Assembly: GCA_947632645.1 (NCBI GenBank)
Contig: CANRQB010000004.1
Coordinates: 1-60,853, forward strand
DNA from: an uncultured Clostridia bacterium
Lineage (GTDB): Bacteria > Bacillota > Clostridia > Christensenellales > UBA1242
Length of the DNA: 60,853 nt
Reading direction: 5' to 3'
Both the position numbers and the translations under genes were made by a program. Each line of letters begins with the position of its first letter. Position 1 is the stretch's first letter. Below the pieces are notes generated by a model. The model worked only from the letters and a program-made list of their open reading frames with translations. It was not told where the DNA came from and made no database searches. Of this stretch, positions 1 to 60,853 are shown piece by piece.

Positions 1-1
1 T

Positions 2-349
2 AACGATTTAATTTCGCTTGCCAAGCGAGAAGAAGAGGTGTTTAAACCGCATATCTCCACTCCGTTCATTTTAAAAAAGGGGAGTTATAGTTTGCGCCTT
101 ATTCAACTTGCGCGTGACGAAGCCCACCGCTTTGCAATAACTTTTAACAGGCAACTTAGGGCAAAAGGAATGTTGCATTCTGGGCTAGAGAGTATACCCG
201 GGGTGGGTAAGGCAGTTAGGCGAAAATTGCTTAGCCATTTTGGCACGTTAGAAAACATTAAAAATGCCTCGATTGAGGATTTAAAAGCGGTTAAGGGTCT
301 GCCAGAAAAAACAGCGCAAGAAGTGTACAAAAAATTTCATAAAAACTAA
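2..349 (+). CDS. uvrC: UvrABC excinuclease subunit C, C-terminal part (5' truncated by window)
   Basis: Frame 2 is open from base 2 (NDLISLAKREEEVFKPH...), with UvrC-like 'LAKREEEVF' and a C-terminal (HhH)2 domain 'LESIPGVGKAVRRKLLSHFGTLENIKNASIEDLKAVKGLPEKTAQEVYKKF'. Confidence 0.93.
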   Translation, partial: NDLISLAKREEEVFKPHISTPFILKKGSYSLRLIQLARDEAHRFAITFNRQLRAKGMLHSGLESIPGVGKAVRRKLLSHFGTLENIKNASIEDLKAVKGLPEKTAQEVYKKFHKN

Positions 350-414
350 AATTAGCACAAAATTTTGTTAAAAACTAGCAAAAAACAACAAAAATTAAAC
401 AAAAAAGGACAAAA

Positions 415-1449
415 ATGCAAATAAATTTTAATAACAAAAACTATACAATCACAAGCTATGCAACCATACAAAATATTAAGGTTTTTCAAACGCTTATTTC
501 TCATGGAATAAAATTGGAGGACATAAAATCACACGACATGGCAAGCGATTTTTTGCCTGAACTTTATAATAAAAATAACGATGTTGCAGTGGGTGAAATT
601 TTGCGCAATTTAAGATATAGTGCAAAAACAAACACTCTTCCAGAAATTTGGAAAGATTTTTTAGAACAATATGGATATAATTTTGATATTTCGTTATTAA
701 GAACTAATCAACTTAAGCAACAAAATAACGAGGCAGTTTTAAACCTTTTGCAGCTGTTTGTAGATAATGGAATCGATTTAAACGATATACCCCAGCGGGC
801 ATCTGCTTTAGACATTTTGCCAAGCAAATTTAACAACGATAACAATATTAATATTGGCACCATTTTGCAATATATCCGCAATAAATACAAAACCGATAGT
901 TTAAACCCAGTTTTGTTAAATTTTTTAAAATCGCATAACTTTATTTTTATAAAGGAGAGGGGGCGAAAGCCAAAAAAATTGTCGCCCGCAAACTTGGCTG
1001 CAAACGCTAACGCAGCAACAAATTTGCAACCGAAAATATATAGCGATAAAAAACTTAAAACAGAAACTAGCAAATACAAAAAATCCAGTAAGCCAGCGCG
1101 CAAAAAAGTGCAAATTTTAAAATTGATTGTTTCGTTTGGCGTGGATTTAAATTCATTAGAAAAATCTGCAATGGCAAGCCAACTTTTGCCAGAAAAATCC
1201 ATAACCCGCGAAGAAGATTTTTGTGTGGGCAAACTTATTTACAATGCAAAAATCAAGCATAAACAGGGCAAACTAAACCAATCGCTATATAAAACTTTTA
1301 AAAACTTGGGTGTAAATTTTAACGAACAAAAGCTGATAAGCAAATGTTTAGTGGGCAGCAAATCTGAAATTTTGCCCCAAAACGAGGAAAACTCCACCGA
1401 TACAAACGAATCTATCACTTCACATTTAAACTTGGGCAGGGTTAAATAA
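415..1449 (+). CDS. Hypothetical protein with three ~70-aa repeats resembling helicase-associated (HA) repeats
   Basis: Three internal repeats: 'L.. G..L.......A...LP........VG.il..iR..yK...L......fL...g.nF'. Confidence 0.75.
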   Translation: MQINFNNKNYTITSYATIQNIKVFQTLISHGIKLEDIKSHDMASDFLPELYNKNNDVAVGEILRNLRYSAKTNTLPEIWKDFLEQYGYNFDISLLRTNQLKQQNNEAVLNLLQLFVDNGIDLNDIPQRASALDILPSKFNNDNNINIGTILQYIRNKYKTDSLNPVLLNFLKSHNFIFIKERGRKPKKLSPANLAANANAATNLQPKIYSDKKLKTETSKYKKSSKPARKKVQILKLIVSFGVDLNSLEKSAMASQLLPEKSITREEDFCVGKLIYNAKIKHKQGKLNQSLYKTFKNLGVNFNEQKLISKCLVGSKSEILPQNEENSTDTNESITSHLNLGRVK

Positions 1450-1501
1450 TAACCTTTTTTTATTTTTTTTTGAAAAATTTTAAAATTTTGTGCAAAAACT
1501 G

Positions 1502-1530
1502 TTGACAAACGGAAATCATAGTGATAGAAT
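1502..1530 (+). promoter_or_regulatory. Sigma-A type promoter of the ctsR operon
   Basis: TTGACA (1502-1507), 17-bp spacer, TAGAAT (1525-1530). Confidence 0.8.
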
Positions 1531-1539
1531 ATCAGTGAA

Positions 1540-1556
1540 AGTCAAAGATAGTCAAA
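1540..1556 (+). promoter_or_regulatory. CtsR operator (direct heptad repeat)
   Basis: AGTCAAAGATAGTCAAA matches the CtsR box consensus RGTCAAANANRGTCAAA and lies just downstream of the -10 and upstream of ctsR. Confidence 0.9.
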
Positions 1557-1611
1557 CCGCTATTTAACTAACTACTATATTTATTATTTAATAAGGATAA
1601 AAGGAGGGGGA

Positions 1612-2070
1612 ATGAACAAAAGCATAAGCGATTTAATAGAAGAGTTTATAATTTCCAGCCTAGACGATGATGATTTTATCGAACTTAGCCGAAACGACCT
1701 TGCCAAGTTTTTTGCCTGTGTGCCAAGCCAAATTAACTATGTGCTTAACACTCGCTTTACGCCAAACAGGGGTTTTGTAATCGAAAGCCAGCGCGGTGGC
1801 AGCGGATATATTAAGGTTACGCGCATGCAAAACAACAACGATAACTACCTTAAAAACGCGCTAGAAATTTGCAGCGAGCCCATCACCGCAACTGCGGGCA
1901 ATCAAATTGTGGAGCACCTTATGTCCCGCAAAATTATAAACGAGCGCGAGGCACAACTTATAAAGCGCGCCATCAGCCCAAAGGCACTAACCAGCCCAAT
2001 AAATATGGCAAACAATTTGCGAAGCAATATTTTGGCAGAAATTATAATAGAATTAATGAAAGGCGGATAA
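1612..2070 (+). CDS. ctsR: Transcriptional repressor CtsR
   Basis: 'SDLIEEFI...FFACVPSQINYVLNTRFTPNRGFVIESQRGGSGYIKVTRM' is the CtsR HTH and wing signature; operon context. Confidence 0.97.
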   Translation: MNKSISDLIEEFIISSLDDDDFIELSRNDLAKFFACVPSQINYVLNTRFTPNRGFVIESQRGGSGYIKVTRMQNNNDNYLKNALEICSEPITATAGNQIVEHLMSRKIINEREAQLIKRAISPKALTSPINMANNLRSNILAEIIIELMKGG

Positions 2071-2205
2071 ATAAATCCATAAAAAAGTTAAAATAAAGCA
2101 AAAAATCGATAAAAAGCAACAAAATTTTTAAAAAAATCACAAAAATGTGTCATAAAATATGAAAATTTTAAAATTAAAAATCTAAAATCAGATAGGAGGT
2201 AAATT

Positions 2206-2697
2206 ATGAAATGTGATAGATGTGGAAAAGCAAGTGTGTATCACAGCACACTAATTGTAAACGGGGTTAGCCAAACCACCAATCTGTGCCGCGATTGCGC
2301 AATTAAAGAAGGGGTGTTTAACACAAGCCCAACCGATATTTTTGACGATATGTTTTCGTTGTTTGCCGACTTTTTGCCCGAGCAAGCAGAGGATATTGTT
2401 TGCCCGGTTTGCCACACCAGCCTAAGCCAGTTTAGGGCTACCCAAAAACTTGGCTGCCCAAACTGCTACGAGGTGTTCAGAAGCGAAGTTAATGCACTAC
2501 TTAAACGCATTGCTCCGTTTGAAAATCATAAGCCAGAAGTTTCTAAAACAAGCAAAACAAAAACTAAGGCGGTAAGCAAAGCAGATAAAATATCCGAACT
2601 AAGGCAAGAAATGGCGGTTGCAGTTAAAGAAGAACGCTACGAGGATGCCGCAAAAATTAAAAAGCAGATAAAAAAGTTGGAGGGCGAAAATGAATAA
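2206..2697 (+). CDS. mcsA: McsA, zinc-binding protein with UVR motif
   Basis: CxxC pairs (MKCDRCGKAS, CRDC, CPVC, CPNC) and a C-terminal UVR motif 'LRQEMAVAVKEERYEDAAKIKKQIKKLE'. Confidence 0.95.
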   Translation: MKCDRCGKASVYHSTLIVNGVSQTTNLCRDCAIKEGVFNTSPTDIFDDMFSLFADFLPEQAEDIVCPVCHTSLSQFRATQKLGCPNCYEVFRSEVNALLKRIAPFENHKPEVSKTSKTKTKAVSKADKISELRQEMAVAVKEERYEDAAKIKKQIKKLEGENE

Positions 2698-3592
2698 TGT
2701 ACTTTCAACTTATGTCAGCGTTGTGCGCAACCTTAAGGACTACAAATTCACACCAAAATTAGAAGAGAGCAAAATGGCGGAGATAGTGGATAAGGTGGCG
2801 GCTGCACTACCAAATTTTAAAAAGGTGGAAATAGCCAACCTAGATAGAAATGTTGTTAATTTGCCAATATTTAAATCCAAATACAACACCGCGCTGCTTA
2901 GCGAAGATGGTAGGGTGGCTATCACCTTCTTTGATGGCGAGCACATTACAATTATGTCGGCTGCAAGTGGCTACGATGCCGATTGCTTTAAGCGGGTGCA
3001 TCTGGTTAGCGAGCAGTTAAAAAATGCGCTCAATCTTGTGTATAACGACGATTATGGCTACCTAACCAGCAATCTATTCAGCGTGGGCAACGGGCTTAAA
3101 TTGAGCTGCAGTTTTGCACTTTCTGGCATTGTGGCAATTGGCAAAATAGACCAAGTTAAGCAGAATGTTCACCAATTTGGCTTCAACCTAACCAATGGCG
3201 AATATGATGACCAGTTTGTGCTGTCCACCGGCTGCAATTTGGGATACACTTCTAGTGAAGTGGCTGCCGAGTTTGAAAAAATGGCAAACAAGTTGCAAGA
3301 ACTCGAGCGCGACAGCGTAAAGCTATACGCCAGCACCAATGCGGACGAAATTTACGATAGATATCTGCGTGCGGTGGCGGTGCTTAAAAATGCCTATCTA
3401 ATGCCAAACGACGAGTTATCCGCCCACATAAAAACCCTGCGCATGGGCTTAAATTTGGGCTATAACGAGGTGGATAGCAGCAAGATAAACGCGCTGCAAA
3501 AACTTTTAAAGGATGAGCAGTTTGTGTCGGTTAGCGGCTTAAAGGCCACGGCCGAAAAAGTTAAAGCTATATTAGGAGGTAAAAATGTATAA
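2690..3592 (+). CDS. mcsB: McsB-like protein arginine kinase homolog, apparently degenerate
   Basis: Located between mcsA and clpC; McsB-like 'GYLTS...VGNGLKLS' and 'LSTGCNLGYTSSEV'; catalytic motifs diverged. Confidence 0.85.
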   Translation: MNNVLSTYVSVVRNLKDYKFTPKLEESKMAEIVDKVAAALPNFKKVEIANLDRNVVNLPIFKSKYNTALLSEDGRVAITFFDGEHITIMSAASGYDADCFKRVHLVSEQLKNALNLVYNDDYGYLTSNLFSVGNGLKLSCSFALSGIVAIGKIDQVKQNVHQFGFNLTNGEYDDQFVLSTGCNLGYTSSEVAAEFEKMANKLQELERDSVKLYASTNADEIYDRYLRAVAVLKNAYLMPNDELSAHIKTLRMGLNLGYNEVDSSKINALQKLLKDEQFVSVSGLKATAEKVKAILGGKNV

Positions 3593-6053
3593 TTTAACCG
3601 ATTTAGCCAACAAATGTGTTACGGTTGCCACTCAGTTTGCCAGCAACTATGGCAGCGAACTTAGCACCGAACATATTTTGTACGCGCTAACCAAGGTGGA
3701 AAGCCAATCTAAGCGCCTACTTAATAGTTATAATGTGGATAGCAACATTGTTAAGGACGTTATCGATAGTGTCAGCCAAAAAATCCCATCCAGTGTGGTT
3801 GAACTTACCCCGCGCGTTAAAGAACTTTTAATGATTGCGGGCAGTGTGGCAAAGCGCACCTACACCCAGTTTATATCCACCGAGCATCTGCTTATTGCGC
3901 TGCTTAGCCAAGAGGATAGTTTTGCAATAAATATCCTATCCAGCGCACTTAAAATTAATGTGTACGAAATGCGCGCGCGTGCAATTCAGCTTATAACTAA
4001 TCAAGCCAAGGAAAACCAAAACAATTTTGCCAGCGATGGTTTTACCGAACTGGGCAATCTGTCGGGCGAGCAGAGCGCACGCGAACACGAATATAACTAC
4101 ACAAGCGAACTGCCACAAGAACTGCTGGATATGGGCAGCGACCTTACTTTGCGCGCCAAAAATGGCAAAATAGACCCAATCATTGGCCGCGATGACGAAA
4201 TTGAGCGCATGATAGAAATCTTGTGCCGCAAAACCAAAAATAACCCTGTACTCATCGGTGAAGCGGGTGTTGGTAAAACCGCGGTAGTAGAAGGGCTTGC
4301 ACGCCGAATTGTTGCCGGCGATGTGCCACAATTTTTAAAGAATAAAATTATATACAGTTTGGATATTGGCGGGCTTATGGCGGGCACAAAATATCGCGGC
4401 AGCATGGAGGAAAAACTTAAAAATGCCATCGAAACCATCATCCAAAACAAAAACATAATCGTGTTTATCGACGAAATCCACACACTTGCGCAGGTGGGCA
4501 GCGAAAAGGGCGAAACCAACCCAGCGGACATGTTAAAACCATATCTTGCGCGCGGCGAAATGCAAACCATTGGTGCAACCACAACAGACGAATATCGCAA
4601 GTATATCGAAAAGGATAAGGCACTTGAGCGCCGTTTCCAACCAATAACGGTAGATCCGCCAACAGTAGAGCAGACCATCGAAATTTTAACCGGCCTGCGC
4701 GATAGTTACGAGGCCTTCCATAAGGTTAAAATCACGGACGAGGCAATTAAAGCCGCTGCAACTTTATCCGACCGATATATTCAAGATAGAAGTTTGCCGG
4801 ATAAAGCAATTGACCTTATCGACGAGGCAAGCAGCCGCGCCAAGGTTAAAAACAACTACGAAAGTGCCGAAATTAAAGAGTTAAAGGTTAAATTAACCAA
4901 ACTAGAGGCAGAAAAAGAAGATGCGGTCAATCAAGAGGATTTTGAAAAGGCATCTCGCTTGCGCGACCAAATAAGCAAGTTAAAGGACGAAATTGAATCG
5001 CTTAAAAACAAGCCAGTAACTTCGGATAATACCAATGCCACAATCACCGAGCACGACATTGCCGAAGTGGTTAGCAAGTGGACAAACATTCCACTAACCA
5101 AACTAACCGAAGGCGAGGCTGAGCGCCTACTTAACCTAGAAACCGTGCTAAAAGCGCGCGTAAAAGGGCAGGACGAGGCGGTAGAAAAGGTGGCAAAAGC
5201 CATCCGCCGCAGCCGAATTGGCATACGCGACCCTAAGCGCCCAATTGGCAGTTTCTTGTTCTTGGGCTCTACCGGTGTGGGTAAAACCGAACTTTGCAAG
5301 GCGCTTGCCGAGGCACTTTTCGACGACGAAAACAAGATGATCCGCCTTGACATGAGTGAGTTTATGGAAGCGCATAGCGTGTCTAAACTGATTGGCAGCC
5401 CGCCAGGATATGTCGGCTTTGACGATGGCGGACAACTAACCGAGCAAGTGAGACGTAAACCATACAGTGTGGTGCTGTTTGACGAAATTGAAAAGGCACA
5501 CCCAGAAGTGTTTAATATGCTGCTTCAAATTTTGGATGATGGCAGGTTAACCGATAGCCATGGCAAAGTGGTAAGCTTTAAAAACACGCTTATAATTTTA
5601 ACCAGCAACATCGGCAGCGACAAAATCAACAAAAACAAGGTGGATTTGGGCTTTAACGACACGGTTAAAGAGGATAAATCGGCCATTATGCTAAATGAAC
5701 TTAAAAAATACTTTAAGCCAGAACTTATAAACCGTATCGATAACATTGTAATCTTTAATAAACTTAGCGCACCAGTGCTTAAAGAGATTGCTAAAAAGAT
5801 GCTTGCCGACCTAAATAAAAACCTTAAACAGAGCGGGGTAGAACTTAAATTTACCCAGTCCACACTTAACTATTTGGTTAAAAATGGCACAAATGAAGAT
5901 TTTGGCGCGCGGCCACTTCGCCGACTTATAACCAGCCAGATTGAAGACGAACTTGCCGACAAAATGCTTAAGGGCGAAATTAAATCGGGCGATAACGTGC
6001 TTGTAGACCATAAAGACAACAAACTACTATTTTTAACTAAAAACACAGATTAA
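3585..6053 (+). CDS. clpC: ATP-dependent Clp protease ATP-binding subunit ClpC
   Basis: Clp N-domain, two AAA+ modules (GEAGVGKTAVVEG, GSTGVGKTELCKAL), UVR motif. Confidence 0.98.
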   Translation: MYNLTDLANKCVTVATQFASNYGSELSTEHILYALTKVESQSKRLLNSYNVDSNIVKDVIDSVSQKIPSSVVELTPRVKELLMIAGSVAKRTYTQFISTEHLLIALLSQEDSFAINILSSALKINVYEMRARAIQLITNQAKENQNNFASDGFTELGNLSGEQSAREHEYNYTSELPQELLDMGSDLTLRAKNGKIDPIIGRDDEIERMIEILCRKTKNNPVLIGEAGVGKTAVVEGLARRIVAGDVPQFLKNKIIYSLDIGGLMAGTKYRGSMEEKLKNAIETIIQNKNIIVFIDEIHTLAQVGSEKGETNPADMLKPYLARGEMQTIGATTTDEYRKYIEKDKALERRFQPITVDPPTVEQTIEILTGLRDSYEAFHKVKITDEAIKAAATLSDRYIQDRSLPDKAIDLIDEASSRAKVKNNYESAEIKELKVKLTKLEAEKEDAVNQEDFEKASRLRDQISKLKDEIESLKNKPVTSDNTNATITEHDIAEVVSKWTNIPLTKLTEGEAERLLNLETVLKARVKGQDEAVEKVAKAIRRSRIGIRDPKRPIGSFLFLGSTGVGKTELCKALAEALFDDENKMIRLDMSEFMEAHSVSKLIGSPPGYVGFDDGGQLTEQVRRKPYSVVLFDEIEKAHPEVFNMLLQILDDGRLTDSHGKVVSFKNTLIILTSNIGSDKINKNKVDLGFNDTVKEDKSAIMLNELKKYFKPELINRIDNIVIFNKLSAPVLKEIAKKMLADLNKNLKQSGVELKFTQSTLNYLVKNGTNEDFGARPLRRLITSQIEDELADKMLKGEIKSGDNVLVDHKDNKLLFLTKNTD

Positions 6054-6073
6054 ACCACCAATGGTGGTTTTTT
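6052..6073 (+). terminator. Rho-independent terminator after clpC
   Basis: AAACCACC aat GGTGGTTT followed by a T-tract. Confidence 0.8.
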
Positions 6074-6126
6074 CTTTTGATTGCTTTAATGTGGAAAATT
6101 TACTTAGTTGGTGGCGGGGAAGGAGC

Positions 6127-6208
6127 GGGGGCTTGCTGCGGGTGCTTAATGCACCCGCAAGGGCGGCAGCACCGCCCTAGCGCAAACTGCGTTTGCGCGC
6201 AAGCCCCC
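6127..6208. repeat. Four-stem cloverleaf-like GC-rich intergenic element, copy 1
   Basis: Outer stem GGGGGCTTGC (6127-6136)/GCAAGCCCCC (6199-6208). Hairpins: TGCGGGTGC ttaat GCACCCGCA (6137-6159); AGGGCGG cagca CCGCCCT (6160-6178); GCGCAAAC tgc GTTTGCGC (6180-6198). One unpaired junction base. Confidence 0.9.
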
Positions 6209-6243
6209 TGCAAACAAAATACCCACAAATTTTAAATTCCCCC

Positions 6244-6271
6244 TTGACAAATATGGTTTTTATGTTAAAAT
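6244..6271 (+). promoter_or_regulatory. Putative promoter of the RBBP9/YdeN-like hydrolase
   Basis: TTGACA, 16 bp, TAAAAT upstream of an AAGGAG RBS and ATG at 6289. Confidence 0.65.
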
Positions 6272-6288
6272 ATTTTTAAGGAGTTAGT

Positions 6289-6915
6289 ATGAGAAATTAT
6301 TTGATAATTCATGGCAGTTATAGCAATAGCAACGAGCATTGGTTTCCTTGGCTGGAAGAAATGTTAAAAAATGCGGGCGAAGAGGTTATAAATTTAGATT
6401 ATCCAACCGACACAAATCCAGTGGCCGCGGCTGAAGTGCAAAATTATGATGCTTGGGCGCGTGTGTTGGATGGCGTAAAGGATAAAATCAATGAGGATAC
6501 GATTTTTATCGGGCATTCAATTTCTAACATATTTTTTGTAAAATATTGCCTTGAAAATAACATTAAAATTTATAGGGCGATTTTTGTTTCTGGATTTTAC
6601 AACTACAACAGTGAATACACCGATTTTGTTAACGGCTTTGTTGGCATGGTTGGATATGATGTTTTCGATAAAGCAATGTGCACTTTCTATCCTGAAAACC
6701 CTGAACAATTCACTAAGCACGCAAAATCTAGAATCTGCTTTTACTCTAAAAATGACCCAATTGTATCTAGTGCAAAGTTAAAAGAGTTTGCAAGAATTAT
6801 GGATGCCGAAAATATTTGTATTGCTGATGCGGGGCATTTTTGTGATGGGAATTATGACAAAACTTTTGAAGAAATTATACCTTATTTAGATTGCGCAAAT
6901 ATCAAAAATGTTTAA
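6289..6915 (+). CDS. RBBP9/YdeN-family alpha/beta serine hydrolase
   Basis: 'YLIIHGSYSNSNEHWFPWLEEML', 'FIGHSISNIFFVKY' nucleophile elbow, 'DAGHF'. Confidence 0.85.
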   Translation: MRNYLIIHGSYSNSNEHWFPWLEEMLKNAGEEVINLDYPTDTNPVAAAEVQNYDAWARVLDGVKDKINEDTIFIGHSISNIFFVKYCLENNIKIYRAIFVSGFYNYNSEYTDFVNGFVGMVGYDVFDKAMCTFYPENPEQFTKHAKSRICFYSKNDPIVSSAKLKEFARIMDAENICIADAGHFCDGNYDKTFEEIIPYLDCANIKNV

Positions 6916-6942
6916 AAAATAGTCGCCAAAGCGGCTATTTTT
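6916..6942 (+). terminator. Putative terminator
   Basis: AAATAGTCGC caaa GCGGCTATTTTT stem-loop with T-run. Confidence 0.6.
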
Positions 6943-6982
6943 CATAAAATTAAATTATTTTTGCTTAAATAATAGTTAAATT

Positions 6983-7759
6983 TTAATTATCAACTTGCAA
7001 AGTGTTAAAATCTTTATAAAAATCGAATTGTTGGTTTTCGCTGGCAATAATTGTGCCGGTGTATTCGCATAAAATGGTGGCGGCAAGTGGGTGATAGTTT
7101 GCAGGCAGAGTAGAAAATAGGTTATCTATAAGCAAGTATTTTGGCGCTCTTATAACCGCGCGCAATAGGCACAAAATTTGCTGCTCATATTTGTTTAGCT
7201 TGTTTGCCTTTAACTTTTTTATTTTTAACAAATCAATTGATTGATTATTAAAATTTTTTGCATTTTTATCAATTTTTTCATCAATTTTTTCATTTAAAAG
7301 CGCATTTTTATCTTTAATTTTGTTGTCGACTTTAAAGTTGATTGATTTTTGGTTATTAGCTTTTTGATTGTTATAATTTAAATCTATTTTATTTTGTTCA
7401 GTTTTATCCATCAAAAAAGATAGGTGACTAATAATGGCATTTTCAACAATTTCATCCGCGTTTTTTATCTTGCGCAATTTAAGTGGAAAAATTAAATTTT
7501 TGTATACACTTTTGTGTTTAAACAAAACTGGAGTTTCTGGCAAATAGGCAAAGGGTAGATCGCGATTTCTTATATCTTTTAAATTGATGCCGTCGTAAAA
7601 AATGTCGCCGTCAAACTTATCCATTTTTGCCAGCAAGCGCAAAACAATTTTGCCATTATCCCCAAGCAAAAGAGTGTTGCCATCAATTTCTGCATTGTAG
7701 CCTAACAGCGCATAATATTCGCGCACATATTTAACGCTTACATTTTGAATTTCAATCAT
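6983..7759 (-). CDS. ABC-transporter-like ATPase with degenerate nucleotide-binding motifs
   Basis: 'MIEIQNVSVKY', 'FDGDIFYDGINLKDI', 'NKYEQQILCLLRAVIRAPKYLLIDNLFSTL' align with ABC ATPases; Walker A and Walker B Glu are not conserved; N/K-rich insert. Confidence 0.7.
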   Translation of the reverse strand: MIEIQNVSVKYVREYYALLGYNAEIDGNTLLLGDNGKIVLRLLAKMDKFDGDIFYDGINLKDIRNRDLPFAYLPETPVLFKHKSVYKNLIFPLKLRKIKNADEIVENAIISHLSFLMDKTEQNKIDLNYNNQKANNQKSINFKVDNKIKDKNALLNEKIDEKIDKNAKNFNNQSIDLLKIKKLKANKLNKYEQQILCLLRAVIRAPKYLLIDNLFSTLPANYHPLAATILCEYTGTIIASENQQFDFYKDFNTLQVDN

Positions 7760-7902
7760 ACAAACATTATATATCAGTTTGGCAAATTTTGCAATTAAAT
7801 TTTATACATGGGAAAACAAAAAGTACAATAGAATCTCTGATAGGTTGTAGTTTCGTATTGCTTATCAAAATATGCAAATAATTATAAAATTTTAACAACA
7901 TT

Positions 7903-8543
7903 ATTACTATTGTAATATTTTAATTAAAAATCTTGTTTTTTTTGTAACTTTATATAAATCGTAAATTTACAGATTTGCAATAAAAATTTAAAAATTATAA
8001 TCAAAAACACCCCAAAACCATTAAAAATGGCTAAAATTTTAACAAATTCAATAAAAAATAAGCAGTTTTGCAATTTTCAACAAAAATGCCTATCAAATTT
8101 TATAGAATAATATAATTTATTTAAATCCATTATTACTATTGTAATAATCCTAATTATATATACTAGTTTTATTTATAATTAATAGAAATAATATTATATT
8201 ACTATTGTAATAAGCAATAACCAAAAAACTTTATTACTATTGTAATAATGCCTTAATAACTAAAGTTATAACGAATATTGCCTGATTGTTTTTATAATAA
8301 ATATCTTAATTACTATTGTAATAATCCTAATAACCACAAACTTTATTACTATTGTAATAATGATGCTTTAATAACTAAAGTTATAACGGTTAATATTATT
8401 CATACTATTTATGTTTTAATAACTAAAGTTATAATGATAGTTGTTTTAATTATTCATGGTATTAATAACTAATGTTATAATGATATTTGTTTTAATTACT
8501 ATTGTAATAATGATTTTTTTAATATCTTTATAACTAAAGTTAT
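7903..8543. repeat. Cluster of 12 short AT-rich palindromes of two types
   Basis: Type A ATTACTATTGTAAT at 7903, 8132, 8198, 8233, 8309, 8345, 8495; type B ATAACTAAAGTTAT at 8256, 8371, 8419, 8465 (variant TAAT loop), 8530. Confidence 0.9.
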
Positions 8544-8571
8544 AATTTGCTAGTTTTACAATATTAATAAT

Positions 8572-9687
8572 TTATTTAGTTAAATTTGCAAAGTTAAGAT
8601 ATCCACTGCCTTCGATGTTTTTGTCGCCAGTTATTGGGGTGCAGTTGCTAAGTAAAAATTGTTTTATTTGGTTATTTGTGGCATTTGGGTAGCGGGATAA
8701 AATGTCCGCACAGATGCCTGCAACTATGGGTGCGGCAACACTTGTGCCACTCATGGTTGTGGTGGGTGGCAGGGTATTATTAAAGGACGAAACATTAATG
8801 CCGGGCGCAAGTAAATCAGGCTTGCTGCCATAAATTGTTGGCCCGCGGCTAGAAAAGTCAGGCACTGACATATTGCCGCAATCAAGCGCACCAACCGTGA
8901 TAATATTTGGATTGTTGCCCGGGCTTTTTATGGTGTTGTTTTCTGGCCCGCTGTTGCCCGACGCCGCTACAACCACCAGCCCGCGTTTCCAAAGTGCTTC
9001 TGCACCTTTGCTTAGCGGATCGTCGCCGTCAAGCGAATTTGCACCAAAACTCATGCACACAACTTTAATATTATACGCCTTATGATTTTCGTACACCCAC
9101 TGCATGGCATCCAGTATAGTGTCGCTAGTGCTGTTGCCTTCGCTGTTAAGCGCTTTTATTATAACCAAATCGGCAAGCGGTGCATACCCACACGGGGTAT
9201 GGGTATATTTATTGCTACCACCAGCCACACCAGAAACAAATGTGCCATGGCCGTTATCGTCATATGGGGTGGGGTGCTTGTTAACCAAATCGATAAATTT
9301 TTTAATTTTGCACTTTGGAAAAACAAAGCCAAGATGCAAATAAACGCCAGTATCTATAACGCAAATTGTTTGGCCCTGACCTAAATATTTATTTTCAGTT
9401 AAATTACTAAGATGCATAATATCTGCATCATTTTCGGCAAACACTTTTGTATTTTCGCTAATAAAATGCACATGATTTTGGTTAGAAAGTTGCTTTATTT
9501 CGTTAAAATTGGCATTTGCACTAAAACAATTTGCAAATCGATATGGCTTAAAAGGTATATTGTTATTTATTAAAAAATGCTTACAGTCATCAAAATTTGT
9601 GGCAGAAATAAGCACTTCATTTTTAATATTTTCATCCAAAATCTGCACTCGGCTAACAAGCGCGCTGCTTATTTTATTTTTGTTCAT
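8572..9687 (-). CDS. S8 family (subtilisin-like) serine peptidase
   Basis: Catalytic triad motifs 'VIDTGV', 'NGHGTFVSG', 'SGTSVAAPIVAGI'. Confidence 0.95.
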   Translation of the reverse strand: MNKNKISSALVSRVQILDENIKNEVLISATNFDDCKHFLINNNIPFKPYRFANCFSANANFNEIKQLSNQNHVHFISENTKVFAENDADIMHLSNLTENKYLGQGQTICVIDTGVYLHLGFVFPKCKIKKFIDLVNKHPTPYDDNGHGTFVSGVAGGSNKYTHTPCGYAPLADLVIIKALNSEGNSTSDTILDAMQWVYENHKAYNIKVVCMSFGANSLDGDDPLSKGAEALWKRGLVVVAASGNSGPENNTIKSPGNNPNIITVGALDCGNMSVPDFSSRGPTIYGSKPDLLAPGINVSSFNNTLPPTTTMSGTSVAAPIVAGICADILSRYPNATNNQIKQFLLSNCTPITGDKNIEGSGYLNFANLTK

Positions 9688-9949
9688 TTATAGCATTCAC
9701 CAAACCATCCAACATCTCTTTTTGTTGCGGATTTAAAAAGGGGTATAGGGTATTTTTCATATTGTTTAAACTTGCGCTATCTAGTTTGCCTTGCGCCCTA
9801 AGTTTGCTTGCCTCGCTAAAAAGATTGCTAATCAATTCGTTTTGATTCATGTCCTTATATTTGTTAATTAAATCTTCTATATTTTTTGTATCGCCTGTGT
9901 TTACTTTATCTTTATTTTCGTTTGCAAAACTTTTTAAATCTCTTGGCAT
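9674..9949 (-). CDS. Small conserved-looking hypothetical protein (MPRDLKSFANENK...)
   Basis: Start ATG at 9949 preceded by GAGGTG; overlaps the start of the S8 peptidase gene by 14 nt. Confidence 0.75.
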   Translation of the reverse strand: MPRDLKSFANENKDKVNTGDTKNIEDLINKYKDMNQNELISNLFSEASKLRAQGKLDSASLNNMKNTLYPFLNPQQKEMLDGLVNAINEQK

Positions 9950-10033
9950 ATTCACCTCTAAATTTATTATGAAAATTCTTGCATTATAGTTACAAAAATT
10001 TAATTTAAGCATAAATAAAATAAAGGAGGGGGT

Positions 10034-10558
10034 ATGGATTTTAACGATCAATCGCAAAATTTGTACTGCGACCCAAATGCGTACGTGCAAAATTGCCCAA
10101 TATATTGCAACCATCCGCCTAAAAAAGTGGTGTTTAGCGAGCCGTATTCTGTCATGCCAAATTTTTATATAAACAATAATTTTAAAAAGGGGAACTGTGC
10201 TTGTCTGCCTAAGCCAAAACCAAAACCTAAACTACCACAACATTGCCCGCCGTTTGGTAATTTTAATTTGGGTGGATTGGGTGAAATGTTTTCTAAATTA
10301 ATGGCAGGTGGTGGGCTAAACAATCTGCTATCCAATATGGGTGGTGGGGGTATAGGTAGTATTATTGCCGCACTTTCTGGTATGAATAATGCAGATAGCA
10401 AAGATGAAAAAACAACTACTCAAAATAGCATATTATCCAATCTATTATCTAATGGTGGGCTAAATAATCTGTTTAATATTTTTAAACCAAGCACCACAAC
10501 GCCCGCGCCAAAAAACACACCAAATAGCATAAAAGATTATGTTATTGTAGAAGAGTAG
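10034..10558 (+). CDS. Hypothetical Gly/Asn/Pro-rich protein
   Basis: RBS AGGAGGGGG before ATG 10034; repeated 'GGLNNLLSN' segments. Confidence 0.7.
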   Translation: MDFNDQSQNLYCDPNAYVQNCPIYCNHPPKKVVFSEPYSVMPNFYINNNFKKGNCACLPKPKPKPKLPQHCPPFGNFNLGGLGEMFSKLMAGGGLNNLLSNMGGGGIGSIIAALSGMNNADSKDEKTTTQNSILSNLLSNGGLNNLFNIFKPSTTTPAPKNTPNSIKDYVIVEE

Positions 10559-10617
10559 TTTTATAAAAAACTATAAATTTTAGTTAAATTAGTGAATTTT
10601 TATTTAAAATAATTAAA

Positions 10618-10640
10618 AAATCTAAGTTAAACTTAGATTT
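10618..10640. terminator. Putative bidirectional terminator
   Basis: AAATCTAAGTT aa ACTTAGATTTTA between convergent genes. Confidence 0.55.
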
Positions 10641-10939
10641 TATTTGTTTTTTAAAACGTGCTTAACACCTTTTTTGGCACTAAAGCGATACAACACAATC
10701 TTTCTGCCAATGGTTGTAACCACATCCGCACCAAGTTGCACTGCCAAACTTGTAAGTTCGTCTTTGGTGGGGGTGGGGGCATCTTCTTGCATGGAAATTT
10801 TTATAAGTTCATGCGATAGAAGTGAGTTGTCAATTTCCTTTATAACATTTTCGCTAAATCCATCCTTGCCCACATACACACTTGGCTTAATAGTGCTTGC
10901 CGCACTCCTTAATTCTATCCGCTGCTTTTTATCTATCAT
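10640..10939 (-). CDS. yhbY: YhbY-like RNA-binding (CRM domain) protein
   Basis: 'KQRIELRSAASTIKPSVYVGKDGFSENVIKEIDNSLLSHELIKISM...GADVVTTIGRKIVLYR'. Confidence 0.95.
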   Translation of the reverse strand: MIDKKQRIELRSAASTIKPSVYVGKDGFSENVIKEIDNSLLSHELIKISMQEDAPTPTKDELTSLAVQLGADVVTTIGRKIVLYRFSAKKGVKHVLKNK

Positions 10940-10960
10940 ATATTCTCCTTTATTTTATTT

Positions 10961-11062
10961 TGCTTTTTTGGATATTTTTTGTGTTTTTTGGCTACTTAAT
11001 TTGCTTTTTTGGATACTTTTTATTTTTTGGCTAACTAATTTGCTTTTTTGGATACTTTTTGT
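10961..11062. repeat. Three imperfect ~40-bp tandem repeats
   Basis: TGCTTTTTTGGATAyTTTTT...TTTTTTGGCTAmyTAATT units starting at 10961, 11002, 11041. Confidence 0.75.
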
Positions 11063-11075
11063 GCCACAAAAAGTA

Positions 11076-12341
11076 TTAATAATATATTGTAAATTGTAGG
11101 CTGCCGAACACAACAGTGTCGCCATCCACGCAGCCAGCTTGTTTTAGTTTATCCATAACACCATCTTTTTCTAGGCGAGATTGAAAATATGCCAAACTCG
11201 TGTTATCACTAAACACTATGCCGCGCTGCAAATTGTCCAGATATCCGCCGCTAACTTCAAACACGTGCGGCTCCAGCTCGGTTATATTTATGCTGGATAC
11301 ATCCTTAACCGCAAGTTCATCCTGCTCGGTTGGGATTGCCTCTGGTTTTGGTAGCGTTTTAAGTTTGTTGTACACAATTTTTATAAGTTCGTCCACATTT
11401 TTGCGCGTAACCGAACTTATTGCCACCACATCCACATTTTTAACCTGCTTTTTAAAGGCGGCTATTTTTTCATCCACATTTTCTATTAAATCGCACTTGG
11501 TAAACACCACAATTTGTGGGAGTTTACTAAGGTGAGCATCGTATTTTTTTAACTCTTCATTTATGGTTTTGTAGTCAGTTAAAATATCGTTGCCATAAAA
11601 TTCGGATGCGTCAATAACGTGCAGCACCAAACGAGTGCGCTCGATATGTGCCAAAAATTTATGCCCAAGCCCAGCGCCATCGCTAGCGCCTTCTATAAGC
11701 CCAGGGATGTCCGCCACAACAAAACTGTCATCGTAAATTTTAACTACGCCTAAATTTGGAGTGAGAGTGGTGAACTCGTAATCCGCAATTTTTGGCTTTG
11801 CGTTAGAAATAACGCTAAGTAGGGTAGATTTACCCACATTTGGTTTGCCAACCAACGCAACGTCGGCTATAGTTTTAAGTTCTAGCAGCACCTTATATGG
11901 CTTAGTGGTTTCGCCAAGTTGACTAAACCTAGGCGCTTGACGGGTTGGAGTTTTAAAAAAGTTGTTGCCCTTGCCACCGCGGCCGCCATATAATGCCACA
12001 TATTTTTGGCCATCCGAGTACATATCCATAAGCACTTGATTTGTGCTTGCATCCTTGATAACTGTGCCGAGTGGGACGGGGATTATAACATCTTTGCCAT
12101 CTTTGCCATTTTTTAGCCCGCCCATGCCAAAGCCGCCATTTTCTGCCTCAAATTTTCGCTTAAATTCAAAATCAGCAAGAGTGGTTTTGTTTTTATCCGC
12201 AACAAAAACTATATTGCCGCCCTTGCCACCATCGCCGCCGTTAGGCCCGCCCTTTTCTACATTTTTATCGTGCAAAAAACTGACCGCACCGCTGCCGCCA
12301 TTGCCAGATTTTATTGTGATTGTAACTCTATCTATATACAT
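11076..12341 (-). CDS. obg: GTPase Obg (CgtA)
   Basis: Gly-rich Obg fold 'SGNGGSGAVSFLHDKNVEKGGPNGGDGGKGG', G1 'GKPNVGKSTLLS', C-terminal OCT domain. Confidence 0.98.
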   Translation of the reverse strand: MYIDRVTITIKSGNGGSGAVSFLHDKNVEKGGPNGGDGGKGGNIVFVADKNKTTLADFEFKRKFEAENGGFGMGGLKNGKDGKDVIIPVPLGTVIKDASTNQVLMDMYSDGQKYVALYGGRGGKGNNFFKTPTRQAPRFSQLGETTKPYKVLLELKTIADVALVGKPNVGKSTLLSVISNAKPKIADYEFTTLTPNLGVVKIYDDSFVVADIPGLIEGASDGAGLGHKFLAHIERTRLVLHVIDASEFYGNDILTDYKTINEELKKYDAHLSKLPQIVVFTKCDLIENVDEKIAAFKKQVKNVDVVAISSVTRKNVDELIKIVYNKLKTLPKPEAIPTEQDELAVKDVSSINITELEPHVFEVSGGYLDNLQRGIVFSDNTSLAYFQSRLEKDGVMDKLKQAGCVDGDTVVFGSLQFTIYY

Positions 12342-12422
12342 AATTTTATTATAACTGATTTTTTTTGTTTAGTCAATAAATTGTTGACAAATTGATGCAA
12401 GTTAAAACATTTTGGCAGGGGT

Positions 12423-12510
12423 GGGGGCTTTTATGCGCCCAATAGGGCGCATTGCGGCAATAAAATTGCCGCTGCGCCAAAACGCGGCGCGTTTTGTCGC
12501 AAAAGCCCCC
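12423..12510. repeat. Four-stem cloverleaf-like element, copy 2
   Basis: Outer GGGGGCTTTT/AAAAGCCCCC (12423-12432/12501-12510). Hairpins: ATGCGCCC aata GGGCGCAT (12433-12452); GCGGCAAT aaa ATTGCCGC (12454-12472); GCG-c-CAAAACGC ggc GCGTTTTG-t-CGC (12474-12500). Confidence 0.9.
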
Positions 12511-12541
12511 TATATCTAAACAATCTATAAAAAAGGTGGGG

Positions 12542-13174
12542 TTAACCCATCTTATTTTTATAATACTCGCATATATCTTTAAGGCGGCAAATTTCGCATT
12601 TTGGCTTTTTTGCCTCACAAATTTCGCGCCCAAACCAGATTGTTTGATGATGAAATTTTGTTCGCCTGTTTTCTGGCATAATTTTTAGTAAATCCATTTC
12701 GCACTCTAATGGGGTAGATGTCGGTTTGGTTAACCCCAAGCGCTTGCTGACGCGATGAACGTGCGTATCCACCGCAATGGTTTGCCCGCCAAAAGCGTTG
12801 GCAATAACCACATTTGCAGTTTTTCGCCCCACGCCAGATAGGCTGGTTAACTCTTCCATAGTTTTTGGCACTTTGCCGCCAAATTTATCTATAATATCCT
12901 GGCTTAAACTTATAATCGCCTTACTTTTTGCATTGTAAAAGCCACAAGTGTGAATATACTCTTTAACCTTATCTTCGCCAAACGCCACCATTTTTTGCGG
13001 AGTTGGTGCGGCTTTAAATAGGACAGGGGTTACCATGTTAACTCGCTTATCCGTGCATTGCGCGGACAGCACCACGGCTACCAAAAGTTCGTACGCGTTG
13101 GTAAAATTTAGCGCGCATTTTGGGTTTGGATATAACTCATCAAAATAGGATAGAATTTTATTAATCTTTTTCAT
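12542..13174 (-). CDS. nth: Endonuclease III
   Basis: HhH-GPD 'LTSLSGVGRKTANVVIANAFG..TIAVDTHVHRVSKRLG' and 4Fe-4S motif C-x6-C-x2-C-x5-C. Confidence 0.97.
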   Translation of the reverse strand: MKKINKILSYFDELYPNPKCALNFTNAYELLVAVVLSAQCTDKRVNMVTPVLFKAAPTPQKMVAFGEDKVKEYIHTCGFYNAKSKAIISLSQDIIDKFGGKVPKTMEELTSLSGVGRKTANVVIANAFGGQTIAVDTHVHRVSKRLGLTKPTSTPLECEMDLLKIMPENRRTKFHHQTIWFGREICEAKKPKCEICRLKDICEYYKNKMG

Positions 13175-13352
13175 AACTATATTTTATCAAAAAATCCATA
13201 AAAAATCAAATGAATTTTATCAATTCACCCCGCGCCAAACCCCTTTCCATCCAGGAGAAAGTTGTTTGGCGCAAATTTATAATGATATAATATTTTTCAA
13301 TACATAAGTTGGTTTAAGTTAACATTTTTTTAAACCTTTTAAAACAAAAAAA

Positions 13353-13372
13353 AGAGTGTGGTTAGCACTCTA
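13353..13372 (-). terminator. Putative terminator of the DUF3343-like gene
   Basis: AGAGTG...CACTCT stem with A/T tract. Confidence 0.55.
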
Positions 13373-13630
13373 ATAAATTTTAGAAATATTTTCTTTTAAG
13401 CCAACTCGCTCGGCAACATACACGCCCACAAAGTTTTCAAAATTGTTACGATTTATAAGGTTTATTATATAATTTACATAGTTTAAACTTAGTTTTGCAC
13501 TTAATCCGCAACTAACAGATATTGCGCGCGGGGTGTTAACCACCTCAACCGCGATGCCATTAAGCCGCAGATTTTTTGTAAAGGCAAGCAAACTGTTTCT
13601 GCTTCTAAAAGCAACCAATAAGTATTTCAT
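13370..13630 (-). CDS. DUF3343-like (putative Se/S carrier-like) small protein
   Basis: 'YLLVAFRSRNSLLAFTKNLRLNGIAVEVVNTPRAISVSCGLSAKL'; adjacent to a cysteine desulfurase-like gene. Confidence 0.75.
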   Translation of the reverse strand: MKYLLVAFRSRNSLLAFTKNLRLNGIAVEVVNTPRAISVSCGLSAKLSLNYVNYIINLINRNNFENFVGVYVAERVGLKENISKIY

Positions 13631-13675
13631 ATTTTGCCCCTAATCCATAATATTAAATGCGGCAATTTTTTGTGT

Positions 13676-13771
13676 AGACATGCGTTAAAAGTTTAACAAT
13701 AAAATGTAATTTTCATAATGTGCAGACATGCGTTTAAAGTTTAACAATAAAATGTTATTTTCATAAAATGA
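13676..13771. repeat. Tandem duplication of a 48-bp unit
   Basis: agacatgcgttaaaagtttaacaataaaatgtaattttcataatgtgc, then a near-identical unit from 13724. Confidence 0.9.
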
Positions 13772-13774
13772 AAT

Positions 13775-14902
13775 ATGATATATTTTGATAACTCGGCATC
13801 CAGTTTTGTTAAGCCAAAAATTGTAAAGCAGGCAGTTATGGATGCGCTAGATAAATACACAGCCAACCCAGGTAGGAGTGGGCATAAACTGGCACAAGCG
13901 GTGGCAAGCGAAGTTTTTGATACGCGCGAAGTAGTGCTAAATTTTTTTAATGCAACCAATTATAATGTGGTGTTTACGAAAAATTGTAGCGAGGCACTAA
14001 ACCTTGCTATCCTTGGCACACTAAAGAAGGGCGATCACGTTATAACCACAATGTACGAACACAATTCTGTTTTGCGCCCGCTAACATTTTTGCAGCAACA
14101 TGGGGTAGAAGTGTCTATTATAGATTGCCCACTAAATAGGGTGGCGGATGAGATTGAAGCACATATAAAACCATACACAAAACTTGTAATAACCAATGCG
14201 GTATCCAATGTAACGGGAGAAGTTTGCCCGCTAAGTGAAGTGTCTTATATATGTAAGATACACAATATATTGTGGCTTATTGATGGTGCACAATCTAGCG
14301 GACATATGGATATAAACTTAGATGAACTGGGCGCAGACATGTATGCTTTTGCTGGGCACAAAGGGTTAAAGGCAATAACCGGTGTGGGCGGACTGGTTGT
14401 TAAAAATGGCATAAAATTAAATCCCATTTTGTTTGGTGGCACGGGCACGGAAAGCGAAAATTTAAACCAGCCAACCGATATCCCAGAAGGGCTAGAGGCG
14501 GGCACAATTCCAACCATTCCAATAATAAGTTTAAAAGCGGGAATAAAATTTTTGAAGAATAATTGGAACGAAATTAAAGCAAAAGAGCACGCGCTAAACA
14601 ACTATGCCTATCAAAAACTATCCGCGCTAAAATTTATAAAACTCTATTCGCCAGCCAATGCGCAAAATGTGTTTGCTTTTAATGTTGGTGGGCTAGATAG
14701 TTCGCTTGTTGCGGACGAATTAAATAGTAGGTTTAACATTTGCGTGCGCGCAGGGTTACATTGCGCGCCACTTGTGCATAAGCGGCTTAACACAACCTAT
14801 CAGGGTGCGGTGCGCGTTAGTTTGGATTATAACAACACGTTTGAAGAAATTGATAAACTTATTTATGCGCTTAATAAAATTAATGAAATGCAGAGTGGCT
14901 AA
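13775..14902 (+). CDS. Cysteine desulfurase-family aminotransferase class V
   Basis: 'MIYFDNSASSFVKP', 'GHVDINLDELGADMYAFAGHKGLKAITGVGGL'-type PLP-Lys region, 'RAGLHCAPLVHK'. Confidence 0.95.
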   Translation: MIYFDNSASSFVKPKIVKQAVMDALDKYTANPGRSGHKLAQAVASEVFDTREVVLNFFNATNYNVVFTKNCSEALNLAILGTLKKGDHVITTMYEHNSVLRPLTFLQQHGVEVSIIDCPLNRVADEIEAHIKPYTKLVITNAVSNVTGEVCPLSEVSYICKIHNILWLIDGAQSSGHMDINLDELGADMYAFAGHKGLKAITGVGGLVVKNGIKLNPILFGGTGTESENLNQPTDIPEGLEAGTIPTIPIISLKAGIKFLKNNWNEIKAKEHALNNYAYQKLSALKFIKLYSPANAQNVFAFNVGGLDSSLVADELNSRFNICVRAGLHCAPLVHKRLNTTYQGAVRVSLDYNNTFEEIDKLIYALNKINEMQSG

Positions 14903-15012
14903 ATATTAACCAAAGCCATAACTTTGTATCCACTCATTTTGGTAAACAAATCTCTAAAATATCAAATAACAAAAATTAATAGAAATTTATAAAAAAACAA
15001 TATAATTTTAAT

Positions 15013-15060
15013 AAAAAATGCCCAAAAAATTAAAAAAGTTAAAATTTTGGGCAATTTTTT
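15013..15060. terminator. Bidirectional terminator between convergent genes
   Basis: AAAAAATGCCCAAAA...TTTTGGGCAATTTTTT. Confidence 0.65.
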
Positions 15061-15751
15061 AATAACCAGCCAAATTATCGCGCATAATTTCTAGTGCCTT
15101 GTTTTCTATTCGGCTTATGTAACTTCGGCTAATATTCATGTGGTCGGCGGTTTCCTGTTGGGTGTGTTCAACCCCATCCAGCACGCCATATCGATAGCAA
15201 ATAATTTTGTATTCGCGCGCATTCAGTTTTTGTTGCATAATGTCCTTAATATCTTCCATTGTAATCTTTTTTTCTACAATCACATCTGGGTCAGCCTTTT
15301 CGTCTTGTGGGATAATGTCTTTATATGTAAGTTCGCCACCTTCGTTATCGGTAGAAATGCTTTCTTCTATGCTTACCACCACTTTATGTTTTTTGTTGGC
15401 ACGCAGCAGCATTAAAATTTCGTTTTCTATACACCTGCTGGCGTAGGTAGATAGCGAACTGCCTTTGCCGATCCTATAACTATCAATCGCCTTAATAAGC
15501 CCAATACTGCCCACCGACAGCATTTCGTCCGCCTCGGCCGCGCCCTGATATTTTTTTGTAACGTGTGCCACCAAGCGCATATTGTGGTTAATAAGTATTT
15601 CGCGCGCTTTTTTATCACCCTTTTGCATAGCAACTATGTATTTTTCCTCTTGTTCTTTCTTTAGCGGATGCGGAAAGCCATTAAATTCGTTTACATAGCC
15701 ATGAAAAAACATCAGTTTGCTCATAAATTGGCCAATCGTTTCAAAAACCAT
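15059..15751 (-). CDS. sigK: Sporulation sigma factor SigK-like
   Basis: 'FFHGYVNEFNGFPHPLKKEQEEKYIVAMQKGDKKAREILINHNMRLVAHVTKKY' and region 4 HTH; uninterrupted. Confidence 0.85.
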   Translation of the reverse strand: MVFETIGQFMSKLMFFHGYVNEFNGFPHPLKKEQEEKYIVAMQKGDKKAREILINHNMRLVAHVTKKYQGAAEADEMLSVGSIGLIKAIDSYRIGKGSSLSTYASRCIENEILMLLRANKKHKVVVSIEESISTDNEGGELTYKDIIPQDEKADPDVIVEKKITMEDIKDIMQQKLNAREYKIICYRYGVLDGVEHTQQETADHMNISRSYISRIENKALEIMRDNLAGY

Positions 15752-15910
15752 AGTTAACCTCGTAAAAATATATATGTCGGTTTTTGTCGCATCTTGTCTG
15801 TCCAAAAATAAATGGTTATTTGCAAACTATAGTTTTAATAATATATAAAACAAAAAGCAGAATTGTATAAATTTGTTGATTTATTTTTAAAAAAGAGATA
15901 AAATATAATT

Positions 15911-16876
15911 ATGAGTAAGTTTAAAAATAAATTTTATACTATTATTTTAATCTTAGGCATAATTTGTTCTGCCTTTCTTTTATCTGCTTGCAATTGGGGT
16001 AGAGTTAAAAATAATAGAAATAACATTAATAATTACAATAATAATTCCAACAACGAGACATCCATAATTAATACTGTTTTTTCGTTTATACAAATTGGGC
16101 AAAAAATAGACGATGCTAATTCTATAATAAGTGACGCAATTTTTAATTCCAATGTGTATTTAAAAACCACACAAACAATAACTGACTATTTTTTTGAAGG
16201 TGACACTAAAGAAAAATCAACCACGCAAACCACCACAACAAAAATTATATCGATAGACAGCGTTTATGAAAAAACATATTATCAGGAAGAAGACCAATTG
16301 GCAGAATATTGGTATGTTCCAAACATCACGCTGCCAAAAGAGAATAATGAATATAAATACGCCATGTGCAGCAGCTATAATCAATACTACAAAAGCACAA
16401 TGGGCGATGAAGTTAACTATTACGGCCCAACCACAATTAAAGAAATGTGGGTACTATTAAATGGTAACGATTATAGAATTAATGACGATGCGGACATAGA
16501 TCATATCAACGATACTCTTTATGATTATGGATTTATAAACGAACAAATTTCACAATTTTACCCTGGCTTTGATATGTCCTTTATAATAGATAATTCAGCA
16601 AGTTTATCTATGCAGCAATATAGTGATTATAGCTACATAATAACCCTAAAATATAATCAATATGAATTTGAAGAGGCAGAAGAGACAGAACTAGCGGGCA
16701 TGGCGTTGTATAGTTACAATTTCTATTTGGATAGTTTTGGTAAACTGGTTAAAAGTGAATTTTCCACCCAATATCAAACAGCAGACGGAAAATGTTTGTC
16801 GGATATAAATTACGTAACTGAAGTAAACTATAACTATTCTAAAATACCAAGTTTGCAAAAAGAGGAATGGAACTAA
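15911..16876 (+). CDS. Putative lipoprotein, unknown function
   Basis: Signal peptide with lipobox 'AFLLSAC'. Confidence 0.75.
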
Positions 16877-16929
16877 AACAAAAGTTTATATTGTTGATTT
16901 ATAATTTGATTTTTGGTATAATAACACAT

Positions 16930-18726
16930 ATGGATAAACAAAAAATACGCAATTTTTGTATAGTTGCACATATCGACCATGGCAAATCTACGCTTGCTGA
17001 TAGGTTAATGGAGTTAACCGGCACGGTTGCCAAGCGCGATATGGAAGCGCAACTACTAGATAGCATGGATATCGAGCGCGAGCGTGGCATAACAATAAAG
17101 CTAACGCCCGCCACTATGAAATACAACTACAATGGGCAGGAGTACACTTTAAATTTAATAGATACCCCTGGGCATGTGGATTTTTCGTACGAAGTTAACC
17201 GCTCGCTTGCCGCGTGCGAAGGTGCAATTTTGGTGGTGGATGCCACCCAAGGAGTGCAGGCACAAACACTTGCCAATGTTTATATGGCGCTAGATGCCAA
17301 TTTGGAGATCATCCCGGTTATAAATAAAATAGACCTATCCAGCGCGCGCACGCAAGAAACCAAGCATGAAATAGAGGATGTTATTGGTATCCCGTGTGAT
17401 AACGCATGTGAAATAAGTGCAAAAACTGGCCTTAATGTACAATCGGTATTGGATGCTATTGTAAAATATATCCCCGCGCCAAAAGGTGACGAAAATGCGC
17501 CACTTAAAGCCCTAATTTTTGATAGTTATTACGATAGCTATAAGGGTGCAGTTAGCATGGTGCGCATCTTTGACGGCAGTGTTAAGGCGGGCGATGAAAT
17601 ACTTTTTATGCAAACCGGCAAAAGCTTTATTGTAACCGAAGTGGGCATCTACACCCCGCAAGCCAGCCCAAAAGAGTGCCTTTCGGCAGGTGAAGTGGGC
17701 TATATAACCGCATCGATAAAAACCGTGTCGGACACCAAGGTAGGCGACACAATCACGCTAAAAAACAATCCAGTTGCCACTCCACTTGCTGGCTATAAAG
17801 AGGCTACAAGTGTGGTTTTTTGCGGGGTATATCCGCTAGATGGCGACAAATATCAAGAACTTAGCGATGCGCTAGAAAAGCTTAAACTTAACGATGCTAG
17901 CCTGCACTTTACCAAGGAAACTTCGCTTGCACTTGGCCACGGCTTTAGGTGTGGCTTTTTGGGGCTGCTGCATATGGAGATTATAACCGAGCGGCTAGAG
18001 CGCGAATTTAATTTGGATATTATAACCACCGCACCAAGTGTGGAGTATTTGATAGTGGACCAAAAAGGGAAAGAAATTAAAGTGTCTAACCCAAGCGAGA
18101 TGCCGCCGCCAACCAGCATCGCCAGCATGCAAGAGCCAATTGTTAAACTAGAAATAATAACGCCAAAAGATTATATCGGTGGAATTATGGATTTGTGCTC
18201 GGATAGGCGTGGCAACTACCTTGATATGCAATACATAGATGCTAACCGCACCAAACTTATATACAACATGCCGCTAAACGAAATTGTGTACGATTTTTTT
18301 GATAAGATTAAATCGATAAGCAAGGGCTATGCCAGCATGGATTACGAGCTTAATGGCTATCAGCAAAGCGATTTGGTTAAACTGGATGTGCTGCTAAACG
18401 GCGAGCCATGCGATGCGCTTTCGCTTATTGTGCATAAGGATAAGGCATATGCGCGCGGCCGCAGCCTGTGCGAAAAACTAAAGGCAGTTATTCCGCGCCA
18501 TCTGTTTGAAATACCTATTCAAGCGGTTATTGGTGGCAAGGTTATTGCACGCGAAACGATATCGGCAATGCGCAAAGATGTGCTGGCAAAATGCTACGGC
18601 GGCGATGTAACCCGCAAGCGCAAACTGCTAGAAAAACAAAAAGAGGGCAAAAAGCGTATGCGCCGTTTGGGCAGTGTAGATCTGCCTAGCGAAGCATTTG
18701 TAACAATTTTGAAATTGGACGATTGA
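16930..18726 (+). CDS. lepA: Elongation factor 4 (LepA)
   Basis: '[26 protein letters not shown]', C-terminal '[39 protein letters not shown]'. Confidence 0.98.
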
Positions 18727-18730
18727 TTGT

Positions 18731-18759
18731 TTGACAAATATCTTTTTAAATGATAAAAT
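18731..18759 (+). promoter_or_regulatory. Putative promoter
   Basis: TTGACA, 17 bp, TAAAAT, upstream of ORF 18781. Confidence 0.65.
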
Positions 18760-18780
18760 TATCTTAAAAGTGGGTGAGTT

Positions 18781-19221
18781 ATGGAATTGATACAAAAAAT
18801 ATTAGAAAAATATAGGTTGCGCAAATATAATTCTAAATTGGATGATATTAAGCAAGACATTAAAGAGTTGGAAAAATTGGAAAAATGTATAAAAAACAAA
18901 TTTGAAGCTCTAAAATATATCGGTAAGGGCAACTTTAAACCTCAAACCAGCCAAACAAACGATTATAACTATTTAAAAGATAATTTGCCTAAATACGAAA
19001 GAAAGATTTATAATTTTAAAAGCAAATATGCACGCTGGTATAAAAATTGTTTAAAGCTTAACTCGCCCTACGAATGGGAAAATAAACATCAAGATTTGTA
19101 CACGCCAACCATACAAAGACATTTAAAATTGTTAGAAGAGTTTAAATTAAATTTAGAAGAAAAAGAAGATTATTTTAACCTAAAACCAAGGGAAGAACAT
19201 TATAAAATGATGACCACTTAA
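18781..19221 (+). CDS. Hypothetical coiled-coil protein
   Basis: Open frame with upstream promoter; charged helical composition. Confidence 0.6.
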   Translation: MELIQKILEKYRLRKYNSKLDDIKQDIKELEKLEKCIKNKFEALKYIGKGNFKPQTSQTNDYNYLKDNLPKYERKIYNFKSKYARWYKNCLKLNSPYEWENKHQDLYTPTIQRHLKLLEEFKLNLEEKEDYFNLKPREEHYKMMTT

Positions 19222-20177
19222 TTTTTTGCATATTGCATCAATTTGCACGCCAAACTAAACATTATTAGCACGCTGCCAAACACCAGATAGTAGATGTGGT
19301 AGGGCAAAATTATGCTAGAAAAAATTATAATAAGGCCGCTTAAAAAATAGCCACGCGCTTTGTTTGGTGTAAACATTGCCTTTATTATATTTATAAATTT
19401 TGGCTTGCTTGTATTAAGTTCTAACCTGTCGGCATCTGGGTAGATGCCATGTTTTTTTATAAGGGTGTACAAGGCATGCTTGTCGCAAAAATTAATTTTT
19501 TTGCCCTTAAAAATATTTGTGTCTACATTGCCCACGCTTGCACAAATTATATCTATTTCATCAAAGTTGACATTTAAAATTTCGTCTAATAAATTTATTA
19601 AATCGTGTTGATTTATCACTTCATATTGGGTTGCCAAAATAACCAAATGCGTTTTGCCTAAAAAGTTATAAGTAAGCATTCCATTTTTTAATTCTACACA
19701 AAAATTTGCGTTTTTTTGCGTTATTTTAGTGTTTTTTTGCAAATTTTCGCTTTCAAAGTTGTTTTTTAGTGGAGTTTTTTGTTCTACAATCGAATCGAAC
19801 TCTTGTGCAGAAATATCCTTTTTAAATTGTTCATCAAGCTCTTTAACCAGCAAGTTTTTAATTAACTTTAATCTATCGGCTTTGCTATTTAATCTAAAGG
19901 TGTAAAACAATTTATTCATCTCGTCATTTTCTTGCTTGGTTAGCGCCAATTTTTTGTTTTTTTTGCCCATAAAAAAGGAGATTAAATATATTGCGGCAAA
20001 GCTTATTATAATGCCAAAAATAAAACTTATCCACAAATTTCTTAAGTAAAAATTCACCCAAGCAAAAACCAGCAAAAAAATGCCAATTGTAACAAAAAGT
20101 TTATCTACTAAGTTAACAATTCCAAATCTACTCATATAAAAATGTTTGCCACAAAAAGCAATAATATTCAAAAACAT
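19218..20177 (-). CDS. Hypothetical membrane protein
   Basis: Predicted TM pairs near both termini. Confidence 0.65.
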   Translation of the reverse strand: MFLNIIAFCGKHFYMSRFGIVNLVDKLFVTIGIFLLVFAWVNFYLRNLWISFIFGIIISFAAIYLISFFMGKKNKKLALTKQENDEMNKLFYTFRLNSKADRLKLIKNLLVKELDEQFKKDISAQEFDSIVEQKTPLKNNFESENLQKNTKITQKNANFCVELKNGMLTYNFLGKTHLVILATQYEVINQHDLINLLDEILNVNFDEIDIICASVGNVDTNIFKGKKINFCDKHALYTLIKKHGIYPDADRLELNTSKPKFINIIKAMFTPNKARGYFLSGLIIIFSSIILPYHIYYLVFGSVLIMFSLACKLMQYAKN

Positions 20178-20212
20178 TTGACAATAAATTTACATTAACT
20201 TAAAATATTAAT

Positions 20213-20623
20213 ATGGAGAAAACAATTTCAAATTCGCTAAACCAAACCAAGCAAATTGCCGCAGATTATTCAAAACAGCTAAAAAAAGGCGATGTTGTTG
20301 TTTTGCGTGGCGATTTAGGCAGCGGCAAAACCACTTTTACTCAGTTTTTGCTTAAAGAGTTGGGGGTTAAGGATATAATAAACAGCCCTACATTTTCCAT
20401 TTTAAAAATTTATAAGGGCAAGTTTAATTTTTACCATTTCGATTTTTACAGGATAACTTACGACGAAGCCATCGAGGCGGGGTTTGACGAACAGTTTTCT
20501 AATAGCGATGGGGTTATAATTGCCGAGTGGGCAGAAAATGTGCTGCCGCTAATTCCAAAAAAGCACAAAACGGTAACTATAAAAAATTTAGGCGGCACTA
20601 AGCGAGAATTTCAATTTAGTTAA
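20213..20623 (+). CDS. tsaE: tRNA t6A biosynthesis ATPase TsaE
   Basis: 'LRGDLGSGKTTFTQFLLKELG..DIINSPTFSILKIY'. Confidence 0.96.
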   Translation: MEKTISNSLNQTKQIAADYSKQLKKGDVVVLRGDLGSGKTTFTQFLLKELGVKDIINSPTFSILKIYKGKFNFYHFDFYRITYDEAIEAGFDEQFSNSDGVIIAEWAENVLPLIPKKHKTVTIKNLGGTKREFQFS

Positions 20624-20631
20624 AGGTGAAT

Positions 20632-21681
20632 ATGAATATTTTAGCAATTAACACAGCCAATAAATGTTTGGAAATTGCCTTGGCAAATGGGCAAAAAGTT
20701 TTTTCGTGCACGGTTAACGAAAACGCGCACCACAACGAAGTTATAATTCCAGAAATAGATGCACTTTTAGCTAGCCACAATTTAACGATTGGCGATATAG
20801 ATAAATTTGCAGTGGTGGTGGGCCCGGGCTCGTTCACCGGCATACGCGTAGGGATTGCAACAATAAAAGCTTTTAGGGATGCCTTAGGTAAGCCCGCGGT
20901 TGAAATTAACAATTTGGATTATTTATATGCGCTTGCGACTAGCCAAGTTTCTAATGTGGGCGCGGTGGCAATTAAGGGCAGCCAAAACAGTTATTTTGTT
21001 GCAAAATTTATTAATGGAGTGTTATATAAATTTCCGCGCAATTTAACAAAAGACGAACTTTTAATGTATGCAGAAAACAAACCGATTGCTATGTTTGAAT
21101 TGGACAGGGAACTAACAAATTTTGCAAAAATTGTTAAATTAGATGCAAAAATCCTTGTTAATTTAGCAAAAAACAGCCAAAATGAGCAATTAGTGCCAGT
21201 TTATTATCAACTTTCGCAAGCCGAGCGGGAAAAACTTAAACAAGGCAAAATAAGCATAAAAACCGCGCATAAAAAGGACACCGATTTTATTGTAGAGTTA
21301 GAGGGCGAAATTGGCGCAAACGCACTTAACCGCGAGATGATAGAATACATGCTGTCAGATAAAAATTATATAACCAAACTTGTCTATTTTAATGATACCC
21401 CGGTGGGGTTTATAATTTTGCAGATTACGGACGAGATTAACATTGTTAGTATCGCAGTTAATAAGGATATGCGCAATATGGGGTTGGCAACAAAACTTAT
21501 TAATTCTGCAATCAGTTTGGCAAAGCGCAAAAAACTTGGTGCGGTTAGTTTAGAGGTTAGCTACAATAACATAACTGCATATCTGTTGTACAAAAAATTA
21601 GGCTTTACCTTGCGCCGCACGCGAAAGCACTATTATGCCGACGGCAGCGATGGGCTAGAGATGGCAAAAACCTTAAACTAG
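20632..21681 (+). CDS. tsaB: TsaB-RimI fusion (t6A factor TsaB + GNAT acetyltransferase)
   Basis: N-terminus 'MNILAINTANKCLEIAL...VVGPGSFTGIRVGIATIKAF' (TsaB); C-terminus GNAT 'NMGLATKLINSAISLAKRKKLGAVSLEVSYNNITAYLLYKKLGF'. Confidence 0.93.
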   Translation: MNILAINTANKCLEIALANGQKVFSCTVNENAHHNEVIIPEIDALLASHNLTIGDIDKFAVVVGPGSFTGIRVGIATIKAFRDALGKPAVEINNLDYLYALATSQVSNVGAVAIKGSQNSYFVAKFINGVLYKFPRNLTKDELLMYAENKPIAMFELDRELTNFAKIVKLDAKILVNLAKNSQNEQLVPVYYQLSQAEREKLKQGKISIKTAHKKDTDFIVELEGEIGANALNREMIEYMLSDKNYITKLVYFNDTPVGFIILQITDEINIVSIAVNKDMRNMGLATKLINSAISLAKRKKLGAVSLEVSYNNITAYLLYKKLGFTLRRTRKHYYADGSDGLEMAKTLN

Positions 21682-21682
21682 T

Positions 21683-23161
21683 TTATTTGTAGTCATCGGG
21701 TAGGTCGTTAAGTAGCAGCAAATTATCGTTATTTTTAAGGATATTAAAATATTGTTTTGCATCATTTAACGTGCGGGCAAAAAATATATTGTTTTTGTTA
21801 AAGTTAATTTGCTTTAGCCCAGCCAAAATTGCATCTAAATTATGTTTGCCAACAATAATCACATAATCAATACCCGACATAAGTGCACCTAACTTTATAT
21901 TGATTTCTTTTTCGCGTTTGCCGCCTTCAATTATGCCGGGGGTGCAAACCATTTTTTTATTAGGCAGATTTTTTAATACCCATAAACTTTCGCGCGCACT
22001 TAAAATCGAGCAGTTGTAACTATCGTCTAAAATGTTAATTCTGCCGCGTATTAACTCAAGCCGGTGAGGAGTATAGTTAAGGTTAGTTATTGCAGATAAA
22101 ATATCTTCTATTTTTACATTAAGTTTAATTGCTACAGCGCATGCCAAAAGTATATTTATAACATTATGTTTGCCAAGTAGTTTGGTTTTTGTGTTATATT
22201 CACAATTGTTAATTGTAAGCGTAAAATTCGTGCAATAATTTTTAATTTTTATGTTTTTCGCGCTAAATTCACATAAATTATTTAGCCCAACACCTATTTT
22301 TTGCCCAGTTTTTAATGCAGACATACGCAGACAATATATGTTTTCTAAATTATATACGCACAATTTTTCGCCTAAAAAATCGCTTAATTCTTTTTTTGCC
22401 TTATACACATTTTCTGTAGATTTAAAGGTCTGTATATGCTGCGGTGCAACGCAGGTTATAATGCCAATATCCGCACCAAATAGTTTGCACATCTTTTTAA
22501 CGTCGCCAATATGCCTAGCACCATATTCTAGTATTAAATATTTGCAATCAATTTTTAATTCTTCATTAATAAATTTTGCTATACCCAGTGGGGTATTGTA
22601 ACTTTTTGGGCAAACCTGTGCATTTAAACTTTTTATCATCTCAAACAAAATATTTTTTACACTAGTTTTGCCATTACTGCCTGTTATGGCAATAATTTTT
22701 GGCCGGATTGTTTGTAGTTTTTTTTGCGCAGTTTTTATAAACTTTTTATTTTTGATAAAATCAAATATATCAAGCGCCTTGCAAATAATAGGTAAAAATA
22801 TGTAGCTTAAGCCAATAACAGCCACACCAAATTTAAAACAGCACAAAATAAATATAAGCATAATGCCAATATAGTAAAAGTGATTTAGTCGGGCGGTATA
22901 TTTAATAGGTGTTTTTTGTGCCCCAACTAAATTTATAGTTGGCGCAAATATAAGCAAAATAATTGCCGCATTAACAAATAGATTAACCCCTAAAACAAAT
23001 TGAATTATAGTAAGCCCAAATATGCAGAAATAAATAAGCCACCTTAACTTAAAAAAACTTAAATATCGCGCATTATTGTAATCTTTAAGTTGGTATAAAT
23101 GCAATAATTTTTTTAAGTTAATTGCCGCCAAAACCCCGCAAATTATATTGGATAAATACAC
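21683..23161 (-). CDS. murF: MurF-like Mur ligase with N-terminal transmembrane region
   Basis: 'IIAITGSNGKTSVKNILFEMI', 'LEYGARHIGDVKKMCKLFGADIGIITCVAPQHIQTF', 'DDSYNCSILSARESL'; hydrophobic N-terminal ~140 aa. Confidence 0.88.
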   Translation of the reverse strand: MYLSNIICGVLAAINLKKLLHLYQLKDYNNARYLSFFKLRWLIYFCIFGLTIIQFVLGVNLFVNAAIILLIFAPTINLVGAQKTPIKYTARLNHFYYIGIMLIFILCCFKFGVAVIGLSYIFLPIICKALDIFDFIKNKKFIKTAQKKLQTIRPKIIAITGSNGKTSVKNILFEMIKSLNAQVCPKSYNTPLGIAKFINEELKIDCKYLILEYGARHIGDVKKMCKLFGADIGIITCVAPQHIQTFKSTENVYKAKKELSDFLGEKLCVYNLENIYCLRMSALKTGQKIGVGLNNLCEFSAKNIKIKNYCTNFTLTINNCEYNTKTKLLGKHNVINILLACAVAIKLNVKIEDILSAITNLNYTPHRLELIRGRINILDDSYNCSILSARESLWVLKNLPNKKMVCTPGIIEGGKREKEINIKLGALMSGIDYVIIVGKHNLDAILAGLKQINFNKNNIFFARTLNDAKQYFNILKNNDNLLLLNDLPDDYK

Positions 23162-23868
23162 TAAAAAGATAAAAATTTTATCACCTCGTTATTAAAATAA
23201 TCGCCGTCCTTCAAATAGGCAAAATGGTCGCTATCACTAAGCACAAGTTTGCAATTATTTTTGTTTGCCTTAGCAATTTTTTTAGCCATCCAAATAGGGG
23301 TGGAATTATCCATTTTCCCCCAAAACAAAATCATTGGGCAGTTAAATTTAACTAGCGCATAAGTATTAATATTAACTATGTTTTTAAATGTGTTTTTGTT
23401 TGTTTTAGATAGCGCCTTATAATCCGCACTTGCAAGTTTTTCAAATAAACTGCTATCTTTTTTTAGCCAAATTGTATTGTTATTTACTTTTATCCGCTTA
23501 AAAATATTATCTTTTTTTAGCCCCGCACCACCAGTAACAATAATCTTTTCAATATCAATTTTACTGCGCAAAAAACACGCCACTCTAAACCCAAAACTAT
23601 GGCAAATAATAATCACAGATTTTATATTTAATGCACTAATAATATTTTCAACCAAATTTGCATAATCGCACAAATCCCACACAAAATTTGTCTCTAAAAT
23701 TGTGGGCAAAGTTAAGGTTAAAATATTGTAGTTATGTTTTAACAAACCGCTAATTTTTGCAAACGAATTTTTATTCCCTCCCCAGCCATGCAAAAACAAA
23801 ATTGTCTTAGCTTTATCTGCATTAAAAAACTCATACGTAACCTCTTCGCCCTTAAACAAAAAATTCAT
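23161..23868 (-). CDS. Alpha/beta hydrolase
   Basis: 'ILFLHGWGGNKNSFAKIS', 'IICHSFGFRVACFL', 'SDHFAYLKD'. Confidence 0.88.
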   Translation of the reverse strand: MNFLFKGEEVTYEFFNADKAKTILFLHGWGGNKNSFAKISGLLKHNYNILTLTLPTILETNFVWDLCDYANLVENIISALNIKSVIIICHSFGFRVACFLRSKIDIEKIIVTGGAGLKKDNIFKRIKVNNNTIWLKKDSSLFEKLASADYKALSKTNKNTFKNIVNINTYALVKFNCPMILFWGKMDNSTPIWMAKKIAKANKNNCKLVLSDSDHFAYLKDGDYFNNEVIKFLSF

Positions 23869-23973
23869 ATAACTATATATGAAAACTAAAAAATTTTGTA
23901 AATTTGCATAAATTTTAAAGTTTTACATGCAAAATTCATCATATTTTCATAAATATAAGCGATAGGAGAATAT

Positions 23974-25047
23974 ATGAAAAGTTTATGTGTGGTTTTTGGT
24001 GGGCAAAGTGCCGAACATGATATTTCTATTATAACCGGCATGCAACTATGCAGCAAAATTAAAAGCAAATATAAGGTGCAAAAGTTGTATTTGGGGTTAG
24101 ATAACAAATTCTATTTGGCCACGAATATAGACGATATAAGTTATTTTTTACATAAGGGCGAAATCAAATTAAAGCCAGTTGTAATTTTTAATAACGCAGT
24201 ATACCATGTGGGGGTATTTTTAAAAAAGCTATTTGATATTGACACAGTTATAAATTGTTGCCACGGTGGAGTGGGCGAAAATGGCAATCTTGCTGCCTTT
24301 TTTGAAGTAAATCACATCTCGTACACAAGCGCCAATCCGCTTGCCAGCCAAATTGCAATGGACAAAAGTTTAGCAAAAAGTTTGGTGGGCGATATTATAG
24401 ATACAGTTAAAGGTGTTAAAATAACTAAGCACAATTATGCTAAGTCAGACGAACTTATTAAAGATTTTTCGCCCTCCCTTATTGTAAAGCCAAATTCGCT
24501 TGGCTCTAGCATAGGGCTGGGGGTGTGCAATAAGCAAAATTTTAAAGAACAAATCGATGCCATATTTTTGCTCAACGATGATGCGCTAGTAGAAGAAGAA
24601 ATCACCAACATGGTGGAGTATAATCAAGCGGTTGTTTTTGACGGCACAAACCTAATCACCAGCGCAATAGAAAGCCCGCATGCCAGCAAAGATGTGCTTA
24701 CTTTTAACGATAAATATCGCGGCAAACAAAAGGGCAAGGATAGAGAACTGCCCGCCAAAATATCCAAGCAACTAGCTGAAAAAATCACTTCTGCTAGCAA
24801 GCAAATTTACACCCGCCTAAACATGAACGGGGTGGTTCGCATCGACTACATCTACAACAAATCCACAAAAACCCTATATTTCAACGAAATTAACACCATC
24901 CCGGGTAGCATGGCTTTCTACCTATTCGAGCCGCTTGGCATCGACTATATTTCGCTTGTAGAAATTTTGATAAACAACCCTACCAAACCAAAACAATACA
25001 CCTATTTTTCAACCGACATACTTAACAACTTCGGCCACAAAATATAA
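23974..25047 (+). CDS. ddl: D-alanine--D-alanine ligase
   Basis: 'VVFGGQSAEHDISIITG', 'VKPNSLGSSIGLG', 'RIDYIYNKSTKTLYFNEINTIPGSM'. Confidence 0.96.
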   Translation: MKSLCVVFGGQSAEHDISIITGMQLCSKIKSKYKVQKLYLGLDNKFYLATNIDDISYFLHKGEIKLKPVVIFNNAVYHVGVFLKKLFDIDTVINCCHGGVGENGNLAAFFEVNHISYTSANPLASQIAMDKSLAKSLVGDIIDTVKGVKITKHNYAKSDELIKDFSPSLIVKPNSLGSSIGLGVCNKQNFKEQIDAIFLLNDDALVEEEITNMVEYNQAVVFDGTNLITSAIESPHASKDVLTFNDKYRGKQKGKDRELPAKISKQLAEKITSASKQIYTRLNMNGVVRIDYIYNKSTKTLYFNEINTIPGSMAFYLFEPLGIDYISLVEILINNPTKPKQYTYFSTDILNNFGHKI

Positions 25048-25177
25048 CAAAGTCAAATATATCCCCAAAAATAAATCGGCAAAATTTTGGTTAAACGCGG
25101 CAAAAAAATTGCTTTAATTAAAAATTTTTGGTATAATTGTTGCGTTTTATAAGAATTTTAACTAAAAGGGGATTATT

Positions 25178-27136
25178 GTGGCTAGTTCATATGATAGTAA
25201 AGATTTAATTGTTTTGGAAGGCCTGGATGCAGTGCGCATGCGCCCAGGTATGTACATTGGCACAACCGGTGTTAAGGGTATGCACCACTTGCTTTGGGAG
25301 ATTATCGACAACTCGATAGACGAAGTGGCAAACGGCTACGGCAACAAGGTGGAAGTTACTCTGCACAAAGACGGCACGGCATCGGTTATGGATAACGGCC
25401 GCGGCATACCAGTTAGTCCGCATCCAAAACTTAAAATAAGCGGGGTAGAGGTGGTTTTCACCCAACTGCACGCGGGTGGCAAGTTTGGCGATAGCAACTA
25501 CAAATATTCGGGCGGCTTGCACGGCGTGGGCGCCTCGGTTACCAACGCACTAAGCCGCTGGCTAGAAGTTACGGTTTATAAGGACGGCAAAAAATATTTC
25601 GCGCGCTTTGAAAGTGTAGAGAAAAACGGCAAAATCCACAGCGGCGTGCCAGTTGAACACCTTAAAGAAGTGGGCAACACCAATTTGAAGGGCACATATG
25701 TTCGCTTTTTGCCAGACGACCGCGTGTTTAAGGATTGCCGCTTTGATTACGAAACCGTACTAGAGCGCCTTAAAGAGACCGCATTTTTAAACAAGGGTGT
25801 GCACATCGAACTGATAGACGAGCGCACTAACAAGCGCGAAAATCTGTGTTTTGAAGGCGGCATTCGCGATTATGTTGCAACTTTAACTGCCGATAGAAAA
25901 CCACTTTTCTATCCGCCAATATTTATAGAAAACGAAATTGAAGACACTTATGTTTCGCTTGCCATGCAGTATGTAGATAACTACACAGATAGCATATTTA
26001 GTTATGTTAACAACATACCTACACCAGATGGCGGCACACATGAGGTTGGCTTTAAAAGTGCGCTAACCAAAGTGCTTAACGATTTTGCCAAGAAAAACAA
26101 CCTACTTAAAGATAAGGATTTGGCATTTATCGGCGACGATTTTCGTGAAGGTTTGGTGGCGGTTTTATCTATCCGCATGAAAAATGTGCAGTTTGAAGGG
26201 CAAACCAAAACCAAACTGGGCAATGTTGAAGCAAAAGCGCGTGTAGAAAGCGTTTGCACACAAGGCCTAACCGAATTTTTTGCCAGCAAAAAGAATGAAA
26301 ATATAGGTAACATTATAATAGAAAAAGCAAAGGTTGCATCGCGTGCACGTGCAGCAGTTAAGCGCGCCAAAGAACTTTCTCATGCCAAAAACAGCATCGA
26401 AAATAGTGTGCTTGTTGGTAAACTTGCCAACTGCACAAGCAAGGATGCAAGCATAAATGAACTGTATATTGTAGAAGGCAACTCGGCTGGCGGCACGGCA
26501 AAACAAGCGCGCGATAGATACTATCAAGCCATTTTGCCTTTGCGTGGCAAGCCGCTTAACAGCGAAAAGAAGCGCATCGATCAGGTGCTTGCCAACGAGG
26601 AAATTCGCACACTAATAGGCGCAATTGGCGCGGGCATTGGTGAGGATTTTAAGCCAGAAAACATTAAATACAACAAAATTATAATACTTAGCGATGCCGA
26701 CCAGGATGGCATGCATATTAGAAGCATACTTCTAACTTTCTTTTTCCGCTATATGCGCCCGCTTATAACCAATGGCAACATATATATCGGCATGCCGCCG
26801 CTATACAAGGTTACAAGCAAGGATAAAGAAGTGTATTGCTACACGGATGACGAACTTGCCGAGCACACCAAAGGCCTTAAAAACTACGAAGTGCAGCGCT
26901 ATAAAGGGCTTGGCGAAATGGATGCCGAGCAACTTTGGACAACCACTTTGGACCCCAAAAACCGCAACATGATACGCGTTACACTAGAGGATAGTTTAAA
27001 GGCGGATATGATTATAACCACTTGGATGGGCGACGATGTAACCTCGCGCAAAGAGTACATCAACCGCAACGCAAACTTTAATAAGATAGATAACTTTGCA
27101 AACAAGTTAGAGGAGGTGGGAAGTGAAGAAAGATAA
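25178..27136 (+). CDS. Type II topoisomerase ATPase subunit (GyrB/ParE)
   Basis: '[20 protein letters not shown]', '[29 protein letters not shown]', TOPRIM '[12 protein letters not shown]'. Confidence 0.97.
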
Positions 27137-29546
27137 ACAAACAGTTATCCCAACCGGCACACTGTTTGAACAGACGGTTGAAGATGTAATGTCCTCTTCC
27201 ATGCTGCCATACAGCGAATATGTAATATTAGATCGCGCACTTCCGCGTGTGGAGGACGGCTTAAAACCAGTTCAGCGCCGCATATTGTTTGATATGCTGG
27301 AGTTGGGCGTAACGCCAGATAAACCGTACAAAAAATCCGCACGTATAGTGGGTGATACACTTGGTAAATTCCATCCGCATGGCGATAGTTCGGTTTATGG
27401 CGCAATGGTTAGGATGGCGCAAGATTTTGTTATGGGCGAATGCCTAGTGGATGGCCATGGCAACTTTGGTAGTGTGGATGGCGACCAAGAAGCCGCCATG
27501 CGTTACACCGAAGTGCGCCTAAGCCCAATTGCGCTTGAACTGATGAAGGATTTGGATAAGGATACTGTAACCTACAGCCTTAACTTTGACGACACACTAA
27601 AAGAGCCAAATTATCTGCCGGGCAGATTTCCAAACCTGTTTGTTAACGGTGCATCGGGCATTGCGGTTGGGCTTGCAACCAACATACCAACCCACAATTT
27701 GGGCGAAATGATAGACGGCACAATTGCATATATCGATAACCCAAACATTAGTTTAGACGAAATGCTAACCCACATTAAAGGGCCAGATTTTCCAACTGGC
27801 GCTATTGTTTGCGCGGGCGCGGATATGCGTGAAGCGTACGCAACTGGGCGCGGCAAAGTGGTTATGCGCGCGGCTTTCCACACCGAGGACGAAAAGAACG
27901 GAAAAACCCTTATTGTTATAGATGCAATACCTTATCAGGTTAACAAGGCCGAGCTTTTAAAAAGCATAATCGAGCTTAAAGAAAAGATGAAGGACGAGCT
28001 TGCCGACATTGCCGATGTTGCCGACGAAAGCGATAAGCAGGGCATGCGCGCGGTTATAACTCTTAAAAAGGATGCGGATGTTAACAACGTTATTGCAATA
28101 CTACTTAAGCACACCGATATGCAACTTAACTTCAACTATAACGTGGTGGCCATTGCAGATGGCAGCCCAAAACAACTTGGGTTGTTGGACTATTTAAAAT
28201 ACTATGTAAACTTTCAACTGGATGTTATTGTTCGCCGCACTAAATTCGATTTAGAAAAGGCAAAAGCGCGCGCCCACATTGTAGAGGGGTTGTGCATCGC
28301 CATAGAAAATATCGACGAAGTTATAAAGATTATTAAGCATAGCAAATCTACAGTAGAGGCAAAGGCCACCCTTATGGCGCGCTTTAAGTTGACCGATGTG
28401 CAAACCCAAGCCATATTGGATATGCGCCTCAGCCGCCTAACCAACCTAGAAACCGAAAAGCTGCAGCAAGAACTTGCCGATTTAAGAAAGTTGATAGACG
28501 AACTTACCGCAATTTTGCACAGCAAAACCAAACAATATGGTGTTATTAAAAAAGAACTAACCGAATTAAAGCAAAAATATGCAACCCCTCGCCGCACCGA
28601 AATTGTAAGCGAGTTGGATAGTTACGATATCACTCCAATAGAAAAATTACTAGATAGCGAATGTGCGGTGGCGGTAACCAACGATGGTTTGCGCCTAAAA
28701 ACCTTAGATATAAAGCAAATTCAAAACGCTAGCCCAAAATACACATACGACAATATTAATGCGCTGCATAAAACCATTGTTCACACCACTATGAACAGCA
28801 AAGTGGTTATGTTTACCAACTTTGGCAACTTCTTTAAACTTAATGTGCGCGATATTCCCAATTCAAAATTTGTTCAAAAGGGCAATGCGCTAAGCCAGCT
28901 TGCACATGCCGAAACCAAAGAAGTGATTGTTGCCATGTTTACCGAGCAGGATATTATCGACAACAAATCGCTTATAATGTGCACGGCGGATGGCTATATC
29001 AAGCGCATAGAAACCAGCGAGTTTTTAAACCTAAAATCGGGCTCGCTTGCAATTAAACTTAAGGATTTCGATCGCGTTGTGTCCGTGCAGATAGACGACA
29101 ATTTGCCAAGCGTGCTTATGGTGTCTAGCGATGGCATGGCGGTTAATTTCGACTACGAATCCGTTCCAATAACCAAGCGCAACAGCGGCGGGGTGATTGG
29201 CATGAACTTAAACGACAAGCAAAAGGTTATATATGCCGGCCAGGTTAACACACTGGATAGGGTGCTAGTTGTAACCACGCATGGCGAGGGCAAAAAGTTT
29301 AGTATAAACGAAATCCCAGTGGGCGTGCGCAACCGAAAGGGCTTAAAAATAGTTTCGGGCAAAGAGCAAATTGCAAAAATTATCTCGCCAATCGTGATAG
29401 GCGAAATTGTGGTGGCGGATAAAAACGATAAAATTTTTGCAATCGATGTTAACGATATTTCAATCGCCGGCAGAACGGATGCCTGCAAGCCGCTTGTTAA
29501 AAAATCTAAAATCGCAGTTAAAGAAGTTGGCTTGTATTTAAACTAA
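27123..29546 (+). CDS. Type II topoisomerase subunit A (ParC/GyrA-like; no canonical GyrA box seen)
   Basis: '[26 protein letters not shown]', '[17 protein letters not shown]'; no QRRGGRG motif. Confidence 0.95.
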
Positions 29547-29719
29547 CAACTTGGTAATTAGCAATTGTGATAAAGTAGCATTAGAACTTATAGATAACTT
29601 TAGATATGATAATTAATTAAAAAATGCAGAATTTTATTTTGCATTTTTTGATATTTTGGCTATTTAAATAAAATTATAAAAATCGGCAACTTTTTACATT
29701 TTACAACATATGTTATTGT

Positions 29720-30073
29720 ATGGAGGCATCCTACCAAGAGCTTAAAAACAAGCAGGTTATAAACACTGTAGACGGCAAAAATTTAGGTCACGTGTGTGAT
29801 GTGGTTTTTGACGTGGTTACCGCTTGTGCGCTAGGTTTTGTTGTGCCCGAGCCATCGCATGGATTTTGGGGTTTGTTTAAAGGAAATAGAAATATTTTTA
29901 TCCCGTTTGAATGTGTCTGCAAAATTGGTGTTGATGTTATTTTAGTAGAACTATACATTGAAGATAAACCGCACAATCCGCCGCCTAAAAAGGGTGGCAA
30001 GGGTGGAGGGGTTATCCCTTTAAATACGGGCAACAACCCACCAGAAAATAATCCAAATTATTGGAAAAACTAG
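29720..30073 (+). CDS. PRC-barrel protein, YlmC/YmxH family
   Basis: 'SYQELKNKQVINTVDGKNLGHVCDVVFD...IFIPFECVCKIGVDVILVEL'. Confidence 0.8.
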   Translation: MEASYQELKNKQVINTVDGKNLGHVCDVVFDVVTACALGFVVPEPSHGFWGLFKGNRNIFIPFECVCKIGVDVILVELYIEDKPHNPPPKKGGKGGGVIPLNTGNNPPENNPNYWKN

Positions 30074-30198
30074 GGTGGCCTTCAAATACCTCCTTTTACA
30101 CAAAAGATGCAAGAGTTTTCTTGCGTTTTTTGTTTTAATAATTATTAATAAAGTTATTATTTATAATAAAAAAACTCACCCAACAGGTGAGAACAAAA

Positions 30199-30711
30199 CT
30201 ACTTGTTGTTTTTGTTTACATTCTCGCTATAAACTTGATACATCATTGTTCGATTATATCCAGTTTTAACATCGCTAACTGCAGCTTGGTTTAGCGAATA
30301 ACCCAAAGTATCTAACACTTCTTTAGCCCAATCCTCTGCAGTTGCAAAATGACCGCGCAAATTAGTTTTATATGGGTCAGTTGCATATACAATCGCGTCA
30401 TTTTTAGATTGTATGTTAAAATGCAAATTGTTCAATCTGTCCGCGTATATGCGGATTTTAAAACCTTTGGTTAACATCAAATCCAAAAAACTATCGCTGG
30501 TGTCGCTGCCAGTTTCCAACTCTATAACATCATCTTTTTCTGCATTTTTTAAAGCCGCTTTTAGCGAAGTTCCATAATAAAACTTTTTATGAAATTCACG
30601 TTTTGGCTTATCGTTAGTTGTTAATTTTACAACTCTAACGTCATTTGCGTTGCTATATATTTCCATTATAGTGTTGTTAGCAAAATTTAATTTTTCTTCT
30701 AAATTATTCAT
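30199..30711 (-). CDS. Hypothetical protein
   Basis: Open frame, RBS-like GGAG upstream. Confidence 0.65.
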   Translation of the reverse strand: MNNLEEKLNFANNTIMEIYSNANDVRVVKLTTNDKPKREFHKKFYYGTSLKAALKNAEKDDVIELETGSDTSDSFLDLMLTKGFKIRIYADRLNNLHFNIQSKNDAIVYATDPYKTNLRGHFATAEDWAKEVLDTLGYSLNQAAVSDVKTGYNRTMMYQVYSENVNKNNK

Positions 30712-30795
30712 AATTTTCTCCTACAATATTTATTCTACCACGCATTTGTATAATTGTCAATAGGGTAAAATAAATTTTTTGTAATTTTTGCATAA

Positions 30796-30818
30796 AAAAA
30801 GCACCTTTTGGTGCTTAA
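30796..30818 (-). terminator. Terminator of nrdR
   Basis: AAGCACC tttt GGTGCTT followed (minus strand) by a T-run. Confidence 0.7.
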
Positions 30819-30824
30819 CTAAAA

Positions 30825-31280
30825 TTATCTGTTAATAAAGCGGCGGATGTCGTCAAATGTGTCGCAATCGGTGTGTTGGGTGTAGTAAACTAGGCATGCC
30901 ATAGTGCTAACTTCAACAAGCACTTCAAGCGCAATTTTAACTATATCTTTGGTGGTAATTTCTTGTTTGTTTAACCCCAAAAGTTTGGCTTCTATCTTGT
31001 TTGCTAATTCGTCTACAGGTTGGCTGCAATTTTGGCAATAGGTGGCATAGGTTAAACTTTCTTTTAATTTGTCTTGCTTAAAGGGCTCGCGTTCGTTATT
31101 AACATTTGTTACCACCATTGGGCTAGATTCTACCGTTTCGTAGGTGGTAAAACGTTTGCCACACGCTAAGCATTCGCGGCGGCGGCGGATTGAACTATCT
31201 TTTAAATAACGGCTATCTACAACCTTGCTTTCGGTGTTACCACAAAAAATACACTTCACTTTACAATTCTCCTTTTGCAC
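30825..31280 (-). CDS. nrdR: Transcriptional repressor NrdR
   Basis: 'CIFCGNTESKVVDSRYLKDSSIRRRRECLACGKRFTTYETVE'. Confidence 0.98.
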   Translation of the reverse strand: MQKENCKVKCIFCGNTESKVVDSRYLKDSSIRRRRECLACGKRFTTYETVESSPMVVTNVNNEREPFKQDKLKESLTYATYCQNCSQPVDELANKIEAKLLGLNKQEITTKDIVKIALEVLVEVSTMACLVYYTQHTDCDTFDDIRRFINR

Positions 31281-31432
31281 AATATTTTGTGCTTAAATTA
31301 AAACTTAAGCACAACTAATTGAATTAAATATCAATTCTATTATCCCACAATCGACAAAAAAATACAAATGATTTTGCCTAAATTTTTAAAATTTTTCAAA
31401 ATTTTTTAGGGTTTTAATTTAATCTTATATAT

Positions 31433-31461
31433 TTGACAAATTTTAACACATAATTTATACT
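31433..31461 (+). promoter_or_regulatory. Putative promoter of the PAP2 gene
   Basis: TTGACA, 17 bp, TATACT. Confidence 0.75.
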
Positions 31462-31467
31462 GAAAGT

Positions 31468-32124
31468 ATGAAGATAAAAACGCGCGATATCCTTGCCTTT
31501 GTTGCGGCTGCAGCCTGTTTAATCGGCTTTATTGTGTTTGCCGTGCTGGTTATTAGGGGACACAAGTTTAATTTAGATAGTGGATTAAATAGTATTGTAT
31601 CATCCCGCACAGAAAGCGGCAACAAATTTTTTAAACTTGTAACACATCTGGGCAGCATTTACACTATGATTGCAATAACTCTTGTGCTGCTTATAATTCC
31701 AATAAGCAGGAAAATAGGGGTGATGTCGGCATGCAACCTAACTTTTGTTGGGCTTATTAATGTGTTTATAAAGCTTATTTTTAAGCGCCCGCGCCCGGAT
31801 GTTGCACTTAGATTGGTTAGCGAAACGGGCTACAGTTTTCCATCCGCGCACGCCATGATTGCGTTTGCTTTTTATGGCCTGTTTATCTATTTAGCAATTA
31901 AACATTTAAACGGAAATTTTATCAAGACCGCAGTCAGTTTGTATTTTGCCCTTGTAATTATTTTAACCGGCTACAGCCGCAACTACCTTGCCGTGCACTA
32001 TCCAACCGACATCCTTGCCGGTTTCCTTCTTGGCGCATTTTTGCTTATTGTGTTTGTTTATCTATACAACTATTTTGCACCAAAAGTGGTTAAAAAATTT
32101 AAACAATTAAAGAATAATAAATAA
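31468..32124 (+). CDS. PAP2-family phosphatase, membrane
   Basis: 'KLIFKRPRPD', 'YSFPSAHAM', 'YSRNYLAVHYPTDILAGFLLG' motifs. Confidence 0.95.
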   Translation: MKIKTRDILAFVAAAACLIGFIVFAVLVIRGHKFNLDSGLNSIVSSRTESGNKFFKLVTHLGSIYTMIAITLVLLIIPISRKIGVMSACNLTFVGLINVFIKLIFKRPRPDVALRLVSETGYSFPSAHAMIAFAFYGLFIYLAIKHLNGNFIKTAVSLYFALVIILTGYSRNYLAVHYPTDILAGFLLGAFLLIVFVYLYNYFAPKVVKKFKQLKNNK

Positions 32125-32163
32125 TTAAAATTTTGCTAAATGCAAAGTTTTTTTTATGCGGCA

Positions 32164-32252
32164 GGGCGGGGGCTAACGCGCAAAACATTGTTTTGCGCGG
32201 GCGGGCAAACTGCCCGCCAATCTGCCCATTGGGCAGATGTTAGCCCCCGCCC
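32164..32252. repeat. Four-stem cloverleaf-like element, copy 3
   Basis: Outer GGGCGGGGGCTAAC/GTTAGCCCCCGCCC (32164-32177/32239-32252). Hairpins: GCGCAAAAC att GTTTTGCGC (32178-32198); GGCGGGCA aac TGCCCGCC (32200-32218); ATCTGCCC att GGGCAGAT (32220-32238). Confidence 0.92.
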
Positions 32253-32272
32253 GCATAAAAAAGCGGGGTAGG

Positions 32273-33946
32273 TTAAACACCAACTCCCGCATTTTTTTGA
32301 TAAGCTACAATGTCGTCATAAATTTCTTTAAGCGTTTTAATCTCTTTCATCACCTCATTGGATGGGTTTTTAACTGTTGCAGCAATGTTAACATGCGTCA
32401 TATCTCTAACAAATGGGTGTTTTGTTTCTGGGTGCATAATTCGTTGCCAATATTCGGTTGCCTCGTCCATTTCTTCCAATGTAAAATATTTGGTCAATTT
32501 ATAAATTTTTGTAAGGCATTTATTTAGCCGCATAAAATTATTTTCGCCAATGCTAACAAACAATTCATCAAAACTGCTGCCATTATAAGCTTTTAATAGT
32601 TTGCTAAAGCTATTTATAAATTCCACTGCCAACGCCGTCATGCAATTGTATCTGCAATTACATGATTTTTCAGCTCCAATCAAAAAGCCATCATCACGCA
32701 TCATTCTATCAATAATTACTGCACCGCGCTGTGTTACTGCTTCGTTTAAACAATCTCCATATAAATTATTATTAAGCACATAATTTAATCCACATTTATG
32801 TTCATAATTTCTGCTTAATCCAAAACATGTTGCCACATGGCCCAATTCATGCACAACTGTTTCGTTATCACTATCTTGTGGCAAAACACAAAATTTATGC
32901 TCTTCATTGGCAGTTTGCAGTATATACGCATATGCACTATTATTGATGTTAAAATAGTAATCAAATAGGGAATCGTGTATTTGAAAAAATTCTTGTGTGT
33001 TTTCTAGATTTACTGTTTTCCCTACAACTGACAATGCTATTTTTATGATTAGTTTATCAATTTCTGGGCATGATTCGGCTAAAGCATTTTTGGCCATTCC
33101 TGAAAAAATTTTTAAATTTTCTAATGCCTGCTGTTTAAATTTGCGTAAATTTAACGCGTCCATTAATTCGTCATAAGATAGGTTATTAAACTCTTCCTCA
33201 GCTATGTTTTTATTGTTTAAATGTTCAAAAAAATATTCTTTACAAAATTCTTTTATAGTGGCGCAAATGACAGGCTTGTCTTCATCTGATATTAAATCAT
33301 TTTCACCAAAAAATTTATCAATATATTTGTTTTTTGGGCCTCTATAAAAGATGCGAAAATACTCACAGAAAGCTTCTTCCAAAATATAATCAAAATTGTT
33401 TTTTGATAATGTAGGTGAACAATAATCCACACATTTATTAGCCAAAATATATAGCGGTCTCAGTTCATTTTGTATTTTTTCTATGTATTCATCAAGTTTA
33501 TCAGACGCAATAAATTCATCAAAACTATTAAATTGATTTTTTAAGGATAGGGCATCATAAAAATATCGCAAAACTTTTCTATATTCAATATAATTTTTAG
33601 TTTTTAATTTATCAATATTTACAATAAGCCGCCATTCGTAACTACCAAAAAAGGTTTCACAATCAAAAGGATAATCTTTGTCAGTGATATTCCATTGGTT
33701 TTTGATGTACTTAAACATTTCAGCCATTAAATTAGAACGAAATTGTTCATCATTTACATTATCATTTACATTGTGCCTATTAACAAAAATATAGGTGCAG
33801 TTGTTAAGTTTTTCGCTGTATTGTTTACGATATTCTTCGCCATAAAGTTTGGCAAAATAGTCAACTACTTTTGGTAATTTCTCTTCAAACCCTTCGCTTA
33901 TGTTTGACTTAGTGGGGTCGGCTTCTCCTAAAAAATATTTTACCAT
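32273..33946 (-). CDS. Putative zinc metallopeptidase-like protein
   Basis: 'VVHELGHVATCFG' (HExxH) with downstream 'DCLNEAVTQ' as candidate third ligand region. Confidence 0.7.
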   Translation of the reverse strand: MVKYFLGEADPTKSNISEGFEEKLPKVVDYFAKLYGEEYRKQYSEKLNNCTYIFVNRHNVNDNVNDEQFRSNLMAEMFKYIKNQWNITDKDYPFDCETFFGSYEWRLIVNIDKLKTKNYIEYRKVLRYFYDALSLKNQFNSFDEFIASDKLDEYIEKIQNELRPLYILANKCVDYCSPTLSKNNFDYILEEAFCEYFRIFYRGPKNKYIDKFFGENDLISDEDKPVICATIKEFCKEYFFEHLNNKNIAEEEFNNLSYDELMDALNLRKFKQQALENLKIFSGMAKNALAESCPEIDKLIIKIALSVVGKTVNLENTQEFFQIHDSLFDYYFNINNSAYAYILQTANEEHKFCVLPQDSDNETVVHELGHVATCFGLSRNYEHKCGLNYVLNNNLYGDCLNEAVTQRGAVIIDRMMRDDGFLIGAEKSCNCRYNCMTALAVEFINSFSKLLKAYNGSSFDELFVSIGENNFMRLNKCLTKIYKLTKYFTLEEMDEATEYWQRIMHPETKHPFVRDMTHVNIAATVKNPSNEVMKEIKTLKEIYDDIVAYQKNAGVGV

Positions 33947-34260
33947 AATTTGTACTCCTTCAATAGTTCAATAAACATATTAAAGTTAAAAGGAAATTTG
34001 TTTTTTCCGTCATAAAAATATTTTTTTCCGTCCTTAAAAATGTGCACATAGTAGCTGATGCCATCAATTGTGTTTTTATCCACCATATCATGTTCCCAAA
34101 ACGAAACAATAGGCACAAGGTCGCTATAAAAAGCGTGGGTGTCCATTTTATATGGCTTGTTGTTTAGTAGGGCAGTGTTGTTGGCGTAGTCAATTTTAAG
34201 TTCAAACGCCTTCTCTAATGTATCTATGCCCAAAACAACCTTAATATCTTCTTTAATCAT
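33940..34260 (-). CDS. Small hypothetical protein paired with the metallopeptidase-like gene
   Basis: Likely start MIKEDIKVVLG near 34260; 7-nt overlap with the downstream gene. Confidence 0.65.
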   Translation of the reverse strand: MIKEDIKVVLGIDTLEKAFELKIDYANNTALLNNKPYKMDTHAFYSDLVPIVSFWEHDMVDKNTIDGISYYVHIFKDGKKYFYDGKNKFPFNFNMFIELLKEYKLW

Positions 34261-34301
34261 ACTTTTATTATACCATGTCTTTAGGTTTTTGTCAATAGAA
34301 T

Positions 34302-34389
34302 GGCGGGGGCTAACGCGCAAAACTTTTGTTTTGCGCAGGCGGGCAAACTGCCCGCCAATCTGCCCGCTGGGCAGATGTTAGCCCCCGCC
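34302..34389. repeat. Four-stem cloverleaf-like element, copy 4 (near-identical to copy 3)
   Basis: Outer GGCGGGGGCTAAC/GTTAGCCCCCGCC (34302-34314/34377-34389). Hairpins: GCGCAAAAC tttt GTTTTGCGC; GGCGGGCA aac TGCCCGCC; ATCTGCCC gct GGGCAGAT. Confidence 0.92.
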
Positions 34390-34447
34390 CGCATTTTTGT
34401 TGCAAAAAATTTTTATATGTGTTAATATAAAATAGTTAGGAGAAAAA

Positions 34448-36028
34448 ATGATTACAGTAAACAATGTGGCAGTGCAGTTTGGCAGCCGTAAACTTTTTGA
34501 TGAGGTCAATTTAAAATTCACCAAGGGCAATTGCTATGGCGTTATTGGTGCAAACGGCGCGGGCAAATCCACTTTTATGAAGGTGCTATCGGGCGAGTTA
34601 GAGCCAAATAAGGGCGATGTAACAATCCCCGCAAAAGAGCGCCTATCCGTGCTAGAACAAAACCAGGAAAAGTACAATGATTATACCGTTTTGCGTACCG
34701 TGCTTATGGGGCATAAACGTTTGGTGGAAATTATGGATGAGCGCGAAGCATTATATTCTAAGCCCGATTTTAGTGAAGAAGACGGCATCCGCGCGGGCGA
34801 TTTAGAGGCCGAATTTATGGAACTGGATGGCTATAATGCAGAAAGCGATGCCGAAAGTTTGCTAAACAGCCTGGACATTCCAAAAGAGTATCACAACAAA
34901 CTTATGGGAGAGGTGGACAGCAAAATTAAGGTTAAAGTGCTGCTTGCTCAGGCACTTTTTAACAATCCAGACAACCTTATATTAGACGAGCCAACCAACA
35001 ATTTGGACTTGAAAACTATCAGGTGGCTAGAAAATTTTATACTAGATTTTCCAAACACAATCATAATTGTCAGTCACAATCGCCACTTTTTAAATAAGGT
35101 TTGCACCCACATTTGCGATATCGACTATGGCAAAATAAATCTGTACCTTGGCAACTACGATTTTTGGTACGAATCCAGCCAACTTATTTTGCGCCAACAA
35201 AAAGAGCAAAATAAAAAAGCCGAGCAGCGCGCCAAAGAGTTGCAAGATTTTATTGCACGCTTTTCTGCCAACGCATCCAAATCGCGTCAGGCCACAAGCC
35301 GCAAAAAGGAGTTGGAGCGCTTGACTATAGAAGACATTAAGCCATCTAGCCGCAAATATCCGTACATCGATTGGAAGTTTGATCAGCGTATAGGCAACGA
35401 CATACTTTTTGTTAAAAACCTAACCAAAAAAGGTGTGTTTGAAAACGTGTCGTTCACTGTTAGGCCAGATAACAAAATTGCAATATTATCCGACAACAGC
35501 AATGTTGTAACCGCGCTTATGGAAATTTTGTCGGGCAACGATACCGACTACATGGGCGAGGTTAAGTGGGGCAAAACCATAAAAGTGGGCTATTTGCCAC
35601 AAAATAACAACAGCTATTTTGAAAATTGCGAACTGCCGCTAACCGATTGGATTGGCCAGTTCACTAAGGAAACGGATGCCACATTCTTGCGCAGTTGGTT
35701 GGGCAGGATGCTATTTAGCGGGGATGAAGCCAACAAAAAAGCCAAGGTGCTATCGGGTGGCGAAAAGGTGCGCTGTATGTTTGCAAAAATGATGTTAGAG
35801 GCGGGCAACTTCTTGTTGTTTGACGAGCCAACCAACCATCTAGATTTGGAAAGTATCACCGCACTAAATAAGGGTATGGAGCGTTTTGCTGGCAATATGA
35901 TTTTTGCCACGCATGACGAGGAGATTTTGTCTACTGTTGCCAACCGCATAATCCGCATTAACAAAACGCTAGAGTATGATAACGAAATCGATTACGAAAC
36001 CTATTTGGATACTCAACTTAAAAAATAG
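34448..36028 (+). CDS. ABC-F family ATPase
   Basis: Two ABC domains; 'GANGAGKSTFMKVLSGELEPNKGDV', 'LDEPTNNLDLKTIRWLE', 'LSGGEKVRCMFAKMM', 'FDEPTNHLDLESI'. Confidence 0.96.
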   Translation: MITVNNVAVQFGSRKLFDEVNLKFTKGNCYGVIGANGAGKSTFMKVLSGELEPNKGDVTIPAKERLSVLEQNQEKYNDYTVLRTVLMGHKRLVEIMDEREALYSKPDFSEEDGIRAGDLEAEFMELDGYNAESDAESLLNSLDIPKEYHNKLMGEVDSKIKVKVLLAQALFNNPDNLILDEPTNNLDLKTIRWLENFILDFPNTIIIVSHNRHFLNKVCTHICDIDYGKINLYLGNYDFWYESSQLILRQQKEQNKKAEQRAKELQDFIARFSANASKSRQATSRKKELERLTIEDIKPSSRKYPYIDWKFDQRIGNDILFVKNLTKKGVFENVSFTVRPDNKIAILSDNSNVVTALMEILSGNDTDYMGEVKWGKTIKVGYLPQNNNSYFENCELPLTDWIGQFTKETDATFLRSWLGRMLFSGDEANKKAKVLSGGEKVRCMFAKMMLEAGNFLLFDEPTNHLDLESITALNKGMERFAGNMIFATHDEEILSTVANRIIRINKTLEYDNEIDYETYLDTQLKK

Positions 36029-36199
36029 GAATTAAAAAATTCAAAAGATTTACTAGAAAATACAAAAAATTTCATAAAAAATTGCAAAAAAACGCAAAAA
36101 AATTGCAAAAATTCATTAAATTTTGTTAAATTTAGCAAAAATTTATAAAAATATTGACAAAAATATCAATTTGTGGTACAATAATTGTAGAGGTGGAAT

Positions 36200-36547
36200 A
36201 TGGATAAAAAAGATTTAGAAGCTCAAAAAGCACAAGAAGAATTTAGCAAAGCCAGAATTGAAGAATTAGAAACGGCAAAACGTATTAGAAGAAAAGTTGT
36301 TTTAACTCCTCTGTCAGAAGAAGAAAAACTCGCTTATGCAAAAAATGTTGCTACAACTGGCAAGCCAAGTATAGCCGAACCTGTAGCGGCAAATAAACAA
36401 CAAAAATCCGCAAAACAACTAGATAGCAAATCATTAAAAGGCAAAAAACCAACCCCTGAAGAAATTAGTTTCATTCGCAAACGTTTAACGGAAGAAGAAA
36501 AAAAGCAATGGGGAGAGGATATTCTTAATCACTTTAAAAATAACTAG
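36200..36547 (+). CDS. Hypothetical charged protein
   Basis: RBS-like AGAGGTGG upstream; Lys/Glu rich. Confidence 0.6.
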   Translation: MDKKDLEAQKAQEEFSKARIEELETAKRIRRKVVLTPLSEEEKLAYAKNVATTGKPSIAEPVAANKQQKSAKQLDSKSLKGKKPTPEEISFIRKRLTEEEKKQWGEDILNHFKNN

Positions 36548-36610
36548 CGCTTGCTAGTTTTTTTATGCTCGCATAATTCTTTTTAAATATCGGTTGGCAT
36601 ATAATTTAGT

Positions 36611-36865
36611 ATGTCTATGCTGGAAGAGGTGGAAAAACTTATGCTGTCGGCGGGCGTAAGTTTAAACTATCGAATTATAAATTTAAGCGGCAATTATTTG
36701 TATGTAGAGGGGATAAAATCGGTTATTTCGCTGTCTACTAGCGAGATGTTTTTTGGGCTAAAATCGGCAACGCTAAAGGTTTATGGAAATAATTTAAAAA
36801 TAAAATATCTAGATAAAACTTCGTGCACAATTTTTGGCACGATAAACAGGGTGGAAACCGAATGA
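36611..36865 (+). CDS. yqfC: Sporulation protein YqfC-like
   Basis: Small protein preceding yqfD. Confidence 0.75.
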   Translation: MSMLEEVEKLMLSAGVSLNYRIINLSGNYLYVEGIKSVISLSTSEMFFGLKSATLKVYGNNLKIKYLDKTSCTIFGTINRVETE

Positions 36866-37947
36866 AAATTGAACTGGAAGGGTATAATTTAGGCGAACTT
36901 ATAAAAACACTACACCGTAAAAAATTTACTTTATCAAATGTCTGCCAAACGGATAGTACGCACATTTCGTTTGAAATTGCGGACAAAGAAAGCGCGCGGA
37001 TAAATCGCTTTATTGCCAACTATAAAATAAAAAAAGGGCTAACCAAAATTAAACTTTTGCCGCGCCTTACACTTGCTAATTTGGGGGTTATTGTTGCGCT
37101 GTTTTTAGGCATTATTTTTGCCATTTTTTGCAGCAATTATGTTTGGCAAATCCGCATTTATGGCAACGAAAATATCTCTAAGCAAGAAATTATATCGGTG
37201 CTTAGCGATAATGGAATAAAAAAGGGCAAACTAAACACCAAATCTAACCAGCAGATAGAGGAAATTTTGCTTAATAACTATAACCGCTTGGCACAGGTGT
37301 CGGTTATCCGTGAGGGCACGGCAATTATAATAAATTTAAGCGAAAAATTGGTGTATAATCCGGGCGAGTTTTCGCCAATCACTGCCAAATATAGCGGAAT
37401 TATAACTGAAATTAATGTGCTAACCGGAACGCTTAATGTTAAGGTGGGCGATTATGTAAACGTGGGCGATACCCTTGTGCTGCCGTTCAATCTGGATAGC
37501 GCGGGCAACAAAATTTCAGTTTGCCCAGCCGCCGAAATTAAGGCGAAATTGTATATTACATCTAAGGCCGAAATAAACAAGATAACTTACGCGCTAGAGC
37601 GCACGGGCAAAACCAAAAAAGTGTACAACTATAGCATATTTAACAAACATTTATATGCAAAAAATAAAAATTCGTTTGATTTTTTTGAGTGCGAAGAGTA
37701 TAATACATATATATCAAATCTTATCCCAATTAAGCAAACCACAACCACATACTACGAATTAAAGCAGGTGGAAGTGGAGCATAATTTAGAACAAGAAAAG
37801 CCCGAACTTGTGGAAAAGGCGTATAACGACGCAATAAGCAAACTGCCGCAAGATTATACGCTTATAAACGAAAGCAATACAACAAGTTTGGTGGATAACA
37901 CGCTGTACGCAACCACAATTTTAACGGTGGAGGGGATAATAAGTTAA
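36862..37947 (+). CDS. yqfD: Sporulation protein YqfD-like
   Basis: Single TM followed by 'VWQIRIYGNENISKQEIISVLSDNGIKKG'; C-terminal 'VEHNLEQEKPELVEKAYNDAISKLPQD'. Confidence 0.88.
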   Translation: MKIELEGYNLGELIKTLHRKKFTLSNVCQTDSTHISFEIADKESARINRFIANYKIKKGLTKIKLLPRLTLANLGVIVALFLGIIFAIFCSNYVWQIRIYGNENISKQEIISVLSDNGIKKGKLNTKSNQQIEEILLNNYNRLAQVSVIREGTAIIINLSEKLVYNPGEFSPITAKYSGIITEINVLTGTLNVKVGDYVNVGDTLVLPFNLDSAGNKISVCPAAEIKAKLYITSKAEINKITYALERTGKTKKVYNYSIFNKHLYAKNKNSFDFFECEEYNTYISNLIPIKQTTTTYYELKQVEVEHNLEQEKPELVEKAYNDAISKLPQDYTLINESNTTSLVDNTLYATTILTVEGIIS

Positions 37948-37956
37948 GGAGAACAA

Positions 37957-39375
37957 ATGATTAACATTATTGGCAAACTAGAAACAAATATAAAAAATGA
38001 TTTTGTATCGGTGTATAATGCGGTGCAAAATCTTTTTAATTTGCCCGAAAATGTTGTGGTTAATGTAAGTTTAATAGGCGCACAAAAAATGCGCACACTA
38101 AATAATACCACCCGGGGTATAGATAGGGTGACTGATGTGCTAACCTATCCTTATATTGATTTAAAGCCAAATGAGAGTTTAAATTTAGACGATTATAAGT
38201 TGGATATTGATGGGGCCACAAATACGCTTACAATAGGGGATATTTATATCTGCAGGGCGCAGGCAGAAAAGCAAGCAAAAGAGTACGGACATAGCGTACG
38301 GCGCGAACTTTGCTTTTTACTATGCCACGGATTATTGCACATTTTGGGCTACGACCACATGAAAAAGAAAGATGAAAAAGTTATGACAAACAAGCAAAAC
38401 GAAATTTTAAATTCACTAAATATTTTGCGAGAGCAAGATATACCTGCTGGGGTATCTAAAAAAAGTGTAAGCAAAAAAACAAAAGAGTTCACTTGCGGAT
38501 TTGTAACAGTGGTGGGGGAAACTAATGTTGGCAAAAGCACACTTATAAATGCACTGGTGGGGCATAAAGTTTCTATTGCTAGCCCCAAAAGCCAAACCAC
38601 GCGCGAAAACATTTGTGGAATTTATAACGATGATAACACACAGATTGTTTTTGTGGATACCCCCGGGTACCATAAGCGAAACACACTGGTTGATGACGAA
38701 ATGGATAAGCAAATTGCGTCGGCAAATGAGGATACCGAAGTTGTGCTTATGCTTATTAATGCCAATAAACCATTATACGAACAATACGAAAAATTGGCAA
38801 AAAAAGTTAACAAAACTGCAAAAAAACTGCTAATTATTAACAAAATGGATCAAACAACCTACGAAAAACTGGCAAAAGAGCTTGTTAAACTAAATAATAT
38901 TGATGTGGATGAAATAATCCCAATAAGCGCATTAAAGGGCAAAAATGTAGATAAACTTTTAAGCTTAATAAAAAAATATCTGCCAAAATATAACTACGAA
39001 ATGCGCTACTATCCAGCAGACGAATATACCAACAAAAATCTCCGTTTTATGTCGGCAGAAATAATCCGTGAAAAAGCGCTGTTGCTGCTGCAAGACGAGA
39101 TACCACACGGGGTATATGTTGCAATAACCGATTATAAAGAAGGTGGTAAAATAATAGATATATTTGCTGACATGTATTGCGAGCGCGAAAATCACAAGGC
39201 AATAATCCTTGGCAAAAACGGGGATATGATAAAAAAAATCTCCACCGCTGCCCGCAAATCTATCGAGCATTTGGTGGAACAAAAAGTAAACTTGCAACTA
39301 TATGTTAAGGTAAAACCCAACTGGCGAAACGACCTTAAAGCCCTGCAGCAATTCGGCCTAACCTTTGAAGAATAA
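37957..39375 (+). CDS. YbeY-Era fusion (endoribonuclease YbeY + GTPase Era)
   Basis: YbeY 'RGIDRVTDVLTYP...RELCFLLCHGLLHILGYDH'; Era 'GFVTVVGETNVGKSTLINALVGHKVSIASPKSQTTR', C-terminal KH domain; one open frame. Confidence 0.95.
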   Translation: MINIIGKLETNIKNDFVSVYNAVQNLFNLPENVVVNVSLIGAQKMRTLNNTTRGIDRVTDVLTYPYIDLKPNESLNLDDYKLDIDGATNTLTIGDIYICRAQAEKQAKEYGHSVRRELCFLLCHGLLHILGYDHMKKKDEKVMTNKQNEILNSLNILREQDIPAGVSKKSVSKKTKEFTCGFVTVVGETNVGKSTLINALVGHKVSIASPKSQTTRENICGIYNDDNTQIVFVDTPGYHKRNTLVDDEMDKQIASANEDTEVVLMLINANKPLYEQYEKLAKKVNKTAKKLLIINKMDQTTYEKLAKELVKLNNIDVDEIIPISALKGKNVDKLLSLIKKYLPKYNYEMRYYPADEYTNKNLRFMSAEIIREKALLLLQDEIPHGVYVAITDYKEGGKIIDIFADMYCERENHKAIILGKNGDMIKKISTAARKSIEHLVEQKVNLQLYVKVKPNWRNDLKALQQFGLTFEE

Positions 39376-39400
39376 AAAAACTGCCTATTTGGCAGTTTTT
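39376..39400. terminator. Terminator between convergent genes
   Basis: AAAAACTGCC tattt GGCAGTTTTT. Confidence 0.75.
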
Positions 39401-39800
39401 AACGAATATTTATTGTAATTATTTGTTGAGTGTGCGTCGTAATATAATTCACATTTGTATTAGATGCAGCAATCATCAGCTCATCTTTAAATTTTTCTGG
39501 TACATAATCCAATGCTTCTGGGCCTCCAAACACAAGTGACAAGCAAAATTCATAATCTTCAAAATATTCGCTAGGAATATCTTTTAAAACTTTTTCTCTG
39601 CTGCTTGCGCTTACGCTTTCATATGCCTCAATACACATATCTTTCGTTCGTTTTTTGTAAGGAATTTTATCTAAGTTAGATTTAACAATAACTTCAGCCC
39701 CACCACCAGAAACGCTACCAGAAACTTTCTTGTGTGTAACCACATGACTTTCTCGATACCTTTTGAAATGTTTAAATAAAAAATTGCTAATAATACCCAC
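39399..39800 (-). CDS. Hypothetical protein
   Basis: Open frame with GGAGGT RBS upstream. Confidence 0.6.
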   Translation of the reverse strand: MGIISNFLFKHFKRYRESHVVTHKKVSGSVSGGGAEVIVKSNLDKIPYKKRTKDMCIEAYESVSASSREKVLKDIPSEYFEDYEFCLSLVFGGPEALDYVPEKFKDELMIAASNTNVNYITTHTQQIITINIR

Positions 39801-39903
39801 TTTTTTACCTCCATATTGTTTAAATTCACTTGTATTTTACCATACAAATCACGTCTTGTCAATACCTTTTTGGAAAATTTTCATAAAAAACTGGCGGTGC
39901 CAG

Positions 39904-40614
39904 TTAAATAAAGGTGAAACTTTTTAGATCCTCGCCAAATTTGGCAAGCAAAATGTTGTGCAGCAGGCGAATGGCTTGTTTAAGGGTGTTTTCGTTTGGG
40001 GTAGTTGGTTGATTTTGCAAATTTGTTGCATCATTATTTAATTCAGTAGATTGCAGGGCGATATTTTTTATTGCGCTATAAACCTTGTTTTCAATTTGGA
40101 TGGTGCTTTCGCTTGCGGTGGGGGTGAAGTTGCCAGTTATTTTATCCAAATAAATATGTTTGGCGTCAAAAAACTCTAGCCCCATGCCGCTTATATCTAT
40201 AAACTTAATAATAAAACCGATTGTGGTGGGGTAGTGTTCACCAGTTTCCAACTCTTTTAATGCGTTTAGGGTGGCCAAAAATATTTCTGGTTCGCTTTTG
40301 CCTTTTGGAAGCAGGTTGTTTAAAATATCCAAAATAATATAGCCGCAAATGGTTTTGTTATAGTCGGATGTGATGCCAAAAAAATTATCAATAACACTGG
40401 CTTGAGTTACAACATAACTGCCATTTTTTTCGCTTAAATCAAAATCGGCAAGGCAAAACGGCTGGGCAATGGCTTTAAATTTGGCCTTTTCTTTTTTAAC
40501 GCCCGCAAATTTGGCTGTTATTACTCCATTATTTAAAGCAAAAACAGAGGCAAGTTTGTCCGCCTCTGAATAGTCGGTTAGTTTTATTATTATTCCTTTA
40601 TCTTTAACGTCCAA
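39904..40614 (-). CDS. recO: DNA repair protein RecO
   Basis: 'KGIIIKLTDYSEADKLASVFALNNGVITAKFAGVKKEKAKFKAIAQPFCLADFDLSEKNGSYVVTQASVIDNF'. Confidence 0.92.
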   Translation of the reverse strand: MDVKDKGIIIKLTDYSEADKLASVFALNNGVITAKFAGVKKEKAKFKAIAQPFCLADFDLSEKNGSYVVTQASVIDNFFGITSDYNKTICGYIILDILNNLLPKGKSEPEIFLATLNALKELETGEHYPTTIGFIIKFIDISGMGLEFFDAKHIYLDKITGNFTPTASESTIQIENKVYSAIKNIALQSTELNNDATNLQNQPTTPNENTLKQAIRLLHNILLAKFGEDLKSFTFI

Positions 40615-40846
40615 CTGATATTTCGGCTTGCTGCTGCGCTTTTTTATTTTTACGTTCGATTTTAAGGCGTGCCTTTAACTCTTGGTGCATCTCGTATATA
40701 TTTTCTTGCTTTTCAGCCGCATAATTAAGCCTGCGCGTTGCCATATATAGCCAGAAGGCAGTTGGATTTTTAATACCTTTGGAATAAGATTTATCCATTA
40801 AATCGAAATAACCGCGATTAAGTTGCTCTAAAGTCAATTTTTCCAT
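40604..40846 (-). CDS. Small hypothetical protein overlapping recO
   Basis: Open frame with GGAGG RBS; 11-nt overlap with recO. Confidence 0.7.
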   Translation of the reverse strand: MEKLTLEQLNRGYFDLMDKSYSKGIKNPTAFWLYMATRRLNYAAEKQENIYEMHQELKARLKIERKNKKAQQQAEISVGR

Positions 40847-41011
40847 AACTACCTCCTTTTTATTATATGCAAACCTTTCCTTTTGTATACAATCATTATA
40901 TATTAAAAATTTTTAAAAGGCAACCCTTAAACGCAAATTTTTTTTAATATTTATTTTTTTTAGTTGGTTGATTTTTATTTGACAACACTAGATGTTGGGG
41001 CGAGTAAGGGT

Positions 41012-41102
41012 GGGGGCTTTTATGCGCCCGTTAGGGCGCCTTGCGGCAACGGGTTGCCGCCCGCGTTAAAACCCCGCACGGGGTTTTAACGCAAAAGCCC
41101 CC
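41012..41102. repeat. Four-stem cloverleaf-like element, copy 5
   Basis: Outer GGGGGCTTTT/AAAAGCCCCC (41012-41021/41093-41102). Hairpins: GCGCCC gtta GGGCGC (41024-41039); GCGGCAA cggg TTGCCGC (41043-41060); GCGTTAAAACCCC gcac GGGGTTTTAACGC (41063-41092). Confidence 0.9.
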
Positions 41103-41252
41103 GGCCCGTTTAAGCACAAAGCCACAAAAAGCAGATAATTTTAAACAATTTATAAAATTTTGCAAAATTCGTTTGCTATTTTTTTGCAGATTTATTATTC
41201 TATTTTTGACAATAATTACAAAAACACTAGTCAATTAAATTTAGGAGGACAA

Positions 41253-44234
41253 ATGTCAAAAAAATACGTTTATCTATTTAGTGAAGGCAACGCAAACATG
41301 CGTGAACTTCTTGGTGGTAAGGGCGCCAACCTTGCCGAAATGACCAATCTTGGCTTGCCAGTGCCACAGGGCTTTACAATTTCTACCGAAGCATGCACAC
41401 AATACTACGAGGATGGCAGGCAGATTAACGACAGCATTCGTGCAGAAATTATGCAATACATTAGTAAGCTCGAAAAAATCACAGGCAAAAAATTTGGAGA
41501 TAAGCAAAATCCACTTCTTGTATCCGTTCGTTCGGGCGCACGCGCTAGTATGCCTGGCATGATGGACACAATCCTTAACCTTGGCTTAAATGAGGATGTT
41601 GTTGAAACTCTTGCTAAAAAGAGCAACAATCCACGCTGGGCATGGGATTGCTATCGCAGATTTATCCAAATGTTTAGCGATGTGGTTATGGAAGTTGGTA
41701 AAAAATATTTTGAAAAACTTATCGACCAAATGAAAGAGAAAAAGGGTGTGGTTTACGATGTAGACCTTACTGCCGACGATTTAAAAGAGTTGGCTCGCCA
41801 ATTTAAGGCCGAGTACAAAAAGCAGATTGGCAAACCATTCCCAACCGATCCAAAAGAGCAGTTATTCGAAGCCATTAAAGCGGTATTCCGTTCTTGGGAC
41901 AATCCACGTGCGAACATCTACCGCATGGATCACGACATTCCATACTCATGGGGTACAGCAGTTAACGTGCAGATGATGGTGTTTGGCAACCTTGGCGAAA
42001 CATCGGGCACTGGTGTTGCTTTCACACGCAATCCAGCCACAGGCGAAAAGGGCTTGATGGGCGAATTTTTGATGAACGCACAGGGCGAGGATGTGGTTGC
42101 CGGTGTGCGCACCCCAATGCCTATTGAAAAAATGGCAGAAATTATGCCATCGGTTTACGAGCAATTCCAAGGCGTTTGTAACACACTAGAAAAGCACTAT
42201 AGGGACATGCAGGATATGGAGTTTACAATCGAGGATAAACACCTATACATGCTTCAAACCCGTAACGGCAAACGTACTGCAGCCGCTGCTATCCGTATAG
42301 CTTGCGATTTGATAGACGAAAAGATGATAACCGAGCAAGAAGCGTTAATGCAAATTGATGCTAAAACCTTGGATATGCTTTTGCACCCAACTTTTGATGC
42401 CGAAGCACTAAAACAAGCAGATAAAAACAATTTGGTAGGCAAGGGCATAGCAGCCAGCCCAGGCGCTGCTGCCGGCACAATTGTGTTTACAGCAGAAGAT
42501 GCAGTTAAACTTGGCAAACAGGGCAAAAAAGTGGTGCTTGTGCGTTTGGAAACCAGCCCAGAGGATATTGAGGGCATGAAATATGCGCAGGGCATTTTAA
42601 CTGTGCGCGGTGGGCAAACTTCTCACGCGGCAGTTGTTGCGCGCGGCATGGGCACTTGCTGTGTATCTGGCTGTGGCGACATTAAGATGGACGAGGAGCG
42701 CAAACGCTTTACCCTTGCTGGCAAGGTTTATAAAGAAGGCGACGGCATTTCGCTAGATGGCTCTACCGGCAAAATTTATAACACTATAATTAAAACCGTT
42801 CCTGCCGACCCTAACAGTGGCTATTTTGGCAGAATTATGAAGTTGGCAGATAAATATCGCACCTTGGGTGTGCGCACAAATGCGGACACTCCAGCTGACG
42901 CACAGCGCGCAGTAGAACTTGGTGCAGAAGGTATCGGGTTAACACGTACTGAGCATATGTTCTTTGATCCAGAGCGTATTGGCGCATTTAGAGAGATGAT
43001 CTGCGCAGATACAGTGGCTGAACGCGAAGCCGCGCTTGCAAAAATAGAGCCAATGCAACAAAAAGATTTTGAAGGGCTTATGGAAGCGTTAAAGGGCAGA
43101 CCAGTTACTATTCGTTTCTTGGATCCACCTTTGCACGAGTTTGTTCCTACCAGCGAGGCAGACATAAAAGCGCTTGCAAAAACTCAAGGCAAAACAGTTG
43201 CACAAATTAAACAATTAATTAGCGATTTGCACGAATTTAACCCAATGATGGGGCATAGGGGTTGCCGCTTAACTGTTACCTATCCAGAAATTGCAGTTAT
43301 GCAAACCCGCGCAGTTATAAAAGCCGCAATCAACGTTCAAAGAAAGCACACTAGCTGGAAGGTTGTTCCAGAAATTATGATTCCGCTTGTGGGCGAGGTT
43401 AAAGAGCTTGCTTACGTTAAAAATGTGGTGGTTAAAACAGCCGATGAAGTTATTAAAAAGGCAAAATCTAAGCTACAATATAAGGTTGGCACAATGATTG
43501 AAATTCCGCGTGCAGCCCTAACCGCAGACGAAATAGCAAAACAAGCCGATTTCTTCTGCTTTGGCACAAACGATTTAACCCAGATGACCTTTGGCTTTAG
43601 CCGTGACGATGCGGGCAAATTCCTTCCATCGTACTACGCAAACAAAATTTACGAAAGCGATCCATTTGCTCGACTAGATACAACTGGTGTGGGCAAACTT
43701 ATGGACATGGCTATAAAACTCGGTAAATCTACCAACAGCAACTTGCACGCCGGCATTTGTGGTGAGCATGGTGGCGATCCGTCCAGCATCGAATTTTGCC
43801 ATAAAATTGGGTTAGATTATGTATCTTGCAGCCCATTCCGTGTGCCAATTGCTAGGTTAGCAGCCGCACAAGCAGCAATAAAAAGTGGTTCGCTACAAAC
43901 ACTGCGACCATTTAGCGACAAAATGCTTAAAGCAAAGGATTGGCTAATTCAACAACTAAAAAAGGCACAACAAAAATTTGCAACCAGCCAAGCAACAACC
44001 GCAAAAACTGCCGCAAAACCAGCAGCAAAGCCAGTTGCAAAAACAACTAAAAAAGTTGCAGCTAAGCCAGCAACTAAAACAGCAAAAACTGCTACAAAAC
44101 CAGCGGCTAAAGCCGTTGCACCTAAAAAAGCAGTAGCAAAAAAGCCAGCAGCTAAAGCAGTAGCAAAAAAGCCAGCCAATAAAAAAGCTGCCAGCAAACC
44201 TGCAACAAAAAAACCAGTAAAAAAATCTAAATAA
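41253..44234 (+). CDS. ppdK: Pyruvate, phosphate dikinase with Lys/Ala-rich C-terminal tail
   Basis: AGGAGG RBS then MSKKYVYLFSEGNANMRELLGGKGANLAEM; 'GGQTSHAAVVARGMGTCCVSGC'; 'GEHGGDPSSIEFCHKIGLDYVSCSPFRVPIARLAAAQA'. Confidence 0.98.
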   Translation: MSKKYVYLFSEGNANMRELLGGKGANLAEMTNLGLPVPQGFTISTEACTQYYEDGRQINDSIRAEIMQYISKLEKITGKKFGDKQNPLLVSVRSGARASMPGMMDTILNLGLNEDVVETLAKKSNNPRWAWDCYRRFIQMFSDVVMEVGKKYFEKLIDQMKEKKGVVYDVDLTADDLKELARQFKAEYKKQIGKPFPTDPKEQLFEAIKAVFRSWDNPRANIYRMDHDIPYSWGTAVNVQMMVFGNLGETSGTGVAFTRNPATGEKGLMGEFLMNAQGEDVVAGVRTPMPIEKMAEIMPSVYEQFQGVCNTLEKHYRDMQDMEFTIEDKHLYMLQTRNGKRTAAAAIRIACDLIDEKMITEQEALMQIDAKTLDMLLHPTFDAEALKQADKNNLVGKGIAASPGAAAGTIVFTAEDAVKLGKQGKKVVLVRLETSPEDIEGMKYAQGILTVRGGQTSHAAVVARGMGTCCVSGCGDIKMDEERKRFTLAGKVYKEGDGISLDGSTGKIYNTIIKTVPADPNSGYFGRIMKLADKYRTLGVRTNADTPADAQRAVELGAEGIGLTRTEHMFFDPERIGAFREMICADTVAEREAALAKIEPMQQKDFEGLMEALKGRPVTIRFLDPPLHEFVPTSEADIKALAKTQGKTVAQIKQLISDLHEFNPMMGHRGCRLTVTYPEIAVMQTRAVIKAAINVQRKHTSWKVVPEIMIPLVGEVKELAYVKNVVVKTADEVIKKAKSKLQYKVGTMIEIPRAALTADEIAKQADFFCFGTNDLTQMTFGFSRDDAGKFLPSYYANKIYESDPFARLDTTGVGKLMDMAIKLGKSTNSNLHAGICGEHGGDPSSIEFCHKIGLDYVSCSPFRVPIARLAAAQAAIKSGSLQTLRPFSDKMLKAKDWLIQQLKKAQQKFATSQATTAKTAAKPAAKPVAKTTKKVAAKPATKTAKTATKPAAKAVAPKKAVAKKPAAKAVAKKPANKKAASKPATKKPVKKSK

Positions 44235-44235
44235 A

Positions 44236-44270
44236 ATAAAAAAACGCCCATTTTAATTTGGGCATTTTTT
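44236..44270. terminator. Terminator after ppdK
   Basis: GCCCA ttttaatt TGGGC with flanking A/T tracts. Confidence 0.7.
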
Positions 44271-45225
44271 ATAGCGAACGATCGTCTGTATACGCTGTTA
44301 AAATATGTTCTAAATCCAATAAATAATTTTTATTTATACTTATAGTTACAGTCAAAAAACTTTGCATACCAGGCGGAATAATAACCGCACCCTCTTTTAC
44401 TAATTTACTAGTTGCGTTTTGATTGGTTAGTTTGCCAATTTGGCGTGGGGTGGTGTTCCATGGCTCGATACAAATAAAGTAGTCATCATCTTCATTTTGT
44501 GGTTTTTTACTCCAAAATAATAGGGTAGGTTCTTCGGTGTGCATGGATAAATAAGGGATATATCCGCCATCGTGCTCATAAACCAGTTGCACATCACACG
44601 ATTTAATCCCAGTAAATTTAGAAGTGCTGCCCGAATTTATAACTTCTGCAACGCTATAAGCAACTCCTTCTTGCAGGGCACACTCTTTATATTTTTCTAA
44701 ATTTTTTATAATAATTTTATAATTTTCTATATCTTTGCTGTACAATTTAAATGCTGGGTGCCAACCTTGGCCAGCAAGCATATCTTTGTTATCGTTATTT
44801 TGTGCACATGATTGATAGGTAAGTTCGCCTTTATCATTAATAGAAACTATAACAAAAAATTGAAATTTGTATGGATATTGATTATAGGTGTAGTCATCTG
44901 CCCCAATTGCCAAAACTACGCTATCATCATTTTTGCCGACCACAGTAAAATCTTTTGCTTGGGCAAAGCCGTGTTGTTGCATATGATATTTGCCATAATT
45001 ATGGGTGTATATTTCATGCTCTTTAACCACGCCATTCACATCGTACAACTCTTTAGATTGCCCGCCGATAGGACCGGGTTGCGGAAAAAGTACTTTTGCA
45101 CTGTTTCCCCATGCGTTTTGTGTGGAAATAGTGTTATATCCATTATACGCATATGAAATTATTTGTGCACCTTTTGTGTCTATCTCTGCGCTGTAGTCAC
45201 CTTTTCTAATAAAAATTCTTGACAT
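44269..45225 (-). CDS. Aldose 1-epimerase-like protein
   Basis: 'DYSAEIDTKGAQIISYAYNG', 'GQGWHPAFKLY', 'FICIEPWNT'; likely start MSRIFIRKG. Confidence 0.88.
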   Translation of the reverse strand: MSRIFIRKGDYSAEIDTKGAQIISYAYNGYNTISTQNAWGNSAKVLFPQPGPIGGQSKELYDVNGVVKEHEIYTHNYGKYHMQQHGFAQAKDFTVVGKNDDSVVLAIGADDYTYNQYPYKFQFFVIVSINDKGELTYQSCAQNNDNKDMLAGQGWHPAFKLYSKDIENYKIIIKNLEKYKECALQEGVAYSVAEVINSGSTSKFTGIKSCDVQLVYEHDGGYIPYLSMHTEEPTLLFWSKKPQNEDDDYFICIEPWNTTPRQIGKLTNQNATSKLVKEGAVIIPPGMQSFLTVTISINKNYLLDLEHILTAYTDDRSL

Positions 45226-45342
45226 TTTAATTTTCTCCATTATAATTATATCACGGATTATTTTATTTTGCAATAGATAAATTTAAAAAAATGTTAGGAT
45301 TTTTTTGTTTTTTGTGGTATTATTACAATATAGGTTTTTTTA

Positions 45343-47106
45343 ATGAGTTCATACACACCTGCCTTTACGGAAGAGTTGCGTTCTAAAATTAATATTGTGG
45401 ATGTGGTAAGCCGCTATGTCACGCTAACTAAGCGTGGGGGTAATTTTTGGGCTTGCTGCCCTTTTCATAACGAAAAAACACCATCGTTTAGTGTAAAAGA
45501 GGATGGCCAGTTTTTTAAATGTTTCGGCTGCGGGGAAAGTGGCAATATTTTCACTTTTATTATGAAGATGGAGAATTTGGACTTTTTATCCGCGGTAGAA
45601 TTTTTGTGCAAGATGTATAATATCGAGCCACCTTCCAATCAGGAAAACGCCCAATTGGTTGCCAAAAAGCGCGAGCGCGATTTAATGTACAAGGTGCTTA
45701 AACTAACCACCGAGTTTTATCATAACAACCTTAAAACTCACCCAAACAGCCCACAAGCCGAGTATATAAAACAGCGCAAAATTTCACCCGAGATGATAGA
45801 AAAGTTTAAAATAGGGGTATCACTTAACTTTGACGATTTGCCGATATATCTAAAAAAACAAGGGCTATCGGCAGACGACATGCTGCTTGCAGGTGTGGTG
45901 GCAAAATCGGATGACGGCAGATTGTACGATTTTTATGGCAAGCGCGTTATTTTTCCAATATTCAATGGCTTTGGAGATGTGGTGGGCTACTCGGGCAGAA
46001 CGGTTGAGGCCGCGCCTGAGCACACCAAATATAAAAACACAAACCAAACTGCAATATTTAACAAAAGCGAAATTTTGTTTGGCTACAATTTTGTGCGCGA
46101 CCTTAAAAAAGATAAGTTGTTAGACACCATTGTTATTGTGGAAGGACATATCGATGTTATCGCTTGCCATCAAGCCGGCATAACCAACACTGTAGGTTGT
46201 ATGGGTACGGCACTAACACAACAACATGCACGGCGTTTAAAACAACTTGTAGATAATGTTATACTTTGCCTAGATGGCGATAGTGCGGGCGAAAATGCCA
46301 CATACAAAGCGATAGAAGTGTTAAAATCGGTGGATTTAAATGTTAAGGTGGTGCGCTTAACTGGCGCTAAAGACCCGGACGAATTTATACAAAAATTTGG
46401 TAAGGATGCTTTTGTTGAGCAATTATCTAACGCAATAGATTGTGTGGATTTTGTGCTTACAAGCAAGGCAAAGCATTACGATCTAACCAACAATGCGCAA
46501 AAATCCCGCTACGTAGAAGAAGCGCTTAGTTACATATCCAAATTTTCCACTGCAGCCGAGCAAGAAATCTACTTAAAACTAGTGCAACAGTTGGTTAACA
46601 TTCCGCTAGATGCACTGCGCAAATCGCTTACTGGCAGCATGCAAACCAACACGCAAAAGTACGACGAGCAGCCCACCGAAATGATAAGCAACAAAAACAT
46701 AGTGGATAGCAAAATTATGATTTTGGCTGCCATTTTGTATAAAAAAATAGAAAATTTTGAAAATTATTCAGGACTTTTCGATTCGGATGATGAATTAAGT
46801 AAATTGTATCAATTCATTGCGCTGCGCGCCAAGAATAACGAAATTTTTACCATATCTAGTTTGTTTGATAATTTTGATATTAAGGATAAATCGCTTATAG
46901 ATAAGGTTATAAATTTTAACTTTCCGCCAGACGAAATATTTAATCAGCAACTAGCCGATGCTGAGAAGCAAATGCAAAAGCATCAACTTAAGCAGCGATA
47001 TGAGGTTTTAAAGCTCCAAATGATTGCAGAAACCGATACGGCTAAGCAGCGCGAATATCTTGCCAAGTTGCAGGAGTTAACAAAAAGGATAAACGAAATT
47101 AAATGA
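45343..47106 (+). CDS. dnaG: DNA primase
   Basis: Zn finger 'CCPFHNEKTPSFSVKEDGQFFKCFGCGESGNIFTF', TOPRIM 'VEGHIDVIACHQAGITNTVGCMGTALT'. Confidence 0.98.
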   Translation: MSSYTPAFTEELRSKINIVDVVSRYVTLTKRGGNFWACCPFHNEKTPSFSVKEDGQFFKCFGCGESGNIFTFIMKMENLDFLSAVEFLCKMYNIEPPSNQENAQLVAKKRERDLMYKVLKLTTEFYHNNLKTHPNSPQAEYIKQRKISPEMIEKFKIGVSLNFDDLPIYLKKQGLSADDMLLAGVVAKSDDGRLYDFYGKRVIFPIFNGFGDVVGYSGRTVEAAPEHTKYKNTNQTAIFNKSEILFGYNFVRDLKKDKLLDTIVIVEGHIDVIACHQAGITNTVGCMGTALTQQHARRLKQLVDNVILCLDGDSAGENATYKAIEVLKSVDLNVKVVRLTGAKDPDEFIQKFGKDAFVEQLSNAIDCVDFVLTSKAKHYDLTNNAQKSRYVEEALSYISKFSTAAEQEIYLKLVQQLVNIPLDALRKSLTGSMQTNTQKYDEQPTEMISNKNIVDSKIMILAAILYKKIENFENYSGLFDSDDELSKLYQFIALRAKNNEIFTISSLFDNFDIKDKSLIDKVINFNFPPDEIFNQQLADAEKQMQKHQLKQRYEVLKLQMIAETDTAKQREYLAKLQELTKRINEIK

Positions 47107-47606
47107 TAGAGATAGATAAATCGGACAGGCTTTATACATATTTAACAAATTTGGGTGTAGATAAGGTGGACAAGCTTTATCTCGAGCTAGCAAACAACGG
47201 GCGATACACTCCAAAAGATGTGCAAACCTATTTTTACGCTAGTTTTCAGCCCAGTTTAACCAACGAATTGGACGAAAAAGAGTTAGAAAAGGTGGTGGAT
47301 TATTTTGCCGACCTTAAAAAAATAAAGCCAACAAAAAAATCGGATTTGAAAGGTTTGCTTAAAAAATATGCACACGACAACAGCGAGGAGTTAGAAGAGC
47401 AGATTGTAAATGCCAACCTTAAGGATTTATTGTATCTGTGCCTAAACTATAAAAGTACGCATAAGGATGCGGATTTGCAGGATTTGGTCCAAACTGCCAA
47501 TATCGGGCTAATTAAAGCGCTTAAAAAATACAAGCCAGATGCCAAAATAGATTTTAAAGATTATATAATTTATTATGTTAGGGAAGAAATATTAAAGGAG
47601 TTTTAA
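47103..47606 (+). CDS. Sigma-70 region 2-like protein without regions 3/4
   Basis: 'EEQIVNANLKDLLYLCLNYKSTHKDADLQDLVQTANIGLIKALKKYKPDAKIDFKDYIIYYVREEIL' aligns with sigma region 2; 4-nt overlap with dnaG and abutting rpoD. Confidence 0.75.
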   Translation: MIEIDKSDRLYTYLTNLGVDKVDKLYLELANNGRYTPKDVQTYFYASFQPSLTNELDEKELEKVVDYFADLKKIKPTKKSDLKGLLKKYAHDNSEELEEQIVNANLKDLLYLCLNYKSTHKDADLQDLVQTANIGLIKALKKYKPDAKIDFKDYIIYYVREEILKEF

Positions 47607-48701
47607 ATGGCAAACGTAGACGAAATTAGTGAAAAATTATTGCAACAATTTAAGGATAATCATCAGCGCTCGATAAGTGATGATAATCTGTTTAGCAAAC
47701 TTGTGGAAACCTACGATTTGGATATCGACGATGCACAAAAGGTTAAAGAAAAGCTTATAGAAAACGGCATTAAGGTAACCGAAGCGGCAGATATTCCAGT
47801 GGACGATAAGGAATACGAAAATATAATCAGCCAAATTAATGTTAACGACCCGATAAAAATGTACCTTAAAGATATTGGTAAAATTCCGCTTTTAACCCCG
47901 GAGGAAGAGCAGGAACTAAGCCGCCGCTATATAGAGGAGCACGACGAAGAAGCACGCAAAAAACTGTGTGAGGCCAACTTGCGTTTGGTGGTAAGCATTG
48001 CAAAGCGCTATCAAAACAAACTGCCATTTTTGGATTTAATTCAAGAGGGCAATTTGGGGCTTTGGAAAGCGGTAGAAAAATTTAACTACAACAAGGGCTT
48101 TAAATTTTCTACCTACGGCACATGGTGGATTCGCCAAAGCATAACGCGCGCAATATCAGATTTAGGCAGGCTTATTCGTACGCCAGTGCATATGTCTGAA
48201 ACCATATCTAAACACAGCCGCGCAGTGCGCGAACTTATGCAAGAGTTAGGCCGCGATCCAACAGTGGACGAAATTGCCGAACGTATGGGTATTTCCGTGC
48301 AAAAAGTGTTGGAAATACAACGCATTTCGCAAGACCCTATCTCGCTAGAAAGTAAATTGGGGCAAGAAGAGGATAGCAAAATTGGCGATTTAATTCCGGA
48401 CGAAAATGCACTTTCGCCACAAGAAATCGCGCAACAAAACATGCTTAAAGAGCAACTTATGAGTGTGCTGGAATCATTAACACCGCGTGAACAAAAGGTT
48501 ATTCGCTTGCGCTACGGGTTGGATGATAGCCATCCGCGCACACTTGAAGAGGTGGGCAGAGAATTTTCGGTTACGCGTGAACGTATCCGTCAAATTGAAG
48601 CCAAGGCATTAAGGAAACTTCGCCATCCATCCAAACTAAAACGCCTTAAAGAAGAGTTGGGCGATGATGTGGATGACGATAAGGGCTCAGGGAGAAAGTA
48701 A
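47607..48701 (+). CDS. rpoD: RNA polymerase primary sigma factor
   Basis: '[59 protein letters not shown]', region 4.2 '[31 protein letters not shown]'. Confidence 0.99.
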
Positions 48702-49399
48702 TGAAAACAATATTAGAAATTCAAAAACTGGATAGGCAAATTCGTGCCCTAAAGCGCGAAGTAGAAAAATGCCAAGCCAGTGTAAACTTTAATCAGTATA
48801 AAAAGAACTTGCAAGAGGGCAGAGCGCGCTTTGAACAACTGGAAGCGCAAGCCAACGAGATAATCAAAAATTTTAACACGGCGAACAATCGCTATTCCAA
48901 ATACCGCGGCAATGCGGATATTGTGCGCAAACGCAATATAGACGGAATAAATTTGGATAATTTGTCCGCGCTTATTCAAGACGCTAACGATTTAGTGGGC
49001 GATTTAAGCGAAGAAAATAGGCGAGTGGAAGACATGGTGCGCAAATCAGAAGAAATTGTGCGCAAAAGTGCTGAACTTAGCGGCAAACTTACCGAAGCCA
49101 AAAAACGCAGCGCCGTGTATAAAGAGCAGATAGAGAAAAAGCGCCAAGAAGTAGCACCAAAAATTGCCGAAATCGAGCAGCAAATTAAGGCACTAGAGCC
49201 AAAGGTGGAGGATAAAGAAAGATACGCCAAATATAAGCAGATGAAAGAGGCAGGCATTTTCCCAGTGTTTGTGCCGCTTGTAGACAACTTTTGTGGCGGC
49301 TGCAGTGTGGAATTGCCACTTAACTTTATCGAAAAACTAAAAACCGCCAAAATGCTTCCATGCGAACACTGCAACCGTATAATTATGTTTCAAAAATAA
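48701..49399 (+). CDS. Coiled-coil protein with C-terminal zinc ribbon (C4-type)
   Basis: Long coiled coil and 'CGGCSVELPLNFIEKLKTAKMLPCEHCNRIIMF'. Confidence 0.88.
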   Translation: MKTILEIQKLDRQIRALKREVEKCQASVNFNQYKKNLQEGRARFEQLEAQANEIIKNFNTANNRYSKYRGNADIVRKRNIDGINLDNLSALIQDANDLVGDLSEENRRVEDMVRKSEEIVRKSAELSGKLTEAKKRSAVYKEQIEKKRQEVAPKIAEIEQQIKALEPKVEDKERYAKYKQMKEAGIFPVFVPLVDNFCGGCSVELPLNFIEKLKTAKMLPCEHCNRIIMFQK

Positions 49400-49418
49400 T
49401 GCTTTGGCATTATTTTTT
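49393..49418 (+). terminator. Terminator after the zinc ribbon gene
   Basis: AAAAATAATGC tttg GCATTATTTTTT. Confidence 0.75.
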
Positions 49419-49437
49419 GTTTACACTTGCTCTTTTG

Positions 49438-49462
49438 TTACTTTTCTAGCATAGAAAAGTAA
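49438..49462. repeat. Perfect 11-bp-arm inverted repeat
   Basis: TTACTTTTCTA gca TAGAAAAGTAA, upstream of the YkvI-like gene. Confidence 0.85.
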
Positions 49463-49482
49463 ATAATATTCATATAATAGGT

Positions 49483-50511
49483 ATGGCGAAAAATAGAGTT
49501 TGGCAGACGGTGGTGGACTATTTTTTAATTTTGGGCGCGATTATTGGCGTTGGGTTTGCTTCGGGTAAAGAAATTTATGTATTCTTTTTTCAATTTGGTG
49601 GGGCAAGCCTAGTTGGACTTATTGCGTTTGGGCTATTATATGTCTACCTATTTTTTGTTATCAACTACATAAAACATAAACTGAATTTAGGCAGTTATAA
49701 TCAATTTAATGCGGCAATTTTTGGGCGGCTAACTAAAATTACAAATGTTTTTGTTATAATCAACTTTACAATAACCTCGGCGGGCATGCTGGCGGGCGCG
49801 GATTATTTGTTTGAAACATTTTTTAATATTGGCTACAAAATACCTTCTGTTGTGCTATCTATACTGGCATTTGTTATAGTCCTAGGGGGTATAGATAAAA
49901 TTAAACTTGTATCCAACATAATTGTGCCGGTTATGCTGTTTGCTATTGTGGTAAACGGAATTAAAAACATAACTCCGCAAAATGTAAATTTAAGCATCAA
50001 TATGTCTACCATGCACCTTGCTGTTTTTTATGGGATATTGTTTGGGGTAAATAATTTTGCAACGGCTCTGCCAATAATATTTCAATCTAACCAAAAAGCG
50101 ATGGGCAGGGTGGTATCCATTTTTACTATTTGCGGCATAATTTTAATATCAATTTTAGTGTTGGCATCGCGCACTTTTACAACCGATATGCCTATGTTTG
50201 AAGCCAGTGCAAGCGTATCTAAAACTTTTTACTATCTATATTTTGTAACACTAATTCTTGCAATATTTTCTACCCTTATGGTTTGCACTTACAACAACTA
50301 TACAATAATTTCTGGCAATAAAAAATCGCCATTTATTGCATTAGTTATTGTGCTTAGTAATTTCATTTTATCTAATGTTGGCTATGGAATTATAGTTAGA
50401 TATTTGTATGTTTTGTCCGGTATAATAAGTGGGGTATATGTGCTTATGCTAATCATTATGATAGCGGTTAGATTGATAAAATATAAAAAGCCAAAAGATA
50501 CAAAAAATTAA
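49483..50511 (+). CDS. YkvI-like multi-pass membrane protein
   Basis: 'LGAIIGVGFASGKEIYVFFFQFG' and repeated TM helices. Confidence 0.85.
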   Translation: MAKNRVWQTVVDYFLILGAIIGVGFASGKEIYVFFFQFGGASLVGLIAFGLLYVYLFFVINYIKHKLNLGSYNQFNAAIFGRLTKITNVFVIINFTITSAGMLAGADYLFETFFNIGYKIPSVVLSILAFVIVLGGIDKIKLVSNIIVPVMLFAIVVNGIKNITPQNVNLSINMSTMHLAVFYGILFGVNNFATALPIIFQSNQKAMGRVVSIFTICGIILISILVLASRTFTTDMPMFEASASVSKTFYYLYFVTLILAIFSTLMVCTYNNYTIISGNKKSPFIALVIVLSNFILSNVGYGIIVRYLYVLSGIISGVYVLMLIIMIAVRLIKYKKPKDTKN

Positions 50512-50565
50512 AAAAATGTGGAAAAATGCTAAAAAACGCCCAAAATATCCACAATTTATCCACAT

Positions 50566-51135
50566 TTACAACCATTTTTTATAAAATTTTATGTTTTTAT
50601 TTACTTTATTTATATACTCTCTTGTTTCATTAAAGGGGATATAATTTAGTGTTTTTTGGTCTAGCGAATACTGCGCGTCACTCAGCCAAACCCTAACACG
50701 CGTTTCTCCTGCATTGTATGCAGCAAGCGCAGTGTTAACATCTGCAAACTTATCTAGCAAATATTTTAAGTACATACCCCCATACCGTATATTTGTGCTA
50801 ACACTATATAAATCGTTTTCATCCAATTTAACATCCAATTTATAATACTCATTTAAAAAGTTTGCCGTATCTAACTTTATCTGCATAAGCCCAAGCGCGC
50901 CCTTAGTTGATTTAGCATTTTTGTTAAACCCACTTTCTACATTAATCACACTCGCAATCAAATAGGGTGGTAGGGTATATGTTTTTGCAACAGCTTTAAT
51001 TTCGTTTGCATATCGTATCGGGTGGCTTATTGCAACATACCAAAAATACCCTGCCAAGCAAATTGTGGCAAGATATGCAACACACAAAATCACCACCCAT
51101 TTTTTCATACTAATATTATGCGCGTAAAATTGCAA
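50566..51135 (-). CDS. Lytic transglycosylase (SLT domain)
   Basis: 'YLIASVINVESGFNKNAKSTKGALGLMQIKLDTA', 'NIRYGGMYLKYLLDKF', 'ALAAYNAGETRVRVWL'. Confidence 0.95.
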   Translation of the reverse strand: MQFYAHNISMKKWVVILCVAYLATICLAGYFWYVAISHPIRYANEIKAVAKTYTLPPYLIASVINVESGFNKNAKSTKGALGLMQIKLDTANFLNEYYKLDVKLDENDLYSVSTNIRYGGMYLKYLLDKFADVNTALAAYNAGETRVRVWLSDAQYSLDQKTLNYIPFNETREYINKVNKNIKFYKKWL

Positions 51136-51140
51136 TTATT

Positions 51141-52316
51141 TCACCACACGTAATCTTTTGCCAGCGATATAACGTTTTCTCCATACTTGTCCTTTAGCTT
51201 ATCTATTGCCAAACACAAGTTTTCGTTCTTCTCGTTTTTAAACAGATTCATTTGTTCTTCTTGTGTGCCGGTTATAAGGTTGTTTACACTAATGCGCAGC
51301 GCGCGTACGGGGGCAAACTTTCCGCCCGTCAGCTCAACAAAAATTTTATATGCCAAATTAAAAATGTCCTGCTCGTTGCTAAAATAAAAGGTTTGGCTGT
51401 GCTGGGCGGATAGGTAGGTGAAATCTGCAAACTTAATGCCCAAATGCAGTGTTTTGCCTGCAAATCCGTGCGCCCGCATCCGCTTAGATACTTTAATTGC
51501 CAAATCGTGCAAAAAATTTTTAATTTCGCCAATATCCACCATATCGCGTACCGCAGTTGCCCCGTTGCCCACACTTTTTGTGTCCTCGTCGCGCGGGGTA
51601 ATAAGCACATCGTCGTCAATTCCGCTTACCGCATTGTGCATATACACCCCAACTACACCAAAATGTTTGCGCAAAAATTCGGGGTTAAGTAAATACAAAT
51701 CATACAAGGTGTTAACATTCATGGCGCGCAACTTTTTTGCCGTGTGCCGCCCAATCATAATCATATCGTCAATTTTAAGTTTTTTAATTATATCGATGTG
51801 GTTTTTGCGGTTAATTTCGGTTAATCCCATTGGCTTTTTCATGTCGCTGCCCAGTTTTGCCAGCGTTTTGCCCCAACTAACCCCAACCGATACGGTTAGC
51901 CCCAGTTCATTCAGCACATCATTTTGAATCCGCCTAGCCAGTTCAACCGCGCTGCATCCAAAAAATTTCAGGCTGGCAGTAACATCCAACCAACACTCGT
52001 CAATGCCAAATGGCTCAATAATGTCGGTGTATCTATAATAAATTTCATGCGCTTTTCTGCTTATTTCAGCATACTTTTCAAAGTGCGGTGCCACAGTTAT
52101 TAGGGTGGGGCATTTCTGTTTCGCCTCCCAAATTGCCTCGCCCGTTTTAACCCCATACACCTTTGCCAAATAGTTTTTCGCCAAAATTATGCCCGTGCGC
52201 TTGTTCGGGTCACCAGCCACAGCCACTGCATAGTTTTTAAGGGTGGGGTTAGATAAACACTCAACCGACGCATAAAAATTATTCATATCCACATGCAAAA
52301 TCGCTCTATCTTTCAT
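51141..52316 (-). CDS. dinB: DNA polymerase IV (Y family)
   Basis: 'RAILHVDMNNFYASVECLSNPTLKNYAVAVAGDPNKRTGIILAKNYLAKVYGVKTGE', 'GIDECWLDVT', 'SVGVSWGKTLAKLGSDMKKPMG'. Confidence 0.96.
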   Translation of the reverse strand: MKDRAILHVDMNNFYASVECLSNPTLKNYAVAVAGDPNKRTGIILAKNYLAKVYGVKTGEAIWEAKQKCPTLITVAPHFEKYAEISRKAHEIYYRYTDIIEPFGIDECWLDVTASLKFFGCSAVELARRIQNDVLNELGLTVSVGVSWGKTLAKLGSDMKKPMGLTEINRKNHIDIIKKLKIDDMIMIGRHTAKKLRAMNVNTLYDLYLLNPEFLRKHFGVVGVYMHNAVSGIDDDVLITPRDEDTKSVGNGATAVRDMVDIGEIKNFLHDLAIKVSKRMRAHGFAGKTLHLGIKFADFTYLSAQHSQTFYFSNEQDIFNLAYKIFVELTGGKFAPVRALRISVNNLITGTQEEQMNLFKNEKNENLCLAIDKLKDKYGENVISLAKDYVW

Positions 52317-52328
52317 ACCTCTATTATA

Positions 52329-52341
52329 GAACATTTGTTCG
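52329..52341. promoter_or_regulatory. LexA/SOS box 1
   Basis: GAACATTTGTTCG (reverse complement CGAACAAATGTTC), matching the Gram-positive CGAACN4GTTCG consensus. Confidence 0.85.
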
Positions 52342-52359
52342 ATAAAGTCAACCCTTTTA

Positions 52360-52372
52360 GAACATTTGTTCG
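52360..52372. promoter_or_regulatory. LexA/SOS box 2
   Basis: Second identical GAACATTTGTTCG, 31 bp from the first. Confidence 0.85.
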
Positions 52373-52449
52373 ATAAAATTTTAAAAAACTATGAAATTTC
52401 ATTTGTGTTTATCAAGCTTTTATTATATAATATTTTTATAGGAGGGAGT

Positions 52450-52815
52450 ATGAAAGATTATAAAAAGTTTATAACATCATTTATGAATAGTTGGAAAAGG
52501 CTGGAAGGAGCAAAAACCTGCGAACTTTTTGCAGAAAAATTGAAATATTATGAAACGCCGCTAGATGCGCCTCTATGCACCAAAGCGGAGGTTGTTCCAT
52601 TATGGGAAGTTGTGCCAAAAAACCAAAAAGACATCTCTTACACGGGCAAAATTTTGTTTGAAGATGATAGCCATTGCTTTTATCATTTCAACATGACACG
52701 CACAATGACCGCAGCAGGCAAAACCCAAGAGATTGACGGAATTATGGAAATCAAACTAAATGCAAAAAATCAACTTACATATTTTAAACAATGGCGCGCA
52801 GTTAAAGAAAAATAG
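52450..52815 (+). CDS. Hypothetical protein
   Basis: RBS GGAGGGAGT then ATG 52450; divergent from dinB. Confidence 0.7.
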   Translation: MKDYKKFITSFMNSWKRLEGAKTCELFAEKLKYYETPLDAPLCTKAEVVPLWEVVPKNQKDISYTGKILFEDDSHCFYHFNMTRTMTAAGKTQEIDGIMEIKLNAKNQLTYFKQWRAVKEK

Positions 52816-52832
52816 CAAAAATCTCACAAATT

Positions 52833-52857
52833 AACCTAAATTATTAGGTTTTTTTGT
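52833..52857 (+). terminator. Terminator
   Basis: AACCTAA atta TTAGGTTTTTTT. Confidence 0.75.
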
Positions 52858-52919
52858 TTATTAATTGCAAAATGAACAATTTTATGATATAATATTTTTA
52901 AAATAGATAGGAATTAGAT

Positions 52920-53504
52920 ATGAGATTTATAAACGCTAAATTTGTTAAAAGCGCAACAAAGGTGGGCGAGTTTGTGGCTGACGAGTCGCCGCAAGTGGCA
53001 ATTGTTGGGCGCAGTAATGTGGGCAAATCTAGTTTGATAAATTTGCTTACAAACAATAGTAAACTAGCCAAAACCAGCCGCACGCCCGGCCGCACACGCT
53101 TGGTTAACTATTTTAACATAAACAACCAGTTTTATTTGGTGGATTTGCCCGGCTATGGCTTTAATCAGGCGGGTAGAACAATTGCGTCTGGCTGGGACAA
53201 AATTATGGACGACTATTTCACCTCCAACACCGCGTTAAAATTGGTGCTTGTTTTGTTAGATTGCCGCATTGGTGCAACCCGGCTAGACAAACAGATGTTG
53301 GATTACCTTGCCGAGCATGACTATCCCGCGCTGATAGTTCTAACCAAAACGGATAAAATAAGCAAAAGCGAACTAAACCAACAAATCCAAAAAATTTCCG
53401 CTGACATCCGCTACGCCAAAAACCGCATTGTGTCCACTTCCGCAACAAAAAAGCAGGGCGTAGATGCCCTTGCCGCCGCCCTAGACGAATTTCTGTTGAA
53501 ATAA
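52920..53504 (+). CDS. engB: GTP-binding protein EngB (YsxC/YihA)
   Basis: 'VAIVGRSNVGKSSLINLLTNNSKLAKTSRTPGRTRLVNYFNINNQFYLVDLPGYGF'. Confidence 0.98.
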   Translation: MRFINAKFVKSATKVGEFVADESPQVAIVGRSNVGKSSLINLLTNNSKLAKTSRTPGRTRLVNYFNINNQFYLVDLPGYGFNQAGRTIASGWDKIMDDYFTSNTALKLVLVLLDCRIGATRLDKQMLDYLAEHDYPALIVLTKTDKISKSELNQQIQKISADIRYAKNRIVSTSATKKQGVDALAAALDEFLLK

Positions 53505-53514
53505 ATAGCCAAAC

Positions 53515-54147
53515 TTAACCTAATTTTACAATCCAATCTGCCAAAATTTTTAATAATTTTGCATATTTTTTATAGTTTTTAATTTCATTTGTTATTGAAC
53601 AATTTATTTCAATTTGTAAACTAAAAATATTTGGTATTGCTTTTTTTATGTAGGTGGAAATGGTTTTATCATTTGCCATAAATGGTTGGTCAATAAAAAC
53701 AGTAAAACCATTGGCTGTTAGCGCATTGTTAAGTTTGTCAAAAGCCAGAATGTTGTTTTGTATGTTAAACCCTAAATGCGTGCCCAAATTTACATCACAT
53801 TGCCGTTTGGCAGCCAAACCATGAATGTCAATTAGGTATTTTATATCATTTTCTTTTATTATTGATTTAATTTTATTTTTATAGGGCGAAGGAATATCAA
53901 AATTAGCATCATCATTGTTGTTTTTTGTTTTTGCAATAAGGTAACTGTTTGTTTTGTCCTTTAAATATAATCCAACAGCAAGTGAACCAATTTCGGCATA
54001 TTTATATTTTCCCAATCTAATCTGGCTAACAGCGTGCGGCACAGATAAAATAACTTTATTGCCGCCTTCTAATACAACAAAATCTTTGTTTTTATTGTCA
54101 TTTAAAAATTTTTTTCTATTGTTTTGTAATTGTGTAAAACTAATCAT
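53515..54147 (-). CDS. N-formylglutamate amidohydrolase-like protein
   Basis: 'VILSVPHAVSQIR', 'YLIDIHGLAAKRQCDVNLGTHLGFN', 'QIEINCSI'. Confidence 0.65.
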   Translation of the reverse strand: MISFTQLQNNRKKFLNDNKNKDFVVLEGGNKVILSVPHAVSQIRLGKYKYAEIGSLAVGLYLKDKTNSYLIAKTKNNNDDANFDIPSPYKNKIKSIIKENDIKYLIDIHGLAAKRQCDVNLGTHLGFNIQNNILAFDKLNNALTANGFTVFIDQPFMANDKTISTYIKKAIPNIFSLQIEINCSITNEIKNYKKYAKLLKILADWIVKLG

Positions 54148-54184
54148 ACAACTATTATATTAAAAACAAAAATTTAAAGCAATA

Positions 54185-54207
54185 AAAAAAGGATGCCTTT
54201 GCATCCG
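54185..54207. terminator. Putative terminator
   Basis: AAAAAAAGGATGC cttt GCATCC. Confidence 0.55.
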
Positions 54208-54211
54208 TACT

Positions 54212-54484
54212 TTATCCAATAAGAGATTCAAAAAATTCTTGCAATTCCATGCCAATTTTTATGCCATAATTAAGCGCAAGGATGTTTTTTTGATAGGTTA
54301 TGTCTTCTTGCAAATTGTTGTGAGCGCTTAATAAAAAATTAAGTTTTTCTTTGATCTCGTCGTCAAATTTTGCCAACAACGTTTCTTTAGCTTCGCAAAA
54401 ATCCTTATAAAACGCACAATCTTCAATTTTAACCTTATTCTCAATCATCCCAAAAAGCCCGTCAAAAATTGTAGATGTAATCAT
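54212..54484 (-). CDS. Small hypothetical protein (DUF6809-like guess)
   Basis: Start MITSTIFDGLFGMIENKV with AGGAGG upstream; divergent from the XRE gene. Confidence 0.65.
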   Translation of the reverse strand: MITSTIFDGLFGMIENKVKIEDCAFYKDFCEAKETLLAKFDDEIKEKLNFLLSAHNNLQEDITYQKNILALNYGIKIGMELQEFFESLIG

Positions 54485-54594
54485 TTTTCCTCCTTTCATG
54501 TAAAATATATCATAAATTAATACCAAATGTCAACTAAATTTATCATAATTTCGTACTATTATTTTGGTAACAAAAAATGATATAAAATAATTTT

Positions 54595-55026
54595 ATGGAT
54601 AAATTTTATAAAAGATTAAATGAGTTTATAGAAGAACATTCAATAATTGTTCCCAAAATGGCAATTGAATTGGGATATAAATACAAATCACCATTGTATA
54701 GATTGATTAATGGGCAAGGTTACCCAAGATTAGACAAAGCAATAAAATTGGCAGATTATTTTAATTGCTCGCTAGATTATTTGTTTGGTTTGTCTGACGA
54801 TAATTCACAAAACAATTTTAAGCAGCCGCGCCCGTTTGATGAACAACTAAGAAAGGTGCTTAAAGAAAAAGGGGTACATCAAAATCAACTTATTGTTGAC
54901 GGAAAATTTTCGGCAAATTGCATGCACAACTGGTTTAAATTAAAAGCCAATCCGCAAATGGACACGGTGATTAGGTTGGCAGAATATTTGGGCGAAAGTT
55001 TGGATTATTTGGTGGGAAGAGTTTAA
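54595..55026 (+). CDS. XRE-like regulator with two tandem HTH-like repeats
   Basis: 'PRLDKAIKLADYFNCSLDYLFGLS' and 'PQMDTVIRLAEYLGESLDYLVGRV' are duplicated XRE C-terminal signatures. Confidence 0.8.
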   Translation: MDKFYKRLNEFIEEHSIIVPKMAIELGYKYKSPLYRLINGQGYPRLDKAIKLADYFNCSLDYLFGLSDDNSQNNFKQPRPFDEQLRKVLKEKGVHQNQLIVDGKFSANCMHNWFKLKANPQMDTVIRLAEYLGESLDYLVGRV

Positions 55027-55027
55027 A

Positions 55028-55049
55028 AAAGGATGCTTTTTGCATCCTT
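55028..55049. terminator. Terminator
   Basis: AAGGATGC ttttt GCATCCTT. Confidence 0.7.
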
Positions 55050-55052
55050 ATT

Positions 55053-55718
55053 TTATCTTGCGTTGGTGGATTGTGGGCTGACTGCGGTTGGGTACAGCGG
55101 CATTTCAAACACGCCTGGGCAAGCTTCTTCGCCAGTGTATGGAGTGCATGGCGGAATTGGGCAATAGCCATAACTTGGCACAAGCACGTCAACCACGGCG
55201 ACCACTTTTAAAATTGCTGTTACGCACGCGCTTATTGTAAAGCCGCCCGTGGTTGGGTTGTATGTACCCTGCGATATCACCGCACTGCCAAAGGCAATAA
55301 CGTCAATTGGGGTGAGTGATGGTTGTGGCACATACATTATAACATCCTGGTTAACCGCTATTGTGCCAGTGGCTGTGCCTGCAACATTGTTTGCATCGGT
55401 ATATGTAACTGTAACTGGGATGTTAACTGTTGCTTGCACACGCGCAAAATTTGGTCTGTCATCAAACCGCGTGATTGTTAGGCCGCTTACTGTTGCTTGC
55501 CCGCCAGTTGAATTTCCGCTTACAAATGTTAGTGGAGTGGTTGGGTCGGCTGGATTAAAGTTGGTTAAAGTTAGCGCATAATCTTCAATCTGTGCCTGCA
55601 ACATGCACGCGTCAAACACTTTTGTGGTTTGAATGCAAATTCTTTCGCAAAGCCCGTTCATGGCATTGGTTGTTTGCCCAGGATAAATGCCTGGCCTTGC
55701 ATCTGTGTAAAAAGACAT
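55053..55718 (-). CDS. Hypothetical Thr/Val-rich, Cys-containing protein, possibly spore-surface related
   Basis: 'ERICIQTTKVFDACMLQ' motif, GGAGG RBS. Confidence 0.6.
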   Translation of the reverse strand: MSFYTDARPGIYPGQTTNAMNGLCERICIQTTKVFDACMLQAQIEDYALTLTNFNPADPTTPLTFVSGNSTGGQATVSGLTITRFDDRPNFARVQATVNIPVTVTYTDANNVAGTATGTIAVNQDVIMYVPQPSLTPIDVIAFGSAVISQGTYNPTTGGFTISACVTAILKVVAVVDVLVPSYGYCPIPPCTPYTGEEACPGVFEMPLYPTAVSPQSTNAR

Positions 55719-55842
55719 CTTTTTTCCTCCTATTTTGTTGTATGATTTATTTATAAATTTGGTTACAAGTAGGGTGGCGGATTGCTGATTTAGGAAGTTT
55801 AAGCGTGATGTTTGATTATTAATAGGTTAGCAAAAATGGGGA

Positions 55843-55925
55843 CGGGGCTAGGCACAAAACGCGCAGCGTTTTGTGCGGCGGGCGGCAAGCCGCCCGCAAT
55901 GCGCCATGCGGCGCATCTAGCCCCG
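55843..55925. repeat. Four-stem cloverleaf-like element, copy 6
   Basis: Outer CGGGGCTAG/CTAGCCCCG (55843-55851/55917-55925). Hairpins: GCACAAAACGC gca GCGTTTTGTGC (55852-55876); GCGGGCGG caag CCGCCCGC (55878-55897); ATGCGCC atgc GGCGCAT (55899-55916). Confidence 0.9.
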
Positions 55926-56018
55926 CCCGTGCCAAATATTAAAAGAGAGCCAAATTATTTTGACTTTTTATAAATTTTAAGGTAAAATAATAAAAATATC
56001 GCCAAATAGGAGCAAAAT

Positions 56019-56714
56019 TTGAAAATTTTTTCGATTAGTGACCTTCACCTTGACATACACAACTCTAAGCCGATGGATATATTCGGCCCAGTTTGGCACG
56101 GGCATGAAACAAAAGTGGCAGAGGATTGGCGCGCAAAAGTGGGCGAGGACGACATAGTAATTTTGGCGGGCGATTACAGTTGGGCAATGAAGTTAGAACA
56201 GGTTGTGCCCGATTTCGATTTTATAAAAAACCTACCCGGCAAAAAGATTATAATTCGCGGCAATCACGACTATTGGTGGAGTAGTTTAGCTAAGGTGCGC
56301 GAAATTCTGCCTGAAAACTGCTATGCGCTACAAAACGATGCTATAAAAATTGGCAACTACATATTTTGCGGCAACCGCGGTTGGCTAATTCCGCAGGGCA
56401 AGCAGAACACAGAGGAAAATCGCAAACTATATGCACGCGAGGTCATCCGGCTAGAACTATCGCTTCAGGCAGCCAAAAAATTGCAAACCAATAACGAAAA
56501 AATCATTTTTATAACTCACTATCCGCCTTTCAACAACAAAATAGAGCCAAGCGAATACACGCGCATTTTAGAGGAAAACGGGGTGTACAAAGTGGTGTTT
56601 GCGCACTTGCATGGATACATCAACCCTAATATGCGCTATAACGAAATCAACGGCATAAAATACTATCTAACCAGTTGCGATGCGGTTAAAAACACGCTGG
56701 TGGAAATAGAGTAG
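56019..56714 (+). CDS. Metallophosphoesterase
   Basis: 'FSISDLHLDI', 'VILAGDYSWAM', 'IIRGNHDYWW', 'FAHLHGY'; TTG start. Confidence 0.95.
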   Translation: MKIFSISDLHLDIHNSKPMDIFGPVWHGHETKVAEDWRAKVGEDDIVILAGDYSWAMKLEQVVPDFDFIKNLPGKKIIIRGNHDYWWSSLAKVREILPENCYALQNDAIKIGNYIFCGNRGWLIPQGKQNTEENRKLYAREVIRLELSLQAAKKLQTNNEKIIFITHYPPFNNKIEPSEYTRILEENGVYKVVFAHLHGYINPNMRYNEINGIKYYLTSCDAVKNTLVEIE

Positions 56715-56720
56715 GCGCTT

Positions 56721-57260
56721 ATGGAAGTTAATAGACAAATAACACTAAAAAATGGCGAGCAGATTGAAATTCGCACAACAAAAGAAACAGATACAAAAAA
56801 TTTGGTTAGATATTATAATCAATTGTATTTGGAAACCGAAAATTTTACGCGCGGCAGTTTGGATACGGTTAGCGAAAAAGATATAAAGCCAACAAAATCG
56901 CGAGATGTTTTGCTTGTTGCCTTATTGGATAATAAAATTGTTGGGCATGTTGAAATAAGCGAAAAATCGTCTAAAGCGCGGCTTAAACATAGGTGCGAGT
57001 TGTCGATTGGTGTGCTAAAATCTCATTGGAAAAAGGGCATTGCTGGCAAACTATTAAGCGAAATTATATCGTGCGCCGCTGCGCTAAATTACGAGCAGAT
57101 AGATTTAATTGTGCTAAAAACAAATAAGCCAGCCATAAAACTATACAAATCGTTCGGCTTTAAAAAAACTGGCACAATATTGCACTCGTTTAAAATGGAA
57201 GACAGCCGCTACATAGACGGAATTTTTATGACAAAAATATTGGGAGAGTATGGAATTTAA
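56721..57260 (+). CDS. GNAT family acetyltransferase
   Basis: 'CELSIGVLKSHWKKGIAGKLLSEIISCAAALNYEQIDLIVLKTNKPAIKLYKSFGFKKTG'. Confidence 0.93.
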   Translation: MEVNRQITLKNGEQIEIRTTKETDTKNLVRYYNQLYLETENFTRGSLDTVSEKDIKPTKSRDVLLVALLDNKIVGHVEISEKSSKARLKHRCELSIGVLKSHWKKGIAGKLLSEIISCAAALNYEQIDLIVLKTNKPAIKLYKSFGFKKTGTILHSFKMEDSRYIDGIFMTKILGEYGI

Positions 57261-58179
57261 TCACATTTCAGTTTTATTAGAGGAGAGCATCGCTGGACTT
57301 AACATTCGCCCAGATGGTGTTTATGTGGACTGCACAACGGGCGGCGGCGGCCATTCGCTAGAGATTGCAAAGCGGCTAGTTGGCGGCAAACTTATCTGCA
57401 TAGATAAAGATACCGATGCACTTAAAAAAGCCAAACAAGTGCTACACGAACACCTAGATAAAATTATTTTTGTAAACGATAACTTTGCCAATATAGAGGA
57501 AATAATTAAGCAGTACGCGCCTGATGGGGTGGACGGGATTTTGGCTGACTTGGGTGTTAGCAGCTATCAACTGGATAATGGCGAGCGCGGGTTTAGTTTT
57601 ATGCACAACGCACGGCTGGATATGCGCATGGATAAAAGCCAAAAATTGGATGCATACACTGTGGTTAACACTTATTCCGAGGCCGATTTAGCCCGCATAA
57701 TGTTTAATTACGGCGAGGAAAAGAACTCTAATCAAATTGCCCGCAAAATAGTAAAACAGCGCGCCATTAAGCCAATTGAAACCACGTTTGAACTTAAGGA
57801 CATTGTGGTGGATAGTTATCCGCCAAAATTTCAGCAGAAAACCAGTTTACCCAACAAAGTGTTTCAGGCCATCCGCATAGAAGTTAACAACGAACTTAAC
57901 GATTTGAAAAATTGCATCGAAAAAATGTTGTTTTATTTAAAAAAATGTGGTAGAATATGTATAATATCTTTTCATCCGCTGGAGGATAGGATAGTTAAAA
58001 CCGCTTTCAAAATTCATTCCACCGATTGCATTTGCCCACCGCATTTGCCAGTGTGTGTCTGCCATCACAAAGCGGATATTAAGCTTATAACCAAGCACCC
58101 AATTGTGCCTAGTGAAAGCGAGCAAAAAGCCAATTCGCGCTCGATTAGTGCAAAATTACGCATAGCAGAAAAGTTATAG
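57250..58179 (+). CDS. rsmH: 16S rRNA (cytosine1402-N4)-methyltransferase RsmH
   Basis: 'HISVLLEESIAGLNIRPDGVYVDCTTGGGGHSLEI', 'DLGVSSYQLDNGERGFSF..ARLDMRMD'. Confidence 0.98.
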   Translation: MEFNHISVLLEESIAGLNIRPDGVYVDCTTGGGGHSLEIAKRLVGGKLICIDKDTDALKKAKQVLHEHLDKIIFVNDNFANIEEIIKQYAPDGVDGILADLGVSSYQLDNGERGFSFMHNARLDMRMDKSQKLDAYTVVNTYSEADLARIMFNYGEEKNSNQIARKIVKQRAIKPIETTFELKDIVVDSYPPKFQQKTSLPNKVFQAIRIEVNNELNDLKNCIEKMLFYLKKCGRICIISFHPLEDRIVKTAFKIHSTDCICPPHLPVCVCHHKADIKLITKHPIVPSESEQKANSRSISAKLRIAEKL

Positions 58180-58234
58180 ATATGGTGTATTTAATACGCT
58201 ATATACACCACATATAGTTACAAAGGAGGATAGT

Positions 58235-58801
58235 ATGGACGAACAAGAGCAAAATTATAGTGACTTGCAACCTCAGCAACAAGCCACAACCAGCACTCAA
58301 ACCGAGGTTAAACGTGATGTTGCAATCGACCCAAAAACCGATACTCGCTTTGACGATTTGCCAAATTTGGAAGATTTGCTTAAAAGCGAAAAGGACGTTA
58401 AGGTAGAAGTAGATTCTACTCCGCAGGGGCTTAAGCAAGTTAAGCAAAACGAAAAGCCAGCAGACAAAATTTTTACGCGCAAAGAGGATCAAAAGCGCGC
58501 TTTTATTAAACACCGCGTTAAACTTTTCACTTCGATTTATGCAATAGTCTGTTGTTTATTGCTTGGGTTGGTTGGCTTTAACGCTGCCACACTTATTGCA
58601 AAAAATCGTGACATTAATAGTCAAACCGACATTATCCAACAAGGCAATACCTATTTGGGCAACAGCCAATCCAGTATGGAAGACGATAATGTGCTAGAGT
58701 TGCCAGTTACGGTTAACACTCCGCGCGATTATGGCGACGATGCCAACAATTTAACCTTCTTTGATAGGTTAACAATTTTATTTAGAAGTTTATTTTCGTA
58801 A
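58235..58801 (+). CDS. FtsL-like single-TM protein
   Basis: Position between rsmH and a PBP; basic segment, one TM, short outer domain. Confidence 0.6.
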   Translation: MDEQEQNYSDLQPQQQATTSTQTEVKRDVAIDPKTDTRFDDLPNLEDLLKSEKDVKVEVDSTPQGLKQVKQNEKPADKIFTRKEDQKRAFIKHRVKLFTSIYAIVCCLLLGLVGFNAATLIAKNRDINSQTDIIQQGNTYLGNSQSSMEDDNVLELPVTVNTPRDYGDDANNLTFFDRLTILFRSLFS

Positions 58802-58804
58802 AAT

Positions 58805-58832
58805 CTAAGCACTTAATCGGTGCTTTTTTTTT
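58805..58832 (+). terminator. Putative terminator
   Basis: AAGCAC ttaatcg GTGCTTTTTTTTT. Confidence 0.65.
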
Positions 58833-58866
58833 TGCATTAAAAATTGGCAAATAAAATATAATAAAT

Positions 58867-60771
58867 ATGCGAAAATTTAAAACTTTTTATAATCTCTACT
58901 CGTTAGAGCGGCGATTTATTGCAAGCATACTAATAATTATAACAATTTTTGTTGCGCTTATCTCGCGCATATTCTATTTGCAGATTATAGATGGGCGGCA
59001 TCTTCAAGCGCTGGCGGCAGAGGAGTGGCTTCGCGATTTGCCACTATCCAGCAAGCGGGGCGAAATTTTGGATGCAAACGGGGTTAGTTTGGCAACCACT
59101 ATCACCACATATGATGTGTATGTTCGTGCGCGAAATGTTAAAAACCCAGTTGAACTAGCCAAAACTCTTTCGGACAAGCTGGGGATGGATTATAACAAAG
59201 TTTACAGCAAAGTTACCAACAAAAGTTTAAGCGAAATTCTTATAAAAATGCAGGTGGACGAAAAGTTGGCTCTAACTTTAACTGAATACGATGGGGTGTA
59301 TTTAAGCCAAAATGTGGCGCGGGTGTATCCATACTCTGATCTTTTAACACAGGTGCTGGGTTATTGCACAATAGATAACATCGGGCAGGCGGGGTTGGAA
59401 CTTTACTACGACAAATATTTAAAGGGAATAGACGGCAAAAGCCTAACCCAAACCAACGCTCAGGGCAAACAGATAGACAATTCGTTAAGCTATTATCTGC
59501 CAAGCGTGGCGGGCGCGGATTTATACACCACTATCGATGTGCAAATGCAGTCAATTTTGGAAAGCGAACTTAAAGTTGCGTACGAGGAAAACAAAGCACT
59601 ATCGGTAAGCGGAATTATTTTGGATGCGCAAACGGGCGGAATTAAGGCGATGGCAACGCTTCCTAGTTTTGATTTAAACGCAGTGCCGCGCGATGATATA
59701 ACTAAACTACAAAATCAAACCAAAAATGTGTCGGTTGTAGATGTGTACGAGCCGGGCAGCACGTTTAAACTTATAACCCTTGCCGCTGCGCTTAACGAGG
59801 GGTTAGTGGATTTAAACGACCACTTTTATTGCGGCGGGCGAACAGTGGTGGAAGGGCAAACAATAAAGTGTTGGCGAACCATTGGGCATGGCAGCCAAAC
59901 GCTTGCCGAGGCATTTAAAAATAGTTGCAACTGCGCATTTGTTAATTTGGCGCTTAGGTTAGGGATAGATAAATTTTATAAATATCTTAACTATTTTGGG
60001 CTTGGCGAAAAAACGGGGGTGGATATCTATAGCGAAAGTAGTGGAATAGTTATGCCAAAAGAGCAGGTTAAAATTGTAGATTTGGCGCGTATCGGTTTTG
60101 GGCATGCGGTGGCAGTTACTCAACTGCAGCTAGCAACTGTTTATGGCAAGGTTACAACTGGGCAGAATTTTACCCCGCATCTGCTTAGTAAAATTACAGC
60201 GGACGGCAAAACGCTATATTCAACTAGCGATGCAAAATCCGAGATAAATTTAAAGCCAGAAACTATAAAAATTGTTAATGAACTTTTATTTAACAATATT
60301 AATAGCGAAGGAAATATGAGTTTTATTGCAGGCTATTCGGTGGGCGGCAAAACGGGGACTGCACAAAAATATGGTGCGGACGGTAGCATTGCAACTGGCA
60401 AATATATTTCTAGCTTTATTGGCACTTATCCGGCGGATAATCCAAAATATGTTGTGCTAATTTGCGTTAACGAGCCAAGTGCGGGCGCATATTATGGTGG
60501 AGTGGTGGCAAAGCCAGTTGGGCAGCGCATTTTAAATAGAATTTTTGAAACCAAGGCAATTTTGCCAAACGACATAACTCAACTTAATTTAAAACCAACT
60601 ATAGCTATGCCTTATTTGGTCGGTAAAAATATAAATGAAGCGGCCGAGATTTTAAAACAACTGGGCTTAGAATTTATTTGCGATAACGATGGGCAAACGG
60701 TTATAGAGCAATTGCCCCCTGAGGGTACAATGCTTTATGTTGGTGAGGTTATTCAGCTAATAACGGCATAG
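58867..60771 (+). CDS. Class B penicillin-binding protein (FtsI/SpoVD-like) with C-terminal PASTA domain
   Basis: 'YEPGSTFKLIT' (SxxK), 'SNCAFVNL'-type SxN region, 'VGGKTGTAQKYG' (KTG), C-terminal PASTA 'MPYLVGKNINEAAEILKQLGLEF'. Confidence 0.95.
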   Translation: MRKFKTFYNLYSLERRFIASILIIITIFVALISRIFYLQIIDGRHLQALAAEEWLRDLPLSSKRGEILDANGVSLATTITTYDVYVRARNVKNPVELAKTLSDKLGMDYNKVYSKVTNKSLSEILIKMQVDEKLALTLTEYDGVYLSQNVARVYPYSDLLTQVLGYCTIDNIGQAGLELYYDKYLKGIDGKSLTQTNAQGKQIDNSLSYYLPSVAGADLYTTIDVQMQSILESELKVAYEENKALSVSGIILDAQTGGIKAMATLPSFDLNAVPRDDITKLQNQTKNVSVVDVYEPGSTFKLITLAAALNEGLVDLNDHFYCGGRTVVEGQTIKCWRTIGHGSQTLAEAFKNSCNCAFVNLALRLGIDKFYKYLNYFGLGEKTGVDIYSESSGIVMPKEQVKIVDLARIGFGHAVAVTQLQLATVYGKVTTGQNFTPHLLSKITADGKTLYSTSDAKSEINLKPETIKIVNELLFNNINSEGNMSFIAGYSVGGKTGTAQKYGADGSIATGKYISSFIGTYPADNPKYVVLICVNEPSAGAYYGGVVAKPVGQRILNRIFETKAILPNDITQLNLKPTIAMPYLVGKNINEAAEILKQLGLEFICDNDGQTVIEQLPPEGTMLYVGEVIQLITA

Positions 60772-60775
60772 GGGT

Positions 60776-60853
60776 GGGGGCTAACTGCAAACGCAGTTTG
60801 CTAGCGCGTGGCGTTGCCACGCGTTAAAAGGGCATTCGCCCGCAAAGTTAGGA
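60776..60853. repeat. Four-stem cloverleaf-like element, copy 7 (truncated by window end)
   Basis: Outer CTAACT (60781-60786)/AGTTAG (60846-60851), preceded by GGGGG. Hairpins: GCAAAC gca GTTTGC; AGCGCGTGGC gtt GCCACGCGTT; GGGC attc GCCC. Confidence 0.75.

Follow-up and report, generated by a model that had tools for sequence, protein, structure and literature searches.

AT-rich palindrome arrays with XRE-operator-like cores form a species-specific intergenic repeat family in an uncultured Clostridia bacterium

The 12 AT-rich mini-palindromes located at positions 7,903–8,543 of the analyzed DNA (the window, a stretch of 60,853 nucleotides) are one array of an amplified, dispersed and species-specific repeat family in the genome of an uncultured Clostridia bacterium (885 kb, 28 contigs, 88.5% complete). 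Judged by sequence identity, the cores of these repeats are the same as the operators of small XRE (Cro/CI-type, HTH_3) repressors of related bacteria. The explanation that we favor, at a little better than an even chance, is a species-specific REP/minisatellite-like repeat family that was built on XRE operators and whose arrays are possibly repressor sponges.

The Array in the Window

The first-pass annotation had reported 12 mini-palindromes of two types, following one another as A A A A B A A B B B A B, and all 12 were recovered in place and in this sequence (Table 1): seven have the type A sequence ATTACTATTGTAAT, four the type B sequence ATAACTAAAGTTAT and one is the type B variant ATAACTAATGTTAT, with no further exact copies within the window. 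The spacing had been given as ~35–229 bp, of which the upper value holds, but the smallest start-to-start distance is really 23 bp (8,233 to 8,256). The array sits, as described, between the genes of an S8 peptidase and a weak ABC-ATPase, both on the minus strand, and the two genes adjoin each other in most relatives too. What had been overlooked are a third palindrome type, ATAACTATAGTTAT, and a longer unit that surrounds the palindrome.

Table 1. Coordinates of the array, its flanking genes and further repeats and genes discussed in the text (window positions unless a contig or locus is given).
Feature	Position	Strand	Remarks
Intergenic region holding the array	7760..8571	.	about 811–813 bp, 18% GC
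Type A core ATTACTATTGTAAT	7903..7916	+	isolated, weak flanks
Type A core	8132..8145	+	
Type A core	8198..8211	+	
Type A core	8233..8246	+	first of an A-B pair; pair duplicated at 8345/8371
Type B core ATAACTAAAGTTAT	8256..8269	+	
Type A core	8309..8322	+	
Type A core	8345..8358	+	
Type B core	8371..8384	+	
Type B core	8419..8432	+	
Type B variant core ATAACTAATGTTAT	8465..8478	+	
Type A core	8495..8508	+	within near-consensus unit GTTTTAATTACTATTGTAATAATGA (8489–8513)
Type B core	8530..8543	+	
Degenerate tandem repeat	8197..8361	+	period 36, 4.5 copies, 64% matches (Tandem Repeats Finder)
Flanking gene, S8 subtilase-family peptidase	8572..9687	-	PF00082
Flanking gene, degenerate ABC-ATPase (weak)	6983..7759	-	PF00005
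Second repeat, long copy	G000:C3:9434-9632 (L036:2935-3133)		plus fragments
Second repeat, long copy	G000:C22:6238-6427		
Second repeat, long copy	G000:C10:11112-11252		
Tandem-HTH paralogue	54586-55023	+	in the window
Tandem-HTH paralogue	G000:C22:9987-10373		
Tandem-HTH paralogue	C2:10538-10924		

A Repeat Family in Eighteen Intergenic Arrays

A genome-wide count of both types, which had been proposed as a check, places them far above chance: the A core 12-mer TTACTATTGTAA occurs in 53 copies and the B core 12-mer TAACTAAAGTTA in 35, and the reversed-pattern controls, which yielded 0 for either, rule out chance or AT-richness. A third core (type C), TAACTATAGTTA, is a perfect palindrome and is clustered like A and B, and the third palindrome type ATAACTATAGTTAT was counted in 22 copies in the sampled arrays. 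The A copies without exception, and nearly all other cores, fall in 18 intergenic arrays of 1–14 sites each. When degenerate cores are included, there are 101 exact, 35 one-mismatch and 20 two-mismatch cores, compared to 0, 0.4, and 3.9 in shuffled sequence, and the family comprises ~150 units (101 exact and ~50 mutated cores). The first-pass annotation had itself named two outcomes that would speak against its observation, namely a scatter of the motifs over the genome at background frequency, or absence from the closest relatives together with local slippage. The absence from relatives is real, the scatter was not found, and local slippage is ruled out because the 18 unlinked arrays share one common unit. 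A phage or plasmid origin was rejected as well, as blastn searches against phages and plasmids gave no match; three pattern matches in viral contigs have about two sites apiece and form no array. Literature searches with the exact motifs returned chance 12-mers only, and those on palindrome or XRE arrays nothing relevant.

The genome also contains a second dispersed repeat of ~200 bp, which is GC-richer and has terminal hairpins of the types CTTTTCTATGCTAGAAAAG and CTTACTTTTAAAAAGTAAG. Three long copies lie directly beside palindrome arrays (Table 1), and ~18 partial matches occur in the genome.

Repeat Unit and Conservation of the Cores

Alignment of the flanks results in an asymmetric consensus unit of ~26 bp, GTTTTAATWACTAWWGTWATAAYGGA, which is mostly repeated every 25–40 bp and for which Tandem Repeats Finder gives degenerate periods of 33–36 bp in the arrays, and arrays on different contigs align mutually at 65–85%. 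The orientation of the flank is uniform within most arrays and independent of the direction of transcription, and the AT-only loop occurs in either orientation relative to the flank. Spacings of 21–132 bp, degenerate units and the presence of both orientations differ from the identical repeats and constant-length unique spacers of CRISPR arrays, and a 10.5-bp helical phasing was looked for in the spacings and not found.

The core itself is a 14-bp dyad with an AT-only center and two half-site classes, ATTAC/GTAAT and ATAAC/GTTAT. The two halves of a core nearly always belong to the same class (59 TTAC..GTAA and 59 TAAC..GTTA; hybrids number 4, against an expectation of 61 under independent halves), and the loop is linked to the class, TATT going with TTAC and TAAA or TATA with TAAC. 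In aligned array pieces the mismatch rate amounts to 5.9% in the core vs. 17.4% outside (odds ratio 3.3), which is moderate evidence of constraint on the cores because the alignment favors them to some degree. An intact core precedes 21 of the 26 AAYGGA flanks in the arrays, and only 19% of the intact cores have kept this flank.

Identical Cores in XRE Promoters of Relatives

In congeners and in two Clostridia of 50% GC, the same 12-mers fill the spacer of a TTGACW-N17/18-TATAAT promoter beside an XRE gene, assigned to HTH_3 by Pfam. G014 has an array between two divergent small XRE-type genes (L095), and in G014, G013, and G002 the dyad (type C or loop variants) fills the 17-bp spacer of a promoter of the form TTGACT-N17-TAATAT or TATAAT, which points away from the XRE gene. 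The type A 12-mer was found, by sequence alone, before another XRE subfamily (sub-II) in G005, G003, and G009, where the promoter reads TTGACT-TCTTACAATAGTAAGAG-TATAAT on the reverse strand. A paired-site scan over 85,462 GTDB species that was blind to XRE genes matched 14 contigs, and two of its Clostridia matches (L184 and L187, from the GC-50% genomes) are XRE-gene promoters with three sites each. XRE promoters hold 3 of the 17 A matches within congeners, a figure that becomes 2 of 16 if near-identical loci are counted once; the respective chance probabilities are ~5e-6 and ~5e-4 on the estimate that XRE promoters make up 0.2% of the genome. The independent cases within the genus are few, about two for A and two for C, and where a single match in a relative lies elsewhere than in an XRE promoter, it mostly looks like chance. 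Among the candidates listed by the first-pass annotation, an array of DNA-binding sites, by its operator match, and amplified selfish hairpins are supported together, and nothing was found in support of a partition or nucleoid site or of a recombination target.

In the array-bearing genome, none of the XRE-gene promoters was found to have an A, B, or C site, with 15 HTH_3 matches in the 88.5% complete assembly. The closest homologue of xreL (C3:3016, 54% identity) has no clear dyad upstream, and the orthologue of sub-II, the TTAC-subfamily (G000:C8:16157), shares the layout of the promoter, its half sites being CCCG instead. As the assembly is incomplete, the cognate XRE may be encoded in the missing 12%; it may also be one of the present proteins acting elsewhere, or it may have been lost.

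Several further observations concern HTH proteins and similar sites. Many small XRE genes of the genus have a dyad near the TTGACW element in a divergent promoter (L119, L118, L151, L155), and the half site differs by regulator: CCCG, CTCA, TTAC, GTAACA (L119 = G000:C8:16157, L118 = G000:C25:2173, L151, L155). Four consecutive small XRE genes form an operon-like cluster in G013 (L103:1674-2527), where the cluster is divergent from another small XRE gene, and in G021 (L177:1306-2171). Proteins of ~146–153 aa with two tandem XRE-type HTH domains are present as three paralogues in the array-bearing genome (Table 1), and similar matches in congeners are long open frames. Two ATTACAATAGTAAT sites 21 bp apart lie directly upstream of an HTH gene on a Methanomethylicales archaeon contig (L182:813-845), and tandem TTACAATAGTAA or TTACTATAGTAA sites with 21-bp spacing occur in unrelated bacteria, namely in Anabaena (L183:3661-3735) and in a Peptococcaceae contig (L186:5026-5079).

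Lineage Restriction and Genomic Position

Conservation in relatives, another proposed check, was examined in 33 congeners, and the array family is not conserved: the cores are essentially absent, only G014 exceeds a handful of sites, and G014 is also the only congener with arrays, of its own kind (a partial case), the other 32 having none. Inspection of 400 kb from the congeners G011, G020, and G005 revealed no arrays of other motifs. The gap between the S8 and ABC genes measures 21–102 bp in nearly all relatives and 251 bp in G014, compared to 813 bp here. On contig C13, array-holding gaps of 632 bp (peptide deformylase, def, to fmt), 423 bp (RNA methyltransferase to MiaB-like) and 145 bp (MiaB-like to HIT) correspond to 5, 13, and 24 bp in G011. 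Since gaps of 5–100 bp in relatives are matched by arrays of 145–813 bp here, the comparison of gap lengths indicates that the arrays invaded this lineage, and, with the C13 genes being nearly contiguous in G011, that they expanded gaps inside operons. All 18 array gaps are convergent or co-directional and none lies between divergent genes (chance 0.001–0.015, from the window's own gene order). The neighbors are housekeeping genes (uvrA, tilS, def, fmt, rsmE-like, radC, dnaB, nifU-like, rubrerythrin, mscL) and have no common theme, by which a regulon of related genes was ruled out.

Comparison With Known Systems

REP elements, BIMEs and REPINs are repeats associated with RAYT/TnpA_REP (PMC2817692, PMC3116915). 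The arrays resemble them as clustered, species-specific, short palindromes at gene ends and between genes that possibly bind protein, and with >100 exact cores, nearly all in the 18 intergenic arrays, they are high-copy and limited to extragenic space. However, REPs are GC-rich elements of 20–40 nt with a GTAG head, whereas the arrays have an AT-rich 14-bp core with a 4-nt center. The consensus, with its AT-rich stem, lacks a GTAG/CTAG tetranucleotide adjoining an imperfect GC-rich stem, and no REP-type Y1 tyrosine transposase (RAYT, PF01797) was found in the 88.5% complete genome, by which Y1-transposase mobility was ruled out. Unlike REPs, the arrays are loose tandem arrays of up to ~14 units with a core identical to XRE operators.

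With XRE operators the arrays share the 14-bp dyad and the identical 12-mers TTACTATTGTAA (G005, G003, G009, L184, L187) and TAACTATAGTTA or its loop variants (G014, G013, G002). The operator of phage 434 is likewise 14 bp in size. XRE operators normally comprise 2–3 sites between divergent genes and, unlike the arrays, are accompanied by a −35 element; here up to 14 sites form arrays that are never divergent, and overlap with a regulated promoter was not found, the local XRE genes being without a site. Because two REP-defining features and the promoter position of operators are lacking, the arrays, which are REP/BIME-like in distribution and XRE-operator-like in sequence, are filed in neither class.

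The principle of DNA sponges is known from nature, and synthetic decoy sites exist in Escherichia coli (PMC7686491). By analogy, a repressor would be titrated by a site of its own that is present in many copies outside promoters; unlike synthetic sponges, the arrays are natural, dispersed and invasive, and their titration is putative. The arrays also resemble families of repeated, intergenic stem-loop sequences surveyed in cultured bacterial genomes, and in the accessible part of that survey neither the array-bearing clade nor the motif appears (PMC2267715).

Origin and Possible Function of the Arrays

In the explanation favored here, the seed of the family would have been a piece of an autoregulatory XRE promoter with its operators, which would have multiplied by tandem duplication and by copying between intergenic regions in a REP/BIME-like manner; no insertion signature was identified. 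XRE-type dimers would bind the cores in this organism, and the cores may stay intact because of this binding. The arrays may then act as a chromosomal repressor sponge by titration, tentative as this role is, or they may merely tolerate binding. A more far-reaching version, in which operators were turned into a mobile REP-like repeat that co-amplified two XRE specificities, kept the sites symmetrical and titrates or sequesters XRE repressors such as those of incoming elements, appears rather doubtful to us.

Selfish or neutral REP/minisatellite-like repeats, spread by slippage, recombination or an unknown transposase and accumulating at the least harmful places such as 3′ ends and operon gaps, are a possible alternative to which we give a minority of our confidence; the likeness to operators would reflect ancestry or coincidence, and nothing would bind today. 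The species-specific amplification, the invaded operon gaps, the avoidance of divergent intergenic regions, the housekeeping neighbors and the failure to find a cognate regulator promoter in the genome all agree with neutral spread. Plain decay, however, would not yield cores that are nearly always symmetrical and whose conservation exceeds that of the other positions in the aligned pieces ~3-fold, and the identity to XRE operators recurs across independent lineages.

That the units are transcribed stem-loops serving as terminators, processing or stability elements is quite improbable. Many arrays do follow genes or sit within operons, stems of 5–8 bp with 4-nt loops could form, and the symmetrical changes of the half sites look compensatory, but single units fold weakly (−1.4 to −2.5 kcal/mol, z −0.1 to −1.1), a GC-rich stem with a U-tract is absent, and the orientation ignores transcription. 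Rfam gave tRNAs only in six array loci, and with this and the weak folding a terminator or RNA element was rejected as the main reading. Even less probable is that the arrays bind a protein of chromosome partition, nucleoid occlusion or macrodomain organization: palindromic sites clustered around the genome and outside genes would suit such a role in chromosome organization, but these sites are normally conserved in a genus, in which nearly all congeners here have no arrays, the clusters are large and degenerate, and the known sites that match are XRE promoters rather than parS-like loci.

Significance

Streamlined genomes, such as this one of <1 Mb, are expected to lose spacer DNA, whereas this genome gained hundreds of bases in operons whose gaps are held at 5–50 bp in relatives. 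From the recurrent placement of the XRE dyad in the TTGACW-N17/18-TATAAT spacer, the operators of many small XRE repressors in the clade can be predicted. Even if the arrays are neutral, they add an AT-rich, transposase-less class to the REP-like repeats, with an operator as putative seed. If the cores are bound, the family would provide an example from nature of a transcription-factor site that spreads as a repeat element, and it would offer a direct test of whether decoy operators are selected.
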